NCBI RefSeq assembly: GCF_030818905.1
Contig: NZ_JAUTAZ010000001.1
Coordinates: forward strand, 1,984,001 to 2,048,000
Reading direction: 5' to 3'
Source: Microbacterium sp. SORGH_AS_0888
GTDB lineage: Bacteria; Actinomycetota; Actinomycetes; Actinomycetales; Microbacteriaceae
DNA length: 64,000 nt
Both the position numbers and the translations under genes were made by a program. This document shows positions 1 to 64,000 of this stretch, in pieces (position 1 is the first letter of the stretch; each line of letters begins with the position of its first letter). Under the pieces are notes generated by a model, which was given only the letters and a program-made list of their open reading frames with translations, was not told where the DNA came from and searched no databases.

Positions 1-1087
1 GATCGGCCGTGAGCACGTCCGTCAGCCGCGCGGCGAGCTCCTCGACGTCGCCCGGCGTGAACAGGTAGCCGTTCTCGCCGTCGTGGACGAGGTGCGGCAG
101 GGCCACCGCATCGGCGGCGATGATCGGCAGGCCCGAGGCCATCGCCTCCATGGTCGCGATCGACTGCAGCTCGGCGATCGAGGCGATCGCGAACACGCTC
201 GCGCGGCTGTACAGCGAGCGCAGCTCCTCCTCGGAGGTGTGCCCGTGGAACCGCACCCGGTCGGCCAGGCCCAGCTGCTGGGTGAGCTCCTCGAGCGACT
301 TCCGCTGATCGCCGCTGCCGACGACGTCGAAGGTCGCCTCCAGCGCCGGGTCGAGCGCGGCCAGGGCCCGCAGCACGACATCGATCTGCTTCTCCGAGGT
401 GAGACGCCCCACGAACAGGATGCGGTTCGACTCCCGCGGCGACAGGTTCGGCGTGTAGTTCGCCTTGTCGATGCCGCAGCTGATCGGGATGACGCCGTGG
501 ATGTCGATCGTCGCCTCGAGGAAGTCGGCCGCCTTGCGGGTCGGTGTCGTCACCGCACGCGTGAGGTCGAAGGTCTTCTTCGCATCGTTCCAGGCGAACG
601 CCACGAGGTACTTGTTCAGCCGCTCGGGCAACGTCGTGAAGTCGAGGATGTTCTCGGCCATGACGTGGTTCGTGGCGATGACGGGGATGCCGCGCTTGCG
701 CGCCTCGCGCGCCAGCCCGCGGCCGATCACGATGTGGGACTGGATGTGCACGACGTCCGGCCGCACGGAGTCGAGGATGCGGCGCGCATAGGGTCGCGAC
801 ATCCACGGCAGCACGAACGTGAGCCAGTCGTGCGGGGGCCAGCGCCACGACGGGAGCCGGTGCACGGTCATCTCCTCGCCCTCGACGACTTCGCGGAAGG
901 TGCCGTGATTGCGGTGGCCGGCGCTCGGCGCCACCACGTGCACGTCATGCCCGCGGGCGACGAGGCCGGCGGCGAGACGCTCACCGAAGCGCGCGGCACC
1001 GTTCACGTGCGGCGTGAACGTGTCGGCGCCGATGAGGATCGTCAGCGGCGGACGGGACGGATCATTCGGGGTCGCGGGGGAAGTCAC
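1..1087 (-). CDS. GT4-family glycosyltransferase, C-terminus cut by window edge
   Basis: Reading from a GTG at 1087 leftwards gives about 362 residues before the window ends. The N-terminal half begins with a Rossmann strand, ILIGADTFTPHVNGAARF, then HDVHVVAPS and VVHIQSH. The second half has FVGRLTSEKQ and the GT4 nucleotide-sugar signature around SIAELQSIATMEAMASGLP, with the expected glutamates. This is the GT-B fold of retaining mannosyl- or glucosyltransferases acting on lipid acceptors such as phosphatidylinositol or diacylglycerol; the acceptor cannot be read from sequence. It is cytosolic or membrane-peripheral. The GTG is preferred because the homologous region starts about 18 residues later and no better start lies upstream. 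Confidence 0.85.
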   Translation of the reverse strand, partial: MTSPATPNDPSRPPLTILIGADTFTPHVNGAARFGERLAAGLVARGHDVHVVAPSAGHRNHGTFREVVEGEEMTVHRLPSWRWPPHDWLTFVLPWMSRPYARRILDSVRPDVVHIQSHIVIGRGLAREARKRGIPVIATNHVMAENILDFTTLPERLNKYLVAFAWNDAKKTFDLTRAVTTPTRKAADFLEATIDIHGVIPISCGIDKANYTPNLSPRESNRILFVGRLTSEKQIDVVLRALAALDPALEATFDVVGSGDQRKSLEELTQQLGLADRVRFHGHTSEEELRSLYSRASVFAIASIAELQSIATMEAMASGLPIIAADAVALPHLVHDGENGYLFTPGDVEELAARLTDVLTAD

Positions 1088-1215
1088 GGGATGGTGGCTG
1101 CCTATCTCTGCGGCGTTCGCGGCGGGGTGTGCGCGGACTCATCCACTCTAACCCGTCCCTCCGCGCAGCCTCGGAGGCCCCGCCGTGCACGCCGCGTCCG
1201 GCTTACGCTGGGGTC

Positions 1216-1809
1216 ATGCTGCGACTGCACGCCGACGCCGATCCGGAGCGGTGGATCCCCGTGACGGGCTCGCTCGGCCTCCGCGGACGACGACACCGCA
1301 AGAAGGCGATCGGGATGCTGCTCGCCCGGGGGAACGCGGCTGTCGGCGCCGAGCCGCGGTCCGGGAGCCGGTTCGCCGCGTGGGCGGCGAGCCAGGCCGC
1401 ACCCCTGCTCATGCGGCGCGCCGACGGACGCGTGCTCGTCTGGATGTGGAAGTCCGACCCGGAGCTCGTCGTCGTGCTCGCGCAGGTGCAGGAGGCGACC
1501 CCGCAGCTGCGCGCCGCGCGCGCCATGATGCCGATGGAGTACGACGACACCGAGGCGTTCCGCACGCCGCACCTCGGCGCGGGCGAGAAGCTCGTGGTCG
1601 CGCTGCCGCCGGACCCCGCCGCATCCCCGTTCGCGACCTACACGTGGGATCTCGGCACGCACATCGTGAGCCTGCATGCCGTCGGCGGCGATCGGGAACG
1701 GTTCGGCCTCGCCGTCGCCGAGGTCGAGCGGATCGCGCAGACGCTCCGCGTGGTCGACGATCTGCAGATCGGCGAGGCGGGCGAGGTGCTGCGGCTGCCG
1801 CCGGCCTGA
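1216..1809 (+). CDS. Conserved hypothetical protein, 197 aa
   Basis: I do not recognise a named family. The ATG at 1216 is chosen because a TACGCT box sits exactly 6 nt upstream, suggesting a leaderless mRNA; the frame is open further upstream to 1129 but that extension looks like noise. The protein has no signal peptide or membrane segment. It contains LVWMWKSDPELVVVLAQVQEA, an acidic MEYDDTEAFRTPHLGAGE stretch and a C-terminal ATYTWDLGTHIVSLHAVGGD region, so it looks like a soluble alpha/beta protein. It is divergent from the glycosyltransferase and convergent with the MarR gene. Function unknown. Confidence 0.7.
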   Translation: MLRLHADADPERWIPVTGSLGLRGRRHRKKAIGMLLARGNAAVGAEPRSGSRFAAWAASQAAPLLMRRADGRVLVWMWKSDPELVVVLAQVQEATPQLRAARAMMPMEYDDTEAFRTPHLGAGEKLVVALPPDPAASPFATYTWDLGTHIVSLHAVGGDRERFGLAVAEVERIAQTLRVVDDLQIGEAGEVLRLPPA

Positions 1810-1818
1810 TCGGGCCGG

Positions 1819-1839
1819 AGCGCCCGCAGTCCGGGCGTT
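1819..1839 (+). terminator. Possible transcription terminator hairpin
   Basis: AGCGCCCG and CGGGCGTT form an 8-bp stem (one G-T pair) with a 5-nt loop, ending TTCTCG, 10 nt after the stop of the 197-aa gene. It lies between convergent genes, so it could serve both. The T tract is weak. Confidence 0.4.
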
Positions 1840-1868
1840 CTCGCCCCGCCCCCGCGCGATGCCCGCCG

Positions 1869-2282
1869 CTACGGGCGGAGCAGGTCGATGATGCTCTTCA
1901 GCTCGGCGGGCGTCGCGCGCCGCAGACGGTCGGGCGGCGGATCCTCGACGGCCCGCATCCGCTCCAGCACCTCGCGACCGGCGTCCGTGATCCGCACCCG
2001 CTTGACGCGGCGGTCGTGCGGCGCGCTCTCGCGCACGACGTAGCCCCGCTCCTCCAGCGCACTGACGGCGACCGAGGTGGCCGGCGCATCCATGCCGGCG
2101 CTCCGCGCGAGCTCGCCGAGCGAGCGCGGCTCGTGCTCGACTCGGCGGAGCACCCGCACACGGGTGAAGGGCAGCCCGGTCGCCTCGCTCACCGCGCGGC
2201 GCCACTCGTCGCGCTCCTCGAAGACGGCGGCGACCATGGCCTGCCAGGCCTCGCGGAGCAGCTCCTCCTCGTCACCGGGCAT
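1869..2282 (-). CDS. MarR-family transcriptional regulator
   Basis: A 137-aa winged-helix protein. LGELARSAGMDAPATSVAVSALEERGYV is the helix-turn-helix and HDRRVKRVRITDAGREVLERM is the wing plus dimer helix, as in MarR repressors. It follows the DHA2 exporter on the same strand, and its start overlaps the end of that gene by 11 bp, so the two are co-transcribed and translationally linked. It most likely represses the pair through the inverted repeat at 3726-3743 and responds to a small hydrophobic ligand; the ligand is unknown. Confidence 0.85.
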   Translation of the reverse strand: MPGDEEELLREAWQAMVAAVFEERDEWRRAVSEATGLPFTRVRVLRRVEHEPRSLGELARSAGMDAPATSVAVSALEERGYVVRESAPHDRRVKRVRITDAGREVLERMRAVEDPPPDRLRRATPAELKSIIDLLRP

Positions 2283-3720
2283 CGACGGCCTCCTCCTGGA
2301 TGAGCCGGCGGGCGACGCTCTCGGCGGTCGCGCGCCCCCAGCGCGACGTCGAGACCACGGCCAGCGCGAGGATGGCGACGGCGAAGCCGATGACCCAGCC
2401 CCACATGGCGTGCATCGCCTGCGGGAAGCCGGCGTCGACCCCCGTGACGGCCACTCCCGTCACGCTCCCCGCGAGCGCGACCCCGAGGCTCATGCCGACC
2501 TGCCGGCTCGTCGAGGCGATCGCACTCGCGGCCCCCGCCCGATCGCGCGGCATCCCGGACACGGCGGAGTTGGTGATGGGCGCGTTGATCATGCCGAAGC
2601 CGAATCCGAAGACCGTGATGATCGCGATGATCGCCGGGATGGGCGTGTCCGCGTCGATCAGCAGCATGAGCACGGCGCTCACGAGCAGCGCTGCGCCGGC
2701 CAGGAGCAGCGAGGGCCGCGCGCCCCAGCGCGCCACCGCCCGCCCGGACAGCGGGGAGCAGATCAGCATCGCGAGCGCGGGGGCGACCAGGACACATCCC
2801 GTGGCGAAGGCGCTGAGCCCGCGGACCTGCTGCAGGTAGAGCGAGAAGAGGAAGAGGAACGCGCCCCACGAGGCGAAGGCCGCCACGGCCACGAGGGTCG
2901 CCGCAGAGAAGGGGGCGCTGCCGAAGAAGCGCAGGTCGAGGAACGGGTGCTCGCGGCGGCGCTCCCAGGCGAGGAACGCGAGCAGGGCCACGAGCGCGAC
3001 GGCGAACACGAGAAGGGTCTGCGGCGCGGCCCAGCCGGCGACCGGTCCTTCGATGAGGCCGTACACGAGCCCCGCCAGCACGAGGATCGCGAGCACCTGG
3101 CCGAGCGGATCGAAGGCGCGCGCGGCGGCCGAACGCGACTCCGGCACGATGAGCGCCGTGAGCACGATCGCGAGGAGACAGATCGGCAGGTTGACCCAGA
3201 ACACGGCCCGCCAGTCGACCGCCTGGATGAGGATGCCGCCGACGATCGGCCCGAGCGCCATCGAGACGCCCACGATCGCCCCCCAGACCCCGATCGCGCG
3301 AGCCCGCTCGGCGGGCTTGACGAAGGCCTGAGTAATGATGGAGAGCGCGACGGGGTTCAGCATGGAGCCGCCGACGGCCTGGAGGGCGCGGGCGCCGATG
3401 AGCACCTCGATCGACGGGGCGAGGCTGCACAGCAGCGAGCCGAGCGCGAAGACGACCAGGCCGATCTGGAAGACGCGGCGCCGGCCCCACCGGTCGGCGC
3501 TCGCGCCGGCGAGGATCAGCAGGCTCGCGAGCACGAGCGTGTAGACGTCGACGATCCACTGCAGCTGCGAGACGCTGGCGCCGAGCGCCGAACGGATCGA
3601 CGGGAGGGCGACGTTGACGATCGTGGAGTCCATCGTCACGATGAACAGGCTCAGGCAGCAGGTGGCGAGGATGGCGACCTTGCGGCGGGCGCTCAGCTCG
3701 ACGGCATTAGTTGCGAACAC
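2272..3720 (-). CDS. DHA2-type MFS multidrug exporter (EmrB/QacA-like)
   Basis: A 14-helix drug:H+ antiporter of about 482 aa. Near the N-terminus VTMDSTIVNVALPSI is the classic DHA2 motif D1 in helix 1; WGRRRVFQIGL is motif A after helix 2; ALQAVGGSMLNPVAL is in helix 4. Hydrophobic segments continue to a VARRLIQEEAVDAR tail. The frame is open to a TTG at 3741, but that codon lies inside the inverted repeat. A GTG at 3720 has TACAAT exactly 6 nt upstream, so I prefer the GTG and a leaderless mRNA. The MarR gene follows with an 11-bp overlap. Substrate unknown. Confidence 0.88.
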   Translation of the reverse strand: MFATNAVELSARRKVAILATCCLSLFIVTMDSTIVNVALPSIRSALGASVSQLQWIVDVYTLVLASLLILAGASADRWGRRRVFQIGLVVFALGSLLCSLAPSIEVLIGARALQAVGGSMLNPVALSIITQAFVKPAERARAIGVWGAIVGVSMALGPIVGGILIQAVDWRAVFWVNLPICLLAIVLTALIVPESRSAAARAFDPLGQVLAILVLAGLVYGLIEGPVAGWAAPQTLLVFAVALVALLAFLAWERRREHPFLDLRFFGSAPFSAATLVAVAAFASWGAFLFLFSLYLQQVRGLSAFATGCVLVAPALAMLICSPLSGRAVARWGARPSLLLAGAALLVSAVLMLLIDADTPIPAIIAIITVFGFGFGMINAPITNSAVSGMPRDRAGAASAIASTSRQVGMSLGVALAGSVTGVAVTGVDAGFPQAMHAMWGWVIGFAVAILALAVVSTSRWGRATAESVARRLIQEEAVDAR

Positions 3721-3725
3721 GCAAA

Positions 3726-3743
3726 GATTGTAGATCCACAATC
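3726..3743 (-). promoter_or_regulatory. Operator-like inverted repeat over the exporter/MarR promoter
   Basis: GATTGT-agatcc-ACAATC is a perfect 6-bp inverted repeat with 6-bp spacer, flanked by A/T tracts. On the minus strand its distal part contains TACAAT, a good -10, placed 6 nt before the GTG at 3720. A repressor bound here would block RNA polymerase directly. The size and symmetry suit a MarR dimer, so autoregulation by the adjacent MarR is the simple reading (inference). Confidence 0.6.
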
Positions 3744-3885
3744 ATTTTCGCGCGACCGTTCTGCGGGGATTCTCCCCGACACGCCGAGCGGCACCGGTCG
3801 ACGACGGCGCGTCGCACACGATCCCCGCCGTTGCGGACGGGCGGCCGAGGCGGGGTCGGCACGGGCGGAGCCGGGATGCCGCGGC

Positions 3886-4329
3886 TCACTCGGCGGGCGG
3901 GATCTCCCGGCGGGGCCGCCACACCACGACATCCGTCGCCCGACGCACGCGAGTGCCCGAGCGCAGCGTCACGACGGCGCCCGTCGCCCCGGCGGCGAAC
4001 ACGCGGGCGCCGGGCCGGCGGTCGAGCTCCTCGCGCATGCGGGCCTCGAGGTCCTGCACCCGGCCGTGGAGCTCCCGCACCCGGTTCTCCAGCTCGATGA
4101 TGCGCGCGATCGCTGGCAGGCTCATGCCGTCCGCGGAGAGCCGGCTCACCTCGCGCAGCTGCGCGATGTCGTGCACCGAGTAGCGGCGCGACCCGCCCTT
4201 GGTGCGGGCGGGCACGACGAGGCCGAGGCGATCGTACTGGCGCAGCGTCTGCGCGTGCATGCCCGACAGCTCCGCCGCCACCTGGATCGCGAAGATCGGC
4301 GCATCCTCGTCGACCGTGTCATCGCTCAC
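3886..4329 (-). CDS. hspR: Heat-shock repressor HspR (MerR family)
   Basis: A 147-aa MerR-type repressor. IFAIQVAAELSGMHAQTLRQYDRLGLVVPARTKGGSRRYSVHDIAQLREV is the DNA-binding domain with the ARTKGGSRRYS wing typical of HspR, followed by a coiled-coil ELENRVRELHGRVQDLEARM. In actinobacteria HspR binds HAIR elements with DnaK as co-repressor. Start: a GTG at 4329 with AAGGAGGGGG 6 nt upstream; the frame stays open to 4374 but the extra residues are not conserved. It is last in dnaK-grpE-dnaJ-hspR, giving a negative feedback loop on the operon. Confidence 0.92.
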   Translation of the reverse strand: MSDDTVDEDAPIFAIQVAAELSGMHAQTLRQYDRLGLVVPARTKGGSRRYSVHDIAQLREVSRLSADGMSLPAIARIIELENRVRELHGRVQDLEARMREELDRRPGARVFAAGATGAVVTLRSGTRVRRATDVVVWRPRREIPPAE

Positions 4330-4441
4330 GGCTCCCCCTCCTTGCGTCTCGTCCTGCGGCCGCATCAGGACCATCGGCCGCAGCAGGCGCCCCCGACGCC
4401 ACCGCGTCCTGAACCGGCGAGATGTCCTGATCCGGCATCTC

Positions 4442-5428
4442 TCAGCTCCGGGCCTTCGCCATCAGCTCGGCCCGCGGGTTCTCGTCGGGCTCCACCTCAC
4501 GGAAGCGCTCGAGCGCCTCCTTCGCCGGCCCGTCGAGGTGGGTGGGCACGACCACCTGCACCTCGGCCAGCAGATCACCGGTCCCCTTCTGGGTCTGGAT
4601 GCCGCGGCCCTTGACGCGCAGCACCCGCCCGGACGGCGTGCCCGGCGCGACCTTGAGCCGCACCGGCTCGCCCTCGAGGGTGGGCACCTCGATCGTCGCC
4701 CCGAGGGCGGCCTCGGTGAAGGTCACCGGCACGGTCACGCGCAGGTTGAGACCGTCGCGCTGGAACACCGGATGCGGGCGCACGCTGACCTGCACCACGA
4801 TGTCGCCGTTCTCCCCGCCGTCTTGCGAGGGCCGGCCACGTCCGCGCAGGCGGATCTTCTGCCCGTCGGCGACGCCCGCGGGGATCTTGACCTTGAAGGG
4901 CTTGCCGTCCTCGCCCTGCAGGGTGATCGTCTCGCCCTTGGCGGCGGTCATGAAGTCGAGCGTCGTGCGCGCCGTGACGTCGGCACCGCGGGTCGGGCCG
5001 CCGTAACCGCGGTAGCCGCCGGTGGGCTGCCCGAACCGTCCGGAGCCGAAGCCACCGCCCTGCCCGAACATCGAGAACAGGTCGTCGTAGTCGGCGGACT
5101 GGTAGCGCGCACCGCCACGGCCCTGTCCGAACATCGAGAACACGTCCTCGAAGCCGCCCGCACCCTGGCCTCCCGCCGTGAAGCGGGCACCCGATCCCAT
5201 CGCGCGGATCTGGTCGTACTCCTGCCGCTGCTCCGGATCGCTCAGCACGGCGTAGGCCTCGCTGATCTCCTTGAACTTCGCCTCGGCGGCCGCATCGCCC
5301 GGATTGGAGTCCGGGTGATACGTGCGCGCGAGCTTGCGGTACGTCTTCTTCAGCTCGGCCTCGGAGACGTCCTTCGAGACGCCGAGCACCGCGTAGAAGT
5401 CCTTGTCGAACCAGTCTTGACTGGCCAC
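4442..5428 (-). CDS. dnaJ: DnaJ/CbpA-type co-chaperone without zinc-finger domain
   Basis: A 328-aa J-domain protein. Residues ~9-72 are the J domain with the HPD motif in RTYHPDSNPGD; residues ~75-150 are a long Gly/Phe region with two FSMFGQG repeats; the C-terminal peptide-binding domains follow from about residue 155 (GADVTARTTLDF). The four CxxCxGxG repeats of classical DnaJ are absent, so this is the CbpA/DnaJ2 architecture. It stimulates DnaK ATPase and delivers substrate. It starts 9 nt after grpE. A separate zinc-finger DnaJ probably exists elsewhere in the genome (inference). Confidence 0.93.
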   Translation of the reverse strand: MASQDWFDKDFYAVLGVSKDVSEAELKKTYRKLARTYHPDSNPGDAAAEAKFKEISEAYAVLSDPEQRQEYDQIRAMGSGARFTAGGQGAGGFEDVFSMFGQGRGGARYQSADYDDLFSMFGQGGGFGSGRFGQPTGGYRGYGGPTRGADVTARTTLDFMTAAKGETITLQGEDGKPFKVKIPAGVADGQKIRLRGRGRPSQDGGENGDIVVQVSVRPHPVFQRDGLNLRVTVPVTFTEAALGATIEVPTLEGEPVRLKVAPGTPSGRVLRVKGRGIQTQKGTGDLLAEVQVVVPTHLDGPAKEALERFREVEPDENPRAELMAKARS

Positions 5429-5437
5429 GTCCGCCTC

Positions 5438-6034
5438 CTAGTCCGCCGGCACGGCGACGACGACCTTCGCGGGGCGCAGCTCCACCGCGCCGAGCCGGTA
5501 GCCGACCTCGACGACCTCCAGCACGGTCGCCTCGGTCACGCCGGGCGTCGGCTGCTGGAAGATCGCCTCGTGCTGCTGCGGGTCGAACACCTCGCCCGCG
5601 GCGCCGTAGGACACGAGTCCCATCCGCTCGGCCACGCCGCGCAGCTTCTCGGCGATCGCGGCGAAGGGCGTCCCCTCGGGCAGGTCGCCGTGCTTGGCGG
5701 CGCGGTCGAGATCGTCGAGCACGGGGAGCAGCCCCTTCGCGACCGAGCCCTTCGCGCGCTCGATCTCGATCTCGCGCTGCTCCTCCGTGCGGCGACGGTA
5801 GTTCGCGTACTCGGCCTGCAGCCGCTTGAGGTCCAGCAGCAGGTCGTGGTCGGCGGCATCCGCCTCGGCGGTGGCGGCCTCGTCGGTCTGCTCCGTGCCG
5901 AGGATGTCGTCGATCGTCAGCTCGTCGTCCCCCTGCGGGGACGACCCGGCCGCGCCCTCGGGGCTCTGAGAGCCCCGAGGGTCGACCGGGTCGTCATCGC
6001 GAGGGACCTCGTTGTCGAAGTCCTTGTCGGTCAT
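5438..6034 (-). CDS. grpE: GrpE nucleotide exchange factor
   Basis: A 198-aa GrpE. The first ~60 residues are acidic and disordered. A long helix LLDLKRLQAEYANYRRRTEEQREIEIERAKG follows, then the globular beta domain with GVAERMGLVSYGAAGEVFDPQQHEAIFQQPTPGVTEATVLEVVEVGYRLG, which is the GrpE signature. It dimerises and releases ADP from DnaK. It lies 9 nt downstream of dnaK and 9 nt upstream of dnaJ, in one operon. Confidence 0.96.
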   Translation of the reverse strand: MTDKDFDNEVPRDDDPVDPRGSQSPEGAAGSSPQGDDELTIDDILGTEQTDEAATAEADAADHDLLLDLKRLQAEYANYRRRTEEQREIEIERAKGSVAKGLLPVLDDLDRAAKHGDLPEGTPFAAIAEKLRGVAERMGLVSYGAAGEVFDPQQHEAIFQQPTPGVTEATVLEVVEVGYRLGAVELRPAKVVVAVPAD

Positions 6035-6043
6035 CTGCTCGTC

Positions 6044-7921
6044 TTACTTCTTGTTCTTGTCGTCTTCGTCGTCGACGACCTCGGCGTCGATGACGTCCTC
6101 CTCGGGGTTCGGCACGGAGCCGTTGCCCGGATCGGTCGCCGACGGGTCGGCCGGCTGGCCCTGCGCCTGCGCCGCCTGGTAGATGGCCTCACCCAGCTGG
6201 CCCTGGCTCTGGCTGAGCTTGTCGAACGCGGTCTTGACCGCGTCGTCGTCCTCGCCGGCCAGCGCCGCCTTGAGGGCGTCGACATCCGCCTGGACCGAGG
6301 TCTTGACCTCTTCGGGGAGCTTGTCCTCGTTGTCCTTGATGAGCTTGTCGACCGAGTACGAGAGCGTCTCGGCCTGGTTGCGCACCTCGGCGGCCTCGCG
6401 GCGCTTCTTGTCCTCGGCGGCGTGCTCCTCGGCCTCGCGCACCATGCGCTCGATGTCCTCCTTGGGCAGGGACGACCCCCCCGTGATGGTCATCGACTGC
6501 TCGGTGCCGGTTCCCTTGTCCTTCGCGGACACGTGGACGATGCCGTTGGCGTCGATGTCGAACGTGACCTCGATCTGCGGGATGCCGCGGGGAGCCGGCG
6601 CGATGCCGGTGAGCTCGAAGGTGCCGAGCGGCTTGTTGTCGCGGGTGAACTCGCGCTCGCCCTGGAACACCTGGATCGCGACGGACGGCTGGTTGTCGTC
6701 CGCCGTCGTGAAGGTCTCGCTCCGCTTGGTCGGGATGGCCGTGTTGCGCTCGATGAGCTTGGTCATGATGCCGCCCTTGGTCTCGATGCCGAGGCTCAGG
6801 GGGGTCACGTCGATCAGCAGGACGTCCTTGCGCTCGCCCTTGAGGACGCCGGCCTGGAGGGCCGCCCCCACGGCGACGACCTCGTCCGGGTTGACGCCCT
6901 TGTTGGGCTCCTGGCCGCCGGTGAGCTGCTTGACGAGCTCGGAGACCTGGGGCATGCGGGTCGATCCGCCCACGAGCACGACGTGGTCGATGTCGCCGAC
7001 CTTGATCCCGGCCTCACGGATGACGTCGTCGAACGGCTTCTTCGTGCGGTCGAGGAGATCCTTGGTGAGGTCCTCGAACTTGGCACGCGTCAGCGTCTCG
7101 GACAGCGACACCGGGCCGGACTCGGTGAGCGAGAGGTAGGGCAGGTTGATGCTCGTCGAGGTCGAGCTCGACAGCTCCTTCTTCGCCTGCTCGGCGGCCT
7201 CCTTGAGGCGCTGCAGCGCGATCTTGTCACCCGAGACGTCGACGCCCGTTGTCTGACGGAACTGCGTGATCAGGTAGTCGACGACGCGCTGGTCCCAGTC
7301 GTCGCCGCCGAGCCGGTTGTCGCCGGCGGTCGCGCGCACCTGGATCGTGGAGAAGTCGTCGTCCTTGCCCACCTCGAGCAGCGAGACGTCGAAGGTTCCG
7401 CCACCGAGGTCGAAGACGAGGATGAGCTCGTCCTCCTTGCCCTTGTCGAGGCCGTAGGCGAGGGCCGCGGCGGTCGGCTCGTTGATGATGCGGAGCACGT
7501 TCAGGCCCGCGATCTCGCCGGCTTCCTTGGTCGCCTGACGCTCGGCGTCGTTGAAGTAGGCCGGGACCGTGATGACGGCATCCGTCACGCTGTCGCCGAG
7601 GTACTGCTCGGCGTCGCGCTTGAGCTTCTGGAGGATGCGGGCCGAGATCTCCTGCGGCGTGTACTGCTTGCCGTCGATCGGCTGGGTCTTCCAGTCGGTG
7701 CCCATGTGGCGCTTGACCGAGGTGATGGTGCGGTCGACGTTCGTGACGGCCTGACGCTTGGCGGTCTCACCGACGAGCACCTCGCCGTCCTTCGTGAACG
7801 CGACGACCGAGGGCGTGGTGCGGAAGCCTTCGGCGTTCGTGATGACCTTCGGCTCGCCGCCCTCGAGGACGGCGACGACGGAGTTCGTCGTACCGAGGTC
7901 GATTCCAACTGCACGGGGCAT
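6044..7921 (-). CDS. dnaK: Molecular chaperone DnaK (Hsp70)
   Basis: A 625-aa Hsp70. The ATPase domain has [27 protein letters not shown] and [12 protein letters not shown]; the substrate domain has [13 protein letters not shown] and [15 protein letters not shown]; the lid ends in an acidic [14 protein letters not shown] tail. The ATG at 7921 is preceded by AAGGA; the frame continues 35 residues upstream through the promoter and operators, so the longer form is rejected. It is first in the operon with grpE, dnaJ and hspR. Expression should rise on heat shock as HspR releases the HAIR sites. Confidence 0.98.
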
Positions 7922-7963
7922 GGGTGTTTCCTTTCGGTGAGACAGTTCTATGAAAGCCTGAGG

Positions 7964-7984
7964 GTTGAGTCTGCGCGACTCAAC
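7964..7984 (-). promoter_or_regulatory. HAIR element 1 (HspR operator), downstream of dnaK -10
   Basis: GTTGAGT-N7-ACTCAAC matches the actinobacterial HAIR consensus CTTGAGT-N7-ACTCAAG at 12 of 14 positions with the right spacing. It lies between the -10 box and the dnaK start, in the initially transcribed region, where bound HspR would block elongation or initiation. Confidence 0.88.
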
Positions 7985-7997
7985 TTCGATGGCTTCC

Positions 7998-8026
7998 ACA
8001 TTACTGCGGCGGCACCGTGGCGTCAA
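7998..8026 (-). promoter_or_regulatory. dnaK promoter (-35/-10)
   Basis: On the minus strand TTGACG (8026-8021), a 17-nt spacer and TAATGT (8003-7998) form a good vegetative-type promoter. The predicted start lies near 7991, just before HAIR 1, leaving a leader of about 70 nt to the dnaK ATG. Confidence 0.7.
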
Positions 8027-8052
8027 GTGAACTTGACACGCCTCCTATCAAG
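8022..8052 (-). promoter_or_regulatory. HAIR element 2 and an overlapping inverted repeat over the dnaK -35
   Basis: CTTGACA-N7-TATCAAG at 8032-8052 keeps both CTTGA/TCAAG arms at HAIR spacing (10 of 14 consensus positions). Immediately next to it, GTCAAGT-GA-ACTTGAC at 8022-8037 is a perfect 7-bp inverted repeat that shares one arm and covers the -35 box. With HAIR 1 this makes two or three HspR-binding units bracketing the promoter. Confidence 0.65.
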
Positions 8053-8074
8053 TCCACGGACCGCGCGGACGCGG

Positions 8075-9724
8075 TCATCGTCGTCGCCGGTGCCAGCTCG
8101 GCAGCCGCACACCCCGCTCGTTGCCGGACTCGACCTCGAGACCGTAACGCTCGCCGATGTCGTCGACGAGCCGCGCGCGCATCGCCCGGTCGTAGAGCCG
8201 TCGTTCGCGGCGGAACGCGATCACAGTCGACCAGCAGATCAGCAGCATGACCACGCTGAAGGGGAGCGCGATCGCGATCGCGGCGGTCTGCAGCGCCGTC
8301 AACCCGCCGGCGAGCAGCAACGCCACCGCCAGCACGGCCGTGGCGAGCGTGAAGAACACACGCACCCACCGACGCGGCTCGGTGTCGCCGCCGGTGGCGA
8401 GCATCGCCATCACGAGCGCGCCGGAATCGGCCGAGGTGACGAAGAAGATCGCGATCAGGAGGATGGCCCCGACCGTGAGCACCTGGCCCGCCGGGAGATG
8501 GGCGAACAGCTGGAACAGCGCGCCCTGCAGATCGACGGTCCCGTCCGGCAGGAGCATCGAGCCGGGCTCGGCGAGCTCCTGGTACAGCGCCGAGCCACCG
8601 AGCACGGCGAACCAGAGGATGCCGACGAGGGTCGGCACGATCAGAACCCCCAGGACGAACTCGCGCACCGTCCGCCCCCGGCTCACCCGCGCGATGAAGA
8701 TGCCGACGAAGGGCGCCCACGAGATCCACCACCCCCAGTAGAACGACGTCCACGCGGCCTGCCACTGCTCGCCTGCCGCGCCGTTGAACGCACTGACGGT
8801 GAAGCTCAGACCGATGAAGTTCTGCAGATAGGCGCCGATCGACTGGACCCACTCGCGCAGCAGGTACTCCGTCTGCCCGACGGCCAGGACGACGACGAGG
8901 AGCACGCCGGCGAGCACGAGGTTGAACGTCGAGAGCCACTTCATGCCGCGCGCGACGCCGGAGAGGACCGAGAACAGCACGAACAGCGTGATCACGCCGA
9001 TGATGACGATCTGGCCGAGGGTGTCCGGCGACCCGAGCCCCGCACTCGAGAGCCCGGCGCCGATCTGCATCACCCCGAGACCGAGCGAGGTCGCGACACC
9101 GAAGACGGTGCCCACCAGCGCGACCGTGTCGATCAGGTTCCCCCAGGCGCCGTAGACGCGGCGGCCGAGCAGCGGCTCCAGCGCCCAGCGGATGGAGATG
9201 GGCCGGCGACGACGGTGGATCGCGTACGCGAGCGCGACCCCGATCACGACGTAGATCGCCCAGGCCTGCACGCCCCAGTGGAGGTAGGTCTGGGTCAGGG
9301 CGCTCTGGGCGAGCTGGGCGTCGGTGCCCGTGACGCCCGGACGCGGGGAGACGAAGTGGCTGAGCGGCTCGCTCACGCCGTAGAACACGAGCCCGATGCC
9401 CATCCCCGCGGCGAACAGCAGCGAGAACCAGCTCCCGAGCGAGAACTCGGGCTCATCCTCGTCCTTTCCCAGTCTGATCTCGCCGAACCGGCTGAAGCCG
9501 AGCACGAGGGCGAACGCGACGAAGAACGCGGCGATCAGCACGTAGTACCAGTTGAAGGCCCGCACGATCGCCGCCTGGATCGTGGCGAACGTGGTCTCCG
9601 CAACCTGGGGGAACAGGACGCCGAACGCGGCGACGAGCACGATGACGGTCGCCGCGGGCCAGAAGACCCATCGGGCCAGAGGGCGGGCGGCGAGGGGATC
9701 TGCGGCCGGGGAGCTCTCGGTCAT
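8075..9724 (-). CDS. BCCT-family osmolyte transporter (betaine/choline/carnitine type)
   Basis: A 549-aa, 12-helix secondary transporter. AAGMGIGLVFYGVSEPLSHF is the conserved glycine-rich segment of BCCT carriers, and WVQSIGAYLQNFIGLSF, FYWGWWISWAPFVGIFIARVSRGRTVREFVLGVLIVPT contains the tryptophan-rich substrate region of helix 8. The charged cytosolic tail (FRRERRLYDRAMRARLVDDIGERYG) could sense osmotic strength as in BetP; this is inference. TAGCCT lies 6 nt before the ATG, so the mRNA is probably leaderless. It is divergent from the UMF1-like gene and its 3' end abuts the dnaK promoter. Confidence 0.92.
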   Translation of the reverse strand: MTESSPAADPLAARPLARWVFWPAATVIVLVAAFGVLFPQVAETTFATIQAAIVRAFNWYYVLIAAFFVAFALVLGFSRFGEIRLGKDEDEPEFSLGSWFSLLFAAGMGIGLVFYGVSEPLSHFVSPRPGVTGTDAQLAQSALTQTYLHWGVQAWAIYVVIGVALAYAIHRRRRPISIRWALEPLLGRRVYGAWGNLIDTVALVGTVFGVATSLGLGVMQIGAGLSSAGLGSPDTLGQIVIIGVITLFVLFSVLSGVARGMKWLSTFNLVLAGVLLVVVLAVGQTEYLLREWVQSIGAYLQNFIGLSFTVSAFNGAAGEQWQAAWTSFYWGWWISWAPFVGIFIARVSRGRTVREFVLGVLIVPTLVGILWFAVLGGSALYQELAEPGSMLLPDGTVDLQGALFQLFAHLPAGQVLTVGAILLIAIFFVTSADSGALVMAMLATGGDTEPRRWVRVFFTLATAVLAVALLLAGGLTALQTAAIAIALPFSVVMLLICWSTVIAFRRERRLYDRAMRARLVDDIGERYGLEVESGNERGVRLPSWHRRRR

Positions 9725-9810
9725 CGTTCCAGGCTAACCACCGCACGGCCGCGGGATAGTCTGACCTCGCAACGACGCACGCCACCCCGCGTTCACCGAA
9801 GGGACCTACC

Positions 9811-11232
9811 GTGGCCGACATGGAGTCCGCCCCGTCCGCAGAAACGACGCCTCCGCCGACCGCCAACACCGGCGCACTCCGGCCGATGGGCGCCCTGTTC
9901 CAGGAGTCCTCGCCGGAGCGGAGGGTGCCGCGCCGTCAGGTCGCGTCCTGGGCGCTGTGGGACTGGGCGACGCAGCCGTTCAACTCCGTGCTGCTGACGT
10001 TCGTGTTCGCCTCCCTGTACCTCGTGTCGGACTCGTTCCTGCCGGCCGACATCGCCGCGCTGCCCGCGGACGACCCGGTGCGCGAGAGCGCACTGGCGGG
10101 GCTCGCGAGCGACTACGGCCTCGCCTCGACCGCGGCCGGCATCCTGATCCTGCTGCTGGCTCCCGTGCTCGGTCAGACCGCGGACCGCTCGGGGCGCAAG
10201 AAGCGGTGGCTCGGGGTCTTCACGGTGCTGCTGGCGCTCCTGCAGTTCGCGCTGTTCTTCGTGCACGCCGACCCCGCCTACTTCTGGTTCGGGGCCGTCG
10301 CGATCTCGCTCGGCGCCGTCGTGTCCGAGATCGCCGGGGTCAACTACAACGCAATGCTGGTGCAGGTCTCCACGCCGCGCACGATCGGGCGCGTCTCGGG
10401 ACTCGGCTGGGGACTCGGCTACATCGGCGGGATCCTCGCGCTGTCGATCGTGGTCGCCCTCACGTTCGTGGACTGGTTCGGCCTGGACACCTCCGACGGC
10501 CTCGCGTATCGGCTGATCGCGGTGGGCTGCGGCGTGTGGACGATCGTGTTCGCGATCCCCCTGTTCGTGAACGTGCCGGAGGCCCCGGCACCCCCGGGCG
10601 CCCGCCGAGTGGGGTTCTTCGCAGGCTATGCGGAGCTCGTGCGCGATGTCGTCGCCCTCTTCCGCGCCCACCGTCCGACCTTCTGGTTCCTGCTGGCGAG
10701 CGCGATCTACCGCGACGGGCTGGCGGGGGTCTTCGCCTTCGGCGGCATCCTCGCGTCCGTCGCCTTCGGGTTCTCGCCGACCGAGGTGATGGTCTTCGGC
10801 ATCGCGGCGAACGTCGTGGCCGGTGTCTCGACGATCCTGGCGGGCCGCCTCGACGACCGGCTCGGCGCCAAGACGGTGATCGTGATGGCGCTCAGCGGTC
10901 TGATCGTCCTGGCCACCCTCCTCTTGATGTTCCAGGGACTCGGGAAGCCGGCCTTCTGGGTGGGCGGCCTGCTCCTGTCCGCGTGGGTCGGCCCGGCACA
11001 GGCGGCCAGTCGCTCTCTGCTCGCGCGCGTGACGCCGGCGGGGATGCAGGGAGAGATCTTCGGGCTCTATGCGACGACCGGCCGGGTCGCCAGCTTCATC
11101 TCACCGGCGATGTGGACGCTCTTCATCGCGCTCTTCGGCTCCACGATCTGGGGCGTCGCCGGCCTCGCGCTCGTGCTGCTGGCCGGGCTGGTGCTGCTGA
11201 TCTTCGTCCGGCTCCCCGCCGCTGCGCGCTGA
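9811..11232 (+). CDS. MFS transporter, UMF1/Atg22-like family
   Basis: A 473-aa permease with 12 predicted helices. ASWALWDWATQPFNSVLLTFVFASLYL at residues ~46-72 is the signature of the UMF1 (BtlA/Atg22-like) branch of MFS; GQTADRSGRKKRWLG is MFS motif A. Start is a GTG at 9811 with AAGGGA upstream. The eukaryotic relative Atg22 exports amino acids from vacuoles, but bacterial members have no settled substrate. A TAGTCT box at 9756-9761 may be its -10, in the same gap as the promoter of the divergent BCCT gene. Confidence 0.85.
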   Translation: MADMESAPSAETTPPPTANTGALRPMGALFQESSPERRVPRRQVASWALWDWATQPFNSVLLTFVFASLYLVSDSFLPADIAALPADDPVRESALAGLASDYGLASTAAGILILLLAPVLGQTADRSGRKKRWLGVFTVLLALLQFALFFVHADPAYFWFGAVAISLGAVVSEIAGVNYNAMLVQVSTPRTIGRVSGLGWGLGYIGGILALSIVVALTFVDWFGLDTSDGLAYRLIAVGCGVWTIVFAIPLFVNVPEAPAPPGARRVGFFAGYAELVRDVVALFRAHRPTFWFLLASAIYRDGLAGVFAFGGILASVAFGFSPTEVMVFGIAANVVAGVSTILAGRLDDRLGAKTVIVMALSGLIVLATLLLMFQGLGKPAFWVGGLLLSAWVGPAQAASRSLLARVTPAGMQGEIFGLYATTGRVASFISPAMWTLFIALFGSTIWGVAGLALVLLAGLVLLIFVRLPAAAR

Positions 11233-11250
11233 CGTCGTCCCGCGCGGGGC

Positions 11251-11790
11251 TCAGCGCGGCCAGGCGGCGGCGAACTTGGTCAGCAATCGCGCGAACTCGG
11301 CGCGCTCGGCGTCGGTGAAGTCGGCAAGCGCCGTCGTGACGGCCTCCCGCCGAGCCCCCCGGAATCGGCCCACGAGCGCGCGCCCCTGATCCGTCAGGGC
11401 GATGCGCGTCCGCCGCGCGTCGCCCGGATCGGCCTCGCGGCGCACGACCCCCGTCTCGACACCCTGCTGCACGAGGCGCGAGGCCCTCGGCTGGTCGACC
11501 CCGACCGCCTCGCCGATCTCGCTGACGGACAGCGGGGCGGATGCCGCGGCCAGCGCCTCGAGCATCCTCAGGCGTGCGGGCCCGCCGAGCCGCTCGCCAT
11601 CCGGTGCCCACGGCGGCGCCGGGTGCTCGGCCCAGCGGCCGTGTCCGGGGCCGAGTCCGTGTCGCCCGCGACCGTGATGCGGCGCCCCGGCGTCGTCCGG
11701 TCCCGATGGACGACGCCGCCGCCGGAGCTGCGACAGGGCGGCGAAGATCTGCTCGACCGCATCGGTCGGCCCGCTCGCGGAGGAGTCCAT
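11251..11790 (-). CDS. MarR-family regulator with His/Gly-rich N-terminal insert
   Basis: A 179-aa regulator. The winged helix is in the second half: LSVSEIGEAVGVDQPRASRLVQQGVETGVVRREADPGDARRTRIALTDQGRALV. Before it, residues ~30-70 form a region with HHGRGRHG and LGPGHGRW runs, unusual for MarR proteins and similar in composition to its divergent neighbour, so a metal ligand is conceivable. GGAGG lies 4 nt before the ATG at 11790. It probably controls the divergent gene at 11906 through the repeats in the 115-bp gap. Confidence 0.82.
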   Translation of the reverse strand: MDSSASGPTDAVEQIFAALSQLRRRRRPSGPDDAGAPHHGRGRHGLGPGHGRWAEHPAPPWAPDGERLGGPARLRMLEALAAASAPLSVSEIGEAVGVDQPRASRLVQQGVETGVVRREADPGDARRTRIALTDQGRALVGRFRGARREAVTTALADFTDAERAEFARLLTKFAAAWPR

Positions 11791-11801
11791 GCCCTCCAAT
11801 T

Positions 11802-11838
11802 TACATGTGAGTTGACATGAGACTCGAATACATGTCAC
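11802..11838. promoter_or_regulatory. Overlapping inverted repeats between divergent MarR and Gly/His-rich genes
   Basis: CATGT-gagttg-ACATG and TGACATG-N11-CATGTCA overlap in an A/T-rich tract, and a further ACATG/CATGT half-site lies just to the right. Such clustered palindromes in a divergent gap are what a MarR dimer would bind. A TTGACA at 11813-11818 could be the -35 of the rightward gene, so binding would compete with polymerase. Confidence 0.5.
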
Positions 11839-11905
11839 ACTGCATACACATGCGATATGACAAGTATCGCCGGATGGGTCGCCCGACCCGCAGAGAGGAT
11901 CTCCC

Positions 11906-12400
11906 ATGACAGACACCACGAATCCCCAGAACCCCGCCTCGCCCGAACGCGGTCTCGTGCACTGGATGCGCGCGATCGACGGGCTGATCCGCGAACGCTT
12001 CGCCGACGCGTTCGCCGGAGAGGAGCCGGCCAGCCGCGAGGCGGCTCGCACCCGAGCCACCGAGCTCGCGCACGAGCTGCGCGAGCGGATCGAGGGCCTG
12101 GTCTCACCCGAGGACTACGCGACCACGATCGCCTCCCTCGAGACCATCGCCCGCGGCCTCGGCTGGGACGACACCGCGGCGGAGTTCGCGCGCGGCTTCG
12201 GCCGCCCGCGCTTCGGCCGGCACGGCATGCGCGGGTTCGGCCCGCACCCGCGTCACGGATTCGGCCCGCACGGCGGATTCGGCCGCGGCTTCGCGCGGGA
12301 CCGCATGTTCCGTGCCGGGTCCGACGACGCGCTCCACGAGCGCGCGGCGACCGCGCACGCCGAGTGCCGGCGCGCGGGCGAGGACGCCGTCAGCCGCTGA
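11906..12400 (+). CDS. Gly/His/Phe-rich small protein divergent from MarR gene
   Basis: A 164-aa protein I do not recognise. Residues 1-95 are helical ([68 protein letters not shown]). Residues ~95-130 repeat GFGPH/RHG units rich in Gly, His, Phe and Arg; the tail is helical again with [17 protein letters not shown]. There is no signal peptide or membrane span. The His-rich repeat suggests metal or nucleic-acid binding. It is probably the target of the MarR gene. The last 11 bp overlap the convergent dioxygenase gene. Confidence 0.75.
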
Positions 12401-13310
12401 CGTGCAGCCCGCCGCCCTCACCGGGCGGCAGCACGATGTCGAAGCGGGCGCGACTCCACTCGCGCCCGCCGACATCGCGCCCGTCCGGTGTCGGCGTTCC
12501 GGCGGCGCTGTGCACGAACTCCTTGATCAACGACTCCTTCACCCCGAACACGCTGTCCCCGATCGCCAGCTGCTCGTCGCCGCGGACGAAGATGTGGGTG
12601 ACGAGCGTGCGGCAGCCCGGCGCGGTGACCATGAAATGCAGGTGGCTCGCCCGCATCGGCGAACGGCCGGTGGCCTGCAGCATCCGGCCGACCGGACCGT
12701 CGTGGGGGATGGGGTACGGCGTCGGGAACAGCCCCCAGAACCGGTAGGAGCCGTCCGCGTCGCTGAACAGGTGAGCGCGGGCCGCGAGTCGTCCGTCCGT
12801 GTACTGCACGTCGTAGAAGCCGTCCTCATCGGCCTCCCACACCTCGATGCGCGCATGCGGGATGGGGCGCCCGTCGGTGCCGGTGACCGTCCCCTCGATC
12901 AGGCACGGCTCACCCGCGGCGCCGAAGGACATGTCCCCGCCGAGCGGGATCTCCGGCGCGTCCGCCACGAAGAACGGGCCGAAGACGGTCGCCTCGGTGG
13001 CGTCGCCGACCTCGGGATTGTTCATCCCGACCACCTGCATCGACGCTCCCAGCACGTCGGAGAGCAGCACGAACTCCTGCCGGGTGTCGGTGGTGATGTG
13101 CCCGGCCTCGGTGAGGAAGGCGATCGCCGCGTTCCATTCCTCCTCGGTGAGCCGCACCTCGCGCAGGAAGGCGTGGAGGTGCCGGGTGAGCGCCTGCAGC
13201 ACGACACGGAGACGGTCGTCCTGACAGCGCTCGAACGAGGCCACGACCTCCTCGACGAGAGCCTGCTCCCGGTGCGCCTGCTCGGCGCTGATCCCTGCGA
13301 TGTCGGCCAT
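12390..13310 (-). CDS. Hydroxyquinol 1,2-dioxygenase (intradiol)
   Basis: A 306-aa intradiol dioxygenase cleaving hydroxyquinol (1,2,4-trihydroxybenzene) to maleylacetate. It has the N-terminal helical linker domain ([20 protein letters not shown]) and the beta core with all four Fe(III) ligands visible: Tyr in DGFYDVQY, Tyr in [13 protein letters not shown], and two His in [29 protein letters not shown] is typical of hydroxyquinol rather than catechol enzymes. The ATG at 13310 lies 2 nt after the maleylacetate reductase stop, so translation is probably coupled. Confidence 0.9.
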
Positions 13311-13312
13311 GG

Positions 13313-14377
13313 TCACTCCTCCACGGGCTCGCCGGCCCACGCGGCGCGGATGATGCCCTCGACGTCCGAGACGTCGAAGGGACGCGGATTGGATGCCGGG
13401 ATCGCCGCCGTGGCGAGACGTGCGGCCTCGGGGATGTCGCGCTCGCGCAAGCCGAGCTCGGCGAGCGAGCCCGCGACCCCCAGCGATTCCCGGAGCTCGT
13501 ACAGCCCGGCGGCCGCGGGCGCCCCGCCGAGGGCGGACGAGACGCGGGCCGCCGCATCCGGGGCGGCCGGGGCGTTGAACGCCGTCACGTAGGCGAGCAC
13601 GATCGCGTGCATCTCGGCGTGCGAGAGCCCGTAGGCGCCGCCGAGCACGTGGCAGATCTTGTGGTGCATGCCGCTGCCGGCCGAGGCGAACGCGACGGCC
13701 GCGAGGTACGCGCCGTACAGCGTCTGCTCACGGGCCTGGATGTCGTCGGGGCGCGCATGCAGCGCCCGCAGCCCGGGGAACAGCACGCGGATGCCCTCGG
13801 TGCCCAGCGCCGTGTTGATCGGATCGGCACGCGGCGCCCAGAACCCGTCGACCGCGTGCGCGACCGCGTTGAGCCCGCTCGCGATGGCGAGATGGGCCGG
13901 GAGCGAGACCGAGAGGGACGCGTCGTAGACGATCACCTTCGGCAGCACGCTGCCGTCCGTGCCCGTGGTCTTGCGCTCCCCCTCGGTCTGGCCCCAGACG
14001 TCGGTCGCCTCCGACCCCGCGAACGTGGTCGGGATCGCGACGATCGGAAGCCTCGTGTCCCGTGCGACGATCTTCCCGAGCCCCGTCGACGATCCGCCGC
14101 CGATCGTGAGCACGGCGTCGATGCCCGCCCGTTCCGCGAGCTCCACCGCGGCGCGCCCGTTCTCGACGGGCACGTGCTGCACCACCTCGTCGATGCGGGC
14201 GACGACGGGCGCGCTCTCGGCGATCGTGTCGGCGAGAGCGCGGACGGCGGCGCCGCCGATCAGCAGAACGCGGCGCGCACCGAGTCCGTCGATGGCCGCG
14301 GCCGCGTGCTCGGCCGCCCTGCCGGTGCCGAACAGGACGCGCTGGCCCAGGGTGGTGTGGTCGAAGGAGATGGTCAT
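13313..14377 (-). CDS. Maleylacetate reductase (iron-alcohol dehydrogenase family)
   Basis: A 354-aa enzyme reducing maleylacetate to 3-oxoadipate with NAD(P)[18 protein letters not shown] is the glycine-rich nucleotide loop, [19 protein letters not shown] is the maleylacetate-reductase-specific segment, and [27 protein letters not shown] holds the metal/catalytic histidines. It sits between the monooxygenase and the hydroxyquinol dioxygenase, consecutive steps of the pathway. The upstream gap is 9 nt. Confidence 0.92.
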
Positions 14378-14386
14378 GGGGTCCTC

Positions 14387-16184
14387 TCAGTCACGGCTCA
14401 GGACGGTGTCGAGCGCTCCCTGCAGCGTCGCCTCGGGGTCGTCCGCCATCGTCGCGGCACGGAAGGCGACGATCTTGTCCGGGCGCACCAGGAGCACGCC
14501 GTCCTCGTCGATGCCGCGCAGTCGCGCCCAGTCGTCGTAGAGGTCGGTGACCTCACGCCCCGGACCGATCACGACGGCCTGCAGCGGGATGCCGGTGCGC
14601 TCCGCGATGCGGTCCGCGGCCCGGGCCCAGGGGTCGCCGGCGATCCCGGTGATGACGGTGAACCGCGTCGAGGGGGCGAGGTCCAGGGTGGACATCTTCC
14701 TCCGGCTGTCGCCGACCCAGGCGTGCGGCAGCGGGGCGCCGGGCGCGGTGCCGGGTGTGTGGTGAAGCTCCGGGTCGAGCCCCTCCGTGGCCGGTTTCGG
14801 GCTGCCGTCGGAGACGACCGCATCCGAGGCGTAGAACTGCCCGAGCTCGACGCCGTGGGCGTTGAACTCGTAGTTCTTCAGCTCCATCGCCGTCACGAGC
14901 TCCTCCCGCCGACGGCGGCCGGTCTCGGTGTCCTTCGTGCGCTCGGCGATCGCGTCGATCATGCCCTGGGCTCCCGTGGCACCGGTCACCCCCAGCGCGT
15001 CGAAGAAGCCGCCGAACTCGCGCGAGGACTGGTTCGCGCGCAGCACGATCTGCTTCGCGACCGGGGCGCGCTCGGCCTGGTAGCTGTCGAGCAGTGCCGG
15101 GCCGGCATCGCCGCGCAGAACGGCGGCGAGCTTCCAGGCGAGGTTGTACGAGTCCTGGATGGACGTGTTCGAGCCGAGACCGTTGGACGGCGGGTGACGG
15201 TGGATCGCGTCCCCGCCGCAGAACACCCGCCCGTTCGAGACGGTCGTCGCGTACATCTCGTTGTTGCCCCACAGGCTCGTGCCGGTGATCCGGACGTCGA
15301 TGTCGCGGGTGCCCAGCAGATCGAAGACGATCTCCTTCGCCGCGGCGGCGTCGATCGCGGGCGGCGGCTGGGAGATGTCGTAGCCCCAGACGATCAGCCA
15401 CTCGTTCCAGGGCCGCACCATCCGCACGAGGCCGGCTCCGATGCCGCCCACGTTCGCGCCGGGCTTGACGACCCAGTAGAGCACCGAGGGACGGTGGCCC
15501 ACGAGGGCTTCCAGATCCGCCGTGAAGGTGATGTTCATGGAGCCGGCGATGTCCATGCGGCCCTCGAACGAGAGGCCCGCGTCCGCGGCGACCTTCGAGC
15601 GGGCGCCGTCGGCCCCGTACAGGTATCGCGACCGCACGGTGTACTCGGTTCCCGTGAGTCGGTCGAGCACCGTGGTGGTGACCCCGGTCGCATCCTGCTC
15701 GTGGCGCAGGTACTCGGACGAGAAGCGGACCTGGCTGCCCCGAGCCGCGGCGTGCTTGACCAGGATGGGCTCGAGCAGGTGCTGCGGCATGTCCGCGTTG
15801 AGCACGGGGGACGCCGCCTCGTAGTCCGCGTGTCGGCGCGGGCTCGTGCCCCACGCGAGGATGCGGCCGAACTCCTCCCCGGCCAGCGAGGAGCAGAACA
15901 CGGTGTCGCCGATCAGCGCGTGCGGGGTCGCCTCCCTCTCGACGTCGGCGAGCACGCCCATGTCGCGGAAGAACTCCATGGCGCGCTGGTTCGTGATGTG
16001 CGCGCGGGGCGTGTTGGCCGTCCCAGCGGTACTTCGTCACGGCGACGTTCGGGATGCCGTAGGTCGAGAGCGCGAGCGACATGGATGCGCCGCTCGGTCC
16101 GGAGCCCACCACCAGCACGTCCGTCTCGACCGCGCCGTCCACGCCGAGCTCGGTCGCCGCGATTCCATCGTCGAATGCCGCCAT
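14387..16184 (-). pseudogene. FAD-dependent phenol/resorcinol-type monooxygenase, single-base frameshift
   Basis: Together two frames give a class A flavin hydroxylase of about 598 residues. The first ~53 residues (from ATG 16184) carry DVLVVGSGPSGASMSLALSTYGI, the FAD GxGxxG fold. The rest, in another frame, has YLYGADGARSKVAADAGLSFEG, the GD motif VFCGGDAIHRHPPSNGLGSNTSIQD and a C-terminal thioredoxin-like domain. TfdB/PheA-like enzymes read YRWTANTPRAHITNQR here; in this sequence an extra base in the CCC run at 16022-16024 turns it into YRWDGQHAP. Everything else looks intact, so it is either a very recent mutation or a sequencing error. It should make hydroxyquinol from resorcinol or a similar phenol. 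Confidence 0.85.
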
Positions 16185-16282
16185 TGGTCGTCCTCACGGG
16201 AAAGTCCGTGACCACCGCTTCGTGGTCCCCCTCCGAGGATGCGCCGAATCCGCGGGCCCGACCACGCCCTGTCCGGATCCGG

Positions 16283-17257
16283 TCAGCGGATGGCGGGATC
16301 CGGCATCCGTGGCGCGGAGTGCGCGGCGGATGCCGCGACCGCCGCGGGCGGCTGCCCGAAGCGCTCGCGGAACACGCGCGAGAAGTGGCTGGCCGAGACG
16401 AAGCCGCAGGCGACCGCCACCTCCTGCACGGCGGGCGAGCCGGGACGCGAGAGGATGCGGTGGGCGCGCTCGAGCCGCAGGTCGAGGATCGTGCGGGCCA
16501 CCGTGCCTCCGCTCGCGGCGAACGCGCGCGCGAGCGTCCGCTCGGAGACGCCGACGGCGTCCGCGACGACCGTGACCGAGATCGACGGGTCTCCCAGGTT
16601 GCGGCGGATCCACGCGATGGCGCCCGCGCGGTGCGCGCCCGCTCCGCCCGCGGGCGCGAGCATCATGCGCAGCAGCTCGAGCGCGCTGTCCTCCGTCGCG
16701 GCGAGCGAGTCGGCCGTCGGCTCGGCCAGCGTGCGCCGCACCAGCCGGGCGAGGGCCGCCGCGTGGGTGTCGCCGCCGGGAACGTCCGCGAACGATCGCA
16801 CGAGGGGCTCGCGCGGCAGCGACGACTCCGTGACGTCCTCGAAGACGCGTCGCGGCACGGTCAGCACGAACTCCTGCAGGCCGTGCGCGAAGCCGCGCAG
16901 GAACGGCTGCGAGACGTCGCACACCAGCAGGGTGCCGGGACGTTGCAGGTGCACACCGTCCTGGTGGTAGAAGAACGCGTCGCCGGCCAGCGAGAAGAAC
17001 AGCGCGACGCCGTCGACCGTGCTCTGGGCGATGTGGTTCGCCGTGCGCTCGACGACGTGGGGGCTCGCGTGGACACGAGCGAACGTCAGGTTCGTCAGAC
17101 GCACGTTGTCCTCGCTCGCCTCGAGCACGGCGCCGTCGATCGAGCGGACCCCGAGCGGGAGGAGGGCGCGCGCGTTGTGATGCTCCCAGAGCTCTCGGCG
17201 CTCGACGGAGGCGAAGCCGCGCGTCGAGAAGTGCTGGTAGGCCCGGTCCCCGCCCAT
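16283..17257 (-). CDS. AraC-family activator of the hydroxyquinol cluster
   Basis: A 324-aa regulator. The N-terminal ~190 residues are an AraC-binding-like beta domain (FFSLAGDAFFYHQDGVHLQRPGTLLVCDVSQPF). The C-terminal ~100 residues hold two helix-turn-helix units, ISVTVVADAVGVSERTLARAFAASGG and VQEVAVACGFVSASHFSRVFRERFGQPP. The ATG at 17257 has GGAGG 5 nt upstream. It lies 98 nt upstream of the monooxygenase on the same strand, so it probably activates that operon in response to the phenolic substrate (inference). Confidence 0.88.
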   Translation of the reverse strand: MGGDRAYQHFSTRGFASVERRELWEHHNARALLPLGVRSIDGAVLEASEDNVRLTNLTFARVHASPHVVERTANHIAQSTVDGVALFFSLAGDAFFYHQDGVHLQRPGTLLVCDVSQPFLRGFAHGLQEFVLTVPRRVFEDVTESSLPREPLVRSFADVPGGDTHAAALARLVRRTLAEPTADSLAATEDSALELLRMMLAPAGGAGAHRAGAIAWIRRNLGDPSISVTVVADAVGVSERTLARAFAASGGTVARTILDLRLERAHRILSRPGSPAVQEVAVACGFVSASHFSRVFRERFGQPPAAVAASAAHSAPRMPDPAIR

Positions 17258-17354
17258 CGTCGTCGCCTCCGCTCCCTCGCGTCGCCGTCCCGCACCACCG
17301 CGGGAACCTCTGCGCGACGATGCTACCCCCGCGCCCGCGGAGCCGACCCCCGGA

Positions 17355-18536
17355 CTACTCGAGCGCGGCGGGCAGGCGGAACCAGGCGACCGCGCCGCCG
17401 CCCTCGCGCGGCCGGAGCCCGATCGAGCCGCCGTGGGCCTGCACGATGCGGCGGCAGGTCGAGAGCCCGATGCCGCTCCCCTCGACATCCGTCCTCGCCC
17501 GCACGAGGGGCTCGAACACGCGAACCGCGTCGGCCGGGTCGATGCCGCTTCCGCGATCGGCGACCTCGACGCGCCAGAACTCGCCCTCGCGCTCGGACGA
17601 GACCTCCACACGCGGGTCGTCGCCGCTGAACTTCAACGCGTTGGCGAACAGATTCTGGAACACGGCGCGGAGCTGGCTCGCATCCGCCAGGACGACCGGC
17701 AGCGGACCCGCCTCGATGCGCGGATCGCCGTCGAACACGCCCACGTCGAACCGGGCCGCCTGCGCCACCTCGCCCAGGTCGACGCGCACGCGCCGCAGCT
17801 CACCGCCCAACCGGGCGTAGGCGAGGATGTCGCGGATCATCGCCTCCATGCGACCCGCGCCGCGCAGGCCCGTCTCCACCCAGCTCTCGAAGGAGGGCGG
17901 CGCGCCCGGGGCGTCGGCCAGGCTCTCGTGCAGGAGCTCGAGCGCGAGCGTGACCGAGGTCAAGGGCGAGGAGAGATCGTGACTGATCTGCCCCGCGAAC
18001 GCCGAGAGCTGACTGTTCGAGCGGCGCAGCTCGTCGCGCAGCTCCTCCGTGCGCCGCAGCGCCTGCTCGAGGTGCTGGGTCTGCCGCTCGAGCTCGAGGA
18101 TGTCGACGATCCGGTCCGCGAGGACAGCGAGCAGCGCGCTGCGGTGCGGATCGAGCTCACGCGGCTTCGTGTCGAACACGCAGAGCGTGCCGATCCGCTC
18201 GCCCTCGAGCTCGAGGGGGAAGCTCGCGTAGAAGCGCACGGCGCCGAGCTCGCCGGTCACGAAGGGGTTGTCGCGGAACCGCTCGTCGGCGAAGGCGTCG
18301 GACACGAGGATCGGTGTGCCCGTCTGCACGGTCACGGCGCACATCGAGTCCTCCCGCCGGCAGATCACGGCGTCGAAGCCCACCGCGGCGACGTTGTGCT
18401 GCGCATCGCTCGTCACGATGTTGATCGTGGCCATGGGGACGTCGGCCACGAAGGAGGCCAGCTCGACGACCGACCGCAGCGCCGCGGGGGCGCTCGTGAG
18501 CACACGGGACCTCTCGATGACGTCGTCTGCGCTCAT
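17355..18536 (-). CDS. GAF-domain sensor histidine kinase, orphan
   Basis: A 393-aa cytosolic kinase. Residues ~10-150 are a GAF domain (FVADVPMATINIVTSDAQHNVAAVGFDAVICRREDSMCAVTV). A coiled coil (LERQTQHLEQALRRTEELRDELRRSNSQL) leads to the H-box QISHDLSSPLTSVTLAL, the N-box LFANALKFS, and G boxes DRGSGID and GSGIGLSTCRRIVQAHGGSI. No membrane segment is visible and no response-regulator gene is adjacent, so its partner is elsewhere. It follows dcd by 58 nt on the same strand. Confidence 0.9.
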   Translation of the reverse strand: MSADDVIERSRVLTSAPAALRSVVELASFVADVPMATINIVTSDAQHNVAAVGFDAVICRREDSMCAVTVQTGTPILVSDAFADERFRDNPFVTGELGAVRFYASFPLELEGERIGTLCVFDTKPRELDPHRSALLAVLADRIVDILELERQTQHLEQALRRTEELRDELRRSNSQLSAFAGQISHDLSSPLTSVTLALELLHESLADAPGAPPSFESWVETGLRGAGRMEAMIRDILAYARLGGELRRVRVDLGEVAQAARFDVGVFDGDPRIEAGPLPVVLADASQLRAVFQNLFANALKFSGDDPRVEVSSEREGEFWRVEVADRGSGIDPADAVRVFEPLVRARTDVEGSGIGLSTCRRIVQAHGGSIGLRPREGGGAVAWFRLPAALE

Positions 18537-18594
18537 GGGCCCTCTCAGCGGCGGGGGGTCGGGCGGCTCGCGGGCCCTGGGGTTCGCCCCGCCC

Positions 18595-19200
18595 TCAGGC
18601 GCCGGGCGCCCCCGCGTCCGTCGTGCCGACATCCGTGCGGTGGAAGTTCTGGAAGGAACGGGAGGCGGTCGGACCCCGCTGGCCCTGGTACCGGTTGCCG
18701 TAGGGCCCGGAGCCATAGGGGTGCTCGGCCGGCGAGCTCAGGCGGAAGAAGCACAGCTGGCCGATCTTCATGCCGGGCCAGAGCGTGATCGGGAGCGTCG
18801 CGACGTTGGAGAGCTCGAGGGTCACGTGGCCGGAGAACCCGGGGTCGATGAACCCGGCGGTGGAGTGGGTGAGCAGGCCGAGACGACCGAGGGAGGATTT
18901 GCCCTCGAGCCGCGCGGCGACGTCGTCGGGCAGCGTCACCTGCTCGAACGTCGAGCCCAGCGCGAACTCGCCGGGGTGGAGCACGAAGGGCTCCTCGGGG
19001 GCGACCTCGATGAGGCGGGTCAGCTCGGGCTGGTCGACCGCGGGGTCGATGAAGGGGTACTTGTGGTTGTCGAACAGGCGGAAGTAGCGATCGAGACGCA
19101 CGTCGACGCTCGAGGGCTGGATCATGGCGTCTTCGGACGGCGTGAGGCCGATGCGGCCAGCGGAGAGTTCCTGCCTGATATCACGGTCGGAGAGCAGCAC
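18595..19200 (-). CDS. dcd: dCTP deaminase, probably bifunctional (dUMP-forming)
   Basis: A 201-aa trimeric dUTPase-fold enzyme. [28 protein letters not shown] and [20 protein letters not shown] are the active-site segments, the last holding the catalytic glutamate. [10 protein letters not shown] and a Gly/Tyr-rich tail ([17 protein letters not shown]) close over the nucleotide. Actinobacterial members such as the Mycobacterium enzyme convert dCTP directly to dUMP; bifunctionality here is by family. TAGGCT lies 6 nt before the GTG start, so the mRNA is probably leaderless. Confidence 0.94.
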
Positions 19201-19300
19201 GCGCCCAGCCTAGTGGCCGGGGATGCCGAGGATGCGGCCGGCCGCCCTCGTAGACTGGCGGCGACGCGCGGCGGAACCGCGGCGCAGAACGTGAACAGCT

Positions 19301-21001
19301 ATGTCGCTCTCCCCCGCCGGGCTCGCCTTCCGCGCCGCCCGAGACCTGCTCCTCGACAACGCCCGCGACCTCGACGCCGCGCGCACCGCGTTCGCCTGGC
19401 CCGACGTCGGCGACCACTTCAACTGGGCCGTCGACTGGTTCGACGGCATCGCCCAGGGCAATGACCGGGTCGCGCTGCGCATCGCCGAGGAGGACGGCTC
19501 GGAGCGCTCGGCCACCTTCGACGAGCTGCGACGGCGCTCCAACCGTGTCGCGAACTGGCTGCGGGCGCAGGGCGTCGGCCGCGGCGACCGGGTCATGCTC
19601 ATGCTCGACAACCGCATGGAGCTGTGGGAGGCGATGCTCGCGATCATGAAGGTCGGGGCGGTCATGCTGCCGACCTCGGTCGTGCTCGGACCCGACGACC
19701 TCGCCGAGCGCATCGAGCGCGCCGGGATCCGCGCCGTGATCGCCGATCCGGTGGATGCCGCCAAGTTCGACGATCTCCCGTTCGAGCTCGTCCGCGTCGT
19801 CGTCGGCTCGCCGCGCGAGGGCTGGCGCTGGTTCGAGGAGGCCGCGGAGGCGAGCGACGCCGCACCGGGGGTCGAGGTGGACTCGACGGATGCGGCGATC
19901 ATCTACTTCACGTCGGGGACGACATCCCGCCCCAAGATGGTGGAGCACACCCACGTGACCTACCCGGTCGGTCATCTCTCGACCATGTACTGGATCGGTG
20001 TGCGCCCGGGCGACGTGCACATGACCATCAGCGCGCCCGGCTGGGGCAAGCACGCCTGGAGCCTCTTCTTCGCGCCGTGGATCGCCGAGGCCACGGTGTT
20101 CGTCTACAACTATCGACGCTTCGACCCGGTGGCGCTCACGGCCGCCCTCGACCGGGCAGGCGTCAACACCTTCTGCGCCCCGCCGACCGTGTGGCGGATG
20201 CTGATCCAGGCCTCGCTCGAGGACCGGCCGCGGGCGCTGCGCGAACTGCTGTCGGCAGGCGAGCCGCTGAACCCCGAGGTCATCGCGACGATCGAGCGGT
20301 GGTGGGGCATCCAGATCCGCGACGGCTACGGTCAGACCGAGCTGACGGCGGTGATCGGCAACACCCCCGGGATCGCGCTCAAGCCCGGGTCGATGGGCCG
20401 CGCGCTCCCGGGCAACGAGGTCGCGCTGATCGACCCGATCACGGGCCTCGAGGCCGACGAGGGCGAGATCTGCCTGCCGACGACGCCCGTGCGCCCGCTG
20501 AACCTCACGCCGGGATACGTCGGCGAGCCCGACCGCACCGCGAAGGTCGAGCACGACGGGTACTTCCACACGGGCGATGTCGCCTCCCGCGACGCCGACG
20601 GCTTCCTCACCTTCGTCGGGCGCACCGACGACGTGTTCAAGGCGAGCGACTTCAAGGTGTCGCCCTTCGAGGTCGAGTCGATCCTGCTGACGCACCCCGC
20701 CGTCGCCGAGGCGGGCGTGGTGGGCGCCCCCGACGAGGTGCGCCTCAACGTCGTGAAGGCCTACGTGCAGCTGAGCGCCACGGCATCCGCGAATGCCGAG
20801 ACCGCCCGCTCGATCCTCGCCCACGCCCGTGAGCACATGCCGCCGTACATGCGGGTGCGGCGGGTCGAGTTCTTCGAGCTGCCCAAGACCATCTCGGGCA
20901 AGATCCGGCGCGTCGAGCTGCGCGAGCGCGAGATCGCACAGGCGGGCGCACGGATCGAGACCGAGTTCCGCGAGGGCGACTTCGAGGGGCTGAAGCCGTA
21001 G
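19301..21001 (+). CDS. AMP-binding acyl-CoA synthetase
   Basis: A 566-aa ANL-superfamily ligase. IIYFTSGTTSRPKMVEHTH is the P-loop (A3), DGYGQTELTAVIG is A5, YFHTGDVASRDADGFLTFVGRTDDVFKASDFKVSPFEVE spans A7-A8 and the hinge, and KTISGKIRRVELRERE holds the catalytic lysine (A10). The N-terminal FNWAVDWFDGIAQGND segment resembles medium-chain or acetyl/benzoyl-type acyl-CoA synthetases; the acyl substrate is not certain. A TAGACT box at 19250-19255 may be its -10, in the divergent gap shared with dcd. Confidence 0.88.
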   Translation: MSLSPAGLAFRAARDLLLDNARDLDAARTAFAWPDVGDHFNWAVDWFDGIAQGNDRVALRIAEEDGSERSATFDELRRRSNRVANWLRAQGVGRGDRVMLMLDNRMELWEAMLAIMKVGAVMLPTSVVLGPDDLAERIERAGIRAVIADPVDAAKFDDLPFELVRVVVGSPREGWRWFEEAAEASDAAPGVEVDSTDAAIIYFTSGTTSRPKMVEHTHVTYPVGHLSTMYWIGVRPGDVHMTISAPGWGKHAWSLFFAPWIAEATVFVYNYRRFDPVALTAALDRAGVNTFCAPPTVWRMLIQASLEDRPRALRELLSAGEPLNPEVIATIERWWGIQIRDGYGQTELTAVIGNTPGIALKPGSMGRALPGNEVALIDPITGLEADEGEICLPTTPVRPLNLTPGYVGEPDRTAKVEHDGYFHTGDVASRDADGFLTFVGRTDDVFKASDFKVSPFEVESILLTHPAVAEAGVVGAPDEVRLNVVKAYVQLSATASANAETARSILAHAREHMPPYMRVRRVEFFELPKTISGKIRRVELREREIAQAGARIETEFREGDFEGLKP

Positions 21002-21045
21002 GCATCCGCCGCGTGCGGCTATGATGAGGGGGCGCACTGGCGCAC

Positions 21046-21119
21046 GGGGCTGTAGTTCAATGGCAGAACTTCTGCTTCCCAAGCAGACAGCGCGGGTTCG
21101 ATTCCCGTCAGCCCCTCCA
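21046..21119 (+). tRNA. tRNA-Gly (anticodon CCC)
   Basis: The 7-bp acceptor stem GGGGCTG/CAGCCCC, the TTCAATGGCAGAA D arm, anticodon stem TCTGC/GCAGA with loop TTCCCAA (anticodon CCC), and the T arm GCGGGTTCGATTCCCGT fold as a complete tRNA. The CCA end is encoded. It reads GGG codons. Confidence 0.96.
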
Positions 21120-21127
21120 CAGAACGA

Positions 21128-21143
21128 CGCCGGCAGGCCGGCG
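21128..21143 (+). terminator. Hairpin terminator after tRNA-Gly
   Basis: CGCCGGC-AG-GCCGGCG is a perfect 7-bp inverted repeat 9 nt after the tRNA CCA end. It lacks a long T tract, but its position suits processing or termination of the tRNA transcript. Confidence 0.5.
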
Positions 21144-21182
21144 TAGCCGTCATCCCGTCGCCCGGCGCTGCCGCGGCGGGCC

Positions 21183-23714
21183 TCAGCGATCGCTCCCGCG
21201 GCTGGTGATGGTCTGCACGAGAGCCAGGTACTCCTTCGGCGTGGCGTGCGGGAGGTAGGCCTCGCCGATGGCCATGCCGATGGCCGCGAGCTGCGCGGGA
21301 TCGGCATACGCCATGTAGATGGTCTCGTAGCGCGGGTTGAACTTGCTCTTGAAGCGGAACAATGACGTGAAGCCGTAGGCGGGCTCCAGCATCTCGCCGA
21401 GCCAGCCGAGCAGCCGGGTCATGATCGTCGGCTCACCCGTCTCCTCCCCCGGCTTGGTCGCCAGCGGTGCCCCGGACAGGCTCAGCACCTGGGCGCCCTG
21501 CTCCTTCATGTGCAGCGCGGCGGAGGCGATGACGAACTCCATGATGCCGGGCATGGCCCCGTCGCTGCGGCGCATGAAGTCGATCGTCCAGCCGGTGATC
21601 CGCCCGTCGGTCCAGCTGGGCAGCCAGCTGGTCGTGGCCTCGATGCCGCCGTCCTTGTTGATCGCGAGAAAGATCCCGACATCCGGGTCCTTCAGCTCCT
21701 CCATGCCGCCGAGCGTGAAGCCCATCTCGGGGAGCTTCTTGTTCGCGACCCACTCCTCGCTCACCGCCTCGATCTCGGCCGTGTAGTGCGCGGGCAGGTC
21801 GTCCCAGGTCGACCAGAGGGTGGTGACGCCCTCGCGCTGGCCGCGGTTCAGCGGCTGACGGACCTTCTGCCAGGCTTTGCCCGCGAGCTCCAGCCCCGGC
21901 AGGTCGAGCACGGTCTCTTCGCCGACCGACATGCACTGCCACCCGAAGGACTGGAAGATCGGCAGGTAGCGCTCGTGGAAGCTGTAGAAGCAGGCCGACC
22001 AGCCCTGCGACTCGCAGTAGGCGATGAAGCCCTCGATCGTCGCCCGCTCCTCGCCCTCCGCGCAGACCGGATCCGACATCGTCAGCGCGACCTTGTTGAT
22101 GACGCGATACGCGACCGCGCCCCGCCCGTCGGCGGTGAACCAGTGGCTGTTGCCGGCCCAGGTCCCCATGAAGCCCAGCGTCCCGCCGCCGCCCGCCTTC
22201 AGCAGATCGCGGAAACGGGCCTGGCCGGCTGCGTCGCTGTCGACGCGCGTGGCCCGGTAGAGCCGGATCGTGGCGACGATGAACACCGCCCAGAAGAGCA
22301 CACCCACCCACTGGTACGAGAACAGCGCCGCCCCGTCGATCGGGATCGCCTCCGCGACCACGTCGGGGAGGAAGCCGGCCGGGACGAAGGGGCGCAGGAT
22401 CTCGGAGAGCAGCGCGCCGACACCGGGCGCTCCGCCGAGGTGGTTCTCGCCGTCCACGAGCCCGATCACGATGTGGACGGCCGCGAGCACGATCCAGGAT
22501 CCGACGACCGTGACGAGGAAGACGAGCGCGGCCCGATGGGGAGCGGTCACCCGGAACCGGCGTCGCGTGACGACGAGCAGCACGAGCACGGCGATCGGCA
22601 CGAGCACGGCGAGCAGGATGACGACGGTGAACTCGGGGCCCAGGAGGTCTCGGGTCTGCTGGTCGAGGAGGTCGCCGGGCGACAGGGCGATCGCCGTTCC
22701 GACCGCGATCGCGGTCTTGGTGACGATCGCGAGGAGCCACGCGGCGCGCCGTCCGGTGCGAAGACCCACGGCGGCGAGCACGGAGAGGAAGAACGGCACA
22801 AGGCTCACCAGGAAGGGCCCCGGCCCGGCCGTGAGGATCGCGGCGGCCTGGTCGGCGCACTCGCGCGTGAAGTCGTCGGCGCAGGATGCCGGCAGCTCGG
22901 CGCCCGGATCCGAGACGAACCCGGCCACGACCAGGCCCAGCGGAGCGTCGAAGCTGTTCGCGATGAGCACGATGATCGGTCCGAGACCGGTGGCCGCCAC
23001 GATCGCGGCCACGAGGGTGCGCACCTCGCGGTAGGAGCTGCGGTGCCAGGCGGCGCGGGGACGTCCGCGCGCGATGACCGTCCCGGCGACGAGACCGATG
23101 AGGGCGGCGGCGAGGCGGTAGACGCTGTCGAGGTCACCCGCGTAGAGCGCGAACATCGCCAGCAGCGTGAAGCCGATCACCCGGATGCGTCGCTGCCACA
23201 GGGCGGGCGCGAACGCCGTGGCGGTCATGACCATGCCGAGCAGGCCGACCGTCGGGTCCAGCACCGTGTCCGTGGTCTTCAGGAGCGCCCAGTCCGTGCC
23301 CCAGAGCGTCATCAGCGCCTCCGCGCCGAGACCGAGCAGGATGCCTGCGATGCCGGTGACGAAGAAGGCGATCGCCGCGCGGACGGTGCCGAGCAGCCGC
23401 TCGGCGTAGGCGCCGACCGTGAGCACGAGCACGAGCGCGAGGACTCCGGCCACGAGCGAGTCGGGCACGAGCAGCGCGGTCAGCGGCGTCCACCATGCGC
23501 GCTCGACCGTCGTGGTGAGCGGGCTCGCCGCGAGGAGCTCCGGGTATCCGCCCCAGAACGTTCCGAAGCCGAGCCCTGTGCCGAGGACGACGAGCGCGAG
23601 CGCGACGCTGAAAGGGTGCGCGCGGAGGGCGGACACGAGCGCCCGGCTCCTGCCCGACGCGGAGGTGGCGTCGGGCCCGGAGGGCGACGACGGGGCGGTC
23701 TCGGATGCGGTCAT
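21183..23714 (-). CDS. MprF-like phosphatidylglycerol aminoacyltransferase with long membrane region
   Basis: An 843-aa membrane protein. Residues ~25-510 hold about a dozen hydrophobic segments; the first six (from PFSVALALVVLGTGLGFGTFWGG to AALIGLVAGTVIARG) resemble a rhomboid-like bundle without the GxSG serine. The C-terminal ~330 residues are the DUF2156/MprF catalytic domain (GNSHWFTADGRGAVAYRVINKVALTMSDPVC, ACFYSFHERYLPIFQSFGWQCMSVGEETVLDL, LNRGQREGVTT, FKSKFNPRYETIYMAY). Such enzymes move an amino acid from aminoacyl-tRNA to phosphatidylglycerol or diacylglycerol, making the surface more cationic. The esterase gene lies 36 nt upstream in the same direction. Confidence 0.87.
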   Translation of the reverse strand: MTASETAPSSPSGPDATSASGRSRALVSALRAHPFSVALALVVLGTGLGFGTFWGGYPELLAASPLTTTVERAWWTPLTALLVPDSLVAGVLALVLVLTVGAYAERLLGTVRAAIAFFVTGIAGILLGLGAEALMTLWGTDWALLKTTDTVLDPTVGLLGMVMTATAFAPALWQRRIRVIGFTLLAMFALYAGDLDSVYRLAAALIGLVAGTVIARGRPRAAWHRSSYREVRTLVAAIVAATGLGPIIVLIANSFDAPLGLVVAGFVSDPGAELPASCADDFTRECADQAAAILTAGPGPFLVSLVPFFLSVLAAVGLRTGRRAAWLLAIVTKTAIAVGTAIALSPGDLLDQQTRDLLGPEFTVVILLAVLVPIAVLVLLVVTRRRFRVTAPHRAALVFLVTVVGSWIVLAAVHIVIGLVDGENHLGGAPGVGALLSEILRPFVPAGFLPDVVAEAIPIDGAALFSYQWVGVLFWAVFIVATIRLYRATRVDSDAAGQARFRDLLKAGGGGTLGFMGTWAGNSHWFTADGRGAVAYRVINKVALTMSDPVCAEGEERATIEGFIAYCESQGWSACFYSFHERYLPIFQSFGWQCMSVGEETVLDLPGLELAGKAWQKVRQPLNRGQREGVTTLWSTWDDLPAHYTAEIEAVSEEWVANKKLPEMGFTLGGMEELKDPDVGIFLAINKDGGIEATTSWLPSWTDGRITGWTIDFMRRSDGAMPGIMEFVIASAALHMKEQGAQVLSLSGAPLATKPGEETGEPTIMTRLLGWLGEMLEPAYGFTSLFRFKSKFNPRYETIYMAYADPAQLAAIGMAIGEAYLPHATPKEYLALVQTITSRGSDR

Positions 23715-23750
23715 GCGGGGCTTCCTGTGTAGCGGAGGTGCGCGGATCGG

Positions 23751-25052
23751 TCAGGGGGCGGAGAGCCCGAGGTGTCGGTAGAGCAGCTCCATCGCCAAGG
23801 GGATCCCCCCGTCGAGGGCGGAGACGAGATGATCGGCGCCGGGCACGACGGAGAACGTCGTGTCGAACCCGGCTGCCGTGGCCAGTGCCGCGTTCGCCTC
23901 GGCGCCGGGCCGGAACCCGGGATCGTTCTGACCGACGGTGAAGACCGCGAGGTGACCGGCGAAGCGCCCCTTGTTCGCCGCGAGGCCCGCGGCGGGCTTG
24001 TTCGCGTCGAACGCGGCCGCGTCGCCGTCGAAGAGCGTCCTCACGGCCTCGTCGGCCCACTCGACGCCGGGGTACTCGTCCGGGGAGATCGCGATGACGT
24101 TGCCCCAGATGTCGGGATGCTGCGCCGCCCACGTGAACGCGCACGCGCCCCCGTTCGAGTAGCCCATGATCGTCCAGTACTTGTGGTCGAGCAGCACGGG
24201 CAGGCGCGCCGTCGCGTAGTCGGGGATGTCCTTGTTGACGTACGTCGGGACGTCGCCGTACTTCTTCGTGTTCGCGCACACCGGATCCTGGTTCTCGTTG
24301 CCGAGCTGGTCGGCGACGATCACGATCGGGGCGAGACCCTTGTTCGCGGCGGCCAGCCGATCGAGCGCGCTCGCGACGAACGAGGGGTCGGGGTTGCCGG
24401 GGTAGCCCATCATCATGACGACGAGCGGGAGCCGCGGCGGGTTCGCGGTGCGTGCCGCCGGGGGCAGGTAGATCGTGGCGTTCCGGGGCGCGAATCCTCC
24501 CGTGGACGGGATCGCCTGCGCACCGCTGAGCAACGCCGTCTCGCCCGTCGCCTTCATGTCCGCGGGCGGAGTCCACGTCTGGTACAGCGGCCCATCCGTG
24601 GTCTCGGTGGGCGCCGGAGTCGGCAGGCCGTCGAACTGCTCCTGGGTCGGGATGCCGAAGATCGCTCCCACGGTCCTGTCGATCCCGAACGCCGCGTTGA
24701 CACCCAACGCCGTCGACACCAGCGACAGGACCACGACCGCGCCGGCGACGACCTTGCGCCAGACCCCGCGTTCCCAGAGCGACACGGCCCCGATCAACGT
24801 CGCCGCGAGCCCGCCGGGTATCCAGAACCGGCAGACCGGCGGCAGCGTGACACCGAACGCGTTGGTCGTGTTGGCCCACGCCACCGCAGCGACGCCCACG
24901 GCCACCCCGACGCCGAGCGCGATCACGATGCGCCACAGCCACGCGGGGGTCGGACGTCGGATGAGCAGCACGATCAGACCGACGACCGTCAGGCCCCAGA
25001 CCGCCAGGGGAAGGGGTCCGTCGATGACGTCGAGCCGAAAGAACCATGTCAT
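23751..25052 (-). CDS. Membrane-anchored alpha/beta-hydrolase (esterase D-like)
   Basis: A 433-aa protein. Residues 1-150 contain four or five transmembrane helices (LPLAVWGLTVVGLIVLLI, IVIALGVGVAVGVAAVAWA, GLAATLIGAVSLW, VVAGAVVVLSLVSTALG). An extracytoplasmic alpha/beta-hydrolase domain follows, with nucleophile motif GYSNGG, acid in GQNDPGF and histidine in GADHLVSA. This is the putative-esterase/mycolyltransferase-like fold. The ATG at 25052 has AGGAG at good spacing; an ATG at 25094 is less likely. It is probably co-transcribed with the MprF-like gene, suggesting a role on aminoacylated lipids. Confidence 0.85.
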   Translation of the reverse strand: MTWFFRLDVIDGPLPLAVWGLTVVGLIVLLIRRPTPAWLWRIVIALGVGVAVGVAAVAWANTTNAFGVTLPPVCRFWIPGGLAATLIGAVSLWERGVWRKVVAGAVVVLSLVSTALGVNAAFGIDRTVGAIFGIPTQEQFDGLPTPAPTETTDGPLYQTWTPPADMKATGETALLSGAQAIPSTGGFAPRNATIYLPPAARTANPPRLPLVVMMMGYPGNPDPSFVASALDRLAAANKGLAPIVIVADQLGNENQDPVCANTKKYGDVPTYVNKDIPDYATARLPVLLDHKYWTIMGYSNGGACAFTWAAQHPDIWGNVIAISPDEYPGVEWADEAVRTLFDGDAAAFDANKPAAGLAANKGRFAGHLAVFTVGQNDPGFRPGAEANAALATAAGFDTTFSVVPGADHLVSALDGGIPLAMELLYRHLGLSAP

Positions 25053-25157
25053 CGGGGGCTCCTGTCCGGTGAACGACGGTTGTGCACGCGGCATGGGCAG
25101 CAGCGACTCTATCGCCTGGCGGCGGCGAGGACCGGCATCGATGCCCGACGGCGGCGG

Positions 25158-25822
25158 TCAGGTCGTGAGCCGGGGCAGGTGCCAGTCGAACACGATCGCG
25201 AGCGTACGCAGCGCGAACGCCGCGGCGAACCCGGCCAGCAGAGCCAGACCGCGAGCGCGGGTCCAGCGCAAGAGGATCCCCGTGGTGAGCGCGCCGGCGA
25301 GCGCCGCCGTGCCGTAGACGCTCTGCGTCAGCACGAAGGGCAGCCGGTCCAGGACGACATCCCGCACCAGCCCGCCGCCCGTGGCGGTCACCGTGCCGAG
25401 TGCCGTGACGACCCAGAGGTTGGCGCCGCGCGCGGCGGCCTTCTCGGCGCCGCCCACGGCGAACAGCGCGAGCCCCACGGCGTCCGCGGTCGCGAGCGCG
25501 AGCGTCGGGATGTCATCGATCGTCGCGACGACGCCGAAGGTGAGCAGGGATGCGCCGAGGGCGACGATGATCCGGATGCGCGACGAGAACGCCGCGGGCG
25601 GCAGGTCGCCCAGCAGCACGTCACGGAGGATGCCGCCGGCCAGGGCGACGAGGAAGCCGACGACCAGCACGCCCAGGAGGTCGAGACCCGCATGAGCCGC
25701 CGCTGCCGCGCCCTCGACGGCGAACAGACCCGTCGCCACGATGTCGAGGGTGTCGAAAGACGGGCGCTGATCACGGGCCGTCGGAGGCCGTCCGGAGCGC
25801 GATCCGCGTCGTTCACGTGCAC
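25158..25822 (-). CDS. TRIC/UPF0126-type channel protein, 5' end uncertain (possible frameshift)
   Basis: The body from about 25750 down to 25158 encodes ~200 residues of the trimeric intracellular cation channel-like family: two repeats, each with a GGGxxRD motif (ALAGGILRDVLLGDLPP and TATGGGLVRDVVLDRLPF), and six to seven helices. No ATG, GTG or TTG lies at a sensible place in this frame; the next start upstream is 26030. In the neighbouring frame GTG 25822/25816 gives VHVNDADRAPDGLRRPVISARL, and one missing base in the AAA run at 25756-25758 would join it smoothly to FDTLDIVATG. I therefore extend the feature to 25822 and flag a frameshift or assembly error. Confidence 0.65.
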
Positions 25823-26051
25823 AGCTGAGTCTATGAGGCCGCGACGTCGCCGACGCATGTTCGGGCCGAGCTCGCCGTGTCGCTTGGCGCGGTTGACCCG
25901 CTGGGACGCGGTGGCGCCGGAGACGCGCCTCTCCGCTGCCACCTGCGCGATCGCGCGGGTGGCAGCGTCCGATCAGTCGGCGGCGCCCCTCGGGTGAGAG
26001 CGCAGCGTCGGCAGGGACGGGTGAGGACATGATCCGCTCTTCGGGTCGGAG

Positions 26052-27170
26052 TCAGATCAGTTCCATCACCGGCCCTTCGTGCACCGCCCGGTAGATCGCG
26101 TTGCGGATCGCATTGGCTTGGTCCGAGGTGAGGGTGCGGTCGATCGGTCGCAGGACGATGCGCAGCAGGAGATTGACCTGTCCGTCCTGTGTTCCGAGCC
26201 GGATGCGCGCGGCGTCGGGAAGTTCCTCGTGCGCGGTGCGGCTGAGCACCTCAACCGACTCGATGACCTCGGCGTCGTCGCCGAGCGCGGTGCGGATACG
26301 GTCGCCCAGGGTCTCCTCGTCCTCATCGGCGGCCAGCACGACGGAGACGTCACGCCGAGACGCCGGCAAGGGCGAGATGTCTTGCCACGGCTCCAAGGTG
26401 AGCATCTGGGAGGCGATGCGCTGGTCCTCTGCGCGGAGGTAGCGGATGTCCGGGATGCCCTTGCGCAGCATCAGCGCCCGTTCCAAGCCCATCCCGAGCG
26501 CCAGACCCGACCACTTCTCCGGGTCGAGACCCGATCCGCGAAGCACGTCGGGGTGGATGCGACCGCACTCGGCCAGTTCGAGCCACTCGCCGTCGTGCAG
26601 CACGTCGATCTGCCGGCCGCCGACGGTGTAAGGGTGCGTGACGTCGGTCACGGTCCATTCCGCGCCGGGAAGCACCGCCTCGACCAGCCGGCCGATCATC
26701 GTGAGCATGTCGGTGTCGTCGGTGTCCGGGGTGCTGCGGATGCGCCACAGATCGACCTGGTGCGGCTCGCCCACGTGGCTGCGATCGACCGCGTCCCGGC
26801 GGTAGACGAGGCCGGGCGCCACGATCAGCTCATCGACGCCGGCTTGTCCCGCATAGTCTTCGAGTGCGGTGGGCAGTTCGGCGCTGGTGTGGCTGCGCAA
26901 CATCACCGTCGGGCTGATGTATCGGGTGTACCGGCGATTCCTGGTGACGTCGCCAGGGGCGTAGCCGAGGCGATCGTAGTTCTCTCGCACGGGCACGATC
27001 GGCGTGTTCCGCACGAAGCGGACCGTGCTGCCCCACTCGGTCTCCAAGGTGGTCACCACCGAGTCCAGAAGCACCTGGATCGCGTGCTCGCCTTGTTCGG
27101 GATCGGTGAGGTCGCGCATGTTCAGCGCGCGGCAGAGCTGGTCAGAGGTCAGATAGTCGTGATACGACAC
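26052..27170 (-). CDS. PheS-related class II ligase with FDX-ACB domain (SrmL-like, role unknown)
   Basis: A 372-aa paralogue of phenylalanyl-tRNA synthetase. The catalytic core has motif 2 in GLVYRRDAVDRSHVGEPHQVDLWRI (PheS has ATHSPEFHQ here) and motif 3 in GLALGMGLERALMLRKGIPDIRYLRAEDQRI. The C-terminal ~95 residues (SRRDVSVVLAADEDEETLGDRIRTALG...VNLLLRIVLRP) are a ferredoxin-fold anticodon-binding domain normally found on PheT, so one chain holds both, as in mitochondrial PheRS. I recall a family called PheS-related mystery ligase SrmL with this layout; its substrate is unknown. Start is GTG 27170, with GGGAG 9 nt upstream inside a leader hairpin; the frame is open to 27278 but unconserved. 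Confidence 0.78.
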   Translation of the reverse strand: MSYHDYLTSDQLCRALNMRDLTDPEQGEHAIQVLLDSVVTTLETEWGSTVRFVRNTPIVPVRENYDRLGYAPGDVTRNRRYTRYISPTVMLRSHTSAELPTALEDYAGQAGVDELIVAPGLVYRRDAVDRSHVGEPHQVDLWRIRSTPDTDDTDMLTMIGRLVEAVLPGAEWTVTDVTHPYTVGGRQIDVLHDGEWLELAECGRIHPDVLRGSGLDPEKWSGLALGMGLERALMLRKGIPDIRYLRAEDQRIASQMLTLEPWQDISPLPASRRDVSVVLAADEDEETLGDRIRTALGDDAEVIESVEVLSRTAHEELPDAARIRLGTQDGQVNLLLRIVLRPIDRTLTSDQANAIRNAIYRAVHEGPVMELI

Positions 27171-27175
27171 GGGGC

Positions 27176-27240
27176 GGTCTCCCAAACGGTTGCAGGCCAA
27201 CGAAGAAGGTGGACTTCCCCCGGCCGTACCTGCGGAGACC
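27176..27240 (-). ncRNA. Leader hairpin that covers the ligase ribosome binding site
   Basis: On the minus strand GGTCTCC (27240-27234) pairs with GGAGACC (27182-27176). Inside, GCAGG pairs with CCTGC and GAAG with CTTC around a 5-nt loop, with a 9-nt single-stranded bulge on the 3' side. The closing stem ends 5 nt before the GTG start and buries the only GGGAG ribosome binding site. This layout suits a translational switch. It has no T-box core and no T arm, so it is neither a T-box nor a tRNA. Confidence 0.5.
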
Positions 27241-27264
27241 TGTGCGCTATCGGCGCGCGTCGAC

Positions 27265-27294
27265 GACCCCGCGGCCATAACCCGGCCGGGGGTC
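27265..27294 (-). promoter_or_regulatory. Second leader hairpin upstream of the PheS-like ligase
   Basis: GACCCC-G-CGGCC-ATAACCC-GGCCG-GGGGTC is an 11-bp stem with a single bulged G and a 7-nt loop. It lies 24 nt before the first leader hairpin in the direction of transcription. It could be an attenuator, or a terminator of the upstream O-demethylase transcript, but there is no T tract. The remaining bases from 27295 to 27482 show nothing further that I can interpret. Confidence 0.4.
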
Positions 27295-27482
27295 CCGAAA
27301 TCGCTGCTGCCTCAGCACGGCACAAGAGTACACGCGCAACCGCTCGCGAACGCCCGTCCTCACCGACCTCTGGCCGGCGACGGCGGCGGAGCGCCGGGAG
27401 CGAGGGGCCGGGACACGGCCGGTCCCCCGCTCCCGCACCGCCGCGGGGCGCGACGGCGCACGACGACGCCGCCCCGCGCGGA

Positions 27483-28856
27483 TCAGTCGGCGCGGTAGAC
27501 CGTCCGCGCCTCGACCGCGAGGGGCGCGGGCTGCACGGTCGCCCGGATCCGCACCTGCACGTGGTCCTCGACCTGAGCCTTGGACGAGGGGGTGTCCTCG
27601 CCCCAGACGACCACGACCTCGGTTCCCGGCGTCGCGGAGGCGGCGTCCACCACCGCGAGCGACAGCATCGAGCGCTCGTTGGCGGAGTACCCGGTCCAGG
27701 TCGAGACGCCGATCCGCGCGCCGTCCACCTCGACCCGGTCGTAGTGGAACGTGTCGTAGAGCGCCATGGGCTCGTTGAAGTGCTTCGCGCCCTTGCCGGG
27801 CAGGTACTTCGAGCCCGCCGCAGCGGCGGTGTCCTCGCCGTTCCACACGAGCGTCACCTTCTTGTGCGCGGTGGAGCGGCCGTCCGCGACCATCCGCTCG
27901 AGCGCCTCGCGGCCGATGAAGTCGTGATCGAACGCCACGAGACGGCCGTAGTCGAGGTCGTAGGGGGTGAGGTAGTAGTCCGCGATGTCATCGGAGAAGA
28001 ACGAGCCCCCCAGCGGCGACGTCGTCTCGTACGCGTTCTCCGAGAGCCAGCGACGGTAGGGCGCGAGACGCTCGTCCGTGTAGATCGCCGGAAGCGGGCG
28101 CGGGAGCCATCCGGACTCGAGCGCGTTCGTGTGGTACGCGCGTCCGCCCACCTGCGTGAGGCCGAACTCGGCACCGGCGGCCAGCAGAGCGCCGTGCACG
28201 GCATCGTTGTCCTCCCACGGACCCCACAGCTCGAAGCCGGGCTCCCCCGCCATCCCGTGGCGCAGCGCCCGCACCTCCCTGCCGCCGATCGTGAAGCGGG
28301 TCATGTGGAAGAACTTCAGGTGCGGCGGCTCCTCGCCGGTCGCCGCGCGGATGACCTCCATCGCGCCAGGTCCCTGCACCTGATAGCGGTAGACGACCGG
28401 GTCGCCCGCGCGGTAGAGGGAGTTGTCGTCCCGCCACACCTCGACGTCGTAGTCGCCGGTGACCGCGTGGTAGTGCATCCAGTTGATGGACGGCGGGATG
28501 CCGACGGCCTGGTACTCGTCCTCCTCCAGGTGGAAGAGGATGTTGTCGCCGATGACGTAGCCGTCGTGGTTGACCGCGACGAACTGCTTGGCCATGTCGA
28601 CCGGGAAACGGGCGACGCTGTTGATCGCGAGGTCGCTGATCAGCCGGAGCGCGTCCGGGCCCTTGATGTTGAGGTCGGCCATGTGGTGCGACTGGTCGTA
28701 CAGCACGGCGGTGCGCCGCCAGGCCAGCTGCTCGTCGCGCCAGTTCGTGAACTCGGGCACGACGCGCGGCACGACGGCGGGAGGGCTCTGCGACTCCCAC
28801 AGCAGCGTGTGCGGACCGCCCGCCTCGGCGATCGCCTCTTCGAGATTCTTCGGCAC
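27483..28856 (-). CDS. GcvT-family tetrahydrofolate O-demethylase (LigM/DesA-like)
   Basis: A 457-aa protein of the glycine-cleavage T fold. LLWESQSPPAVVPRVVPEFTNWRDEQLAWRRTAVLYDQSHHMADLNIKGPDAL is the N-terminal part as found in vanillate/3-O-methylgallate (LigM) and syringate (DesA) O-demethylases, which move the methoxy methyl to tetrahydrofolate. GEPGFELWGPWEDNDAVHGALLAAGAEFGLTQVGGRAYHTNALESGWLP is the folate-binding core. The GTG at 28856 has AAGGAGG at ideal spacing. The divergent LysR gene probably controls it. The exact methoxy-aromatic substrate is not known. Confidence 0.8.
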   Translation of the reverse strand: MPKNLEEAIAEAGGPHTLLWESQSPPAVVPRVVPEFTNWRDEQLAWRRTAVLYDQSHHMADLNIKGPDALRLISDLAINSVARFPVDMAKQFVAVNHDGYVIGDNILFHLEEDEYQAVGIPPSINWMHYHAVTGDYDVEVWRDDNSLYRAGDPVVYRYQVQGPGAMEVIRAATGEEPPHLKFFHMTRFTIGGREVRALRHGMAGEPGFELWGPWEDNDAVHGALLAAGAEFGLTQVGGRAYHTNALESGWLPRPLPAIYTDERLAPYRRWLSENAYETTSPLGGSFFSDDIADYYLTPYDLDYGRLVAFDHDFIGREALERMVADGRSTAHKKVTLVWNGEDTAAAAGSKYLPGKGAKHFNEPMALYDTFHYDRVEVDGARIGVSTWTGYSANERSMLSLAVVDAASATPGTEVVVVWGEDTPSSKAQVEDHVQVRIRATVQPAPLAVEARTVYRAD

Positions 28857-28974
28857 GGTTTCCTCCTTGAACGTGGCCTGCGGGCAGCGGCCCGCCTCCC
28901 CAGTGTGGGCATTCACATGCATGAAGGAAAGCTCAGTTTTCTCTCCTAATAAATAAGCCGAGCTAACATGCCAT
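28857..28974. promoter_or_regulatory. A/T-rich divergent promoter region, O-demethylase / LysR
   Basis: This 118-bp gap has an A/T-rich tract unlike its surroundings (28925-28957), a CATGCATG palindrome near 28916, and a TAACAT box at 28964-28969 five bases before the LysR GTG. LysR regulators usually bind such gaps at T-N11-A sites, but I could not single out one clear site. Confidence 0.4.
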
Positions 28975-29871
28975 GTGGACTTCACGCTGCGCCAGCTCCA
29001 GTACTTCGACGCTGTCGCCTCGGCGGGCTCGCTCAGCGCCGCCGCCGCGCAGACGCACGTGACGCCCTCGGCGCTGACGCTGGCCATCGACGAGCTGGAG
29101 CGCCACCTCGGCGTCCAGCTGCTCATCCGCCGCAAAGGCCGCGGCGTCGCGCTCACGGCCGTGGGATCGCAGCTGCTCGCCCGGGCGCGGGCCATCCTGG
29201 CGAGCGCGGAAGGCCTGGCCGACGAGGCGTCCGCGACCGGCTCCTCCCTCATCGGACGCTTCGCCGTTGGCTGCTTCACCACCCTCGCGCCCTTCGTCGT
29301 CCCGGGCTTCGCCGAGAGCTTCCGGCACGCACACCCCGGGTTGACGCTCGAGCTGAGCACGGGCACGGCCGCCGAGATCCAGGAATCCCTCCTGCAGGGC
29401 CGCATCGACGCGGGCGTCCTCTACAGCCTCGACGTCCCCGCCTCGCTCACCTTCGAGGCCGTGCGAGAGCATCGGCCCTACGTGCTCGTGGCGGCGGATC
29501 ACCGCCTGGCCGCACGCACGTCCGTCTCGCTCCACGAGCTGACCGACGACACGCTCATCGCCCTCGACGTCCCGCCGACGCATCGCAACACCGAGAACAT
29601 GCTCGCGGCGCTCGGCATCGCGCCGCGGATCGGGCGCACCTCGGCGAGCTTCGAGGCCGTGCGCTGCATGGTGGGCTTCGGCCAGGGGTACGCCATCCTC
29701 TTCCAGCGGCCCGCGACATCCCAGACCTACGACGGGCACGAGGTGCGGACGCTGGAGATCGAGGATGCCGTGGCCCCGGCGGTCGTCGGGCTCTGTCGTG
29801 CCGCGGGCGCGCCGATCACCTCGCGCTACCGGGCGCTGCGGTCGCTGCTCGCGGGCGAGGACGTGGCGTAG
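28975..29871 (+). CDS. LysR-family regulator divergent from the O-demethylase
   Basis: A 298-aa LysR protein. Residues 1-62 are the winged helix (FTLRQLQYFDAVASAGSLSAAAAQTHVTPSALTLAIDELERHLGVQLLIRRKGRGVALT). The effector domain follows with GRFAVGCFTTLAPFVVPGF and a second lobe around SFEAVRCMVGFGQGYAILFQRP. Start is GTG 28975, with no clear ribosome site and a TAACAT box just upstream, so it may be leaderless. It likely activates the divergent O-demethylase in response to a methoxylated aromatic acid (inference). Confidence 0.88.
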   Translation: MDFTLRQLQYFDAVASAGSLSAAAAQTHVTPSALTLAIDELERHLGVQLLIRRKGRGVALTAVGSQLLARARAILASAEGLADEASATGSSLIGRFAVGCFTTLAPFVVPGFAESFRHAHPGLTLELSTGTAAEIQESLLQGRIDAGVLYSLDVPASLTFEAVREHRPYVLVAADHRLAARTSVSLHELTDDTLIALDVPPTHRNTENMLAALGIAPRIGRTSASFEAVRCMVGFGQGYAILFQRPATSQTYDGHEVRTLEIEDAVAPAVVGLCRAAGAPITSRYRALRSLLAGEDVA

Positions 29872-29895
29872 CGCCGCACCGATGCGGCGGCGTGC

Positions 29896-30006
29896 TCAGC
29901 ACGGCGTGCCGCCGCCGCCATTGATCGTCTGCCCACGGAGGGCGAAGGCGTCGTCCGTGCGCAGGAAGGAGATGACGCGGGCGACCTCCTCCGGCTCGAG
30001 ATGGTG
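29896..30006 (-). pseudogene. C-terminal remnant of a short-chain dehydrogenase/reductase
   Basis: The last 36 codons of an SDR remain: HHLEPEEVARVISFLRTDDAFALRGQTINGGGGTPC then stop, matching the terminal PEEVAxxxxFLxSDDAxxxxGQTxxxxGG of that family. Upstream in this frame the sequence soon loses any SDR likeness, and no NAD-binding or YxxxK part exists nearby. The rest of the gene appears deleted between the LysR and ribokinase genes. Confidence 0.65.
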
Positions 30007-30104
30007 CCTGTCGCACACCCCGCTCGCGCAGACGGAGGCCTCGAGACGACGACACGATCGCGGCGAACCGGCCACCGGGCGTCGCCCCTGCCGCGGCGGG
30101 CGGC

Positions 30105-30941
30105 TCAGACGTACGCGGCGAGCTCGCGCAGCGGCGGCTGGGCACCCAGGTGGGTCACGGCGTCCGCCCCCACGGCGCAGGCGGCGCGCAGCGCCGTCTC
30201 GGCATCCCATCCCGCATGCAGAGCCAGCGTGATCGCGGCGCAGAACGCGTCGCCGGCGCCGACCGAGCTCACGGCCTGGACCCGGGGAGCAGCCGCGCGG
30301 GCGACCTCGACACCCCGCTCGAACAGCGCCGCGCCCGCCGAGCCGAACGTCACCGCGACGCGGCGGGCAGCGGCCAGCTCGGGAAGCGCGGCGTACTCCG
30401 TCTCGTTCACGATCACGAGGTCGGCGCGGGACACGAGCGCGTCCGGCAGCGTCTGCGCGGGCGCCGCGTTGACGGCCAGGAAGCCGGGCACGGCGGCCGC
30501 GAGCGCCGCGACGGTCTCGCGCGGGATCTCCAGCTGTGCGAGCACGGCCTCCTCGGGCGCGAACACGACGCCGTCGATCGTCACGTCGGCGTTCGCCCCG
30601 GCGCACACCACGATGGAGTTCTCGCCGGCGTCGTCGACCGTGATGAGCGCGGTGCCGGTCGGATGCTCTCCCAACCAGATGCCCCCGGCATCCACCCCCA
30701 CCTCGCGGAGGTTCTGCACCATCGCCCGCCCGTCGGTGTCGTCGCCGACCGCGCCGACCATGCGCACGCGCGCTCCCAGCCGAGCCGCGGCGGCGGCCTG
30801 GTTCGCCCCCTTGCCGCCCGCATCCCGGCGCAGCGAGCCGCCCAGCACGGTCTCACCGGGCGCGGGGAGTCGCTCGACGGATGCGGTCACGTCGACGTTG
30901 ATACTGCCCACCACGCACAGCGGGCCCATGGTCTGCGGCAT
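30105..30941 (-). CDS. PfkB-family ribokinase
   Basis: A 278-aa sugar kinase. VVGSINVDVTASVERLPAPGETV and GGKGANQAAAAARLG form the sugar-binding N-terminal motif, and SSVGAGDAFCAAI holds the anion hole and the catalytic aspartate (GAGD). Ribokinase phosphorylates D-ribose at O5. At 278 aa it is slightly shorter than the usual ~300. It is divergent from the nucleoside hydrolase, which releases ribose, so the two probably form a ribonucleoside salvage module. Confidence 0.88.
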   Translation of the reverse strand: MPQTMGPLCVVGSINVDVTASVERLPAPGETVLGGSLRRDAGGKGANQAAAAARLGARVRMVGAVGDDTDGRAMVQNLREVGVDAGGIWLGEHPTGTALITVDDAGENSIVVCAGANADVTIDGVVFAPEEAVLAQLEIPRETVAALAAAVPGFLAVNAAPAQTLPDALVSRADLVIVNETEYAALPELAAARRVAVTFGSAGAALFERGVEVARAAAPRVQAVSSVGAGDAFCAAITLALHAGWDAETALRAACAVGADAVTHLGAQPPLRELAAYV

Positions 30942-30955
30942 CCGCCCATTCCATC

Positions 30956-30967
30956 ACGCACGTGCGT
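30956..30967. promoter_or_regulatory. 12-bp palindrome between ribokinase and nucleoside hydrolase
   Basis: ACGCACGTGCGT is a perfect palindrome in the 86-bp divergent gap, 14 bp from the ribokinase start. It could be an operator shared by both genes; no regulator gene is adjacent. Confidence 0.35.
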
Positions 30968-31015
30968 CCCGCGGCGAGTCGCCGGCCGTGTGATCTGCGG
31001 GCAACACGGTCGAGG

Positions 31016-31021
31016 TATAAC
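31016..31021 (+). promoter_or_regulatory. -10 box of the nucleoside hydrolase gene (leaderless)
   Basis: TATAAC followed by six bases and then the ATG at 31028 places the expected transcription start on or beside the start codon. Confidence 0.55.
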
Positions 31022-31027
31022 CGAGGA

Positions 31028-31984
31028 ATGCCCGAACGGATCCCGCTCTATCTCGACTGCGACACCGGCGTCGACGACGCCCTCGCCCTCGCCTACCTCC
31101 TCGCCTCACCGGCCGTCGACATCGTCGGCATCGGCACGGTGAGCGGCAACACCTCGGCCGCGCAGGGAGCCCGCAACACCCTCGACCTGCTGGCTCTCGC
31201 GGGTGCCGCCGGCATCCCCGTCGCCGTCGGCGCCCACGACCACCTCGACCACCCCTACGGCGGCGGCGCGCCCCACGTGCACGGCGAGAACGGGATCGGC
31301 GACGTCGAGCTTCCCCTCGCGGAGACCGAGCCGGACCCCCGCACGGCGGCACAGCTGCTCATCGACCTGTCGCACCGCTACGCCGGCCGGCTGCACGTGC
31401 TCGCCATCGGTCCGCTGACCAACATCGCCCTGGCGCTGGAAGCCGACCCCACCCTGCCCGAGCGCGTCGACGCCGTCACGGTCATGGGCGGGAGCGCGCT
31501 CGCCCCGGGCAACATCACGGCCGTCGCCGAGGCGAACGTCTACAACGATCCGCAGGCGGCGGCAGCGCTCGTCGAGGCGGACTGGGATGTGACACTCGTC
31601 CCCCTGGACGCGACCATGGAGCACACGCTCTCCGAGGCGCAGCGCACGCAGCTGCTGCTGGCGGAGAGCCCGTTCGTGCAGGCCATCGGCGCCATCCTCG
31701 ACCACTACTTCGACTTCTACACGCCCACCTACGGCGAGCGCACGAGCGCCCTGCACGACCCGCTGGCGGCGGTCCTCGCCGTCGGTGCGGTCGCGCCCAC
31801 GCGCGCGCCGCGGGTGCCCGTGGTGGTGGACACGAGCGATGGACCCGGGCGTGGCCAGACGATCGCGGATCTGCGCGGTCAGCGGCTCGGGCCCCGCGAC
31901 CACGACGGCGCGCGCGTGCGCGTCGTGCTCGACGTCGACGCGCCCGTCGCCGACCACATCGTCGAGGTCGTCCTCGCCGGCTGA
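31028..31984 (+). CDS. Inosine-uridine preferring nucleoside hydrolase
   Basis: A 318-aa hydrolase splitting ribonucleosides into base and ribose. YLDCDTGVDDALALAYLL is the DxDxxxDD calcium/ribose-binding signature; LHVLAIGPLTNIALAL, VMGGSALAPGNITAVAEANVYNDPQAAAALVEA and SALHDPLAAVLAV (fourth Ca ligand) complete the active site. The ATG at 31028 is chosen because TATAAC lies 6 nt upstream; the frame is open further back without coding character. It pairs with the divergent ribokinase. Confidence 0.93.
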   Translation: MPERIPLYLDCDTGVDDALALAYLLASPAVDIVGIGTVSGNTSAAQGARNTLDLLALAGAAGIPVAVGAHDHLDHPYGGGAPHVHGENGIGDVELPLAETEPDPRTAAQLLIDLSHRYAGRLHVLAIGPLTNIALALEADPTLPERVDAVTVMGGSALAPGNITAVAEANVYNDPQAAAALVEADWDVTLVPLDATMEHTLSEAQRTQLLLAESPFVQAIGAILDHYFDFYTPTYGERTSALHDPLAAVLAVGAVAPTRAPRVPVVVDTSDGPGRGQTIADLRGQRLGPRDHDGARVRVVLDVDAPVADHIVEVVLAG

Positions 31985-32003
31985 AGACCGCGGTCAAGGA
32001 CGG

Positions 32004-32873
32004 TCAGGCGAGCGGCTCCTGCGGGGGCGTGTTGCGCGGCGCCGTGAGCACGGCGCCCATGCTCGCGGCGATGACGAGCGCGATCCCCAGGATCTCGACG
32101 AGGTTCAGGTTCTGGCCGAGCACGAGGAACCCGGCCAGGGATGCGGTCGCCGGTCCGAGGCTCATGAGCACCGCGAACACGGATGCCGCAAGCCGGCGCA
32201 GTGCCATGAGCTCCACCGCGTAGGGCACCATCGACGACAGCAGCGCGACCGCGAAGCCGAGACCGAGCAGGTCAGGGCGCAGCAGCGCCGCACCGGCATC
32301 CACGATCCCGAACGGCAGCGACAGCACGGCGCCGACGGACATCGCGAGCGCGAGCCCGTCGAGCCCCGCCACCCGCCGGCCGGTCTCGGCGGAGGCGAGG
32401 ATGTAGAACGCCCAGCTCGCCGCCGCTCCGAGCGCGAACAGGACGCCCCAGAGGTCGAGCCGATCCCACCCACCCCCGCCGAGCGCCGCGACCCCGGCGA
32501 GCGCGAGCAGCGCCCACAGCCACGCCGCCGCCCGTCGCGCCACGACGATCGAGAGCACGAGGGGGCCCAGGACCTCGATCGTCACCGTCACCCCCAGGGG
32601 GAGCCGTGCGAGCGCGAGGTAGAACAGCCCGTTCATCGCCGCGAGGACGACGCCGAACGCGACGATGGCGCGCCAGGCGGCGCCTCCCTGCCGCAGGCGG
32701 GGTCGAGCGACGATCAGCAGCACGGCGGCGGCGAACACGAGCCGCATCATGACCATGCCGAGCGGGCCGACCGCGGGGAACAGCAGCACCGCGATCGAGG
32801 CGCCCACCTCCTGGCAGACGAGGCCGATCAGCAGCAGGCCGAGTGCGGGAGCGGTGCCGAGCCGCGTCGTCAC
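32004..32873 (-). CDS. EamA/RhtA-type DMT exporter
   Basis: A 289-aa protein with ten hydrophobic helices in two EamA repeats: LGLLLIGLVCQEVGASIAVLLFPAVGPLGMVMMRLVFAAAVLLIV and WGVLFALGAAASWAFYILASAETGRRV. The pattern is closest to RhtA-like threonine/homoserine or drug/metabolite exporters; the substrate is not known. The GTG at 32873 overlaps the stop of the upstream lipoprotein gene as GTGA, so its translation depends on the lipoprotein gene. Confidence 0.85.
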   Translation of the reverse strand: MTTRLGTAPALGLLLIGLVCQEVGASIAVLLFPAVGPLGMVMMRLVFAAAVLLIVARPRLRQGGAAWRAIVAFGVVLAAMNGLFYLALARLPLGVTVTIEVLGPLVLSIVVARRAAAWLWALLALAGVAALGGGGWDRLDLWGVLFALGAAASWAFYILASAETGRRVAGLDGLALAMSVGAVLSLPFGIVDAGAALLRPDLLGLGFAVALLSSMVPYAVELMALRRLAASVFAVLMSLGPATASLAGFLVLGQNLNLVEILGIALVIAASMGAVLTAPRNTPPQEPLA

Positions 32874-34135
32874 GACGCGGGGAGCGGGCAGACCGCGAGT
32901 CCGGCGATCGCGTCGTGGAGCTGCGCGGCGGTCCACGGGAGGCCCGCATCCGGCGCCGTCTGGCCGGCGGCGGGCGGCGCCTTCGAGGCGATGGCGGCGA
33001 GCTGCCACGCCAGGTCGGCGCCGATGCGGTCGTTCGCCGCCGAGTTGTTGAGCACGACGGCGACCGCCATGCCCGTCGTCGGGTCGGCGAACGCGGCCGT
33101 GATGTAGCCCGGAGCCGAGCCGAACTGCCCGATGAGGGAGCCGGCCTGGAACGCACCGCCGGTCGCCGTGAACCACGAGGGCTGATCGGCCGCGACCGGC
33201 AGCGGGGTGGCGAAGCGGTTGGCCGAGGCGGGCACCAGCGCGCCGGTCGCGAGCGCCTGGGCGTAGCGTCCCAGGTCGTCGATCGTGGTGACCGCGCCGC
33301 TGTCGGTGAACCCGGAGCTGGCGGAGCGGACGGTGACGTCGGTCGGCGCCGCGCAGTCCACGCCTCCCCCGTCGACGGGCAACGAGAGCGTTCCGGTCAG
33401 CGCGGGCGTGCCCGGCGCCGCGGCGGCGTCACCGGGGAGCGAGGTGCTGTCCAGGTCGAGGGGCGAGAACACCTGGTCCTCCAGCACCTGGGACGCGCTC
33501 CGCCCCGTCACGCGTTCGAGCACGAGCCCGAGCAGCACATACCCCGCGTCCGAGTCGCGCCATGCGACGCCGACCTGCGCGGGGTCGACCGTGCCGGCGC
33601 CGTAGGAGGCGAGCTCGCTCGGGTTCCAGACGCGCGCGGGGGTCGTGAGGAAGTCGCCGGAGAGTCGCGACGAGTAGGAGCCGAGACCGCTCGTTCCGTT
33701 GCACAGATCGCGCAGGGTGATCTGATCGGGAAGCCCGGCGACGCCCGCGACGTACTTCTTCACGGGGTCGTCGAGCGAGAGGGCGCCGGTCTCGGCGAGA
33801 CGGAACACCGCATCGCAGGTCATGGCTCGCGTGACGTCTCCCGCGCGGAAGACGTCGTCCGTCGCGCCCTGCCCGAGAGCCGTCACCCACGTGCCGCTCC
33901 AGGGGGCCCAGACGCCCACGATGGCCGAGCTCGAGCCGGTCGCCGCCATCGCGAACTCGACCGCCGACTGCATCTGAGACTGCACGTCCTCGGGGAAGGC
34001 GGCATCCACCTGGGCGGGGACGTGGATGTCGACGTGGGCGCCCGACGTGCAGGCAGTCGCCCCCGTCAGCACGACGGCCGCGACGGCGGAAGCCGCGACG
34101 ACACGTCGCACAGCGGTGCGGATCAGCAATGTCAC
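32870..34135 (-). CDS. Beta-lactamase/PBP-fold lipoprotein lacking catalytic residues
   Basis: A ~421-aa exported protein of the serine beta-lactamase/class C fold. The signal peptide RTAVRRVVAASAVAAVVLTGATAC ends in a lipobox with Cys29. The fold is clear (VFRLAETGALSLDDPVKKYV, ITLRDLCNGTSGL, GYVLLGLVLERVTGRS), but SxxK is D100-V-T-R103, YxN is D194-S-D196, and the third motif HxG is Q-F-G. All catalytic positions are replaced, so it is probably a binding protein or pseudoenzyme. Start is GTG 34135; GTG 34165 is also possible. It overlaps the exporter gene by 4 bp. Confidence 0.82.
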   Translation of the reverse strand: MTLLIRTAVRRVVAASAVAAVVLTGATACTSGAHVDIHVPAQVDAAFPEDVQSQMQSAVEFAMAATGSSSAIVGVWAPWSGTWVTALGQGATDDVFRAGDVTRAMTCDAVFRLAETGALSLDDPVKKYVAGVAGLPDQITLRDLCNGTSGLGSYSSRLSGDFLTTPARVWNPSELASYGAGTVDPAQVGVAWRDSDAGYVLLGLVLERVTGRSASQVLEDQVFSPLDLDSTSLPGDAAAAPGTPALTGTLSLPVDGGGVDCAAPTDVTVRSASSGFTDSGAVTTIDDLGRYAQALATGALVPASANRFATPLPVAADQPSWFTATGGAFQAGSLIGQFGSAPGYITAAFADPTTGMAVAVVLNNSAANDRIGADLAWQLAAIASKAPPAAGQTAPDAGLPWTAAQLHDAIAGLAVCPLPAS

Positions 34136-34207
34136 CCCCGGTCTCGTGCTCCAGCATTCAAACACACCGAGATCACAGCGTCATCACGACGCCCCTAGCC
34201 TTGACAC

Positions 34208-34513
34208 ATGGCACACCAGTTCGATGACGAGACCCTGGCCGGCGTGCTCGGCCACATGAACTCCGACCACACGGATGACAACGTGCTGATCGCACGAGCT
34301 TTCGGGCCCGGCGACGCCGTGGTCGCCGCTCGGATGACCGGCTTCGACGGCGACGGCGGCGACTGGGTGGTCACCGTGGTCGGCGACGAGGCGACGCTGC
34401 GGGTGCCGTGGCCGGGCGGCCCGATCTCGGAGCGGCGCGAGGTGCGACGCGAGATCGTGGCGCTCTACGACGAGTCGTGCCGTCGACTCGGCATCGAGCC
34501 GCGCCCGCACTGA
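34208..34513 (+). CDS. DUF2470 protein (heme-iron utilisation domain)
   Basis: A 101-aa single-domain DUF2470 protein. LAGVLGHMNSDHTDDNVLIARAFG at residues ~10-33 is the family core, as in the C-terminal domain of HugZ-type heme proteins, with HMNSDH as a conserved His pair. It ends REIVALYDESCRRLG. It stands 62 nt upstream of heme oxygenase in the same direction, so a heme or iron role is likely. TAGCCT lies 6 nt before the ATG, suggesting a leaderless mRNA. Confidence 0.82.
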   Translation: MAHQFDDETLAGVLGHMNSDHTDDNVLIARAFGPGDAVVAARMTGFDGDGGDWVVTVVGDEATLRVPWPGGPISERREVRREIVALYDESCRRLGIEPRPH

Positions 34514-34540
34514 CGGGGATCACACGGAGAAATTTCCTAG

Positions 34541-34559
34541 TTAGGTTCCGCTTACCTGA
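34541..34559 (+). promoter_or_regulatory. DtxR/IdeR-type iron box in front of heme oxygenase
   Basis: TTAGGTTCCGCTTACCTGA matches the 19-bp DtxR/IdeR consensus TTAGGTTAGGCTAACCTAA at 15 positions. It covers the -35 and spacer of the promoter whose -10 is at 34563, so Fe(II)-loaded DtxR would repress heme oxygenase when iron is plentiful. Confidence 0.82.
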
Positions 34560-34562
34560 AGG

Positions 34563-34568
34563 TATAGT
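34563..34568 (+). promoter_or_regulatory. -10 box of heme oxygenase (leaderless)
   Basis: TATAGT lies 7 nt before the ATG at 34576, so transcription should begin at or beside the start codon. No ribosome binding site is present. Confidence 0.65.
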
Positions 34569-34575
34569 GAGTCGC

Positions 34576-35235
34576 ATGAGCGACCCCATCCCCTTCTCCA
34601 GCGCCCTGCGTGAGCGTTCCGCGGGAGCGCACTCCGGCAGCGAGGGCGCCGGTTTCATGTCCGACCTGATCAAGGGCGAAGGCACGCGTGAGGACTACGT
34701 CTCGCTCGTGGCGCAGCACTGGTTCATCTACGAGGCGCTGGAGGCGGCGGCCGAGCGGATGAAGGCCGATCCGATCGCCTCCGTGTTCATCTCGGAGCGG
34801 CTGACCCGGCTGCCGGCGCTCGAGGCCGACCTGGAGTTCCTGCTGGGCGACGACTGGCGCGAGAAGGTCGAGCCGCTCCCGACGACCCAGCGCTACGTCG
34901 ACCGCATCAACAAGGTCGGCGCGACCTGGCCGGGCGGCTTCGTCGCCCACCACTACACCCGTTACCTCGGCGACCTCTCGGGCGGCCAGTTCATCGGCAA
35001 GCTCATGGCCCGCCGCTTCGGTTTCGAGACGAACGGCATCGGGTTCTACATCTTCGCCGACATCGCCGACCCGAAGGCGTTCAAGGAGGTCTACCGCGAG
35101 CAGCTCGATGCGGCCCCGTGGGACGAGGCCGAGAAGGAGCGCGTGATCGACGAGGTGCTGCTGGCGTATCGGTTCAACACCGAGCTCTTCGAGGACCTCG
35201 CACGCGCGAAGGCCGCCGGCTCCGCCGTCGCCTGA
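34576..35235 (+). CDS. hmuO: Heme oxygenase (biliverdin-producing)
   Basis: A 219-aa HmuO-type enzyme opening heme to biliverdin, CO and Fe(II) for iron acquisition. The proximal histidine is in RERSAGAHSGSEGAGF, the distal kinked helix is YTRYLGDLSGGQFIGKLMARRFG with the GDLSGG glycines, and the C-terminal helices are EKERVIDEVLLAYRFNTELFEDL. Length matches the corynebacterial enzymes (~215 aa). Control by the iron box at 34541-34559 is strongly indicated. The DUF2470 gene upstream is a likely partner. Confidence 0.95.
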   Translation: MSDPIPFSSALRERSAGAHSGSEGAGFMSDLIKGEGTREDYVSLVAQHWFIYEALEAAAERMKADPIASVFISERLTRLPALEADLEFLLGDDWREKVEPLPTTQRYVDRINKVGATWPGGFVAHHYTRYLGDLSGGQFIGKLMARRFGFETNGIGFYIFADIADPKAFKEVYREQLDAAPWDEAEKERVIDEVLLAYRFNTELFEDLARAKAAGSAVA

Positions 35236-35274
35236 CCCGCGCCTCTCGCCGAGTCGCACGGGGGCGGCTCGGGA

Positions 35275-36642
35275 TCAGGATGCGGCGGCGCGGGCGGCGC
35301 GCATGAACCGCTGCACGTCGGGGTCGACCCGCACATCGCTCGGACGCAGCGGACGCGACAGGTACAAGCCGTCGAGCGAGGTCAGCCGGGAGAGGGCCAC
35401 GTACGTCTGCCCCGCCGCGAACGCGCCCGACCCGAGGTCGATGACGGCGCGGTCGTACGTCTTGCCCTGCGACTTGTGGATCGTCACGGCCCAGGCCAAC
35501 CGCAGCGGGAACTGCGTGAACTCGGCCACGATGTCGCGGCTGAGCGACCGGGTCGCGGGATCGTAGGCGTACCGGAACCTCTCCCACACGGCCGGCTCGA
35601 CGTCGTGCTGGACCCCGTCGACCTCGACGCGGACCGTGCCGCCGGTGATCCGCACGACCGTGCCGATCGTGCCGTTGACCCACCGCGGCCCCTCCCCGTA
35701 GGGCTGCACGTCGTTGCGCAGGAACATCACCTGGGCCCCGACCTTCAGCTGCAGCTCGCGATCGGCGGGGAACGCCGCATCCCCCCGGCCGAAGTCGCCG
35801 CTGATCTCGGCCGTCGCGGTCTGCGACCGGCCCGACAGCGCATCGAGGTGCCGGCGGTTGATCGCGGTCACGCTGTCGTTGCGCGTCGCGAGCGTGATGA
35901 TCGGCGGGTCGTCGGGACCCGCCTCGGGGGGACGTCGCGCGCCCGTGTCGTTGAGGATCTTCGCCATGTCGGCCGTCACCTGCCCGTGACGCACCGCGTT
36001 CAGGAGCGTCTTGAAGCCGTCGTCGGACTGGCGGTGGATCTGCCGGAGCTCGCTGATGCGCAGATCCGCGCCGTGCCGGCCGAGATCGATGATCCCGTCG
36101 GAGCTCTCCTCGCCCGCCCAGACGTGCGCGTCGAAGAACCACGACGAGCGGTAGTGGTCGCGCATGTAGCGCGCCTCATCGCCGCGCGGCGGCACGGGGG
36201 CCAGCTGGTACGGATCGCCGAACATCACGATCTGGACGCCGCCGAACGGCTCGGCGCGGCGGCCGCGCGCCTGGCGCAGCGCACGATCCATCGCATCCAT
36301 GAGGTCGGCCGAGACCATCGAGATCTCATCGATCACGAGGGTGTCGATCGCGTTGAGAAGCTTGCGGGTGGCGTCGTTCTGATCCAGCTGCGACCCGCCG
36401 ATCAGCCCGATCGGCAACCGGAACAGCGAGTGGATCGTCTGCCCTTCGACGTTCAGCGCCGCGACGCCCGTGGGCGCGCACACCGCGATCTGCTTCCCGG
36501 TGTTCCACGCCAGGTGCTGGAGCAGGGTCGACTTTCCCGTGCCGGCGCGGCCCGTGATGAAGACGTGCTCCCGGGTGTCCTCGATCAGCCGGAACAGCGC
36601 CTCCTGCTCCGCCGACAGCCCGATCCCCTCCACTCGCTCCAT
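35275..36642 (-). CDS. PIF1-like DNA helicase (SF1B)
   Basis: A 455-aa AAA/SF1 helicase. HVFITGRAGTGKSTLLQHL is Walker A, LVIDEISMVSADLMDAMDRALR is motif II, VQIVMFGDPYQLAPVPP motif III, ISELRQIHRQSD motif IV-like, and LAWAVTIHKSQGKTYDRAVIDLG plus TYVALSRLTSLDGLYLSRPL are motifs V-VI. This is the compact PIF1 core without nuclease or zinc domains. Such proteins unwind 5'-3', often at G-quadruplex or recombination structures; the bacterial role is not settled. It ends 39 bp from heme oxygenase, convergent. Confidence 0.88.
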   Translation of the reverse strand: MERVEGIGLSAEQEALFRLIEDTREHVFITGRAGTGKSTLLQHLAWNTGKQIAVCAPTGVAALNVEGQTIHSLFRLPIGLIGGSQLDQNDATRKLLNAIDTLVIDEISMVSADLMDAMDRALRQARGRRAEPFGGVQIVMFGDPYQLAPVPPRGDEARYMRDHYRSSWFFDAHVWAGEESSDGIIDLGRHGADLRISELRQIHRQSDDGFKTLLNAVRHGQVTADMAKILNDTGARRPPEAGPDDPPIITLATRNDSVTAINRRHLDALSGRSQTATAEISGDFGRGDAAFPADRELQLKVGAQVMFLRNDVQPYGEGPRWVNGTIGTVVRITGGTVRVEVDGVQHDVEPAVWERFRYAYDPATRSLSRDIVAEFTQFPLRLAWAVTIHKSQGKTYDRAVIDLGSGAFAAGQTYVALSRLTSLDGLYLSRPLRPSDVRVDPDVQRFMRAARAAAS

Positions 36643-36764
36643 GCTAGGCGTGCGGGAGGCCCGCGGCCGGCGAGCCGCGCGGTCCGGTGCACGGCGCCGA
36701 GTTCTCCACAGCCGAGGAGGGCGACATCCGCGGATTATCAGGGTCCTCTTCCTAGACTGACCTG

Positions 36765-37817
36765 GTGGGTGGAAGCACGGGGGCTCGAACGCGCGTCGCG
36801 CGCGACCTCGTGCTGCTCGGGGTCGTGGGCGTCCTGCTGGTCGCCGCCTTCACCGCCGGCGCCGCCGCCCTCTACCGCGAGTTCTACTCCCCCTCGGCGT
36901 TCGTGCTGCGCTATCTGTCGCTCCTCGAGGGCGGTCACGCCGCCGATGCCCTCGCCGTGCCGGGCGTCGCCCTCGACTCGTCCGAGCTCGAACAGGCCGG
37001 CCTCCCGCCGACGGCGTCCGAGGCGCTGCTGCGGCAGGCGGCGCTCACCTCGCTCTCCGGCGTGCGGATCACGAGCGAGACGACCGAGGGCGACACCGCC
37101 GCGGTCGCGGTGAGCTTCGTCGCGGGCGGCCACCCCGGATCCGTCTCCTTCTCGGTGCGCCGCACCGGGACGATCGGGGTGCTTCCCACCTGGGCGTTCG
37201 CACGCAGTCCGCTCGCGGTCATCGATCTTCGGGTGACGGGCTCGATGGTGTTCCAGGTCAACGGCTTCACCCTCGACAAGCGGCAGGCGTCGGTCGACGG
37301 CGCCGAGGCCGACCCCGATGCGAGCGTGCCGATGCTCGTCTTCTCGCCGGGCCTGTACGCCGTCTCCGTCGACACCGCGATGGCACACGCCGACGGGCTC
37401 GCCGTCATCTCAGACGCGCCCATGAAGAAGGTCCCGGTGCGGGTGGATGCCGCGCCCACGACGGCCTTCACCGACCTCGTGCAGCAGCGGGTCGAGGAGT
37501 TCCTCACGGCCTGCGCGACGCAGCGCGTGCTCCAGCCCACCGGCTGTCCGTTCGGCTACGTCGTCGACAATCGCGTCGAGGAGCTGCCGCGGTGGTCGAT
37601 CACACGACAGCCGAGCATCGCGCTCGTCGCCGACGGCGCGGGATGGCGGATGCCCGACACCGGCGCCGTCGCCCACGTGGAGGTCGGCGTGCGCTCCCTC
37701 TACGACGGCACCTTCCGGGAGGTCTCGGAGGACGTGCCCTTCCTCGTCAACGGCACGATCGACATCCTCCCGGACAGCACCGCCTCCATCCGGATCGGCG
37801 GGGACTCGTCGCGCTGA
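36765..37817 (+). CDS. Membrane-anchored conserved actinobacterial protein
   Basis: A 350-aa protein of unknown function. A single N-terminal helix (LVLLGVVGVLLVAAFTAGAAALYREFY) anchors it, leaving a large outside domain with three to four beta-rich repeats (e.g. VSFVAGGHPGSVSFSVRRTGTIGVLPTWAFARSPLAVIDLRV, FSPGLYAVSVDTAMA). One Cys pair (TACATQRVLQPTGCPFGY) could form a disulfide. It resembles helix-anchored proteins common in Microbacteriaceae but I assign no function. The GTG start has TAGACT 6 nt upstream, so it is probably leaderless. Confidence 0.78.
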   Translation: MGGSTGARTRVARDLVLLGVVGVLLVAAFTAGAAALYREFYSPSAFVLRYLSLLEGGHAADALAVPGVALDSSELEQAGLPPTASEALLRQAALTSLSGVRITSETTEGDTAAVAVSFVAGGHPGSVSFSVRRTGTIGVLPTWAFARSPLAVIDLRVTGSMVFQVNGFTLDKRQASVDGAEADPDASVPMLVFSPGLYAVSVDTAMAHADGLAVISDAPMKKVPVRVDAAPTTAFTDLVQQRVEEFLTACATQRVLQPTGCPFGYVVDNRVEELPRWSITRQPSIALVADGAGWRMPDTGAVAHVEVGVRSLYDGTFREVSEDVPFLVNGTIDILPDSTASIRIGGDSSR

Positions 37818-37826
37818 CCGGCTCGG

Positions 37827-39812
37827 TCAGCGCCCGACGCGCGCGTCGCGCTCGGCGAGCTCGGCGAGGCGGGCGTTGTACTCCTCGAGCTCCGCGTCGC
37901 CCGTGCGATCGGCGTGCCGGTCGCGGCTGCGCTGGGACCGCTCGTCGCTGCGGCTCCACTGGATCGCGACCGTGATCCCGAGGATCAGGCTCGGGATCTC
38001 GCCGATCGCCCACGCGAGTCCCCCGCCGATGTACTGGTCCTCGAGCGGAGTCGGTCCCCACGTGCGGCCCATCGATCCGAACCACTCGGCGACGAAGAGC
38101 CCGGTCTGCATCATGATCGCGATGCCGAAGAACGCGTGCATCGCGATGACCGCGACGAGCGAGATGAGCCGCAACGGGTACGGGAACCGGTAGGGCACCG
38201 GATCGATGCCGATCAACGACTGGACGAAGAGATAGCCGGTGATGAGGAAGTGCACGGTCATCCACTCGTGCCCGAGGTGGTCGTACAGCGACCACCGGAA
38301 CAGGTCGCTGTAGTAGAACAGCCACAGCGAGCCGACGAAGAGCGCGGCCGCGACGAGCGGATGCGTCACGACCCGGGCGAACGGGGAGTGCACCGCCCAG
38401 AGGATCCACTCCCGTCCGCCGCGCGTGCCGTCGTCGCGCTTGCGGATGGCGCGCAGCGCGAGCGTGACGGGCGCCCCGGCCACGAGCAGCAGCGGGATCC
38501 CCATCGTGAGCAGCATGTGCCCGAGCATGTGGATGCTGAACAGGTAGTCCTGATACGCGTTGACCGGGCCGCAGGTGACCCACAGGAGCGCGAGCAGTCC
38601 GAGCGACCACAGCACGGTCCGGTAGACGGGCCAGCGGTCGCCGCGTCGACGCAGCCGCCACACGCCCGCGAGGTAGAAGAACAGCCCGAAGCCCACCGCG
38701 AACGCCCAGATCGGATCGATGTCCCACTGCGTGAACCACCGCAGTGCGGTGAGCTCGGGAGGCACCGGCGCGTTCGTGAGGAACACCGCGGGATCCGATC
38801 CGACCGGCGCGGTGGTATCGGCCGGCGGGGGCGTGCGGGCGAGTGCGGCGCCGGCACCGCTCGCGATGCCCATGAGGGCGAACTCGAGGACGATGAGCGT
38901 CCAGAACCGGCGGTTCGCGGCATCCTTGTGCACCATCGAGCGGATCAGCCGTGTGCGGTACCACGCTCCGAGCGTCCCCAGGGCGAGCAGGGCCACGACC
39001 TTGACCCCGAGGATGGCGCCGTAGGGGCTCAGCAGGTCGCCCCAGCCGACGACGCTGACTGACGCGCGAAGCGTTCCGGAGACGGCGACGACGACGAACG
39101 CGACGAGCGCGATGCTGGAGTAGCGCGAGAGCACGTCGACCATCGCCGGGCGCTCGAGCACGGGACGCACGAACACGAGCAGGAGGAGCCCTCCCAGCCA
39201 CACCGCCGCCGCGAGGATGTGGAGCACGAGCGAGACCATCGCGATCTTGTGGCTCGACTCGTCCCCCGTGTGTCCCTGCGTCCCCATCGGGACCAGCGCC
39301 GCCAGCGCGAGGACGGCGACCAGCAGCGTGGCCGTCCAGGAGCGGACCGCGAAGGTCAGCACCGTGAGAGCGGCACCGGCGACCGTCGTGATGAGCCACG
39401 TGCGCCCGAGCTCCGTCTCGACCAGGAAGCGCCCGAGCTGCTGCCCGAACAGCTGATCCGCGCTCGGCGTGGCGTTCAGGACGTTGAGGAAGGTGAAGAA
39501 GCCCGTGACGGCGCTCGCGACCGTGAAGACCGCAGCGGCGATGGATGCGGAGTCCAACGCGACATCGAATGCCCGGCTCCCCTGCCGCAGGGCGAACAGG
39601 GCGGTCACGAGCGCGCCGGCCATGAGCGCGGCGGACAGGTTCACGCCCAGCGTCGCGAGCGGGAGTCCCCAGCGCACGACGGGGCCCGGGTCTCCGATGC
39701 GCAGAGGGGCCGCTCCCCCGCCGAACGCGAGCGCGATCAGCAGCGCGCACAGCGCGGCGGCGGCGAGGAGCACGGGTCCCGCGATCCGGAGGGCGCGCGC
39801 GGAGAGGGTCAC
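37827..39812 (-). CDS. CopD-CtaG fusion: copper import / cytochrome oxidase assembly protein
   Basis: A 661-aa polytopic protein joining two families. Residues ~1-330 are CopD-like (GPVVRWGLPLATLGVNLSAALMAGALVTALF, VLHILAAAVWLGGLLLLVFVRPVLE with its conserved His/Trp). Residues ~345-640 are CtaG_Caa3-like (TQWDIDPIWAFAVGFGLFFYLAGVWRL, SIHMLGHMLLTMGIPLLLV with the HMxxH motif, WMTVHFLITGYLFVQSLIGIDP). The fusion delivers copper to cytochrome c oxidase in many actinobacteria. TAGGCT lies 6 nt before the GTG start (leaderless). Confidence 0.9.
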   Translation of the reverse strand: MTLSARALRIAGPVLLAAAALCALLIALAFGGGAAPLRIGDPGPVVRWGLPLATLGVNLSAALMAGALVTALFALRQGSRAFDVALDSASIAAAVFTVASAVTGFFTFLNVLNATPSADQLFGQQLGRFLVETELGRTWLITTVAGAALTVLTFAVRSWTATLLVAVLALAALVPMGTQGHTGDESSHKIAMVSLVLHILAAAVWLGGLLLLVFVRPVLERPAMVDVLSRYSSIALVAFVVVAVSGTLRASVSVVGWGDLLSPYGAILGVKVVALLALGTLGAWYRTRLIRSMVHKDAANRRFWTLIVLEFALMGIASGAGAALARTPPPADTTAPVGSDPAVFLTNAPVPPELTALRWFTQWDIDPIWAFAVGFGLFFYLAGVWRLRRRGDRWPVYRTVLWSLGLLALLWVTCGPVNAYQDYLFSIHMLGHMLLTMGIPLLLVAGAPVTLALRAIRKRDDGTRGGREWILWAVHSPFARVVTHPLVAAALFVGSLWLFYYSDLFRWSLYDHLGHEWMTVHFLITGYLFVQSLIGIDPVPYRFPYPLRLISLVAVIAMHAFFGIAIMMQTGLFVAEWFGSMGRTWGPTPLEDQYIGGGLAWAIGEIPSLILGITVAIQWSRSDERSQRSRDRHADRTGDAELEEYNARLAELAERDARVGR

Positions 39813-39830
39813 CCGTACAGCCTAGGCGGG

Positions 39831-39870
39831 CACGAAGAAAGGGGGATGCCGGCCGGCATCCCCCTTCGTG
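39831..39870 (-). terminator. Strong intrinsic terminator of the HU gene
   Basis: GGGGGATGCCGG and CCGGCATCCCCC form a perfect 12-bp inverted repeat (39841-39864), followed on the minus strand by TTTCTTCG. The flanks CACGAA/TTCGTG extend the symmetry. It begins 12 nt after the HU stop and may also serve the CtaG side. Confidence 0.85.
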
Positions 39871-39882
39871 ACGACATCGTCG

Positions 39883-40170
39883 TTACTTGACGGCGGCCTT
39901 CAGCTTCGAGCCGGCGGTCACCTTGACGCGCTTGCCCGCGGGGATCGCGATCTCGGCGCCGGTCTGGGGGTTGCGGCCGGTGCGCGCAGCGGTCTCGACC
40001 TGCTCGAACGCGATCCAGCCGGGGATCGAGACCTTGCTGCCCTTGGCGACGGCCTCGGAGACCGTGGAGAAGAGGGAGTCGAGCACGCTCGACACGGCGG
40101 ACTGGCTCTGGCCCGTGGCGCTGGCGATGCTCGCGACGAGCTCGGTCTTGGTGATGGACTTGTCGGCCAT
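39883..40170 (-). CDS. hup: HU-family DNA-binding protein
   Basis: A 95-aa HU/IHF-type histone-like protein. It starts with SITKTELVASIASATGQSQSAVSSVLDSLFSTVSEAVAKG (dimer helices), then the beta arm VSIPGWIAFEQVETAARTGRNPQTGAEIAIPAGKRVKVTAGSKLKAAVK with the conserved RNP tip. It lacks the Lys/Ala-rich C-terminal tail of mycobacterial HupB. It bends DNA and compacts the nucleoid. GGAGG precedes the ATG at 40170. It is transcribed alone, ending at the terminator at 39831-39870. Confidence 0.96.
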   Translation of the reverse strand: MADKSITKTELVASIASATGQSQSAVSSVLDSLFSTVSEAVAKGSKVSIPGWIAFEQVETAARTGRNPQTGAEIAIPAGKRVKVTAGSKLKAAVK

Positions 40171-40217
40171 GTGGGTTGTCCTCCAGACGGCTGTCGCCGT
40201 CTTTTCTTGACTTCGAG

Positions 40218-40235
40218 CCGGGAGCGTACTCCCGG
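40218..40235 (-). promoter_or_regulatory. Leader hairpin with UACG tetraloop in HU mRNA
   Basis: CCGGGAG-TACG-CTCCCGG on the minus strand is a perfect 7-bp stem closed by a UNCG-type tetraloop, about 50 nt before the HU start. It may stabilise the mRNA 5' end. A TATATT (40263-40258) just upstream could be the -10, overlapped by the palindrome TCGACCGCGGTCGA at 40245-40258. Confidence 0.5.
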
Positions 40236-40389
40236 TTGGTCGGATCGACCGCGGTCGAATATACCCGCGATCCCCGTGATTCCGCGGATTTTCACGAGTT
40301 TTGACGGTTCTCACGCGGCGTGTCCCCGACATCCGGGTCCTCGTGGGGCTCCTGTGACTGGTGTGACGGCCCGCGCCGCCGTCAACGCC

Positions 40390-40454
40390 GAGACCGGTCC
40401 TGCTCGCCGAAACCGGTGGGTTACCCCACGGTCTCGGCGAGCAGGACCGGTCTC
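40390..40454. repeat. Long intergenic palindrome, family copy A
   Basis: Outer arms of 21 bp (GAGACCGGTCCTGC.../...GCAGGACCGGTCTC) pair perfectly, followed by a GAGACC/CCGGTCTC-related core and a GTGGGTTACCCCAC tip. It begins 15 nt after the rpsN stop. Core and tip resemble copies B (52061-52133) and C (63738-63810). The rest of 40171-40469 outside the HU leader shows no gene. Confidence 0.8.
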
Positions 40455-40469
40455 GCGGTCTGTCGGTGC

Positions 40470-40775
40470 TTACCAGCTCGACTTGGTCACGCCGGGCAGC
40501 TCGCCGCGGTGCGCCATGTCGCGGAAGCGCACACGCGAGATGCCGAACTTCGACAGGACACCGCGCGGGCGGCCGTCGATGACGTCGCGCGAACGCAGAC
40601 GCACGGGCGATGCGTTGCGGGGCAGCTTCTGCAGGCCCACACGGGCGGCCTCACGCTGCTCGTCGGTGGACGCCGGGTCGACGAGCTGCTTCTTCAGCTC
40701 GAGGCGCTTGGCCGCGTAACGCTCGACGACCACCTTGCGCTGCTCGTTGCGAGCGATCTTGCTCTTCTTCGCCAT
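40470..40775 (-). CDS. rpsN: 30S ribosomal protein S14, zinc-free type
   Basis: A 101-aa S14. [71 protein letters not shown] is the full family C-terminus, and it contains no cysteine, so it is the C- (zinc-independent) long form. It starts 3 nt after the rpmG stop and ends the rpmB-rpmG-rpsN operon. Confidence 0.97.
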
Positions 40776-40778
40776 GTC

Positions 40779-40949
40779 TCAGCGCTCCTCTCGGAATTCG
40801 ACGTGCTTGCGCACGACGGGGTCGTACTTCTTGAGCACGATGCGGTCGGGGTTGTTGCGGCGGTTCTTGCGCGTCACGTAGGTGTAGCCCGTGCCGGCGG
40901 TCGAACGCAGCTTGATGATCGGACGGACGTCCTGAGCCTTCTTCGCCAT
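40779..40949 (-). CDS. rpmG: 50S ribosomal protein L33, zinc-free type
   Basis: A 56-aa L33: [19 protein letters not shown], then the [31 protein letters not shown] core. It has none of the CxxC pairs of zinc-binding L33. Its ATG overlaps the rpmB stop as TGATG, giving coupled translation. Confidence 0.96.
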
Positions 40950-41185
40950 CAGAGCTTCACACCCTTCGCGATGAGGTCCTTCACGACCGACTCGATGCCG
41001 CGGGCGTCAATGACCTTGATGCCCTTGGCCGACACGTTCAGCGTGATCTTGCGACCGAGCGACGGAACGAAGTAGGTCTTCTTCTGCACGTTGGGGTCGA
41101 AGCGGCGCTTCGTCCGGCGGTGCGAGTGCGAGATGTTGTGACCGAAGCCGGGAACCGCTCCAGTCACCTGGCACACTGCTGCCAT
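40949..41185 (-). CDS. rpmB: 50S ribosomal protein L28
   Basis: A 78-aa L28 starting [39 protein letters not shown], ending in DLIAKGVKL. Only one cysteine is present, where zinc-binding versions have CxxC, so it is zinc-free. AAGGAG lies 8 nt before the ATG. It is first in rpmB-rpmG-rpsN. In 41186-41355 I see a possible TAAGGT -10 near 41330 but no clear Zur box. Confidence 0.96.
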
Positions 41186-41355
41186 GGTGATGTCTCCTTC
41201 TGTACCGTGAGGCCGGACGGCCCCACCCAAGATCCCTTGTCTGCGCCCATGCTTCACGAGACCGTTTCCGGCCGACGGGGAGGGAGTGGGCACGAACCGC
41301 GCGCTGGAGTGCGTGCAGACAAAGATCAACCTTAGCACACGCGAGACATCCGCCC

Positions 41356-42576
41356 TCAGGCGAGGCGCCGGACCATCCGCGGCGTCGCGATCGAGATCAG
41401 CACCAGCACCACGACCGCGAAGACCGCCAGCACGAGCGGGAGCGGGAACCAGACGAGAGCGAGCCCGATGAGGAGGGTGGGGACGGCGAGACCGACGTAG
41501 GCGATGAGGAAGACGGCCGCGAGCACCTCGCCGCGCGCGCCCTGCGGCGCGAGCGACGCCGCCACCCCGAGGGAGGCCCGGAACATCACGCCGACCCCGG
41601 CGCCGGCGAGGATCCCGCCGCCGACGAACACGGCGAGGACGCCGCCGACCACGGCCACCGCGACGAGGGCGATGCCCACGGCCATGAGCACCCAGGACAG
41701 CACCAGTTGTCGCCGCAGCGCCAGGCGCGCCGTGAGCACCTGCGCGACGGCCGCCGACATGAACACCGCGAACGGGACGACACCCGCCGCGAGGCGCGAG
41801 GCGATGCCCATCGACTGCACCAGCACGGTCGGGGTCAGCGCCATCATGAGCCCGAACACGGCGAATCCCGTGAACGCGCCCGTGCCGGCGGCCCAGAACG
41901 CCCCGCGGGATGTCGCGGGGACGCTGATGCGCTGCGGACGGTAGGGGCGGGCGCTCGCCGCCCGGTCGACGGTCTCGGGGATGAGCGCCGTCGCGACGAG
42001 GGCGAGCACGAGCAGGCCGAGGAACACGGCGTAGGGGGTGATCAGCGGGGCGGGCAGCCAGGTGATGAGGACGCCCGAGATCAGCGGGCCGAGGGCGAGT
42101 CCGCCCAGGTTCGCGAAGTTCGACACGAGCGGCGCGATCCGCGACTCGGGGTGGGACTGCGCACGGAGCTCGCCGATGTGCGCGGTCGCGGTCGCGGTGA
42201 GCGCGCCGATCCCCACGCCCGAGACCAGACGCGCCACGATGAGGCCGGGCACGTCGTCCCAGAAGAGGAACATGACCGCCGAGACCGCCTCGACCCCGAG
42301 GGCGGCGAGGAAGACCGCGCGCCGACCCTGCCAGTCGCTCACGTGACCGACCAGATACAGGCTGATCGCGACGCCGACCGCGTACGCCGCGAACACGATC
42401 GTCACCACGACCGTGGGGAATCCGTCCCGCTGCTGGTACAGCGCGTAGATCGGCGTCGGGATCGTCGAGAACGCCATGGCGATCCCGAACGCGATCGCCG
42501 CCGTCCAGAACCCCGCCACATGCGCCCTCCGGCTACGGCCCGCCGTCGGAACGGAGTCTTCCGCTGTCATCGTCAT
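41356..42576 (-). CDS. MFS transporter (12-helix, DHA1-like)
   Basis: A ~406-aa permease. [31 protein letters not shown] is helix 1, [17 protein letters not shown] is motif A, and [26 protein letters not shown] is the motif B region in helix 4. It resembles sugar-efflux/drug exporters but I cannot name a substrate. The ATG at 42576 is preferred. The LysR gene is divergent with an 86-bp gap, so it is probably the regulator. Confidence 0.85.
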
Positions 42577-42662
42577 GCCCCCCACTCTCCCCCTCCGCGG
42601 GCCATCGAGTCCAACGAACGTTCATGATCGTTCCGATCGGTTTCATCGATAGTGTGGAGGTC

Positions 42663-43553
42663 GTGGACACCCGGCTCCTCGAGTACTTCGTCGCCGTGGC
42701 CGAGGAGCAGAGCTTCACCCGCGCCGCGACCCGGCTCTACGTCGCGCAGTCCACGGTGTCCGCCGGCATCCGCGCGCTCGAGACCCGTCTCGGCGCCGTG
42801 CTGATCGAGCGGGCCGCGCGCCACGTCTCCCTCACCGCGGCGGGCGAGAAGCTCCTGACCCCGGCGCGGGAGATCATCGAGGCGACCGAGCGCCTCACGA
42901 CCACGGCGAGCGGTCGGGTCGAGGGGCGTCTGCGCGTCGGCATCTTCGTCAACCTCCCCGCGCTCGACCTGCCGCGGCTTTTCGCGGCGTTCCTCGCGCA
43001 GCATCCGCTCGTCCAGCTGCGGCTCGTGTCCTCGCCGTCGGGATCGACCGGGCTCGCCGACGACCTGCGCCGCGGCCGCATCGACCTCGCCTTCATGGGC
43101 CTGCCCGCCGGCGATCTGCCCGACCTGGTCACGACGGAGCTCGCCCGCTCGCCGCTGGTGGCACTGGTCGGGAGCGCGCACCCCCTGGCCGCGGAGGCGG
43201 ACGTCACACTCGAACGGCTCAGCCGCGAGCCCTTCGTCGACGGGCCGGCGGGATTCGGCCAGCGCACCCTCGTCGAGCGCGAGCTCGCCCGCCGCGGCCT
43301 GTCGCGTCAGGTCTTCGCGGAGGTCTCGGCGGTCGGCGACATCCCCGCCTTCGTCGCCGAGGGATTCGGCGTCGCCCTCGTGCCGCGCATCCTCGTGCTG
43401 CCCACGCCCGGCGTCGTCGCGCTCCGCCTCGCCGACACGATCGAGTGGTCGCTGAGCGCGAGCACGCGACCCCACCCCGCGCCGGCCGTGGTCGCGCTGC
43501 GCCGCACGCTCGTCGAGACGATGCCCGTGGCCGTCGCCGCGAGCCGTCAGTAA
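42663..43553 (+). CDS. LysR-family regulator divergent from MFS gene
   Basis: A 296-aa LysR protein. TRLLEYFVAVAEEQSFTRAATRLYVAQSTVSAGIRALETRLGAVLIERAARHVSLTAAG is the DNA-binding domain, then a periplasmic-binding-like effector domain (GRLRVGIFVNLPALDLPRLFAAF; GFGVALVPRI). GTG 42663 is chosen because TAGTGT lies 7 nt upstream; ATG 42624 and GTG 42654 would lie in the promoter. It probably controls the divergent MFS exporter. Confidence 0.88.
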   Translation: MDTRLLEYFVAVAEEQSFTRAATRLYVAQSTVSAGIRALETRLGAVLIERAARHVSLTAAGEKLLTPAREIIEATERLTTTASGRVEGRLRVGIFVNLPALDLPRLFAAFLAQHPLVQLRLVSSPSGSTGLADDLRRGRIDLAFMGLPAGDLPDLVTTELARSPLVALVGSAHPLAAEADVTLERLSREPFVDGPAGFGQRTLVERELARRGLSRQVFAEVSAVGDIPAFVAEGFGVALVPRILVLPTPGVVALRLADTIEWSLSASTRPHPAPAVVALRRTLVETMPVAVAASRQ

Positions 43554-43603
43554 ACGCGCCAAAACCGCGCGGGATCGAGCGATATGTGACGGCTCGGCGC
43601 GGA

Positions 43604-44311
43604 CTACAGCGCGCGGGCGCCGCGCCCCCACCGGAACGCCGACACGGTCGGGTCGCCGGGCACGAAGAACCGCCAGGGGAACGCGGCCGTGCCCGCGACA
43701 CCGGCGACGCCCACCCGGGGCCCGCTCTCGAACTCCGCGATCGGCTCGTCGGGCAGCAGCAGGCGAGCGACCGCGCCGGCCTGCTCGCGCCCGGTCACCG
43801 CGTCGATGCCGTCGTGGACCGGATGTCGCAGCCCCACCGCATCGCCGAGGCGGCCGGGGCCCCGGGCCAGATCGCGCGGCGGGAGAGGAGCGGCGTCGGC
43901 GGGCACGGCCCCGGATGCCGCCGCCCGGCGCGCGGCCGGGCGAGCCGCGAGCCGGCGACGCGTGGCGACATCCGCCCCGGCCACGACCTCGCCGCCGCGG
44001 AGGAGGAGCCCGCCCGCGACGCCCTCCGGCCCGCACACGACGTTGACGCACGAGTGGATGCCGTGGCTCAGGTACACGTAGAGGTGACCGGGCTCGCCCC
44101 ACATCGTCGCGTTGCGCCGGGTACGGCCCATGCGCGCGTGCGAGCCCGGATCGACGCGGTCGCCCGTGCCCTTGCCCGCGTAGGCCTCGACCTCCGTGAT
44201 GCGCACGGCGACGCGCTCGGCATCCACCACGGTCTCCAGCACCGCGCCCAGCAGCAGCGGCGCGACCTCGACCGGCAGCCCGTCGAGGGCTTCGCGGGTG
44301 GCGGGGATCAC
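43604..44311 (-). CDS. 3-methyladenine DNA glycosylase (AAG/MPG family)
   Basis: A 235-aa base-excision repair enzyme. LLLGAVLETVVDAERVAVRITEVEAYAGKGTGDRVDPGSHARMGRTRRNATMWGEPGHLYVYLSHGIHSCVNVVCGPEGVAGGLLLRGGEVV contains the catalytic Glu (TEVEAY) and the conserved YVYLSYG-like segment; DLARGPGRLGDAVGL follows. It removes alkylated purines. The GTG at 44311 overlaps the stop of the upstream gene as GTGA, so it is co-translated with the zinc cluster's last genes, which is an odd partner. Confidence 0.92.
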   Translation of the reverse strand: MIPATREALDGLPVEVAPLLLGAVLETVVDAERVAVRITEVEAYAGKGTGDRVDPGSHARMGRTRRNATMWGEPGHLYVYLSHGIHSCVNVVCGPEGVAGGLLLRGGEVVAGADVATRRRLAARPAARRAAASGAVPADAAPLPPRDLARGPGRLGDAVGLRHPVHDGIDAVTGREQAGAVARLLLPDEPIAEFESGPRVGVAGVAGTAAFPWRFFVPGDPTVSAFRWGRGARAL

Positions 44312-45750
44312 TGCAGCGGGACCTGACACCACGACAGGGCGAAGCCGTCGAGCGTCGACACCTGCGATCCGTCGTCGAGGTTCACGATCTGGGTCTGGAC
44401 CGTCTTCGGGACGGGCAGGTTGTAGCCCGTGACGTAGGCGTTGCGCGCCGCATCCGGCTGGACGAGGAAGGCGGCGTAGCGGCCGGACGGCGACACGCAC
44501 GTCTGCAGCAGCGAGACGCTGCCGGATGCGGTGAACACGGGCCGTGCGGTGCCGTCGGCGGCGACCCGGTAGACGGTGCTGCCCTCGCCGTCGCCCGAGG
44601 TCAGCTGCCGCAGCGTCGAGCCGTCGGTCATCGGCACGAGCTCCCCGAGGAACCCGCTCGCACCGGTGGCGTCCGGGAGCCGCGTCGCGGTGCCGTCCTT
44701 CAGCTCGATGCCGTAGAGCCCGTCGAGCCGGAGCACGACGGCCTCGGACGTTCCCCGCGCGATGCCGTCGATGCGGGTCGCGTCGCCGAGGTCCACGAGC
44801 TTCGAGCCGTCCGGCGGGGTGAGCAGCAGCCGGCCGGCGAAGCTCAGCACGAGGATGCTGTCGCTGTCGGGGACGAAGCGCCAGTCCGCGGCGCTGACCG
44901 GTGCCCCCGCCGCCATGATCGAGGTCGGGGGCTTGTCGGCGTCGGCCGCCTTGAGCGACGCCGTGAACAGCGCGCTCGCCAGCGAGCCCTGGGCGGAGGG
45001 GTCGCGGTCGGTGTATGTGTAGCCGATGACGTCGCCGCGGTCGGCGCTCTGCAGCTCCTGCACCGTGCCGTCGCCCTTGTCGGGGAGCGGCAGCTCTCGC
45101 GCGCCCTGCCCGTTCAGGTCCGTCACCACCAGCGCGGGACGGTCGGCGTCGGTGCGGATCGACATCACGAGGTACGAGGCCGTGGCGCGGAAGTCCTCGA
45201 TGTGCGCGGCGGTGTACACCGCCGCGGGGGCGCTGCCGTCGATGCCGGTGCGCAAGACCGTGTCCCCGCCGTCGGCGCCACGGCGGAGGATGTAGGCCTG
45301 GAGCGCCGGGGTCGTGAACGTCTGGGTGATCGTGGCGGCGGGGCCGCCGCCACTGCCGGTGACCCCGGAGACCGTGACCGTGTAGGTCGTCTGGTCGTAG
45401 AGCGGGGTCGTGAAGCGCAACCCGATCGAGCGGCCCGACGTCGAGACGGTCACGGGCGCGGCGGGGCTGACGGACACCTGCGACGCGTCGACCTGCTGCA
45501 GCGGCTGCGTCGTGGTGAGGATCATGCGCGAGCCGGAGGCGGCGACCGACGCGTCGACGTCGAACTGCATCCCGGTCAGCCGCGGGCCCTGCACGGCGCC
45601 CACGACGCCCGCAGCGCCCCCCGCGATCATGAGGACCCCGAGGATCACCGCGAACCCGGAGAGGAACCCACGCCGTCGCCGGCGACGCGCGCGCTCGCGG
45701 CGACCGGGCGGCTCGGCACGAGCGGCCCGCGACGTCGGCTCAGTACTCAT
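44308..45750 (-). CDS. Membrane-anchored beta-propeller-like protein with Ig-like domain
   Basis: A 480-aa protein. The basic N-terminus ([13 protein letters not shown]) precedes one helix (FLSGFAVILGVLMIAGGAAGVVGAV), so the bulk is outside. Residues ~58-150 form an Ig-like (Big_5) domain (SGSRMILTTTQPLQQVDASQVSVSP...). The rest is a WD/TolB-like repeat array with LVVTDLNGQGARELPLP, SILVLSFAGRLLLTPPDGSKLVDLGD and SPSGRYAAFLVQPDAARNAYVTGYNL. No family name recognised. It overlaps the TIGR03943 gene end by 11 bp, so it is in the zinc operon. Confidence 0.8.
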   Translation of the reverse strand: MSTEPTSRAARAEPPGRRERARRRRRRGFLSGFAVILGVLMIAGGAAGVVGAVQGPRLTGMQFDVDASVAASGSRMILTTTQPLQQVDASQVSVSPAAPVTVSTSGRSIGLRFTTPLYDQTTYTVTVSGVTGSGGGPAATITQTFTTPALQAYILRRGADGGDTVLRTGIDGSAPAAVYTAAHIEDFRATASYLVMSIRTDADRPALVVTDLNGQGARELPLPDKGDGTVQELQSADRGDVIGYTYTDRDPSAQGSLASALFTASLKAADADKPPTSIMAAGAPVSAADWRFVPDSDSILVLSFAGRLLLTPPDGSKLVDLGDATRIDGIARGTSEAVVLRLDGLYGIELKDGTATRLPDATGASGFLGELVPMTDGSTLRQLTSGDGEGSTVYRVAADGTARPVFTASGSVSLLQTCVSPSGRYAAFLVQPDAARNAYVTGYNLPVPKTVQTQIVNLDDGSQVSTLDGFALSWCQVPLQ

Positions 45751-46507
45751 AGGGGTCGGAGGGCTCCGGGATCGCGGTGACCTGCGACGCGACGATCTGC
45801 AGCTTGCCCGCCGACGACGATCGGACGGTCCCGGTGATCGACACCCACTGCCCGGCCGGTGGCGCCCCCGCGGTGCTGCTGACCGGCACGGTCGCGGTCT
45901 GCGCGTCGATCACGCAGTGCGTGATGACGAGCCGCGTGAGCCCGAACCCGCCGGACGTGTCGCCCGAGACGAAGCCGACGAGGGTGACCGCGTCGCCTTC
46001 GAAGGCGTCCGGGTTCGTCGCGGTGGCGAACACGCTCGCCCAGTCGCCCACTCCGAACGACGCCGTGTCACCGGTCGTGGCGAGACTCAGCGTGTCGGAG
46101 CCCGCGAACAGCGGCGGCGCGCCCACGTCGCGGGATGCGGCGAGCTGCGCCGAGAGCGAGGCGGGCGGCATGACGAGCATTCCCACGACGATGACGGATG
46201 CGGCGGCACCCCCCGCGAAGACGATGGCACGGCCCACCGGCTCCCCCGGCGCGTGGTCCTGGTGCTCGTGGTGCCCGTGATCGCCGTGGTCGTGACCGTG
46301 ATCGTCCTCGGCGCCGAGCGGCAGGAGGAAGCTGAGGGCCGCCCCGACAAGGGTCAGCACCGCCATGCCGATCGCGAACCATGCCGAGTTCGGGTTGATG
46401 TACAGGCCGATCCGACCGGTGACGGCGAGGCCGAGGGTGACGACGGCGAGGCAGGATGCGAGTCCCACGCCGAGCCAGCGGGTCGCCAGCGCACGAGACC
46501 TAGACAA
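45740..46507 (-). CDS. TIGR03943-family protein (Zur-regulon partner, YcgQ-like)
   Basis: A 255-aa protein with two N-terminal helices (GVGLASCLAVVTLGLAVTG; AWFAIGMAVLTLVGAALSFLLPLG), a His-rich loop (EDDHGHDHGDHGHHEHQDH), a third helix and an outside domain ending in WVSITGTVRSSSAGKLQIVASQVTAIPEP. This matches TIGR03943 proteins, which pair with UPF0718 permeases; the Bacillus YcgQ/YcgR pair is Zur-regulated. The His loop suggests zinc binding. Start is a TTG at 46507 overlapping the permease stop by 8 bp. Confidence 0.86.
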   Translation of the reverse strand: MSRSRALATRWLGVGLASCLAVVTLGLAVTGRIGLYINPNSAWFAIGMAVLTLVGAALSFLLPLGAEDDHGHDHGDHGHHEHQDHAPGEPVGRAIVFAGGAAASVIVVGMLVMPPASLSAQLAASRDVGAPPLFAGSDTLSLATTGDTASFGVGDWASVFATATNPDAFEGDAVTLVGFVSGDTSGGFGLTRLVITHCVIDAQTATVPVSSTAGAPPAGQWVSITGTVRSSSAGKLQIVASQVTAIPEPSDPYEY

Positions 46508-47528
46508 GGTTCACCACCGTTCCGAGCGCGAACGAGAACACCAGCACGATCGTGACGATCCCGGCGATCGCGCGCGTGCTGAAGGTCGTGCGCAGCAGCG
46601 CGATCATCTTGACGTCCACGAGGGGCCCTGTCACGAGGAAGGCCACGATCGACCCCGCCGTGAAGGTGGAGGCGAACGACAGCGCGAAGAACGCATCCAC
46701 GTTCGAGCAGATCGAGACCACCATCGCGAGCGTCATCATGGCGACGATCGAGAGGACGGGGTTGGAGCCGATCGCCAGGAGCGCATCGCGGGGCACCAGC
46801 ACCTGCACGGCGCCGGCCAGTCCTGCGCCGATCACGAGGGCGGGCATGACCGCGCGGAACTCGACGATCAGCTGCGCGAGGCTGCGGCGCCAGCGGTCGC
46901 CCGGCGCGTCGGTCGCGAAGTCGCAGCTGTCGCGGAACCGGTCCGTCAGCAGCGCGTCGGGCGAGGGGTACCGGCTGTACAGCCAGCCGATGAGGTTCGC
47001 CACGATGTAGCCGCCGACGAGCCGCGCCACCAGGATGCCGTCGGAGAAGCCGAAGGCCTGATGGGTCGAGATGATGACGATGGGGTTCACGATCGGCGCC
47101 GCGATGAGGAACGTGAGGGTCTCCGGCACCGTGAACCCGCGGAGCAGCAGACCCCGCGCGAACGGCACGTTGCCGCACTCGCACACCGGCACGATCATGC
47201 CGAGGAGCGAGATCACCGCGCGTCTGGCCCAGGCGCGGCGCGGCATCCATCGCTCGATCGTCCCGGGCGGGACCCACACCTGCACGAGGATCGAGAGCAG
47301 CACTCCCAGCGCAACGAACGGCATCGACTCGACGAGCACGCTCAGCGCGAGGGTGATGCCGTCCTGCAGGCGCGTCGGAACCGAGGCGGGAAGCAGCTGC
47401 GGGGCGAGCGCGTCGACGAGGAAGAGCGCGGCGATGGCGGCGACACCGATGCCGAGCGCGATCGCCGGCCCCGAGCCGGGGCTGCGGATCTTCGCCGTCT
47501 TCGGGACGTAGGCGCTACGCGTCGTCAC
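46500..47528 (-). CDS. UPF0718 permease (YcgR-like) with CECG motif
   Basis: A 342-aa membrane protein with about eight helices. ISLLGMIVPVCECGNVPFARGLLLRGFTVPETLTFLIAAPIVNPIVIISTHQAFG holds the conserved CECG motif and a second conserved proline-rich helix; TLAMVVSICSNVDAFFALSFASTFTAGSIVAFLVTGPLVDVKM is the mirror half. UPF0718 members are thought to move metals or act with metallochaperones. Start is GTG 47528, overlapping the zur stop by 14 bp. Together with the next gene it forms the YcgR/YcgQ-type pair. Confidence 0.87.
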   Translation of the reverse strand: MTTRSAYVPKTAKIRSPGSGPAIALGIGVAAIAALFLVDALAPQLLPASVPTRLQDGITLALSVLVESMPFVALGVLLSILVQVWVPPGTIERWMPRRAWARRAVISLLGMIVPVCECGNVPFARGLLLRGFTVPETLTFLIAAPIVNPIVIISTHQAFGFSDGILVARLVGGYIVANLIGWLYSRYPSPDALLTDRFRDSCDFATDAPGDRWRRSLAQLIVEFRAVMPALVIGAGLAGAVQVLVPRDALLAIGSNPVLSIVAMMTLAMVVSICSNVDAFFALSFASTFTAGSIVAFLVTGPLVDVKMIALLRTTFSTRAIAGIVTIVLVFSFALGTVVNLV

Positions 47529-47928
47529 GCTCGCGGGCCCGCGCCTTGGCGCACGGCGTGCACAGTCCGAAGATGTCGACGACATGCTCCGCGTCGGTGA
47601 AACCGTGTCGGGCGGCCGTGGCGTGAGCCCACTGCTCGACCTCGGACGCCTCGATCTCGACCGTGAGCCCGCAGTTGCGGCAGATCAGGTGGTGGTGGTG
47701 GCCGGGCAGCACACAGGCGCGGTAGAGGCTCTCGCCCTCGGGGCTCTGCAGCGAGTCGGCCGCGCCGTCGGCCGCGAGGGTCGAGAGCGCCCGGTAGACG
47801 GTCGCGAGCCCGATGCCGGTCTCGGCGTCGCGGAGTCGTGCGTAGAGCGCCTGCGCGCTCACGAACCCCCGAGCCTCGACCAGCTCCTCGCGCACGCGCT
47901 CGCGCTGCCAGGTGTTGCGCTGAGCCAT
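47515..47928 (-). CDS. zur: Zinc uptake regulator Zur (Fur family)
   Basis: A 137-aa Fur-family repressor. The winged helix is QRERVREELVEARGFVSAQALYARLRDAETGIGLATVYRALSTLAADGAADSL; the metal part has GHHHHLICRNCGLTVEI and LCTPCAK, i.e. the HHHH site and two CxxC structural-zinc pairs. Neighbouring znu genes indicate Zur rather than Fur. A TAGACT box lies 7 nt before the ATG, inside the inverted repeat GGCGGT-N6-ACCGCC (47929-47946), so zur has its own leaderless promoter and perhaps its own operator. Confidence 0.92.
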   Translation of the reverse strand: MAQRNTWQRERVREELVEARGFVSAQALYARLRDAETGIGLATVYRALSTLAADGAADSLQSPEGESLYRACVLPGHHHHLICRNCGLTVEIEASEVEQWAHATAARHGFTDAEHVVDIFGLCTPCAKARARERDDA

Positions 47929-47979
47929 GGCGGTGAGTCTACCGCCGCGACTCTGTGCACGGGCCGGGCGTTCCGGTCG

Positions 47980-48840
47980 TCAGTCGGCGACCGTCACGCG
48001 GTCACGACGGGCGCCGATCGCGCGGCAGACGAGGTAGATGAGGAACGAGACCGTGGTGATGTAGGGGCTCACCGGCAGCGTGCCCGCGACCGAGAGCATG
48101 ATGCCGCCGACCGCCGACACGACGCCGAACAGGGTCGCGAGCAGCGGCACGAGCAACGGCCCCGTGGCCACGCGCATGGCCGCCGCGGCCGGGGTCACCA
48201 GCAGCGCCAGCACGAGCAGCGCCCCGATGATGTGCACCGCGACCGCGACGACGAGTCCGAGCAGCAGCATGAAGGCGAAAGAGATCGTCTTCGTCGGCAC
48301 GCCGCGCGCCGCCGCCGACTGCGGGTCGAGCGAGTCGAAGCGCAGGGGGCGCCAGATCAGCAGCAGCCCGACCAGCACGACGATGCCGATCACGACGAGC
48401 ACGCCCAGCTGCGCGCCCTGGACCGACACGATCTGGCCCGTCAGCAGGCTGAACCGGTTGGCGCTGCGGCCGTTGTAGAGCGAGAGGAACAGGATGCCCA
48501 GGCCCAGGCCGAACGGCATGAGCACGCCGATGATCGAGTTGCGGTCGCGCGCTCGGGCTCCCAGCCATCCGATGAGACCGGCCGCGATCAGCGAGCCGAC
48601 GATCGAGCCGGTGACGACGTCGAAGCCGAACAGGAGCGCGGCCGCCGCGCCGGCGAAGGAGAGCTCGCTGATGCCGTGCACCGCGAACGCCATGTCGCGC
48701 TGCATGACGAACACGCCGATGAGCCCACCGATGATCCCGAGCACGGCACCGGCCCAGACCGAGTTCTGCACGAGCGCGAGGATCTGCCCGTACTGGGCCG
48801 CGCCGCCGAAGAGCGCGTTGCCGATGTCCGACCAGTTCAT
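47980..48840 (-). CDS. znuB: Zinc ABC transporter permease ZnuB
   Basis: A 286-aa ABC-3 permease with eight to nine helices: LVQNSVWAGAVLGIIGGLIGVFVMQRDMAFAVHGISELSFAGAAAALLFGF is the family N-terminus and LVTPAAAAMRVATGPLLVPLLATLFGVVSAVGGIMLSV the C-terminal signature. It forms the channel for Zn(II) delivered by ZnuA. Its ATG overlaps the znuC stop as ATGA. Confidence 0.94.
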   Translation of the reverse strand: MNWSDIGNALFGGAAQYGQILALVQNSVWAGAVLGIIGGLIGVFVMQRDMAFAVHGISELSFAGAAAALLFGFDVVTGSIVGSLIAAGLIGWLGARARDRNSIIGVLMPFGLGLGILFLSLYNGRSANRFSLLTGQIVSVQGAQLGVLVVIGIVVLVGLLLIWRPLRFDSLDPQSAAARGVPTKTISFAFMLLLGLVVAVAVHIIGALLVLALLVTPAAAAMRVATGPLLVPLLATLFGVVSAVGGIMLSVAGTLPVSPYITTVSFLIYLVCRAIGARRDRVTVAD

Positions 48841-49661
48841 GCGGCCGGCTCCCCATGGGCGTCGTCGTGGTGATGCGTCGACTCCGCCGCATCCGGAGCG
48901 CCCACCACGACCAGGCGGTCGCCGGCGCGCAGCACGAACACCGGCGCCCCGTACAGGTCCGTGAGCGTGCGCGAGGTGAGCACCTCGTCCGGCGTGCCCA
49001 GCGTGAAGCGGCCGTTCGCGAGATAGAGGATGCGGTCGACCGACGAGAGGACGGGGTTGATGTCGTGCGTCACGAGCAGCACGCCCGCGTTGCGCTCCCG
49101 GCGATGACGGTCGATGAGGGAGACCACCGCCTGCTGGTTGGCGAGGTCGAGGCTCGTGAGCGGCTCGTCGCACAGGAGAAGGCGCGGGTCGTCCGCGAGC
49201 GCTTGGCCGACCCGGAGGCGCTGCTGCTCGCCGCCCGAGAGGAGCCCCACGGGGCGGTCGGCGAACGCGCGCGCGCCGACCGCGTCGATCAGCTCCTCGA
49301 CGCGCTCGCGGTCGCCGCGCCGCGGGAGGGGGAAGCCGAAACGGTGTCCGCTGACGCCGAGGGCGACGAGGTCGCGGGCGCGCAGCGCCGCGTACCGAGG
49401 GAGCGGACGCTGCTGCGGCACGTAGCCGATGCGCCGGTTGCCGGCGCGGTGCACGGGTTGGCCGAGCGCCTCGATGCTCCCGCTGCTCAGCCGGTCGAGA
49501 CCGAGGATCGCCCGCAGGAGGGTCGTCTTGCCGGCACCGCTCGGCCCGAGGACCGCGACCAGCTCACCGGGCTCGACGACCAGATCGAGCCCGCTCCACA
49601 GATCGCGTCCGCCGCGCGAGAGCGCAGCGGACGCGATCCGGAGGGGGGCGTCGGTGCTCAA
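48837..49661 (-). CDS. znuC: Zinc ABC transporter ATPase ZnuC
   Basis: A 274-aa ATPase. GPSGAGKTTLLRAILGL is Walker A, GYVPQQRPLP the Q-loop, LLSGGEQQRLRVGQAL the signature, LLLCDEPLTSLD Walker B and LLVTHDI the H-loop. The C-terminal tail has THHHDDAHGE, a possible zinc sensor. The start is a TTG at 49661 overlapping the znuA stop as TTGA; no better start exists nearby. Confidence 0.92.
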   Translation of the reverse strand: MSTDAPLRIASAALSRGGRDLWSGLDLVVEPGELVAVLGPSGAGKTTLLRAILGLDRLSSGSIEALGQPVHRAGNRRIGYVPQQRPLPRYAALRARDLVALGVSGHRFGFPLPRRGDRERVEELIDAVGARAFADRPVGLLSGGEQQRLRVGQALADDPRLLLCDEPLTSLDLANQQAVVSLIDRHRRERNAGVLLVTHDINPVLSSVDRILYLANGRFTLGTPDEVLTSRTLTDLYGAPVFVLRAGDRLVVVGAPDAAESTHHHDDAHGEPAA

Positions 49662-50596
49662 GAACCGAGCGCGCTCTTGATCTGAGTGGCCATGTCGGTC
49701 ATCCAGGATACGTAGGTGTCGCCGTCGGGCAGCAACTCGGAGGCCTTGATGACGGGCACGCCGACCTCGGCGGCCTTGTTCTCGACCTGCGTCGTCTCCG
49801 CGCCTGCGGCCTGGGCGTTGACGAACACGATGGAGACGTCCTTGCTGCCGATGAGGTTCAGCGCCTCGAGAAGCGTCGCCGGGGGCACGTCGGTGCCGCT
49901 CTCGACGGCCTCGCTGAACTCCTCCGGGGTGTCGTTGACGAGGCCTGCGGCCTCGGCGAGGTACAGCGGCACCGGCTCGGTCACGAACACCTTCGCACCG
50001 GTGTGGGCCGTCGCGATCTCGTTGAGGATCGGGGTGACCTTGGCCGAGATGTCGTCCGCGAAGGACTTCGCGTTGGCGGTGAACGTCTCGGCGTCGGCGG
50101 GGTCGATCGCGCCGAGCTTCGCGGCGATGTCGTCCGCGACCTTGACCATGGTCTGCGGGTCGTAGAAGACGTGCTCGTTGAAGCCCTCGACGGCTTCGGA
50201 GGGGGAGGTTCCCTTCCACTCCGGCGAGAACGTCACGGCGCTGATCAGCGGCGCGGTCGAGCCGGTCGAGGAGACGAGCGAGTCGAGGAACGGGTCGTAG
50301 CCGCCGCCGTTCGCGATCAGCAGCTGGGCGTTCTTGACGGTGAGCTGGTCGGACGCGCTCGCCTCGAAGTCGTGCGGGTCCTGGCTGAAGGACGCGATGA
50401 GGGAGGTGACGTCGACGTGGTCGCCGCCGACCGTCTCAGCGATCTGGCCGTAGACGTCGGTGGAGGCGACGACGGAGATCTTGCCGCCGGCGGACCCGGA
50501 GGAGGCCGGGGTGGACGCGGACGAGCAGCCGGCGAGCGCGAGGAGCGCCGCGACGCCGACCGCGGGGACGGCGAGGAGCTTCGAGAATCGAGACAT
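49658..50596 (-). CDS. znuA: Zinc-binding lipoprotein ZnuA (cluster A-I SBP)
   Basis: A 312-aa solute-binding lipoprotein. Signal peptide LLAVPAVGVAALLALAGC with lipobox LAGC. Mature-domain features are SQDPHDFEASASDQLTVKNAQLLIANGGGYDPFLDSL (first His ligand in DPHDFE) and NEHVFYDPQTMVKVADDIAAKL (second His); AHTGAKVFVTEPVPLYLAEAAGLV starts the C-terminal lobe. It binds Zn(II) outside the membrane. Expression is controlled by the Zur box at 50617-50631; TAGGCT lies 6 nt before the ATG. Confidence 0.94.
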   Translation of the reverse strand: MSRFSKLLAVPAVGVAALLALAGCSSASTPASSGSAGGKISVVASTDVYGQIAETVGGDHVDVTSLIASFSQDPHDFEASASDQLTVKNAQLLIANGGGYDPFLDSLVSSTGSTAPLISAVTFSPEWKGTSPSEAVEGFNEHVFYDPQTMVKVADDIAAKLGAIDPADAETFTANAKSFADDISAKVTPILNEIATAHTGAKVFVTEPVPLYLAEAAGLVNDTPEEFSEAVESGTDVPPATLLEALNLIGSKDVSIVFVNAQAAGAETTQVENKAAEVGVPVIKASELLPDGDTYVSWMTDMATQIKSALGS

Positions 50597-50616
50597 GACT
50601 CCAGCCTAAGCGCTAG

Positions 50617-50631
50617 TGAAAATCATTCTCA
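50617..50631 (-). promoter_or_regulatory. Zur box upstream of znuA
   Basis: TGAAAATCATTCTCA is a near-palindrome closely resembling the actinobacterial Zur consensus TGAAAATGATTTTCA (13 of 15). It covers the -35 region of the promoter whose -10 (TAGGCT) is at 50608-50603, so Zn-loaded Zur would repress znuACB. Confidence 0.82.
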
Positions 50632-50669
50632 AATCGAGTGGCCTCAACTCGACGCGCGCGCCCCGAGCC

Positions 50670-52037
50670 TCAGTCCAGGAGCAGCGCCGGCTCCTCGAGC
50701 ACCGAGGCGACATCCGCCACGAACCGGCTCATCCCGTCGCCGTCGATCACGCGATGGTCGAAGGAGCCGGACACCGTCGTCACCCAGCGCGGACGCACCT
50801 CGCCGTCGACGACCCACGGCTTCTGCCGGATCGCGCCCATGGCGATGATGCCCGACTCTCCGGGATTGATGATGGGCGTGCCCGCATCCATCCCGAACAC
50901 GCCGATGTTCGTGATCGTGATCGTGCCGCCCTGCTGGTCGGCGGGCGCCGTGCGACCGGCGCGCGCCGTCATCGTGAGGCTCTCGAGGGCGCGCGCCAGC
51001 TCGCGCGTGTTGAGGTTCTGGGCGTCCTTGATGTTGGGCACGAGCAAGCCCCGCGGGGTGGCCGCGGCGATCCCCAGGTTGACGAAGTGGCGGACCCGGA
51101 TCTCGGCGCCGCCGTCCTCCGTGTCGATCCACGCCGCGTTGACCATCGGGGTGCGCCGCACCGCCCAGATCACGGCGCGCGCCACGATCAGCAGCGGGGA
51201 GACCTTCACATCGGCGAAGTCTGGTGAGGCCTTCAGGCGCTTGACGAGCTCCATCGTGCGGGTGGCGTCGACATCCGTCCACACCGACACATGCGGCGCG
51301 GTGTAGGCCGACAGCACCATCCCGCGCGCCGTCGCCTTGCGCACGCCCTTGACCGGGATCGTCTCCTCGCGCTCACCCGCGGGGGCCGGGGCGACCCGGG
51401 CCGGGGAGCCCGACGCGGCCGGTCCCTGCGCCGGCGGCGCAGCGGCCGCGGGCGCGACCGCGATCGTCTCCTCGCGCACCTCGGGCCACTCCGGCGTCTC
51501 GATGTTGCGGAAGACGGAGGCCTGCGACGCATGCGTCATGACGTCCTCGCGCGTGATCTCGCCATCGGCGCCGGTGGGCACGACCGTGCCCAGGTCCACG
51601 CCGAGGTCGCGGGCGAGCTTGCGGATCGGGGGCTTCGCGAGGACGCCCGCGGAGGTCGCGGACGGCCGCACTGCCGGCTTGCGACGGCGTGAGCTGACCT
51701 GGCCCGCGGCGCCGTAGCCGACCAGCACGGAGCCGGAGCCGTCGTCGTCGGCCGGCGGCTCGACCGGCGCGGCCGGCGGCTCGGCGGGGGCGGCGTCCGC
51801 ATCCACGATCGAGATGATGGGCGCGCCGACCTCGACGGTGGCGCCCTCGGGGGCCAGGACCTGGCCCACGGTACCCGCGAACGGCGACGGCAGCTCGACG
51901 AGCGACTTGGCGGTCTCGATCTCGACGAGGACGTCGTTGACCGCGACGGCATCGCCCGGCGCGACCCGCCACTGCACGATCTCCGCCTCGGTCAGTCCCT
52001 CGCCGACATCCGGGAGATGGAAAGTCTGTTCGCTCAT
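50670..52037 (-). CDS. bkdC: 2-oxoacid dehydrogenase E2 (dihydrolipoyl acyltransferase, branched-chain type)
   Basis: A 455-aa E2. Residues 1-78 are a lipoyl domain with the lipoylated lysine in [15 protein letters not shown]; an Ala/Pro linker follows; [34 protein letters not shown] is the peripheral subunit-binding domain; the catalytic domain ends with [16 protein letters not shown] (HxxxDG). One lipoyl domain and the E1alpha/E1beta neighbours point to the branched-chain 2-oxoacid complex; E3 is elsewhere. Start is ATG 52037; the frame continues back through E1beta without coding sense. Confidence 0.92.
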
Positions 52038-52060
52038 CGCTGTTCCCTCATTCGTCCGAC

Positions 52061-52133
52061 CCGCGAGACCAGTCTCCGGCGCCGAGACCGGTGGGTTTCC
52101 CGCCGGTCTCGGCGCGCGCGACTGGTTTCGCGG
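52061..52133. repeat. Long intergenic palindrome, family copy B
   Basis: CCGCGAGACCAGT pairs with ACTGGTTTCGCGG (one mismatch) and GCGCCGAGACCGG pairs with CCGGTCTCGGCGC, separated by 5-nt internal loops and capped by a short loop with GGTTT. It begins 14 nt after the E1beta stop, inside the E1/E2 operon. It is nearly the same as copy C (63738-63810). Confidence 0.9.
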
Positions 52134-52147
52134 TCTGCTCCATCGTG

Positions 52148-53131
52148 TCAGTAGGCGAGGGCGCGGTCGACCGCCTCGAGGATGCGGTCGGGATCGGGCA
52201 GGTACACGCCCTCGAGCTTGGCCGGCGGGAACGGCACGTCGAAGCCCGACACCCGCAGCACCGGCGCCTCGAGCGCGTAGAACGCCCGCTCGGTCACGGT
52301 CGCCGCGACCTCGGACCCGAGCGAGGTGAACCCGGGCGCCTCCTGTGCGTAGACCATGCGTCCGGTGCGGCGCACCGAGTCGAGGATGGGCCCGTAGTCG
52401 ACCGGCGACAGCGACCGCAGGTCGACCACCTCCGCCGAGATGCCCTCGCCCTCCGCGAGCGCCGCGGCCTGCAGCAGGGTCGAGACCATCGCCCCGTGCC
52501 CGACGAGGGTCACATCCGTGCCACGACGCACGATCCGCGACGCATGCAGCGGCAGCGCGCGCGCCGAGAGGTCGACCTCGCCCTTGACCCAGTAGCGGCT
52601 CTTGGGCTCCAGGAAGACCACCGGGTCGTCGGAGGCGATCGCATCCTGGATCATCCAGTACGCGTCGTTCGGCGTCGAGGGGCTCACGACCCGCAGCCCC
52701 GCCGTGTGGGTGAAGTACGCCTCGGGGCTCTCCTGGTGATGCTCGATCGCGCCGATGTGCCCCCCGTAGGGGATGCGGATGACGACGGGCATGCGCAGGG
52801 CGCCCTCGTGCCGGTTCGTGATCTTCGCCAGCTGGGAGGTGATCTGGTCGAACGCCGGGTAGACGAAGCCGTCGAACTGGATCTCGCACACCGGGCGGAA
52901 GCCCGCCATCGCCAGCCCGATCGCCGTGCCCAGGATGCCCGACTCCGCCAACGGGGTGTCGATCACCCGACGGGGACCGAACTCGGCCTGCAGGCCCTCG
53001 GTGATGCGGAACACGCCGCCGAGGGGACCGATGTCCTCGCCCATGAGCACGACGTGGTCGTCGGCGGCCATCGTTGCCCGGAGTCCGGCGGTGAGGGCGC
53101 GGCTCAGGGGCATCGTCGTCAGCTCGCTCAT
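52148..53131 (-). CDS. bkdB: 2-oxoacid dehydrogenase E1 beta subunit
   Basis: A 327-aa E1beta. [94 protein letters not shown] is the N-terminal TPP-binding half, and [21 protein letters not shown] starts the C-terminal transketolase-like domain. With E1alpha it decarboxylates branched-chain 2-oxoacids and acylates E2. It is separated from E1alpha by the palindrome at 53151-53205. Confidence 0.92.
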
Positions 53132-53150
53132 GCGACATCCCTCCCCCAGG

Positions 53151-53205
53151 CATGTCCCACTTTCGACCGCTCAGCGGGGCCGCAAGCGGTCGAAAGTGGG
53201 ACATG
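53151..53205. repeat. Second-type intergenic palindrome with 21-bp perfect arms
   Basis: The left arm 53151-53171 (CATGTCCCACTTTCG...) is the exact reverse complement of 53185-53205, with a 13-nt loop. A further partial half-site, GCGGGACATGATC, follows at 53218-53230. It lies 24 nt after the E1alpha stop and before E1beta. Its sequence is unrelated to copies A-C. Confidence 0.88.
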
Positions 53206-53228
53206 CTCCGTTGCGAAGCGGGACATGA

Positions 53229-54383
53229 TCATGCCGGGTCCTCCTCGTACGAGGCCTCGTAGTCGGCCAGCCACTGCCGCTGCTCCTCGATCAGAGGATG
53301 CGGCTCGCTGTACACGTTCGCGAACATGCTGTCGGCCTCGAGCCCCCCGAGCTCCATCGTGCGCGCGCGGGCGTCCTCGGCGAACGCCGCCGCATCCGCC
53401 TCGACCCCCGCGAAGAACGCCTCCCCGGCGCCGCGCGAGAGGAGGTAGGCGCGCATCCGCTCGATCGGGTCGCGGTCGGCCCAGGCGCGCTCCTCGTCGC
53501 TCGTGCGGTACTTGGTCGGATCGTCGCTGGTCGTGTGGGCACCCATGCGGTAGGTCATCGCCTCGATCGCCCGCGGGCCGAGGCCGGCGCGGGCCTCCTC
53601 GAGGGCCCGCCGGGTCACGGCGTAGCTCGCCAGGACGTCGTTGCCGTCCACCTGGACGCTCGGCATCCCGTAACCCGCCCCCCGCCGGAACAGCGGTGCC
53701 CGCGACTGCGTCTGGACCGGCACCGAGATCGCCCACTGGTTGTTCTGCAGGAAGAACACCTCCGGCGTGCGGTAGCTGGCGGCGAACACCATGGCCTCGT
53801 GCACGTCGCCCTGGCTCGACGCGCCGTCGCCGTAGTAGACGATGACGGCCTCGTCGCGCTCCGGGTCGCCCGTGCCCGAGCGCCCGTCGAAGGCGAGGCC
53901 CATCGCGAAGCCGGTGGCATGGAGGGTCTGCGACCCCAGCACCAGCGTGTAGATGTGCGTGTTGCCGTTCTTCGGGTCGAACGGGTTCCAGCCGCCGTGC
54001 GTCAGCCCGCGCATGACGCGGATGATGTCGACCGGGTCGACGCCCCGGGTCGTGCACACGACGTGCTCGCGATACGACGGGAAGATGTGGTCCTGCGTCC
54101 GGGCGGCCCGGACCGAGCCCACCTGCGCGGCCTCCTGGCCGAGGCTCGGCGGCCACAGCGCGAGCTGGCCCTGTCGCTGCAGGTTGGTCGCCTGCCGGTC
54201 GAAGGCGCGGATGACGACCATGTCGCGGTAGAACGTCTCGAGGTCGGAGTCGCTCAGCGCCTCGATCTCGGAGAGATAGGGCTCCGCAGCGGGAGAAGGG
54301 GCGAACGAGCCGTCGGCGGCCAGGACGCGAACGACGTCAGGGTCGTCGACAGGCACGAGGGGGCTCGCGTCGTCGGGGGTCAC
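53229..54383 (-). CDS. bkdA: 2-oxoacid dehydrogenase E1 alpha subunit
   Basis: A 384-aa E1alpha. DMVVIRAFDRQATNLQRQGQLALWPPSLGQEAAQVG is the N-terminal part, IVYYGDGASSQGDVHEAMVFAASYRTPEVFFLQNNQWAIS is the GDG-NN thiamine-diphosphate motif, and TYRMGAHTTSDDPTKYR is the phosphorylation-loop region. TLHATGFAMGLAFDG also fits branched-chain E1. Its start lies 5 nt after the aminotransferase stop, so the aminotransferase and the dehydrogenase form one unit; transamination gives the 2-oxoacid that E1 uses. Confidence 0.92.
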   Translation of the reverse strand: MTPDDASPLVPVDDPDVVRVLAADGSFAPSPAAEPYLSEIEALSDSDLETFYRDMVVIRAFDRQATNLQRQGQLALWPPSLGQEAAQVGSVRAARTQDHIFPSYREHVVCTTRGVDPVDIIRVMRGLTHGGWNPFDPKNGNTHIYTLVLGSQTLHATGFAMGLAFDGRSGTGDPERDEAVIVYYGDGASSQGDVHEAMVFAASYRTPEVFFLQNNQWAISVPVQTQSRAPLFRRGAGYGMPSVQVDGNDVLASYAVTRRALEEARAGLGPRAIEAMTYRMGAHTTSDDPTKYRTSDEERAWADRDPIERMRAYLLSRGAGEAFFAGVEADAAAFAEDARARTMELGGLEADSMFANVYSEPHPLIEEQRQWLADYEASYEEDPA

Positions 54384-54388
54384 GGTTC

Positions 54389-55495
54389 CTACCGTAGCCG
54401 CCGCGCTTCGTGCCCCTCCGCAAGGTTCCCCACAACGGATGCAGCGATCCGTAGGACCTTCTCCACAGCATCCGGCTCGCCGACCGACACGCGGATGCCG
54501 TCACCGGCGAAACCGCGGACGATCAGCCCTGCCGCCTCGAACTCCGCGGCGACCGCCGTCGTCTCCGCCCCCGTCGCGAGCCAGACGAAGTTGCCCTGCG
54601 CCTCGGGGACGCGCCAGCCGGCCTCGCGGAGCGCCGCCACGAGCCGGTCGCGACGCTCGGCGATGACCTCGACCCTGGCCCGCAGCTCGGCCTCCGCGTC
54701 GAGGCTCGCGAGCGCCGCCTCCTCGGCCTGCGCCGTGACGGCGAGCGGGATCGCGGTGGACCGCGCGGCATCCAGCACCCGGCGGTGCCCGATGGCGTAG
54801 CCGACGCGCAGCCCCGCGAGGCCGTACGCCTTGGAGAAGGTGCGCAGCACCACGACGTTCGGTCGGGCGATGCCCGGCTCCCGCAGTCCGTCGACGGCAT
54901 CCGGGTCGGTGACGAACTCGGTGTAGGCCTCGTCGAGGATGATGAGGACGTCGTCCGGCACGGCGGCGACGAAGGCGTCGAACTCGGCCTGGTGAACGAC
55001 GGGACCGGTCGGGTTGTTGGGGCTGCACACGATCACCACACGGGTGCGATCGGTCACCGCCGCCGCCATCGCGGGCAGGTCGTGGCGGGACTCGTCCGTG
55101 AGCGGCACCTCGACCGGGCGGGCCCCGGCCACGACCGCCAGCCCGGGATAGGCCTCGAACGAGCGCCACGCGTAGACGACCTCGTCCCCCGCGCCGGCCG
55201 CCGCCTGCACGAGCTGGTACAGCAGCGCCACGCTGCCCGCGCCGACGTGCACCTCGTCGGCGGCGACGCCGTAGCGCTCGCCGAGCCGCTCGCGCAGTCG
55301 CGCCGCCGTCGCATCCGGGTAGCGGTTCATGTCGACGCGCGCACGCAGGACCTCGACGACGTGCGGCAGCGGGTCGAACGGGTTCTCGTTGCTCGAGAGC
55401 TTGAACGCGCCCTCGCCGGCCTGCTTGCCCTGCCGATACGGCGGCAGGGCCGCGATCTCGGGGCGAACGCGCACGGGGATGGGCTCGATGGTCAC
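54389..55495 (-). CDS. HisC-like class I aminotransferase (histidinol-phosphate or aromatic)
   Basis: A 368-aa fold-type I PLP enzyme. [65 protein letters not shown] and [19 protein letters not shown] (PLP lysine in SKAYG) are all present. Both HisC and the actinobacterial aromatic aminotransferase Pat look like this; lack of other his genes nearby favours Pat. It stands directly upstream of the E1-E2 genes. TAGACT lies 6 nt before the GTG start (leaderless). Confidence 0.87.
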
Positions 55496-55567
55496 CCGAC
55501 GAGTCTAGGAGCGGGTCGGCTCGCGCGCGTGCGTGACATCGTCGCTCACGCGCGAGAGAGTGTCGGC

Positions 55568-55960
55568 ATGCGTTTCCTCATCCGCGTGGTCATCAACGCG
55601 TTCGCGATCTGGGTCGTGACCCTCGTTCCCGTCCTCGGGGTCTCCGTCATCGCCTTCCCGCCGGGCGAGGAGCTGCAGCTCGTGCTGACCCTGCTGCTGG
55701 TCGCTGCGATCTTCGCCCTCGTCAACACGATCGTCGGCACGGTCGTGAAGATCCTCACGTTCCCTATCTACATCCTGACGCTCGGACTGTTCTCCCTCGT
55801 GGTCAACGGGTTCCTGCTCTGGCTGACCGCATGGATCACCGAGCTGTGGGACTGGGGACTGCGCCTCCAGGACTTCTGGTGGGGCGTCGTCGCGGCCCTG
55901 CTCATCTCGCTCATCAACTGGGTCTTCGGCATCATCCTGCGCCCCCAGCGGAAGGAGTGA
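55568..55960 (+). CDS. Four-helix membrane protein (phage-holin-IV/DUF superfamily)
   Basis: A 130-aa protein with four helices: FLIRVVINAFAIWVVTLVPVLGVSVIAF, LQLVLTLLLVAAIFALVNTIVGTVVKILTFPIYILTLGLFSLVVNGFLLWLTAWITELW and WWGVVAALLISLINWVFGIIL. This is the 4-TMS holin-like family common as single chromosomal genes in actinobacteria; nothing phage-like surrounds it, so lysis is unlikely. The last 29 bp overlap the convergent hydrolase gene. Confidence 0.85.
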   Translation: MRFLIRVVINAFAIWVVTLVPVLGVSVIAFPPGEELQLVLTLLLVAAIFALVNTIVGTVVKILTFPIYILTLGLFSLVVNGFLLWLTAWITELWDWGLRLQDFWWGVVAALLISLINWVFGIILRPQRKE

Positions 55961-57284
55961 GCGGAGCAGGCCCCGGCGCGGGCACCGGATGCCGGGCGGG
56001 TGCCGCGACGGGAGCGAACTCGTAGGCCGTGACCGCCGTCGCGGTTCCCAGCGTCCCCAGCCGCTCGTGCAGGGCGGCCGCGCGCGGGTCACCGGATCCG
56101 TCGACCATCGCGGCCGTCTCGAGATAGGCGTCGAGGTCGTGCGCGGCGGCCCGCAGATCCTGGATGCCGACATCCGGGTCGGCCGTGCGCTCGGCGACGA
56201 AGCTGCCCTCGCCGCCGACGCGCTGCGGATACCCGCCGTCGGCGAGCGCCGAGACCGGGTCGTCGCCGTGGCGCAGCTCGGCGCTCAGCGTCCCGGGTCC
56301 GGCGTCATACGAGGTGGGGGACCCTGCGGTGGCGAGCACCTGCGTGTCGTAGACGCCGGATGCGGCCAGCGCATCGACGATCATTCCTCCCTGCGAGTGG
56401 CCGAAGGCGAAGAGCGCATCGCCGCTCTCCGCGCCCGCCGCCGCGAGCGCGGCCTCGACCGCCGCGAGGGAGGCCGCATCCTCCCCCGTGAACAGCCGGC
56501 GGTTGGCGTCGCCGTTCCACGGGTCGGAGCCGAGGATCGTCTGCATCCCGACGACGTAGACCGCGAAGGCACGCCGGCCGTCCGGCAGGTCGTAGCGCTC
56601 GACCCGCACGCGCGCGTCGCCGCCCTCGGGGATGCGGTCGAACGCGTCGGCGAGCGTCGTGGGCGCCACGGCGGATGCCGTCGACACCGTCCGCACGGCG
56701 ACCGGGCCCACGTCGCCGGCGACCGCACCGCCCCGCGGGATGCGACCGCGGCCGGAGCTCCGGACGCCCGTCACGAGCGCCGCCAGGGCGCCGGATGCGA
56801 CCGCCAGGGGCGCGGCGACGCCCGTCAGCAGCGCGACCGTGCGCAGCAGCCCGAGCTGCGAGGTGGCCGCGTCGCCCGCATGTCCGTGCTCCTCGAGCGC
56901 GGCCTCGGCGATCCGCTCCGCCTCGGGCGACCGCTCCCGCCGCAGCGCGATCTCCGCGTCGACGGCGGCCGTGTCCGCCCCCGCGGCGGAGCGCTGGAGG
57001 CGGAGCTCGATCAGATCGTAGGCGTCGGCGCTCGTGCGCAGTCCCGCGGCGAGCGCCATGGCGTCGGCCGCCGCGCCTTCGAGGCGCTCGACGCCGCGGA
57101 TGGCCTCGGCATGCTCCCCGAGCGCGGAGAACAGCGCCACCGCGATCCGTTCGCGCGCCCTCGACACGTCGGCCGCGGCCTCGCGCACCTGGGCGGTCGC
57201 GACATCCAGATCGGCCGCAGCCGCGCGCAGGTCATCCGCGTCGACGGCGATCGCCCCGCCCGACGAGATCGTGACCCCGCTCAT
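55932..57284 (-). CDS. Alpha/beta-hydrolase with N-terminal WXG/ESX-like helical region
   Basis: A 450-aa protein. Residues 1-130 are helical (VDADDLRAAAADLDVATAQVREAAADVSRARERIAVALF; AMALAAGLRTSADAYDLIELRLQRSAAG), resembling WXG100/ESX-type bundles; two hydrophobic segments (LGLLRTVALLTGVAAPLAVASGALAALVTGV) follow; the C-terminal half is a lipase-type hydrolase with GHSQGG as nucleophile elbow and HGDDPVSAL. Its ATG overlaps the upstream small gene as ATGA. The layout suggests an exported effector or surface enzyme with its small partner. Confidence 0.8.
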   Translation of the reverse strand: MSGVTISSGGAIAVDADDLRAAAADLDVATAQVREAAADVSRARERIAVALFSALGEHAEAIRGVERLEGAAADAMALAAGLRTSADAYDLIELRLQRSAAGADTAAVDAEIALRRERSPEAERIAEAALEEHGHAGDAATSQLGLLRTVALLTGVAAPLAVASGALAALVTGVRSSGRGRIPRGGAVAGDVGPVAVRTVSTASAVAPTTLADAFDRIPEGGDARVRVERYDLPDGRRAFAVYVVGMQTILGSDPWNGDANRRLFTGEDAASLAAVEAALAAAGAESGDALFAFGHSQGGMIVDALAASGVYDTQVLATAGSPTSYDAGPGTLSAELRHGDDPVSALADGGYPQRVGGEGSFVAERTADPDVGIQDLRAAAHDLDAYLETAAMVDGSGDPRAAALHERLGTLGTATAVTAYEFAPVAAPARHPVPAPGPAPLTPSAGGAG

Positions 57285-57553
57285 CCGACCGCCCCGGAGA
57301 GCGCCCGCGTCCGGGCGACGCGCAGCTCGTCGCCGATGTCCTCGAGCTGGAGGCGGCAGGCGCGCAGCTCGTCGCACCAGGCTCCCAGGCCCTCCCGGAA
57401 CACGCTCGCCGCGGGCGAGACCCACCGTGTGCGGGCATCGAGGTCGTCCGCGAGCGCGGCGGCGACGGTCAATCGGTGGCCGGCCTCGGCGAGCGCCTGA
57501 CGCGCGGCATCCAACGAGGCTGCCGCGGCCTCGGGGCTGGGACGTGTGCTCAT
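57281..57553 (-). CDS. WXG100-like small helical protein
   Basis: A 90-aa protein: AAAASLDAARQALAEAGHRLTVAAALADDLDARTRWVSPAASVFREGLGAWCDELRACRLQLEDIGDELRVARTRA is two helices around a W-V-S turn, like the WxG motif of ESAT-6/CFP-10 relatives. Length and the ATGA overlap with the hydrolase gene suit an Esx-type partner. No type VII secretion genes are in the window, so this is inference from shape. Confidence 0.65.
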   Translation of the reverse strand: MSTRPSPEAAAASLDAARQALAEAGHRLTVAAALADDLDARTRWVSPAASVFREGLGAWCDELRACRLQLEDIGDELRVARTRALSGAVG

Positions 57554-57667
57554 GCGCCGATCATGACGGGCGCGACCGGGCGCTCGGCGGCCCCGTCGAC
57601 CTGGCCGTGCACAACTCCGTCCGCGATGCGGGCTGTGCAGAACACGATGAGGCGGGACAATGGCAGG

Positions 57668-58171
57668 ATGAGCGCACCCGAGACGTTCCGCATCGTGTTC
57701 GTGTGCACGGGCAACATCTGCCGGTCCCCCATGGCCGAGATCGTGTTCCGCAACCTCGCCGATGCCGCGGGCCTGGGCACCCGTGTGCGCTCGACGAGCT
57801 CCGGCACGGGCGACTGGCACGTCGGCGAGCGCGCGGACGAGCGCACGATCCGGGCGCTGGCGGCGCGCGGCTACGACGGCTCGGCCCACCGCGCACGGCA
57901 GTTCTCCCTGGCCGACTTCGAGGGCAACGACCTCATCGTCGCCCTCGACCGCTCCCACGAACGGATCCTCCGCGAGTGGGCGCCGACCGAGTCGGACGCC
58001 GACAAGATCGTCCTGCTGCGCGGGTTCGATCCGGCGGCCGGCGACCAGCTCGACGTCCCGGACCCCTACTACGCCGGTCCCGAGATGTTCGACGAGGTGC
58101 TCGGTATGATCGAGAGCGCGAGCCGGTCGCTCTTCCGGCAACTCGAACCCGCCATCCGTCTCACGGCGTAG
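57668..58171 (+). CDS. Low-molecular-weight protein tyrosine phosphatase
   Basis: A 167-aa phosphatase. VFVCTGNICRSPMAE at residues ~10-24 is the CX5R signature with catalytic cysteine and arginine, and DVPDPYYAGPEMFDEVLGMIE holds the general-acid aspartate. Such enzymes act on tyrosine kinases of capsule synthesis or on host/other phosphoproteins; the target is unknown. A GACAAT box lies 6 nt before the ATG. Confidence 0.93.
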   Translation: MSAPETFRIVFVCTGNICRSPMAEIVFRNLADAAGLGTRVRSTSSGTGDWHVGERADERTIRALAARGYDGSAHRARQFSLADFEGNDLIVALDRSHERILREWAPTESDADKIVLLRGFDPAAGDQLDVPDPYYAGPEMFDEVLGMIESASRSLFRQLEPAIRLTA

Positions 58172-58202
58172 CAGCGCGGATGGCCGCATCCGACGGAGTA
58201 CC

Positions 58203-59582
58203 GTGACGAGCTTTCCCGTCCAGCCGCTCAGCCCCCTCGACGGCCGCTACCGGCCGGCGGTCGCAGCCCTCGGCGAGTTCCTGTCCGAGGCCGGCCTCAA
58301 CCGCGCCCGCGTGGAGGTGGAGGTCGAGTGGCTCATCGCCCTCACCGACCGGGCGGTCTTCGGCTCGACGCCGCTGACCGACACCGAGAAGGAGTCGCTG
58401 CGGCGCCTCTACCGCGACTTCGGACAGGCCGAGATCACCTGGCTCGCGGAACGGGAGGCCGTCACGCGGCATGACGTGAAGGCCGTCGAGTACCTCGTAC
58501 GCGACCGGCTGAGCGAGCTCGGGCTCGACGCGATCGCCGAGCTCACCCACTTCGCCTGCACGAGCGAGGACATCAACTCCGCCGCCTACGCGCTCACGGT
58601 CAAGCGCGCCGTGACCGAGGTGTGGCTGCCCAAGCTCCACGAGGTGATCGCGGCCCTCCGCGCGCTCGCGGAGGAGCACCGGGACGCCGCCATGCTGGCC
58701 CGCACGCACGGTCAGCCCGCCACCCCCACCACGATGGGCAAGGAGCTCGCCGTGTTCGCGTGGCGGCTGGAGCGGGTGGCCCACCAGGTCGCGGCCTCGG
58801 ACTTCCTGGCGAAGTTCTCCGGCGCGACAGGCACCTGGTCCGCGCACCTCGCCGCCGACCCCGAGCTGGACTGGCCCGCTCTCTCACGATCCTTCATCGA
58901 GGGGCTCGGGCTCGGCTTCAACGAGCTGACGACCCAGATCGAGTCGCACGACTGGCAGGTCGAGCTGTACGACCGCGCGCGCCACGCGGGCGGCATCCTG
59001 CACAATCTCGCGACGGATGTCTGGACCTACATCTCGCTCGGCTACTTCTCGCAGATCCCGGTCGCCGGCGCGACCGGCTCCTCGACCATGCCGCACAAGA
59101 TCAATCCCATCCGGTTCGAGAACGCGGAGGCCAACCTCGAGATCGCGGGCGGCCTGTTCGTGACCCTCGCCGCGACCCTCGTGACGTCGCGGATGCAGCG
59201 CGACCTCACCGACTCCACGACGCAGCGCAACATCGGCGTGGCGTTCGGCCACTCGCTGCTCGCGCTCGACAACCTGCTCCGAGGCCTCGGCGAGATCTCG
59301 CTCGCGCGCGAGGTGCTCCTCGACGACCTCGACCACAACTGGGAGGTGCTGGCCGAGGCGATCCAGACCGTGGTGCGCGCCGAGGTCGTCGCCGGGCGCT
59401 CGACCATCTCCGACCCCTACGCGCTGCTCAAGGAGCTCACGCGCGGCCGCCGGGTGGGAGCGCCCGAGCTCGCGGAGTTCGTAGCAGGACTGGAGATCGG
59501 GGATGCGGCCAAGCAGCGGCTGCTCGCCCTCACCCCCGCGACCTACACCGGCCTCGCGGCCCGGCTGGTGGCCGACGCCTGA
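58203..59582 (+). CDS. purB: Adenylosuccinate lyase
   Basis: A 459-aa fumarase-superfamily enzyme. Signature SSTMPHKINPIRFENAE is intact, with HTHGQPATPTTMGKE-like ARTHGQPATPTTMGKELAVFAWRLERV and FACTSEDINSAAYALTV as the other active-site parts. It cleaves SAICAR and adenylosuccinate in purine synthesis. The GTG start is 31 nt after the phosphatase stop. purC lies about 3 kb downstream, not in the same unit. Confidence 0.96.
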   Translation: MTSFPVQPLSPLDGRYRPAVAALGEFLSEAGLNRARVEVEVEWLIALTDRAVFGSTPLTDTEKESLRRLYRDFGQAEITWLAEREAVTRHDVKAVEYLVRDRLSELGLDAIAELTHFACTSEDINSAAYALTVKRAVTEVWLPKLHEVIAALRALAEEHRDAAMLARTHGQPATPTTMGKELAVFAWRLERVAHQVAASDFLAKFSGATGTWSAHLAADPELDWPALSRSFIEGLGLGFNELTTQIESHDWQVELYDRARHAGGILHNLATDVWTYISLGYFSQIPVAGATGSSTMPHKINPIRFENAEANLEIAGGLFVTLAATLVTSRMQRDLTDSTTQRNIGVAFGHSLLALDNLLRGLGEISLAREVLLDDLDHNWEVLAEAIQTVVRAEVVAGRSTISDPYALLKELTRGRRVGAPELAEFVAGLEIGDAAKQRLLALTPATYTGLAARLVADA

Positions 59583-59615
59583 GCGCACCGCGACTGACCC
59601 AGGGAGGACACGACG

Positions 59616-59888
59616 GTGGATGAGGGCGAGCCGCGACCGACACCGCTGACCGCGGAGGAGGCCGAACGCATCCTCCAACAGGTCGGACGGGGCGCGCTCG
59701 ACACGCGCGACCCCGAGGTGCGCCGGATCGTGACCGAGGCGCAACGAGCGCTCGTGCGACACAGCCTGTGGGGCGATGCGCATAGCACACGCCACCGGCG
59801 GTATCTGCTGTGGGGCATCGCCTTCCTCGTGCTGTGGATCGTGGGTCTCGTGGTGCCGTTCGCCGTGGTCTTCGGCTGGTTCGGCTGA
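59616..59888 (+). CDS. Small single-helix membrane protein
   Basis: A 90-aa protein of unknown function. Helical N-terminus EEAERILQQVGRGALDTRDPEVRRIVTEAQRALVRHSLW, then one transmembrane helix YLLWGIAFLVLWIVGLVVPFAVVFGWFG at the end. AGGGAGGA precedes the GTG. It follows purB by 33 nt and may be co-transcribed. Confidence 0.75.
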   Translation: MDEGEPRPTPLTAEEAERILQQVGRGALDTRDPEVRRIVTEAQRALVRHSLWGDAHSTRHRRYLLWGIAFLVLWIVGLVVPFAVVFGWFG

Positions 59889-59901
59889 GCCTGGGGCGCC
59901 C

Positions 59902-60264
59902 TCAGAGGTCGTCGATGCGGGCCACCGCCCGCGCCAGCTCCCGCAGCTGCGCCTCGGCGTCGACACCGGCGAGCCGGAACAGCTCGTCGAGGACCGCCGT
60001 GATGTCGGGAGTCGCGATCTCGAGGTGATTGCCGCGTGACGCGCCGAGATGGAGCCACGTGCGTCGATCGCCGTCGCGCCGCCAGAGCGCGATCTCGAGC
60101 TGGTCCTCGAACGCCTCGCCCGAGTCCGGGTCGCGCAGCGTCACGGGCACGCCGACCCCCGCCGCGGCGTGGATGCGGTCGTCGGGATGGTCGTCATCCC
60201 GATGCTCGCCGTCGCACCACGGCGGGCAGTCATCGCGCTGCCAGATCGGTCTGCCCTCGGACAT
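59902..60264 (-). CDS. DUF6907-like hypothetical protein
   Basis: A 120-aa protein: WQRDDCPPWCDGEHRDDDHPDDRIHAAAG at the start (CPPWC..H, a likely small metal or redox motif), then PVTLRDPDSGEAFEDQLEIALWRRDGDRRTWLHLGASRG, and a helical end ELFRLAGVDAEAQLRELARAVARID. This fits a family of short actinobacterial proteins of unknown role. It is convergent with the small membrane protein. Confidence 0.7.
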   Translation of the reverse strand: MSEGRPIWQRDDCPPWCDGEHRDDDHPDDRIHAAAGVGVPVTLRDPDSGEAFEDQLEIALWRRDGDRRTWLHLGASRGNHLEIATPDITAVLDELFRLAGVDAEAQLRELARAVARIDDL

Positions 60265-60544
60265 GCCATCACTCCGTCACGGTCGGGTGGGCACAGGAGA
60301 AGTCACTCATGAACCTCGGACATCACCGCCAGAGGACGAGGGGGCGTGCACGACGGTGCGTCGTCCCCCAACTCGACGCACGACGCACCCACGCACGCTC
60401 CCCTCGTCCCCGCCCGCGAAGGCTCCACCATGCTAACATGATCATGTTTACATGCGTCGAGAGAGTCTCCGCCCGACTCTCGCATGAACGACAGCGCGCT
60501 GGCCGCCACGTCCGTCTCCGTGGCGGCCAGCGTCGCACTCACCG
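60265..60544. repeat. Non-coding gap with three large inverted repeats
   Basis: No gene is visible. 60334-60409 is a nested palindrome: outer arms GGACGAGGGG/CCCCTCGTCC extended by GCGTGC/GCACGC, inner arms GGTGCGTCGT/ACGACGCACC, 15-nt loop. 60435-60448 is the perfect palindrome AACATGATCATGTT. 60451-60486 is a hairpin (GAGAGTC/GACTCTC plus CATGC/GCATG). The terminator at 60497-60532 follows. Confidence 0.75.
60497..60532 (-). terminator. Terminator of the PadR/MFS operon
   Basis: CGCTGGCCGCCACG and CGTGGCGGCCAGCG form a perfect 14-bp stem with an 8-nt loop, 12 nt after the stop of the DHA2 exporter. It lacks a T tract. Confidence 0.65.
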
Positions 60545-62029
60545 TCAGCGCCGCGATGCGAGGTGCGGCGGCCGCTGCAGGAACAGGACCACGACGACGC
60601 CGACGAGCATCACGGCCGCCGGCAGCAGGATGGTCTCGGCCATCGCGGTCGCGAACGGGGCGGCGACCTGTGACGGCAGCTGCGAGACCGATCCGAAGTC
60701 GCCGGTCGATCCGGCGCCCGGCAGATTCGCGACCAGCCGCGCCTGCATGAGCGCGGCGATGGCGGCCGACCCCAGCACGCCGCCCACCATGCGCGTCGTG
60801 TTGTAGATGCCGGCACCGGCACCGGCCTGGTCGCGGGGGAGGTTGCGGGTGGCGGTCGTCGCGAGCGGCCCCCACATACCGGCGTTGCCGATGCCCATGA
60901 GCGCGGAGGGGATGAGGAACGCCCAGATCGGGGTGTCGAGGTTCATCAGCGACGCGTAGACCACCAGGGCCGTGGTCACCAGCAGCAGTCCGGGCACGAG
61001 GAGCCATCGCGGGTCCACCCGATCCAGCAGTCGCCCCGCCAGCGGGGAGAGGATGCCGGCGAGCACCGCCATGGGAACCAGCAGCAGCGCGGCCTCGGTG
61101 GGGGTGAGGCCCCGCGCGAGCTGCACGAAGAACATGAGCGGCAGCGACATGCTCGTGATCGTGAACCCGACCGTGGCGATCCCGAGGTTCGCGACCGAGA
61201 AGTTGCGGTCCCGGAACAGCGCGATCGGCACGAGCGCCTCGCTCCGCGTGCGCGCCTGCTGCCAGATGAACAGCCCGAGAACCACGACGCCGCCGGCGAT
61301 CATCGCCCAGACCCAGCCGGCCCAGTCGTAGGCCTCGCCCTCCTGCAATCCGAAGACGAGGAGGAACAGCGCGACGGCCGAGAGCACGACACCGAGGATG
61401 TCGAAGCGGCGCGCACTCGTCTCGAGCCGCGGCACGAGGATCCACGCGAGCACGAACCCGATGACGCCGACCGGGAGGTTGATGAAGAAGATCCACTCCC
61501 ACCCGAGGTGGTCCACGAGCAGTCCGCCCGCGAGGGGGCCCACGAGCATCGCGACGCCGGAGGTCGCACCCCACAGGCCCATCGCCGCGCCGCGCTTGGC
61601 GGGCGGGAAGGTGCGGGTGATGACGGCCATGGTCTGCGGGGTCATGAGCGCGGCGCCCAGCCCCTGCGCAGCACGGAAGGCGATCAGCATCCCGAGCGTG
61701 CCGGAGAGCCCGCAGGCGAGCGAGGCGAGCGTGAAGACCGCCAGGCCCGCGAGGTAGACGTTCTTGGGACCGAAGCGGTCGCCGAGCCGGCCCGTGATCA
61801 GCAACGGGACCGCGTAGGCGAGCAGATAGGCGCTCGTGACCCACACGACGTTGTCGAGGTTGGCCGTCGCCGGGTCCAGGGCCGCCTTGATCGCAGGGTT
61901 GGCCACTGAGACGATCGTGGTGTCGACGAGGATCATGAAGAAGCCGATGACCATCGCCCAGAGGGCGGGCCAGGGGCTGCGGGTGGGGACGTTGCCGGTC
62001 CAGCCCGTCGCGGGGGTCGTCTGCGTCAC
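60545..62029 (-). CDS. DHA2-type MFS multidrug exporter
   Basis: A 494-aa, 14-helix exporter. FFMILVDTTIVSVANPAIKAAL is motif D1, LGDRFGPKNVYLAGLAVF motif A, and AFRAAQGLGAALMTPQTMAVI helix 4. GATSGVAMLVGPLAGGLLVDHLGWEWIFFINLPVGVIGFVLA is motif C with the family's typical FFINLPVG. Its start overlaps the PadR gene by 4 bp (ATGA). Substrate unknown; probably induced by the drug through PadR. Confidence 0.92.
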   Translation of the reverse strand: MTQTTPATGWTGNVPTRSPWPALWAMVIGFFMILVDTTIVSVANPAIKAALDPATANLDNVVWVTSAYLLAYAVPLLITGRLGDRFGPKNVYLAGLAVFTLASLACGLSGTLGMLIAFRAAQGLGAALMTPQTMAVITRTFPPAKRGAAMGLWGATSGVAMLVGPLAGGLLVDHLGWEWIFFINLPVGVIGFVLAWILVPRLETSARRFDILGVVLSAVALFLLVFGLQEGEAYDWAGWVWAMIAGGVVVLGLFIWQQARTRSEALVPIALFRDRNFSVANLGIATVGFTITSMSLPLMFFVQLARGLTPTEAALLLVPMAVLAGILSPLAGRLLDRVDPRWLLVPGLLLVTTALVVYASLMNLDTPIWAFLIPSALMGIGNAGMWGPLATTATRNLPRDQAGAGAGIYNTTRMVGGVLGSAAIAALMQARLVANLPGAGSTGDFGSVSQLPSQVAAPFATAMAETILLPAAVMLVGVVVVLFLQRPPHLASRR

Positions 62030-62652
62030 TGTCGCGCCGCCTTTCGTTGGGTGAGATAACGGTCGGATGCGGTGTCCTCGTCGTCGGGCCCCCAGGCGAA
62101 GCCCGGATCCTCGAGTCGGGACATGAAAGCGGCGAGCCAGCCGAGCTCCGCCGCGACGAGCGTCGCCTGCCGCTCGACCTCGACCAGGTACTGCTCGGGA
62201 ACGCCGCGTTCGCGCGCGGCGACGAGCCCGTCCGTCGTGATCTCGTCGTCGGCGACGAGCGCGGCACGATGGGCGCGCAGGAGGTCGAGCACCTCCTGCC
62301 GGTCGAGATTGTGGGACTCGGCGAGCGCCACGCGGAACTCGGCGGGCCGATCGATGCGCGGCAGCTCCTCGCGCACCCAGGAAAGCAAGGCCTCGGCCCC
62401 CTCCTCCCGGAGCCGGTAGGTCGTCCGCTCCGGCCGGTTGCCCTCGCGCTCCACGCCGACCTCCTCGATGAGACCTCGCCGTTCCAGCCGAGCGACCGTG
62501 TGGTAGACCGTGCCGCCGGTGATGGGGACGATCCGTTCGTCGTGCCGGTGGCGCAGGAGCCGGAGCATCTCGTACGGGTGCATGTCGTCCTCGCGGAGGA
62601 GCGCGAGGAGCATGACGCCCAGGGGCGTGAGCCTGCTGCGTGCGCCGGTCAT
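62026..62652 (-). CDS. PadR-family repressor
   Basis: A 208-aa PadR (subfamily 2, with the Vir_C-like tail). LTPLGVMLLALLREDDMHPYEMLRLLRHRHDERIVPITGGTVYHTVARLERRGLIEEVGVEREGNRPERTTYRLREEGAEALLSWVREEL is the winged helix; helices from LVAARERGVPEQYLVEVERQATLVAAELGWLAAF mediate dimers. GGAG precedes the ATG at 62652. It is first in the operon and represses it through the palindrome at 62670-62685. Confidence 0.92.
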   Translation of the reverse strand: MTGARSRLTPLGVMLLALLREDDMHPYEMLRLLRHRHDERIVPITGGTVYHTVARLERRGLIEEVGVEREGNRPERTTYRLREEGAEALLSWVREELPRIDRPAEFRVALAESHNLDRQEVLDLLRAHRAALVADDEITTDGLVAARERGVPEQYLVEVERQATLVAAELGWLAAFMSRLEDPGFAWGPDDEDTASDRYLTQRKAARQ

Positions 62653-62669
62653 CAATGCTCCATCTCGAT

Positions 62670-62687
62670 TAGTTCACTTGGACTATA
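62670..62687 (-). promoter_or_regulatory. PadR operator overlapping the -10 box
   Basis: TAGTTCACTTGGACTA (62670-62685) is a near-perfect palindrome (14 of 16) typical of PadR sites. On the minus strand TATAGT (62687-62682) within it is a good -10, so repressor and polymerase compete. Confidence 0.65.
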
Positions 62688-62781
62688 TCGCAGATCCGAC
62701 TCGTTCGCACCCGCCGGGGCGGACCGTCGCGCCCAGGGCGGGATTCCCCCGCGACCGGAGGCGCTCTGGGATGATGGGCGG

Positions 62782-63708
62782 ATGACGGAACCGAACCTGC
62801 CCGGCTGGCGCCACGTCTACTCCGGAAAGGTGCGCGACCTCTACGTGCCCGACACCCTCCCCGAAGGCGGGAGAGCGGAGCGGATGCTGGTGGTCGCCAG
62901 CGATCGGGTGAGCGCCTTCGACCACGTGCTCTCCCCGGGCATCGACGGCAAGGGCGAGCTCCTGACGACGCTGAGCCTGTGGTGGTTCGACCGGCTGGCC
63001 GGCGCCGACGGCGGACGCCGCATCCCGAACCATCTCGCGGCGGACCACGTGCTGGGCGCCGATGACGAGGCCGCGTCGCTCATCCCGGATGCCGTCGCCG
63101 GCCGCGCGATGGTGGTCCGCGGTCTCGACATGCAGCCCATCGAGTGCGTCGTGCGGGGGTATCTGACCGGATCGGGATGGGCGGAGTACCGCGAGCACGG
63201 CACCGTGTGCGGCATCCCGCTCGTGGCCGGTCTGACCGACGGCGACCGCCTGCCGGAGCCGATCTTCACCCCGGCGTTCAAGGCGCCGCTCGGGGAGCAC
63301 GACGAGAACATCTCGTTCGAGCGCACGGCCGAGCTCGTGGGCGCCGAGCGCGCTGCCGAGCTGCGCGAGGTCTCGCTGGAGATCTACGCCCGCGCGGCCG
63401 ACGCCGCCCGGGCGCGCGGACTCATCCTCGCGGACACCAAGTTCGAGTTCGGCCTCGACGAGGCCGGTGTGCTCACGCTCGCCGACGAGGTGCTCACGCC
63501 CGACTCGTCGCGGTACTGGGATGCCGCGGCGTGGGAGACCGGCACGACGCCGGCCGAGCGGATGGCGAGCTTCGACAAGCAGATCGTGCGCGACTGGCTG
63601 GCCGCCGCCTGGCCCGACCGCGCGGGCGAGCCGCCCGCGCTCCCCGCCGACGTCGTCGCGCGCACGGCCGCCCGCTACCGCGAGCTGCTGGCCCGCCTGA
63701 CCGCCTGA
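62782..63708 (+). CDS. purC: Phosphoribosylaminoimidazolesuccinocarboxamide synthase
   Basis: A 308-aa SAICAR synthase. YSGKVRDLYV, ASDRVSAFDHVLSPGIDGKGELLTTLSLWWF, RGLDMQPIECVVRGYLTGSGW, FKAPLGEHDENISF and LADTKFEFGLDEAG are all conserved. It joins aspartate to CAIR in purine synthesis. The ATG at 62782 has a GATGAT box 6 nt upstream. Palindrome copy C follows 30 nt after its stop. Confidence 0.96.
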   Translation: MTEPNLPGWRHVYSGKVRDLYVPDTLPEGGRAERMLVVASDRVSAFDHVLSPGIDGKGELLTTLSLWWFDRLAGADGGRRIPNHLAADHVLGADDEAASLIPDAVAGRAMVVRGLDMQPIECVVRGYLTGSGWAEYREHGTVCGIPLVAGLTDGDRLPEPIFTPAFKAPLGEHDENISFERTAELVGAERAAELREVSLEIYARAADAARARGLILADTKFEFGLDEAGVLTLADEVLTPDSSRYWDAAAWETGTTPAERMASFDKQIVRDWLAAAWPDRAGEPPALPADVVARTAARYRELLARLTA

Positions 63709-63737
63709 CCCCCGCCCCCGTCCGCACCCCCGCCTTT

Positions 63738-63810
63738 CCGCGAGACCAGTCCGCGGCGCCGAGACCGGCGGGTTTCCCGCCGGTCTCGGCGCGCGGGACT
63801 GGTCTCGCGG
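63738..63810. repeat. Long intergenic palindrome, family copy C
   Basis: CCGCGAGACCAGTCC pairs perfectly with GGACTGGTCTCGCGG, and GCGCCGAGACCGGCGGG pairs perfectly with CCCGCCGGTCTCGGCGC, separated by 3-nt GCG loops and capped by TTT. It is the most perfect copy (32 paired bases per arm) and begins 30 nt after the purC stop, so it may also terminate purC. Confidence 0.93.
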
Positions 63811-63852
63811 TCAGAGAAGCGGGCAGAGAAAGAAGAAAGAGAGAAGACGTAC

Positions 63853-64000
63853 ATGGCCGTATGGAAGCTGCACGGGAACGGACGCGCCGTCGCGCCCGGC
63901 GACGTCGTGCGCCCCGACGAGCGACTGAGCTGGCCCGCCACGATCGCGATCGGCGTGCAGCACGTCGTCGCGATGTTCGGCGCGACCTTCCTCGTGCCGG
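63853..64000 (+). CDS. Uracil/xanthine permease (NCS2 family), cut by window edge
   Basis: Only the first 49 residues are visible: MAVWKLHGNGRAVAPGDVVRPDERLSWPATIAIGVQHVVAMFGATFLVP, where GVQHVVAMFGATFLVP is the conserved first helix of nucleobase:cation symporters of the UraA/UapA group. A GA-rich stretch precedes the ATG. A nucleobase importer beside purC and near purB fits purine/pyrimidine supply. Confidence 0.87.
   Translation, partial: MAVWKLHGNGRAVAPGDVVRPDERLSWPATIAIGVQHVVAMFGATFLVP

Follow-up and report, generated by a model that had tools for sequence, protein, structure and literature searches.

Second aminoacyl-tRNA synthetases (aaRSs) resistant to indolmycin, mupirocin or albomycin are established, and the word PheRS does not occur in a review of such auxiliary enzymes (PMC9437257). 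TrpRS1 of Streptomyces coelicolor is a second, diverged and inducible aaRS that exists beside the housekeeping enzyme, according to the same excerpts (PMC9437257), and in this it resembles SrmL, the protein described here. SrmL would be a different synthetase, however, and the srmL leader of the type found in our window (the whole stretch of 64,000 nucleotides from Microbacterium sp. SORGH_AS_0888 that was analysed) would act on the ribosome site. Vecchione and Sello reportedly placed TrpRS1 under leader-peptide attenuation in 2010, a further likeness to srmL, and we know of no TrpRS1 that is carried as a transposon passenger. The gammaproteobacterial pheST and pheA attenuators (PheM/PheL) combine a leader peptide containing Phe codons with competing hairpins. 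The srmL leaders differ from them in having mostly one Phe codon, a probably leaderless uORF and, in the leaders of the insertion sequence (IS) type, a buried ribosome site. For Actinobacteria, a 2005 survey found no RNA control of Phe operons, as far as its excerpted text goes (PMC1262725). As for the enzyme itself, no monomeric class II synthetase other than mitochondrial PheRS was known according to excerpts of a 2010 review (PMC3275996). Human mitochondrial PheRS, like SrmL, consists of one chain in which a class II Phe core is followed by an FDX-ACB domain. In contrast, SrmL is bacterial and borne by phages and plasmids, has a motif 2 of the form PHQ.D.W, carries His and Tyr for two pocket Phe residues and Glu for a Gly, and stays under the cut-off of the mitochondrial-type model TIGR00469.

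From our comparisons it appears fairly probable that srmL encodes an auxiliary, inducible single-chain PheRS of the mitochondrial type, which is carried as an IS481 passenger, controlled by a Phe-tRNA attenuator and probably beneficial when PheST is inhibited. This reading builds on features that can be read directly from the sequences, namely the family and architecture of the protein, its mobility, the leader frame with its Phe codon, the competing pairings, the PheST alongside and the gene neighbours in three giant phages. The gene lies at 26052..27170 on the minus strand of the window and encodes, from a GTG start, a protein of 372 aa in which a PheS-like class II core (PF01409, 102 bits) is joined to an FDX-ACB domain. 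The latter stays under the Pfam cut-off in the window protein (PF03147, 27.1 vs 31.1 bits), and the Azotobacter orthologue exceeds it (36.3 bits). SrmL of the window is a full member of NCBIfam NF051887.1, “PheS-related mystery ligase SrmL” (523.7 bits, cut-off 300), a family whose name gives no function. All 10 SrmL proteins scanned exceeded this cut-off; those of five giant phages scored 416-443 bits and that of Azotobacter 515. Motif 2 of the window protein reads GEPHQVDLW, and an alignment of 13 diverse relatives showed P136, H137, Q138, D140 and W142 of this motif to be unvarying, as are R273, D274, R341, T346 and N353 of the FDX-ACB domain. The initial annotation of this DNA had given the name SrmL, proposed the joining of the two domains in one chain and pointed out the altered motif 2, and it was right in each. 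Across 78 pairs from 13 intact srmL copies the mean dN/dS was ~0.13, which indicates purifying selection.

We did not find a second SrmL in the window's own genome, where only SrmL itself and PheS matched. Housekeeping PheS exceeded its cut-off in 19/19 genomes with srmL or pieces of it, and PheT did so in 18/19, the remaining genome having PheT in three pieces. A role of the window protein in anti-phage defence was considered and dropped, as PADLOC gave no match. Searches of the literature by title returned no SrmL in the “mystery ligase” sense among the matches listed, and those on PheRS self-resistance, PheRS inhibitors and actinomycetes returned nothing on the SrmL family among the matches listed.

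The distribution of srmL is that of a mobile gene. Among 119 genomes of the same genus, full-length SrmL was present in four, the window's own included (G000, G110, G014 and G028), and pieces in three (G007, G065 and G042), all other matches being ordinary PheS. Across the phylum (296 genomes) only the window's own passed the SrmL cut-off; a split copy, 48% identical, is present in a further genome (G193). Within the class, 26 of 394 genomes matched at E<=1e-40, and 21 of these belong to a single family, f91, in which srmL is core (21/22 genomes, or 20/20 good genomes). A scan of one genome per species, which detects close relatives only, yielded 21 loci. Fourteen of these have a full-length srmL that is 76-87% identical, and the Asanoa copy is also full but distant (50%); of the remaining six, one has lost an internal segment, one is frameshifted and four are fragments. 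The fourteen full-length copies reside in Labedella, Nocardia, Microbacterium, Nesterenkonia, Tessaracoccus, Brevibacterium, Sanguibacter, Rhodococcus, Actinotalea and a MAG. SrmL of the window is 84% identical to the Nocardia copy and 80-84% to congeneric copies; PheS, in contrast, is 83-84% identical between members of the genus and 60% identical when compared with a genome from a different family. That SrmL is as close to Nocardia as to its congeners, unlike PheS, argues for horizontal transfer. DNA similarity to the window starts 120-190 nt before the start codon and mostly ends at the stop codon (it continues past the stop in L008, L070, L072 and L083), so that leader and srmL appear to travel as one unit.

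The vehicle can be seen at two loci. In Nesterenkonia sedimenti (L070) an intact 336-aa transposase of the IS481 family (295 bits, cut-off 224) begins 17 bp after srmL, while that of L072, which is matched as two overlapping pieces, is probably no longer intact. The terminal repeats of both loci start with CTAG.TGT and have GGCCA.GA.GTT.T.GACG in common, and six-base duplications flank the elements (ACTAGC/ACTAGC in L070, TCTAGC/TCTAGC in L072), so that transposase, inverted repeats and an NCTAGN duplication, the marks of an IS481-type transposon, occur at both. The srmL element may be likened to Tn5564 (cmx), which we take to be an IS481-type transposon. TnRErm46, which carries erm(46) in Rhodococcus equi, likewise has an IS481 transposase, CTAG targets with NCTAGN duplications and a resistance passenger, according to excerpts of its description (PMC6794481). 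Its repeat is given there as TGTTGCGGGTCATGACGTTG, and the repeat shared with the srmL element is TGT...CATGACGTTG (PMC6794481). Unlike TnRErm46 and Tn5564, the srmL element has a PheRS-like ligase as its passenger and measures only ~2.4 kb. The window itself retains a remnant of the N-terminus of an IS481-type transposase (aa 1-23 and 26-56, in two frames) at 25865..26030 on the minus strand, in the same place as the L070 transposase. A possible degenerate left inverted repeat at 27366..27384 (no strand assigned) is weak, since 3/300 shuffles scored as high, and no left repeat is visible in most other srmL loci; transposition is therefore documented for two loci only. As part of the whole explanation, we think it rather probable that an IS481-type transposon carried srmL among Actinobacteria as its passenger, and that the gene was kept after the element decayed. 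The status of srmL as a transposon passenger, like the reading frame through its first leader hairpin described below, had been overlooked in the initial annotation, and the statement there that srmL “stands alone” holds for the decayed copy of the window but not elsewhere, as the complete element in L070 illustrates.

An operon partner was sought and rejected, as no neighbour was common to all 18 loci compared (15 loci with G handles, L080, L133 and L136); the two commonest neighbour families occur in 9/18 loci, 1-8 kb off and on the other strand. Plasmids also carry the gene. Among the 20 best of 31 plasmid matches, SrmL was found in a Glutamicibacter, two Corynebacterium and an Azotobacter plasmid, and the other 16 listed were 29-35% identical and were PheS where annotated. 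On the Glutamicibacter plasmid a full srmL adjoins the chloramphenicol exporter gene cmx, and on the two Corynebacterium plasmids pieces of srmL stand beside erm(X) and tet(65).

Upstream of srmL, on the same strand, lies a leader ORF (uORF) of 23 codons, GTG...TAG, at 27247..27318 (MLRQQRFRDPRPGYGRGVVDARR), which is probably translated from a leaderless transcript. A -10-like TACTCT, a candidate promoter, stands 6 nt before its start at 27325..27330 (minus strand); the call presumes a TAnnnT consensus, and a consensus scan of 27100-27450 found no sigma-70 promoter or terminator. The uORF passes through the first of two hairpins and stops 6 nt before the second, and its codon 7 is a Phe codon, UUU, at 27298..27300 (minus strand), six bases before the CCC arm of stem 1. 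This layout, a frame with Phe at codon 5-8, six bases and then the CCC arm, recurs in 63/65 srmL leader rows, comprising 47 distinct sequences from Actinobacteria to an Azotobacter plasmid. The search pattern required a Phe codon, so that Phe in 47/47 holds by construction and 63/65 is the fair figure. In the 47 distinct leaders the codon is TTT 46 times and TTC once. Of the two rows that do not fit, L068 has kept the frame and lost the ATG/GTG, and phage LR745206 has a Phe-rich leader of its own (MNTNTTFNFFFSHKMV, with FNFFF) and a U-tailed terminator. Outside the 65 rows stand L009, L082, L084, L134, L135, a partial G583 hit, the giant phages L151-L154, and L035 and L083, which were added later and both fit (L035, from another family and with a 48% identical SrmL, has the frame MAASQRRRFPCPPVVRGVERRSR). 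In shuffled frames, F at that codon had a P of 0.012 and any F a P of 0.24. The canonical pheS upstream regions of five Microbacterium genomes had no frame of this layout: four were without any small Phe-containing frame, and the fifth had one of 29 codons, in which Phe occurs once, late in the frame.

Hairpin 1 (pairing 1:2) lies inside the uORF at 27265..27294 and hairpin 2 (pairing 3:4) at 27176..27240, both on the minus strand; the latter ends 5 nt before the GTG of srmL and contains, in arm 4, its ribosome site GGGAG (27179..27183, minus strand). Folding of 27150-27340 was better than that of shuffles (z -2.2; 2/200 shuffles as good). In 22 related IS-type leaders, 93.7% of the pair cells of 1:2 and 3:4 are standard, and changes on both sides occur in 5/23 pairs (11 cells); 0/500 shuffles matched the 11-cell count and 25/500 the 5-pair count. 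The number of further pair types was reached by 363/500 shuffles, and this measure gives the stems no support. Sliding of the partners cut pairing to 34-50% in the 22-leader control, and RNAalifold recovered both stems unaided, with a double change in 6/34 pairs. Because of the compensatory changes, the loss of pairing on sliding and the RNAalifold recovery, both hairpins are real. The initial annotation had proposed these two hairpins and a regulated leader that hides the ribosome site, and had asked for compensatory changes in the stems; hairpins and buried GGGAG are where it put them, and the changes are present in the two-stem set. In a competing pairing 2:3, between GCGGGG and CUCCGC, 99.2% of cells are standard; this pairing is mostly unvarying, with one double change in one pair (86/500 shuffles equal). 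An alternative pairing 1:4', formed by the complement of the stem-1 5' arm, CGGCCGGGGG, at 27217..27226 (minus strand), is paired in 98.2% of cells with almost no variation, which makes for weak evidence. As an exact 7-base complement of the arm is found downstream in 26/47 leaders only, mostly of the IS type, 1:4' is not general.

The leader thus looks like a ribosome-mediated attenuator that senses uncharged tRNA-Phe. It has a leader ORF with the cognate codon (63/65 rows and both of the later two; contrary to our prediction, 0/4 of phages L151-L154) and mutually exclusive conserved pairings 1:2, 2:3 and 3:4, though 2:3 varies little. When Phe-tRNA(Phe) is plentiful, a ribosome would pass the 23-codon leader unpaused, 1:2 would form, and 3:4 would bury the ribosome site and silence srmL; in other lineages a terminator-like stem would take the place of the ribosome-site hairpin. 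When Phe-tRNA(Phe) is short, the ribosome would stall when codon 7, UUU, occupies the A site, its leading edge then lying over the 5' arm of stem 1, and the freed strand 2 would pair with the emerging strand 3, leaving the ribosome site open or the terminator blocked. SrmL would then be made and charging restored. Folding with a stalled-ribosome footprint assumed to reach +12 is consistent with such switching during transcription. For nascent RNA cut off 8 nt beyond strand 3, 2:3 (4-6 bp) formed in 20/20 stalled leaders and in 0/20 without a ribosome; in RNA ending just before the SD arm the figures were 18/20 and 4/20. For four terminator-like leaders (Azotobacter L133, Asanoa L080, phage L136 and L122), strand 2 held strand 3 in 4/4 when stalled at Phe and did not hold it with the ribosome at the stop.

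At equilibrium the picture is different, and a simple equilibrium SD switch was rejected, as the ribosome site stays closed in the stalled state. In the full leader the mean probability that the ribosome site is unpaired, taken over 20/21 IS-type leaders, was 0.02 when stalled at Phe, 0.03 when free and 0.17 once a ribosome had reached the stop codon of the uORF. With the stalled ribosome on the full leader, 3:4 is favoured over 2:3 by 0.5-8.7 kcal/mol in 18/20, and 2:3 is narrowly ahead in two, the window included. For one leader, L079, the layout scan, the equilibrium and nascent-RNA figures and the shuffled-frame test used a wrong second frame (Phe mask displaced by 1 nt, stop by 7 nt). The terminator stem of the same four leaders also wins at equilibrium even when stalled (P 0.88-1.00). 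As equilibrium folding keeps the site shut, only a kinetic, co-transcriptional switch would work; textbook attenuators likewise depend on kinetic folding. A single Phe codon makes for a weak sensor.

Giant phages give a further context. The phage LR745206 (635 kb) carries srmL and has 60 tRNA matches over cut-off; two tRNA-Phe are among 30 tRNA stretches read, and none lies within 6 kb of srmL. A search of viral contigs with the window SrmL alone or with the phage protein returned nothing, and a search with the SrmL alignment revealed four further giant phages, L151-L154 (415-578 kb), with SrmL over cut-off. In L152, srmL lies between two tRNA-Phe(GAA) genes, and in L154 a tRNA-Phe is the second gene upstream, within a tRNA array. 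In L151, a short HisRS-like frame immediately precedes srmL, and farther upstream are a receiver-like frame and, at 1.6 kb, SerRS. The L153 gene comes after a frame resembling polynucleotide kinase, with no tRNA nearby and no aaRS among the ORFs seen. We did not find PheS over cut-off in any of the five giant-phage records, which may be incomplete.

What SrmL charges, and with what, can be approached through its structural relatives. The top PDB match of a profile of 13 SrmL sequences was human mitochondrial PheRS (5mgu, 1.4e-34), and the window SrmL alone matched bacterial PheS 6p8t (1.5e-21) just ahead of mitochondrial PheRS (3e-21). SrmL reached 88 bits against TIGR00468 (bacterial PheRS alpha, cut-off 237.45) and 121.3 bits against TIGR00469 (mitochondrial-type single-chain PheRS, cut-off 258.35), short of both, with an architecture like that of the latter. 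Mapped by alignment, the pocket substitutions from PheS to SrmL are F258->H179, F260->Y181 and V261->T182, and H179, Y181, E201 and D140 are unvarying in SrmL, in place of the Phe, Phe, Gly and Glu of PheS. The replacement of Phe by H179 and of Gly by E201 could signal a substrate other than Phe, and the four replacements together with the missed TIGR00468 cut-off favour an alternative in which SrmL attaches another or a modified amino acid to tRNA-Phe or another tRNA, or Phe for a non-ribosomal purpose, so that the leader only reports uncharged tRNA-Phe. R124, Q138 and A224 are unvarying in 13/13 aligned SrmL proteins; we take these to be positions aligned with PheRS active-site residues, and A224 is presumably at the position of Ala314 of Thermus PheRS. 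Excerpts of the 2010 review state that Ala314 limits para-substituents, and that Asn and Tyr take the place of the two ring-stacking Phe residues in human cytosolic PheRS, and Thr that of Val261 in mitochondrial PheRS (PMC3275996). Both points count against another amino acid, Phe specificity being possible because Asn/Tyr and Thr occur at these positions in genuine PheRSs, and we regard this alternative as unlikely. Less likely still is a detoxifying role, in which SrmL would adenylate or aminoacylate a toxic compound that resembles Phe or inhibits PheRS, without charging tRNA, and the leader would respond to the harm that this compound causes. A mobile passenger beside cmx, erm(X) and tet(65) would suit this role, and non-translational aaRS paralogues exist (excerpts of PMC9437257), but the FDX-ACB domain is retained with its five unvarying residues, and giant-phage copies lie beside tRNA-Phe (L152 and L154) or aaRS genes (L151). 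SrmL is probably a translational ligase that charges tRNA-Phe, as suggested by the Phe codon of the leader, the neighbours in 3/5 giant phages, which are translation genes, and the build like that of mitochondrial PheRS; the same points speak against the “non-translational” ligase of the initial annotation.

The leader has also been weighed without tRNA-Phe as its signal. The uORF might be a drug-sensing arrest peptide, in which a ribosome-targeting antibiotic stalls the ribosome at RF..PR and induces srmL; inducible resistance genes such as erm and cmx have the same general leader layout, and both TTT and the arm encoding PR are unvarying in 22/22 aligned IS-type leaders. In f91, f89, f80/Asanoa, L035 and the Azotobacter plasmid, however, little of the peptide is kept beyond Phe and the residues of the RNA arm, Phe is preceded by R, W, L or T in other clades, and the leader of phage LR745206 has only Phe in common, which leaves an arrest peptide improbable. 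In favour of a ligand-binding riboswitch or T-box are the conserved, covarying hairpins over the ribosome site. We found no Rfam match at E<=5 in the window leader or at E<=0.5 in leaders L080, L133, L136 and L148, and a translated frame passing through hairpin 1 accounts for the parts of the leader; this candidate was rejected and seems to us very improbable. Of the “ligand- or tRNA-responsive switch” proposed earlier, the tRNA-responsive logic thus agrees with the Phe codon frame, and the ligand-binding option falls away.

Attenuated, mitochondrial-type PheRS activity remains our preferred reading of srmL, and its benefit would be survival when the housekeeping PheST is inhibited, in the manner of TrpRS1, a second synthetase of the resistance type that withstands indolmycin. 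Of the two halves of this reading, resistance is the less certain, because srmL is core in f91, where a backup role or resident resistance is equally possible; core status is not expected of a pure resistance gene. We know of no natural antibiotic that targets PheRS. More tentatively, and with somewhat less than an even chance in our estimate, srmL could be a new class of mobile antibiotic-resistance gene, a drug-insensitive, attenuated PheRS whose spread through clinical and environmental Actinobacteria would reveal a natural PheRS antibiotic, and with which giant phages would keep their own tRNA-Phe charged. A “mystery ligase” family is thereby turned into a testable claim, that of a one-chain PheRS with a self-contained Phe-tRNA sensor in bacteria, plasmids and giant phages, and a bacterial PheRS that works as a monomer would serve well as a tool enzyme. 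If the role is resistance, PheRS would be a target of natural antibiotics for which a mobile resistance gene already has erm(X), tet(65) and cmx as neighbours, and one could look for the organism that makes the PheRS inhibitor.

Upstream of srmL in the window lies a gene for a LigM/DesA-like aromatic O-demethylase (27483-28838, minus strand), whose product scored 607 bits against the DesA model, under that model's cut-off of 800, and the next gene encodes a LysR-type regulator (28975-29871, plus strand). Also flanking srmL is a 290-aa frame (25158-26030, minus strand) in which the start of the transposase remnant is fused to a Gly_transporter-domain protein (PF03458), the true start of which probably lies further inside the frame. 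Away from this locus, the same genome carries another IS481-type transposase, 75% identical in a two-piece match (G000:C1:788141-789141), at which no srmL passenger was visible.

The giant phage L151 has, within 154-2995, a SerRS, a receiver-like frame and, immediately preceding SrmL, a HisRS-like frame that, at 211 aa, is below HisRS length; three tRNA-Glu genes lie downstream. In L153, a 517-kb phage contig, srmL begins where a polynucleotide-kinase-like gene, matched to the PHROG polynucleotide kinase, has its stop codon (the two frames span 1901-2998 and 2998-4152), and this abutment suggests a connection to tRNA repair.

The short leader frame with a Phe codon is accompanied by terminator-like stems in some lineages (the Asanoa L080, Azotobacter plasmid L133, phage L136, and L122 leaders) and, elsewhere, by a ribosome site that is buried. 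It looks as though the proposed attenuator has changed its output between lineages, acting on transcription in some and on translation in the rest.
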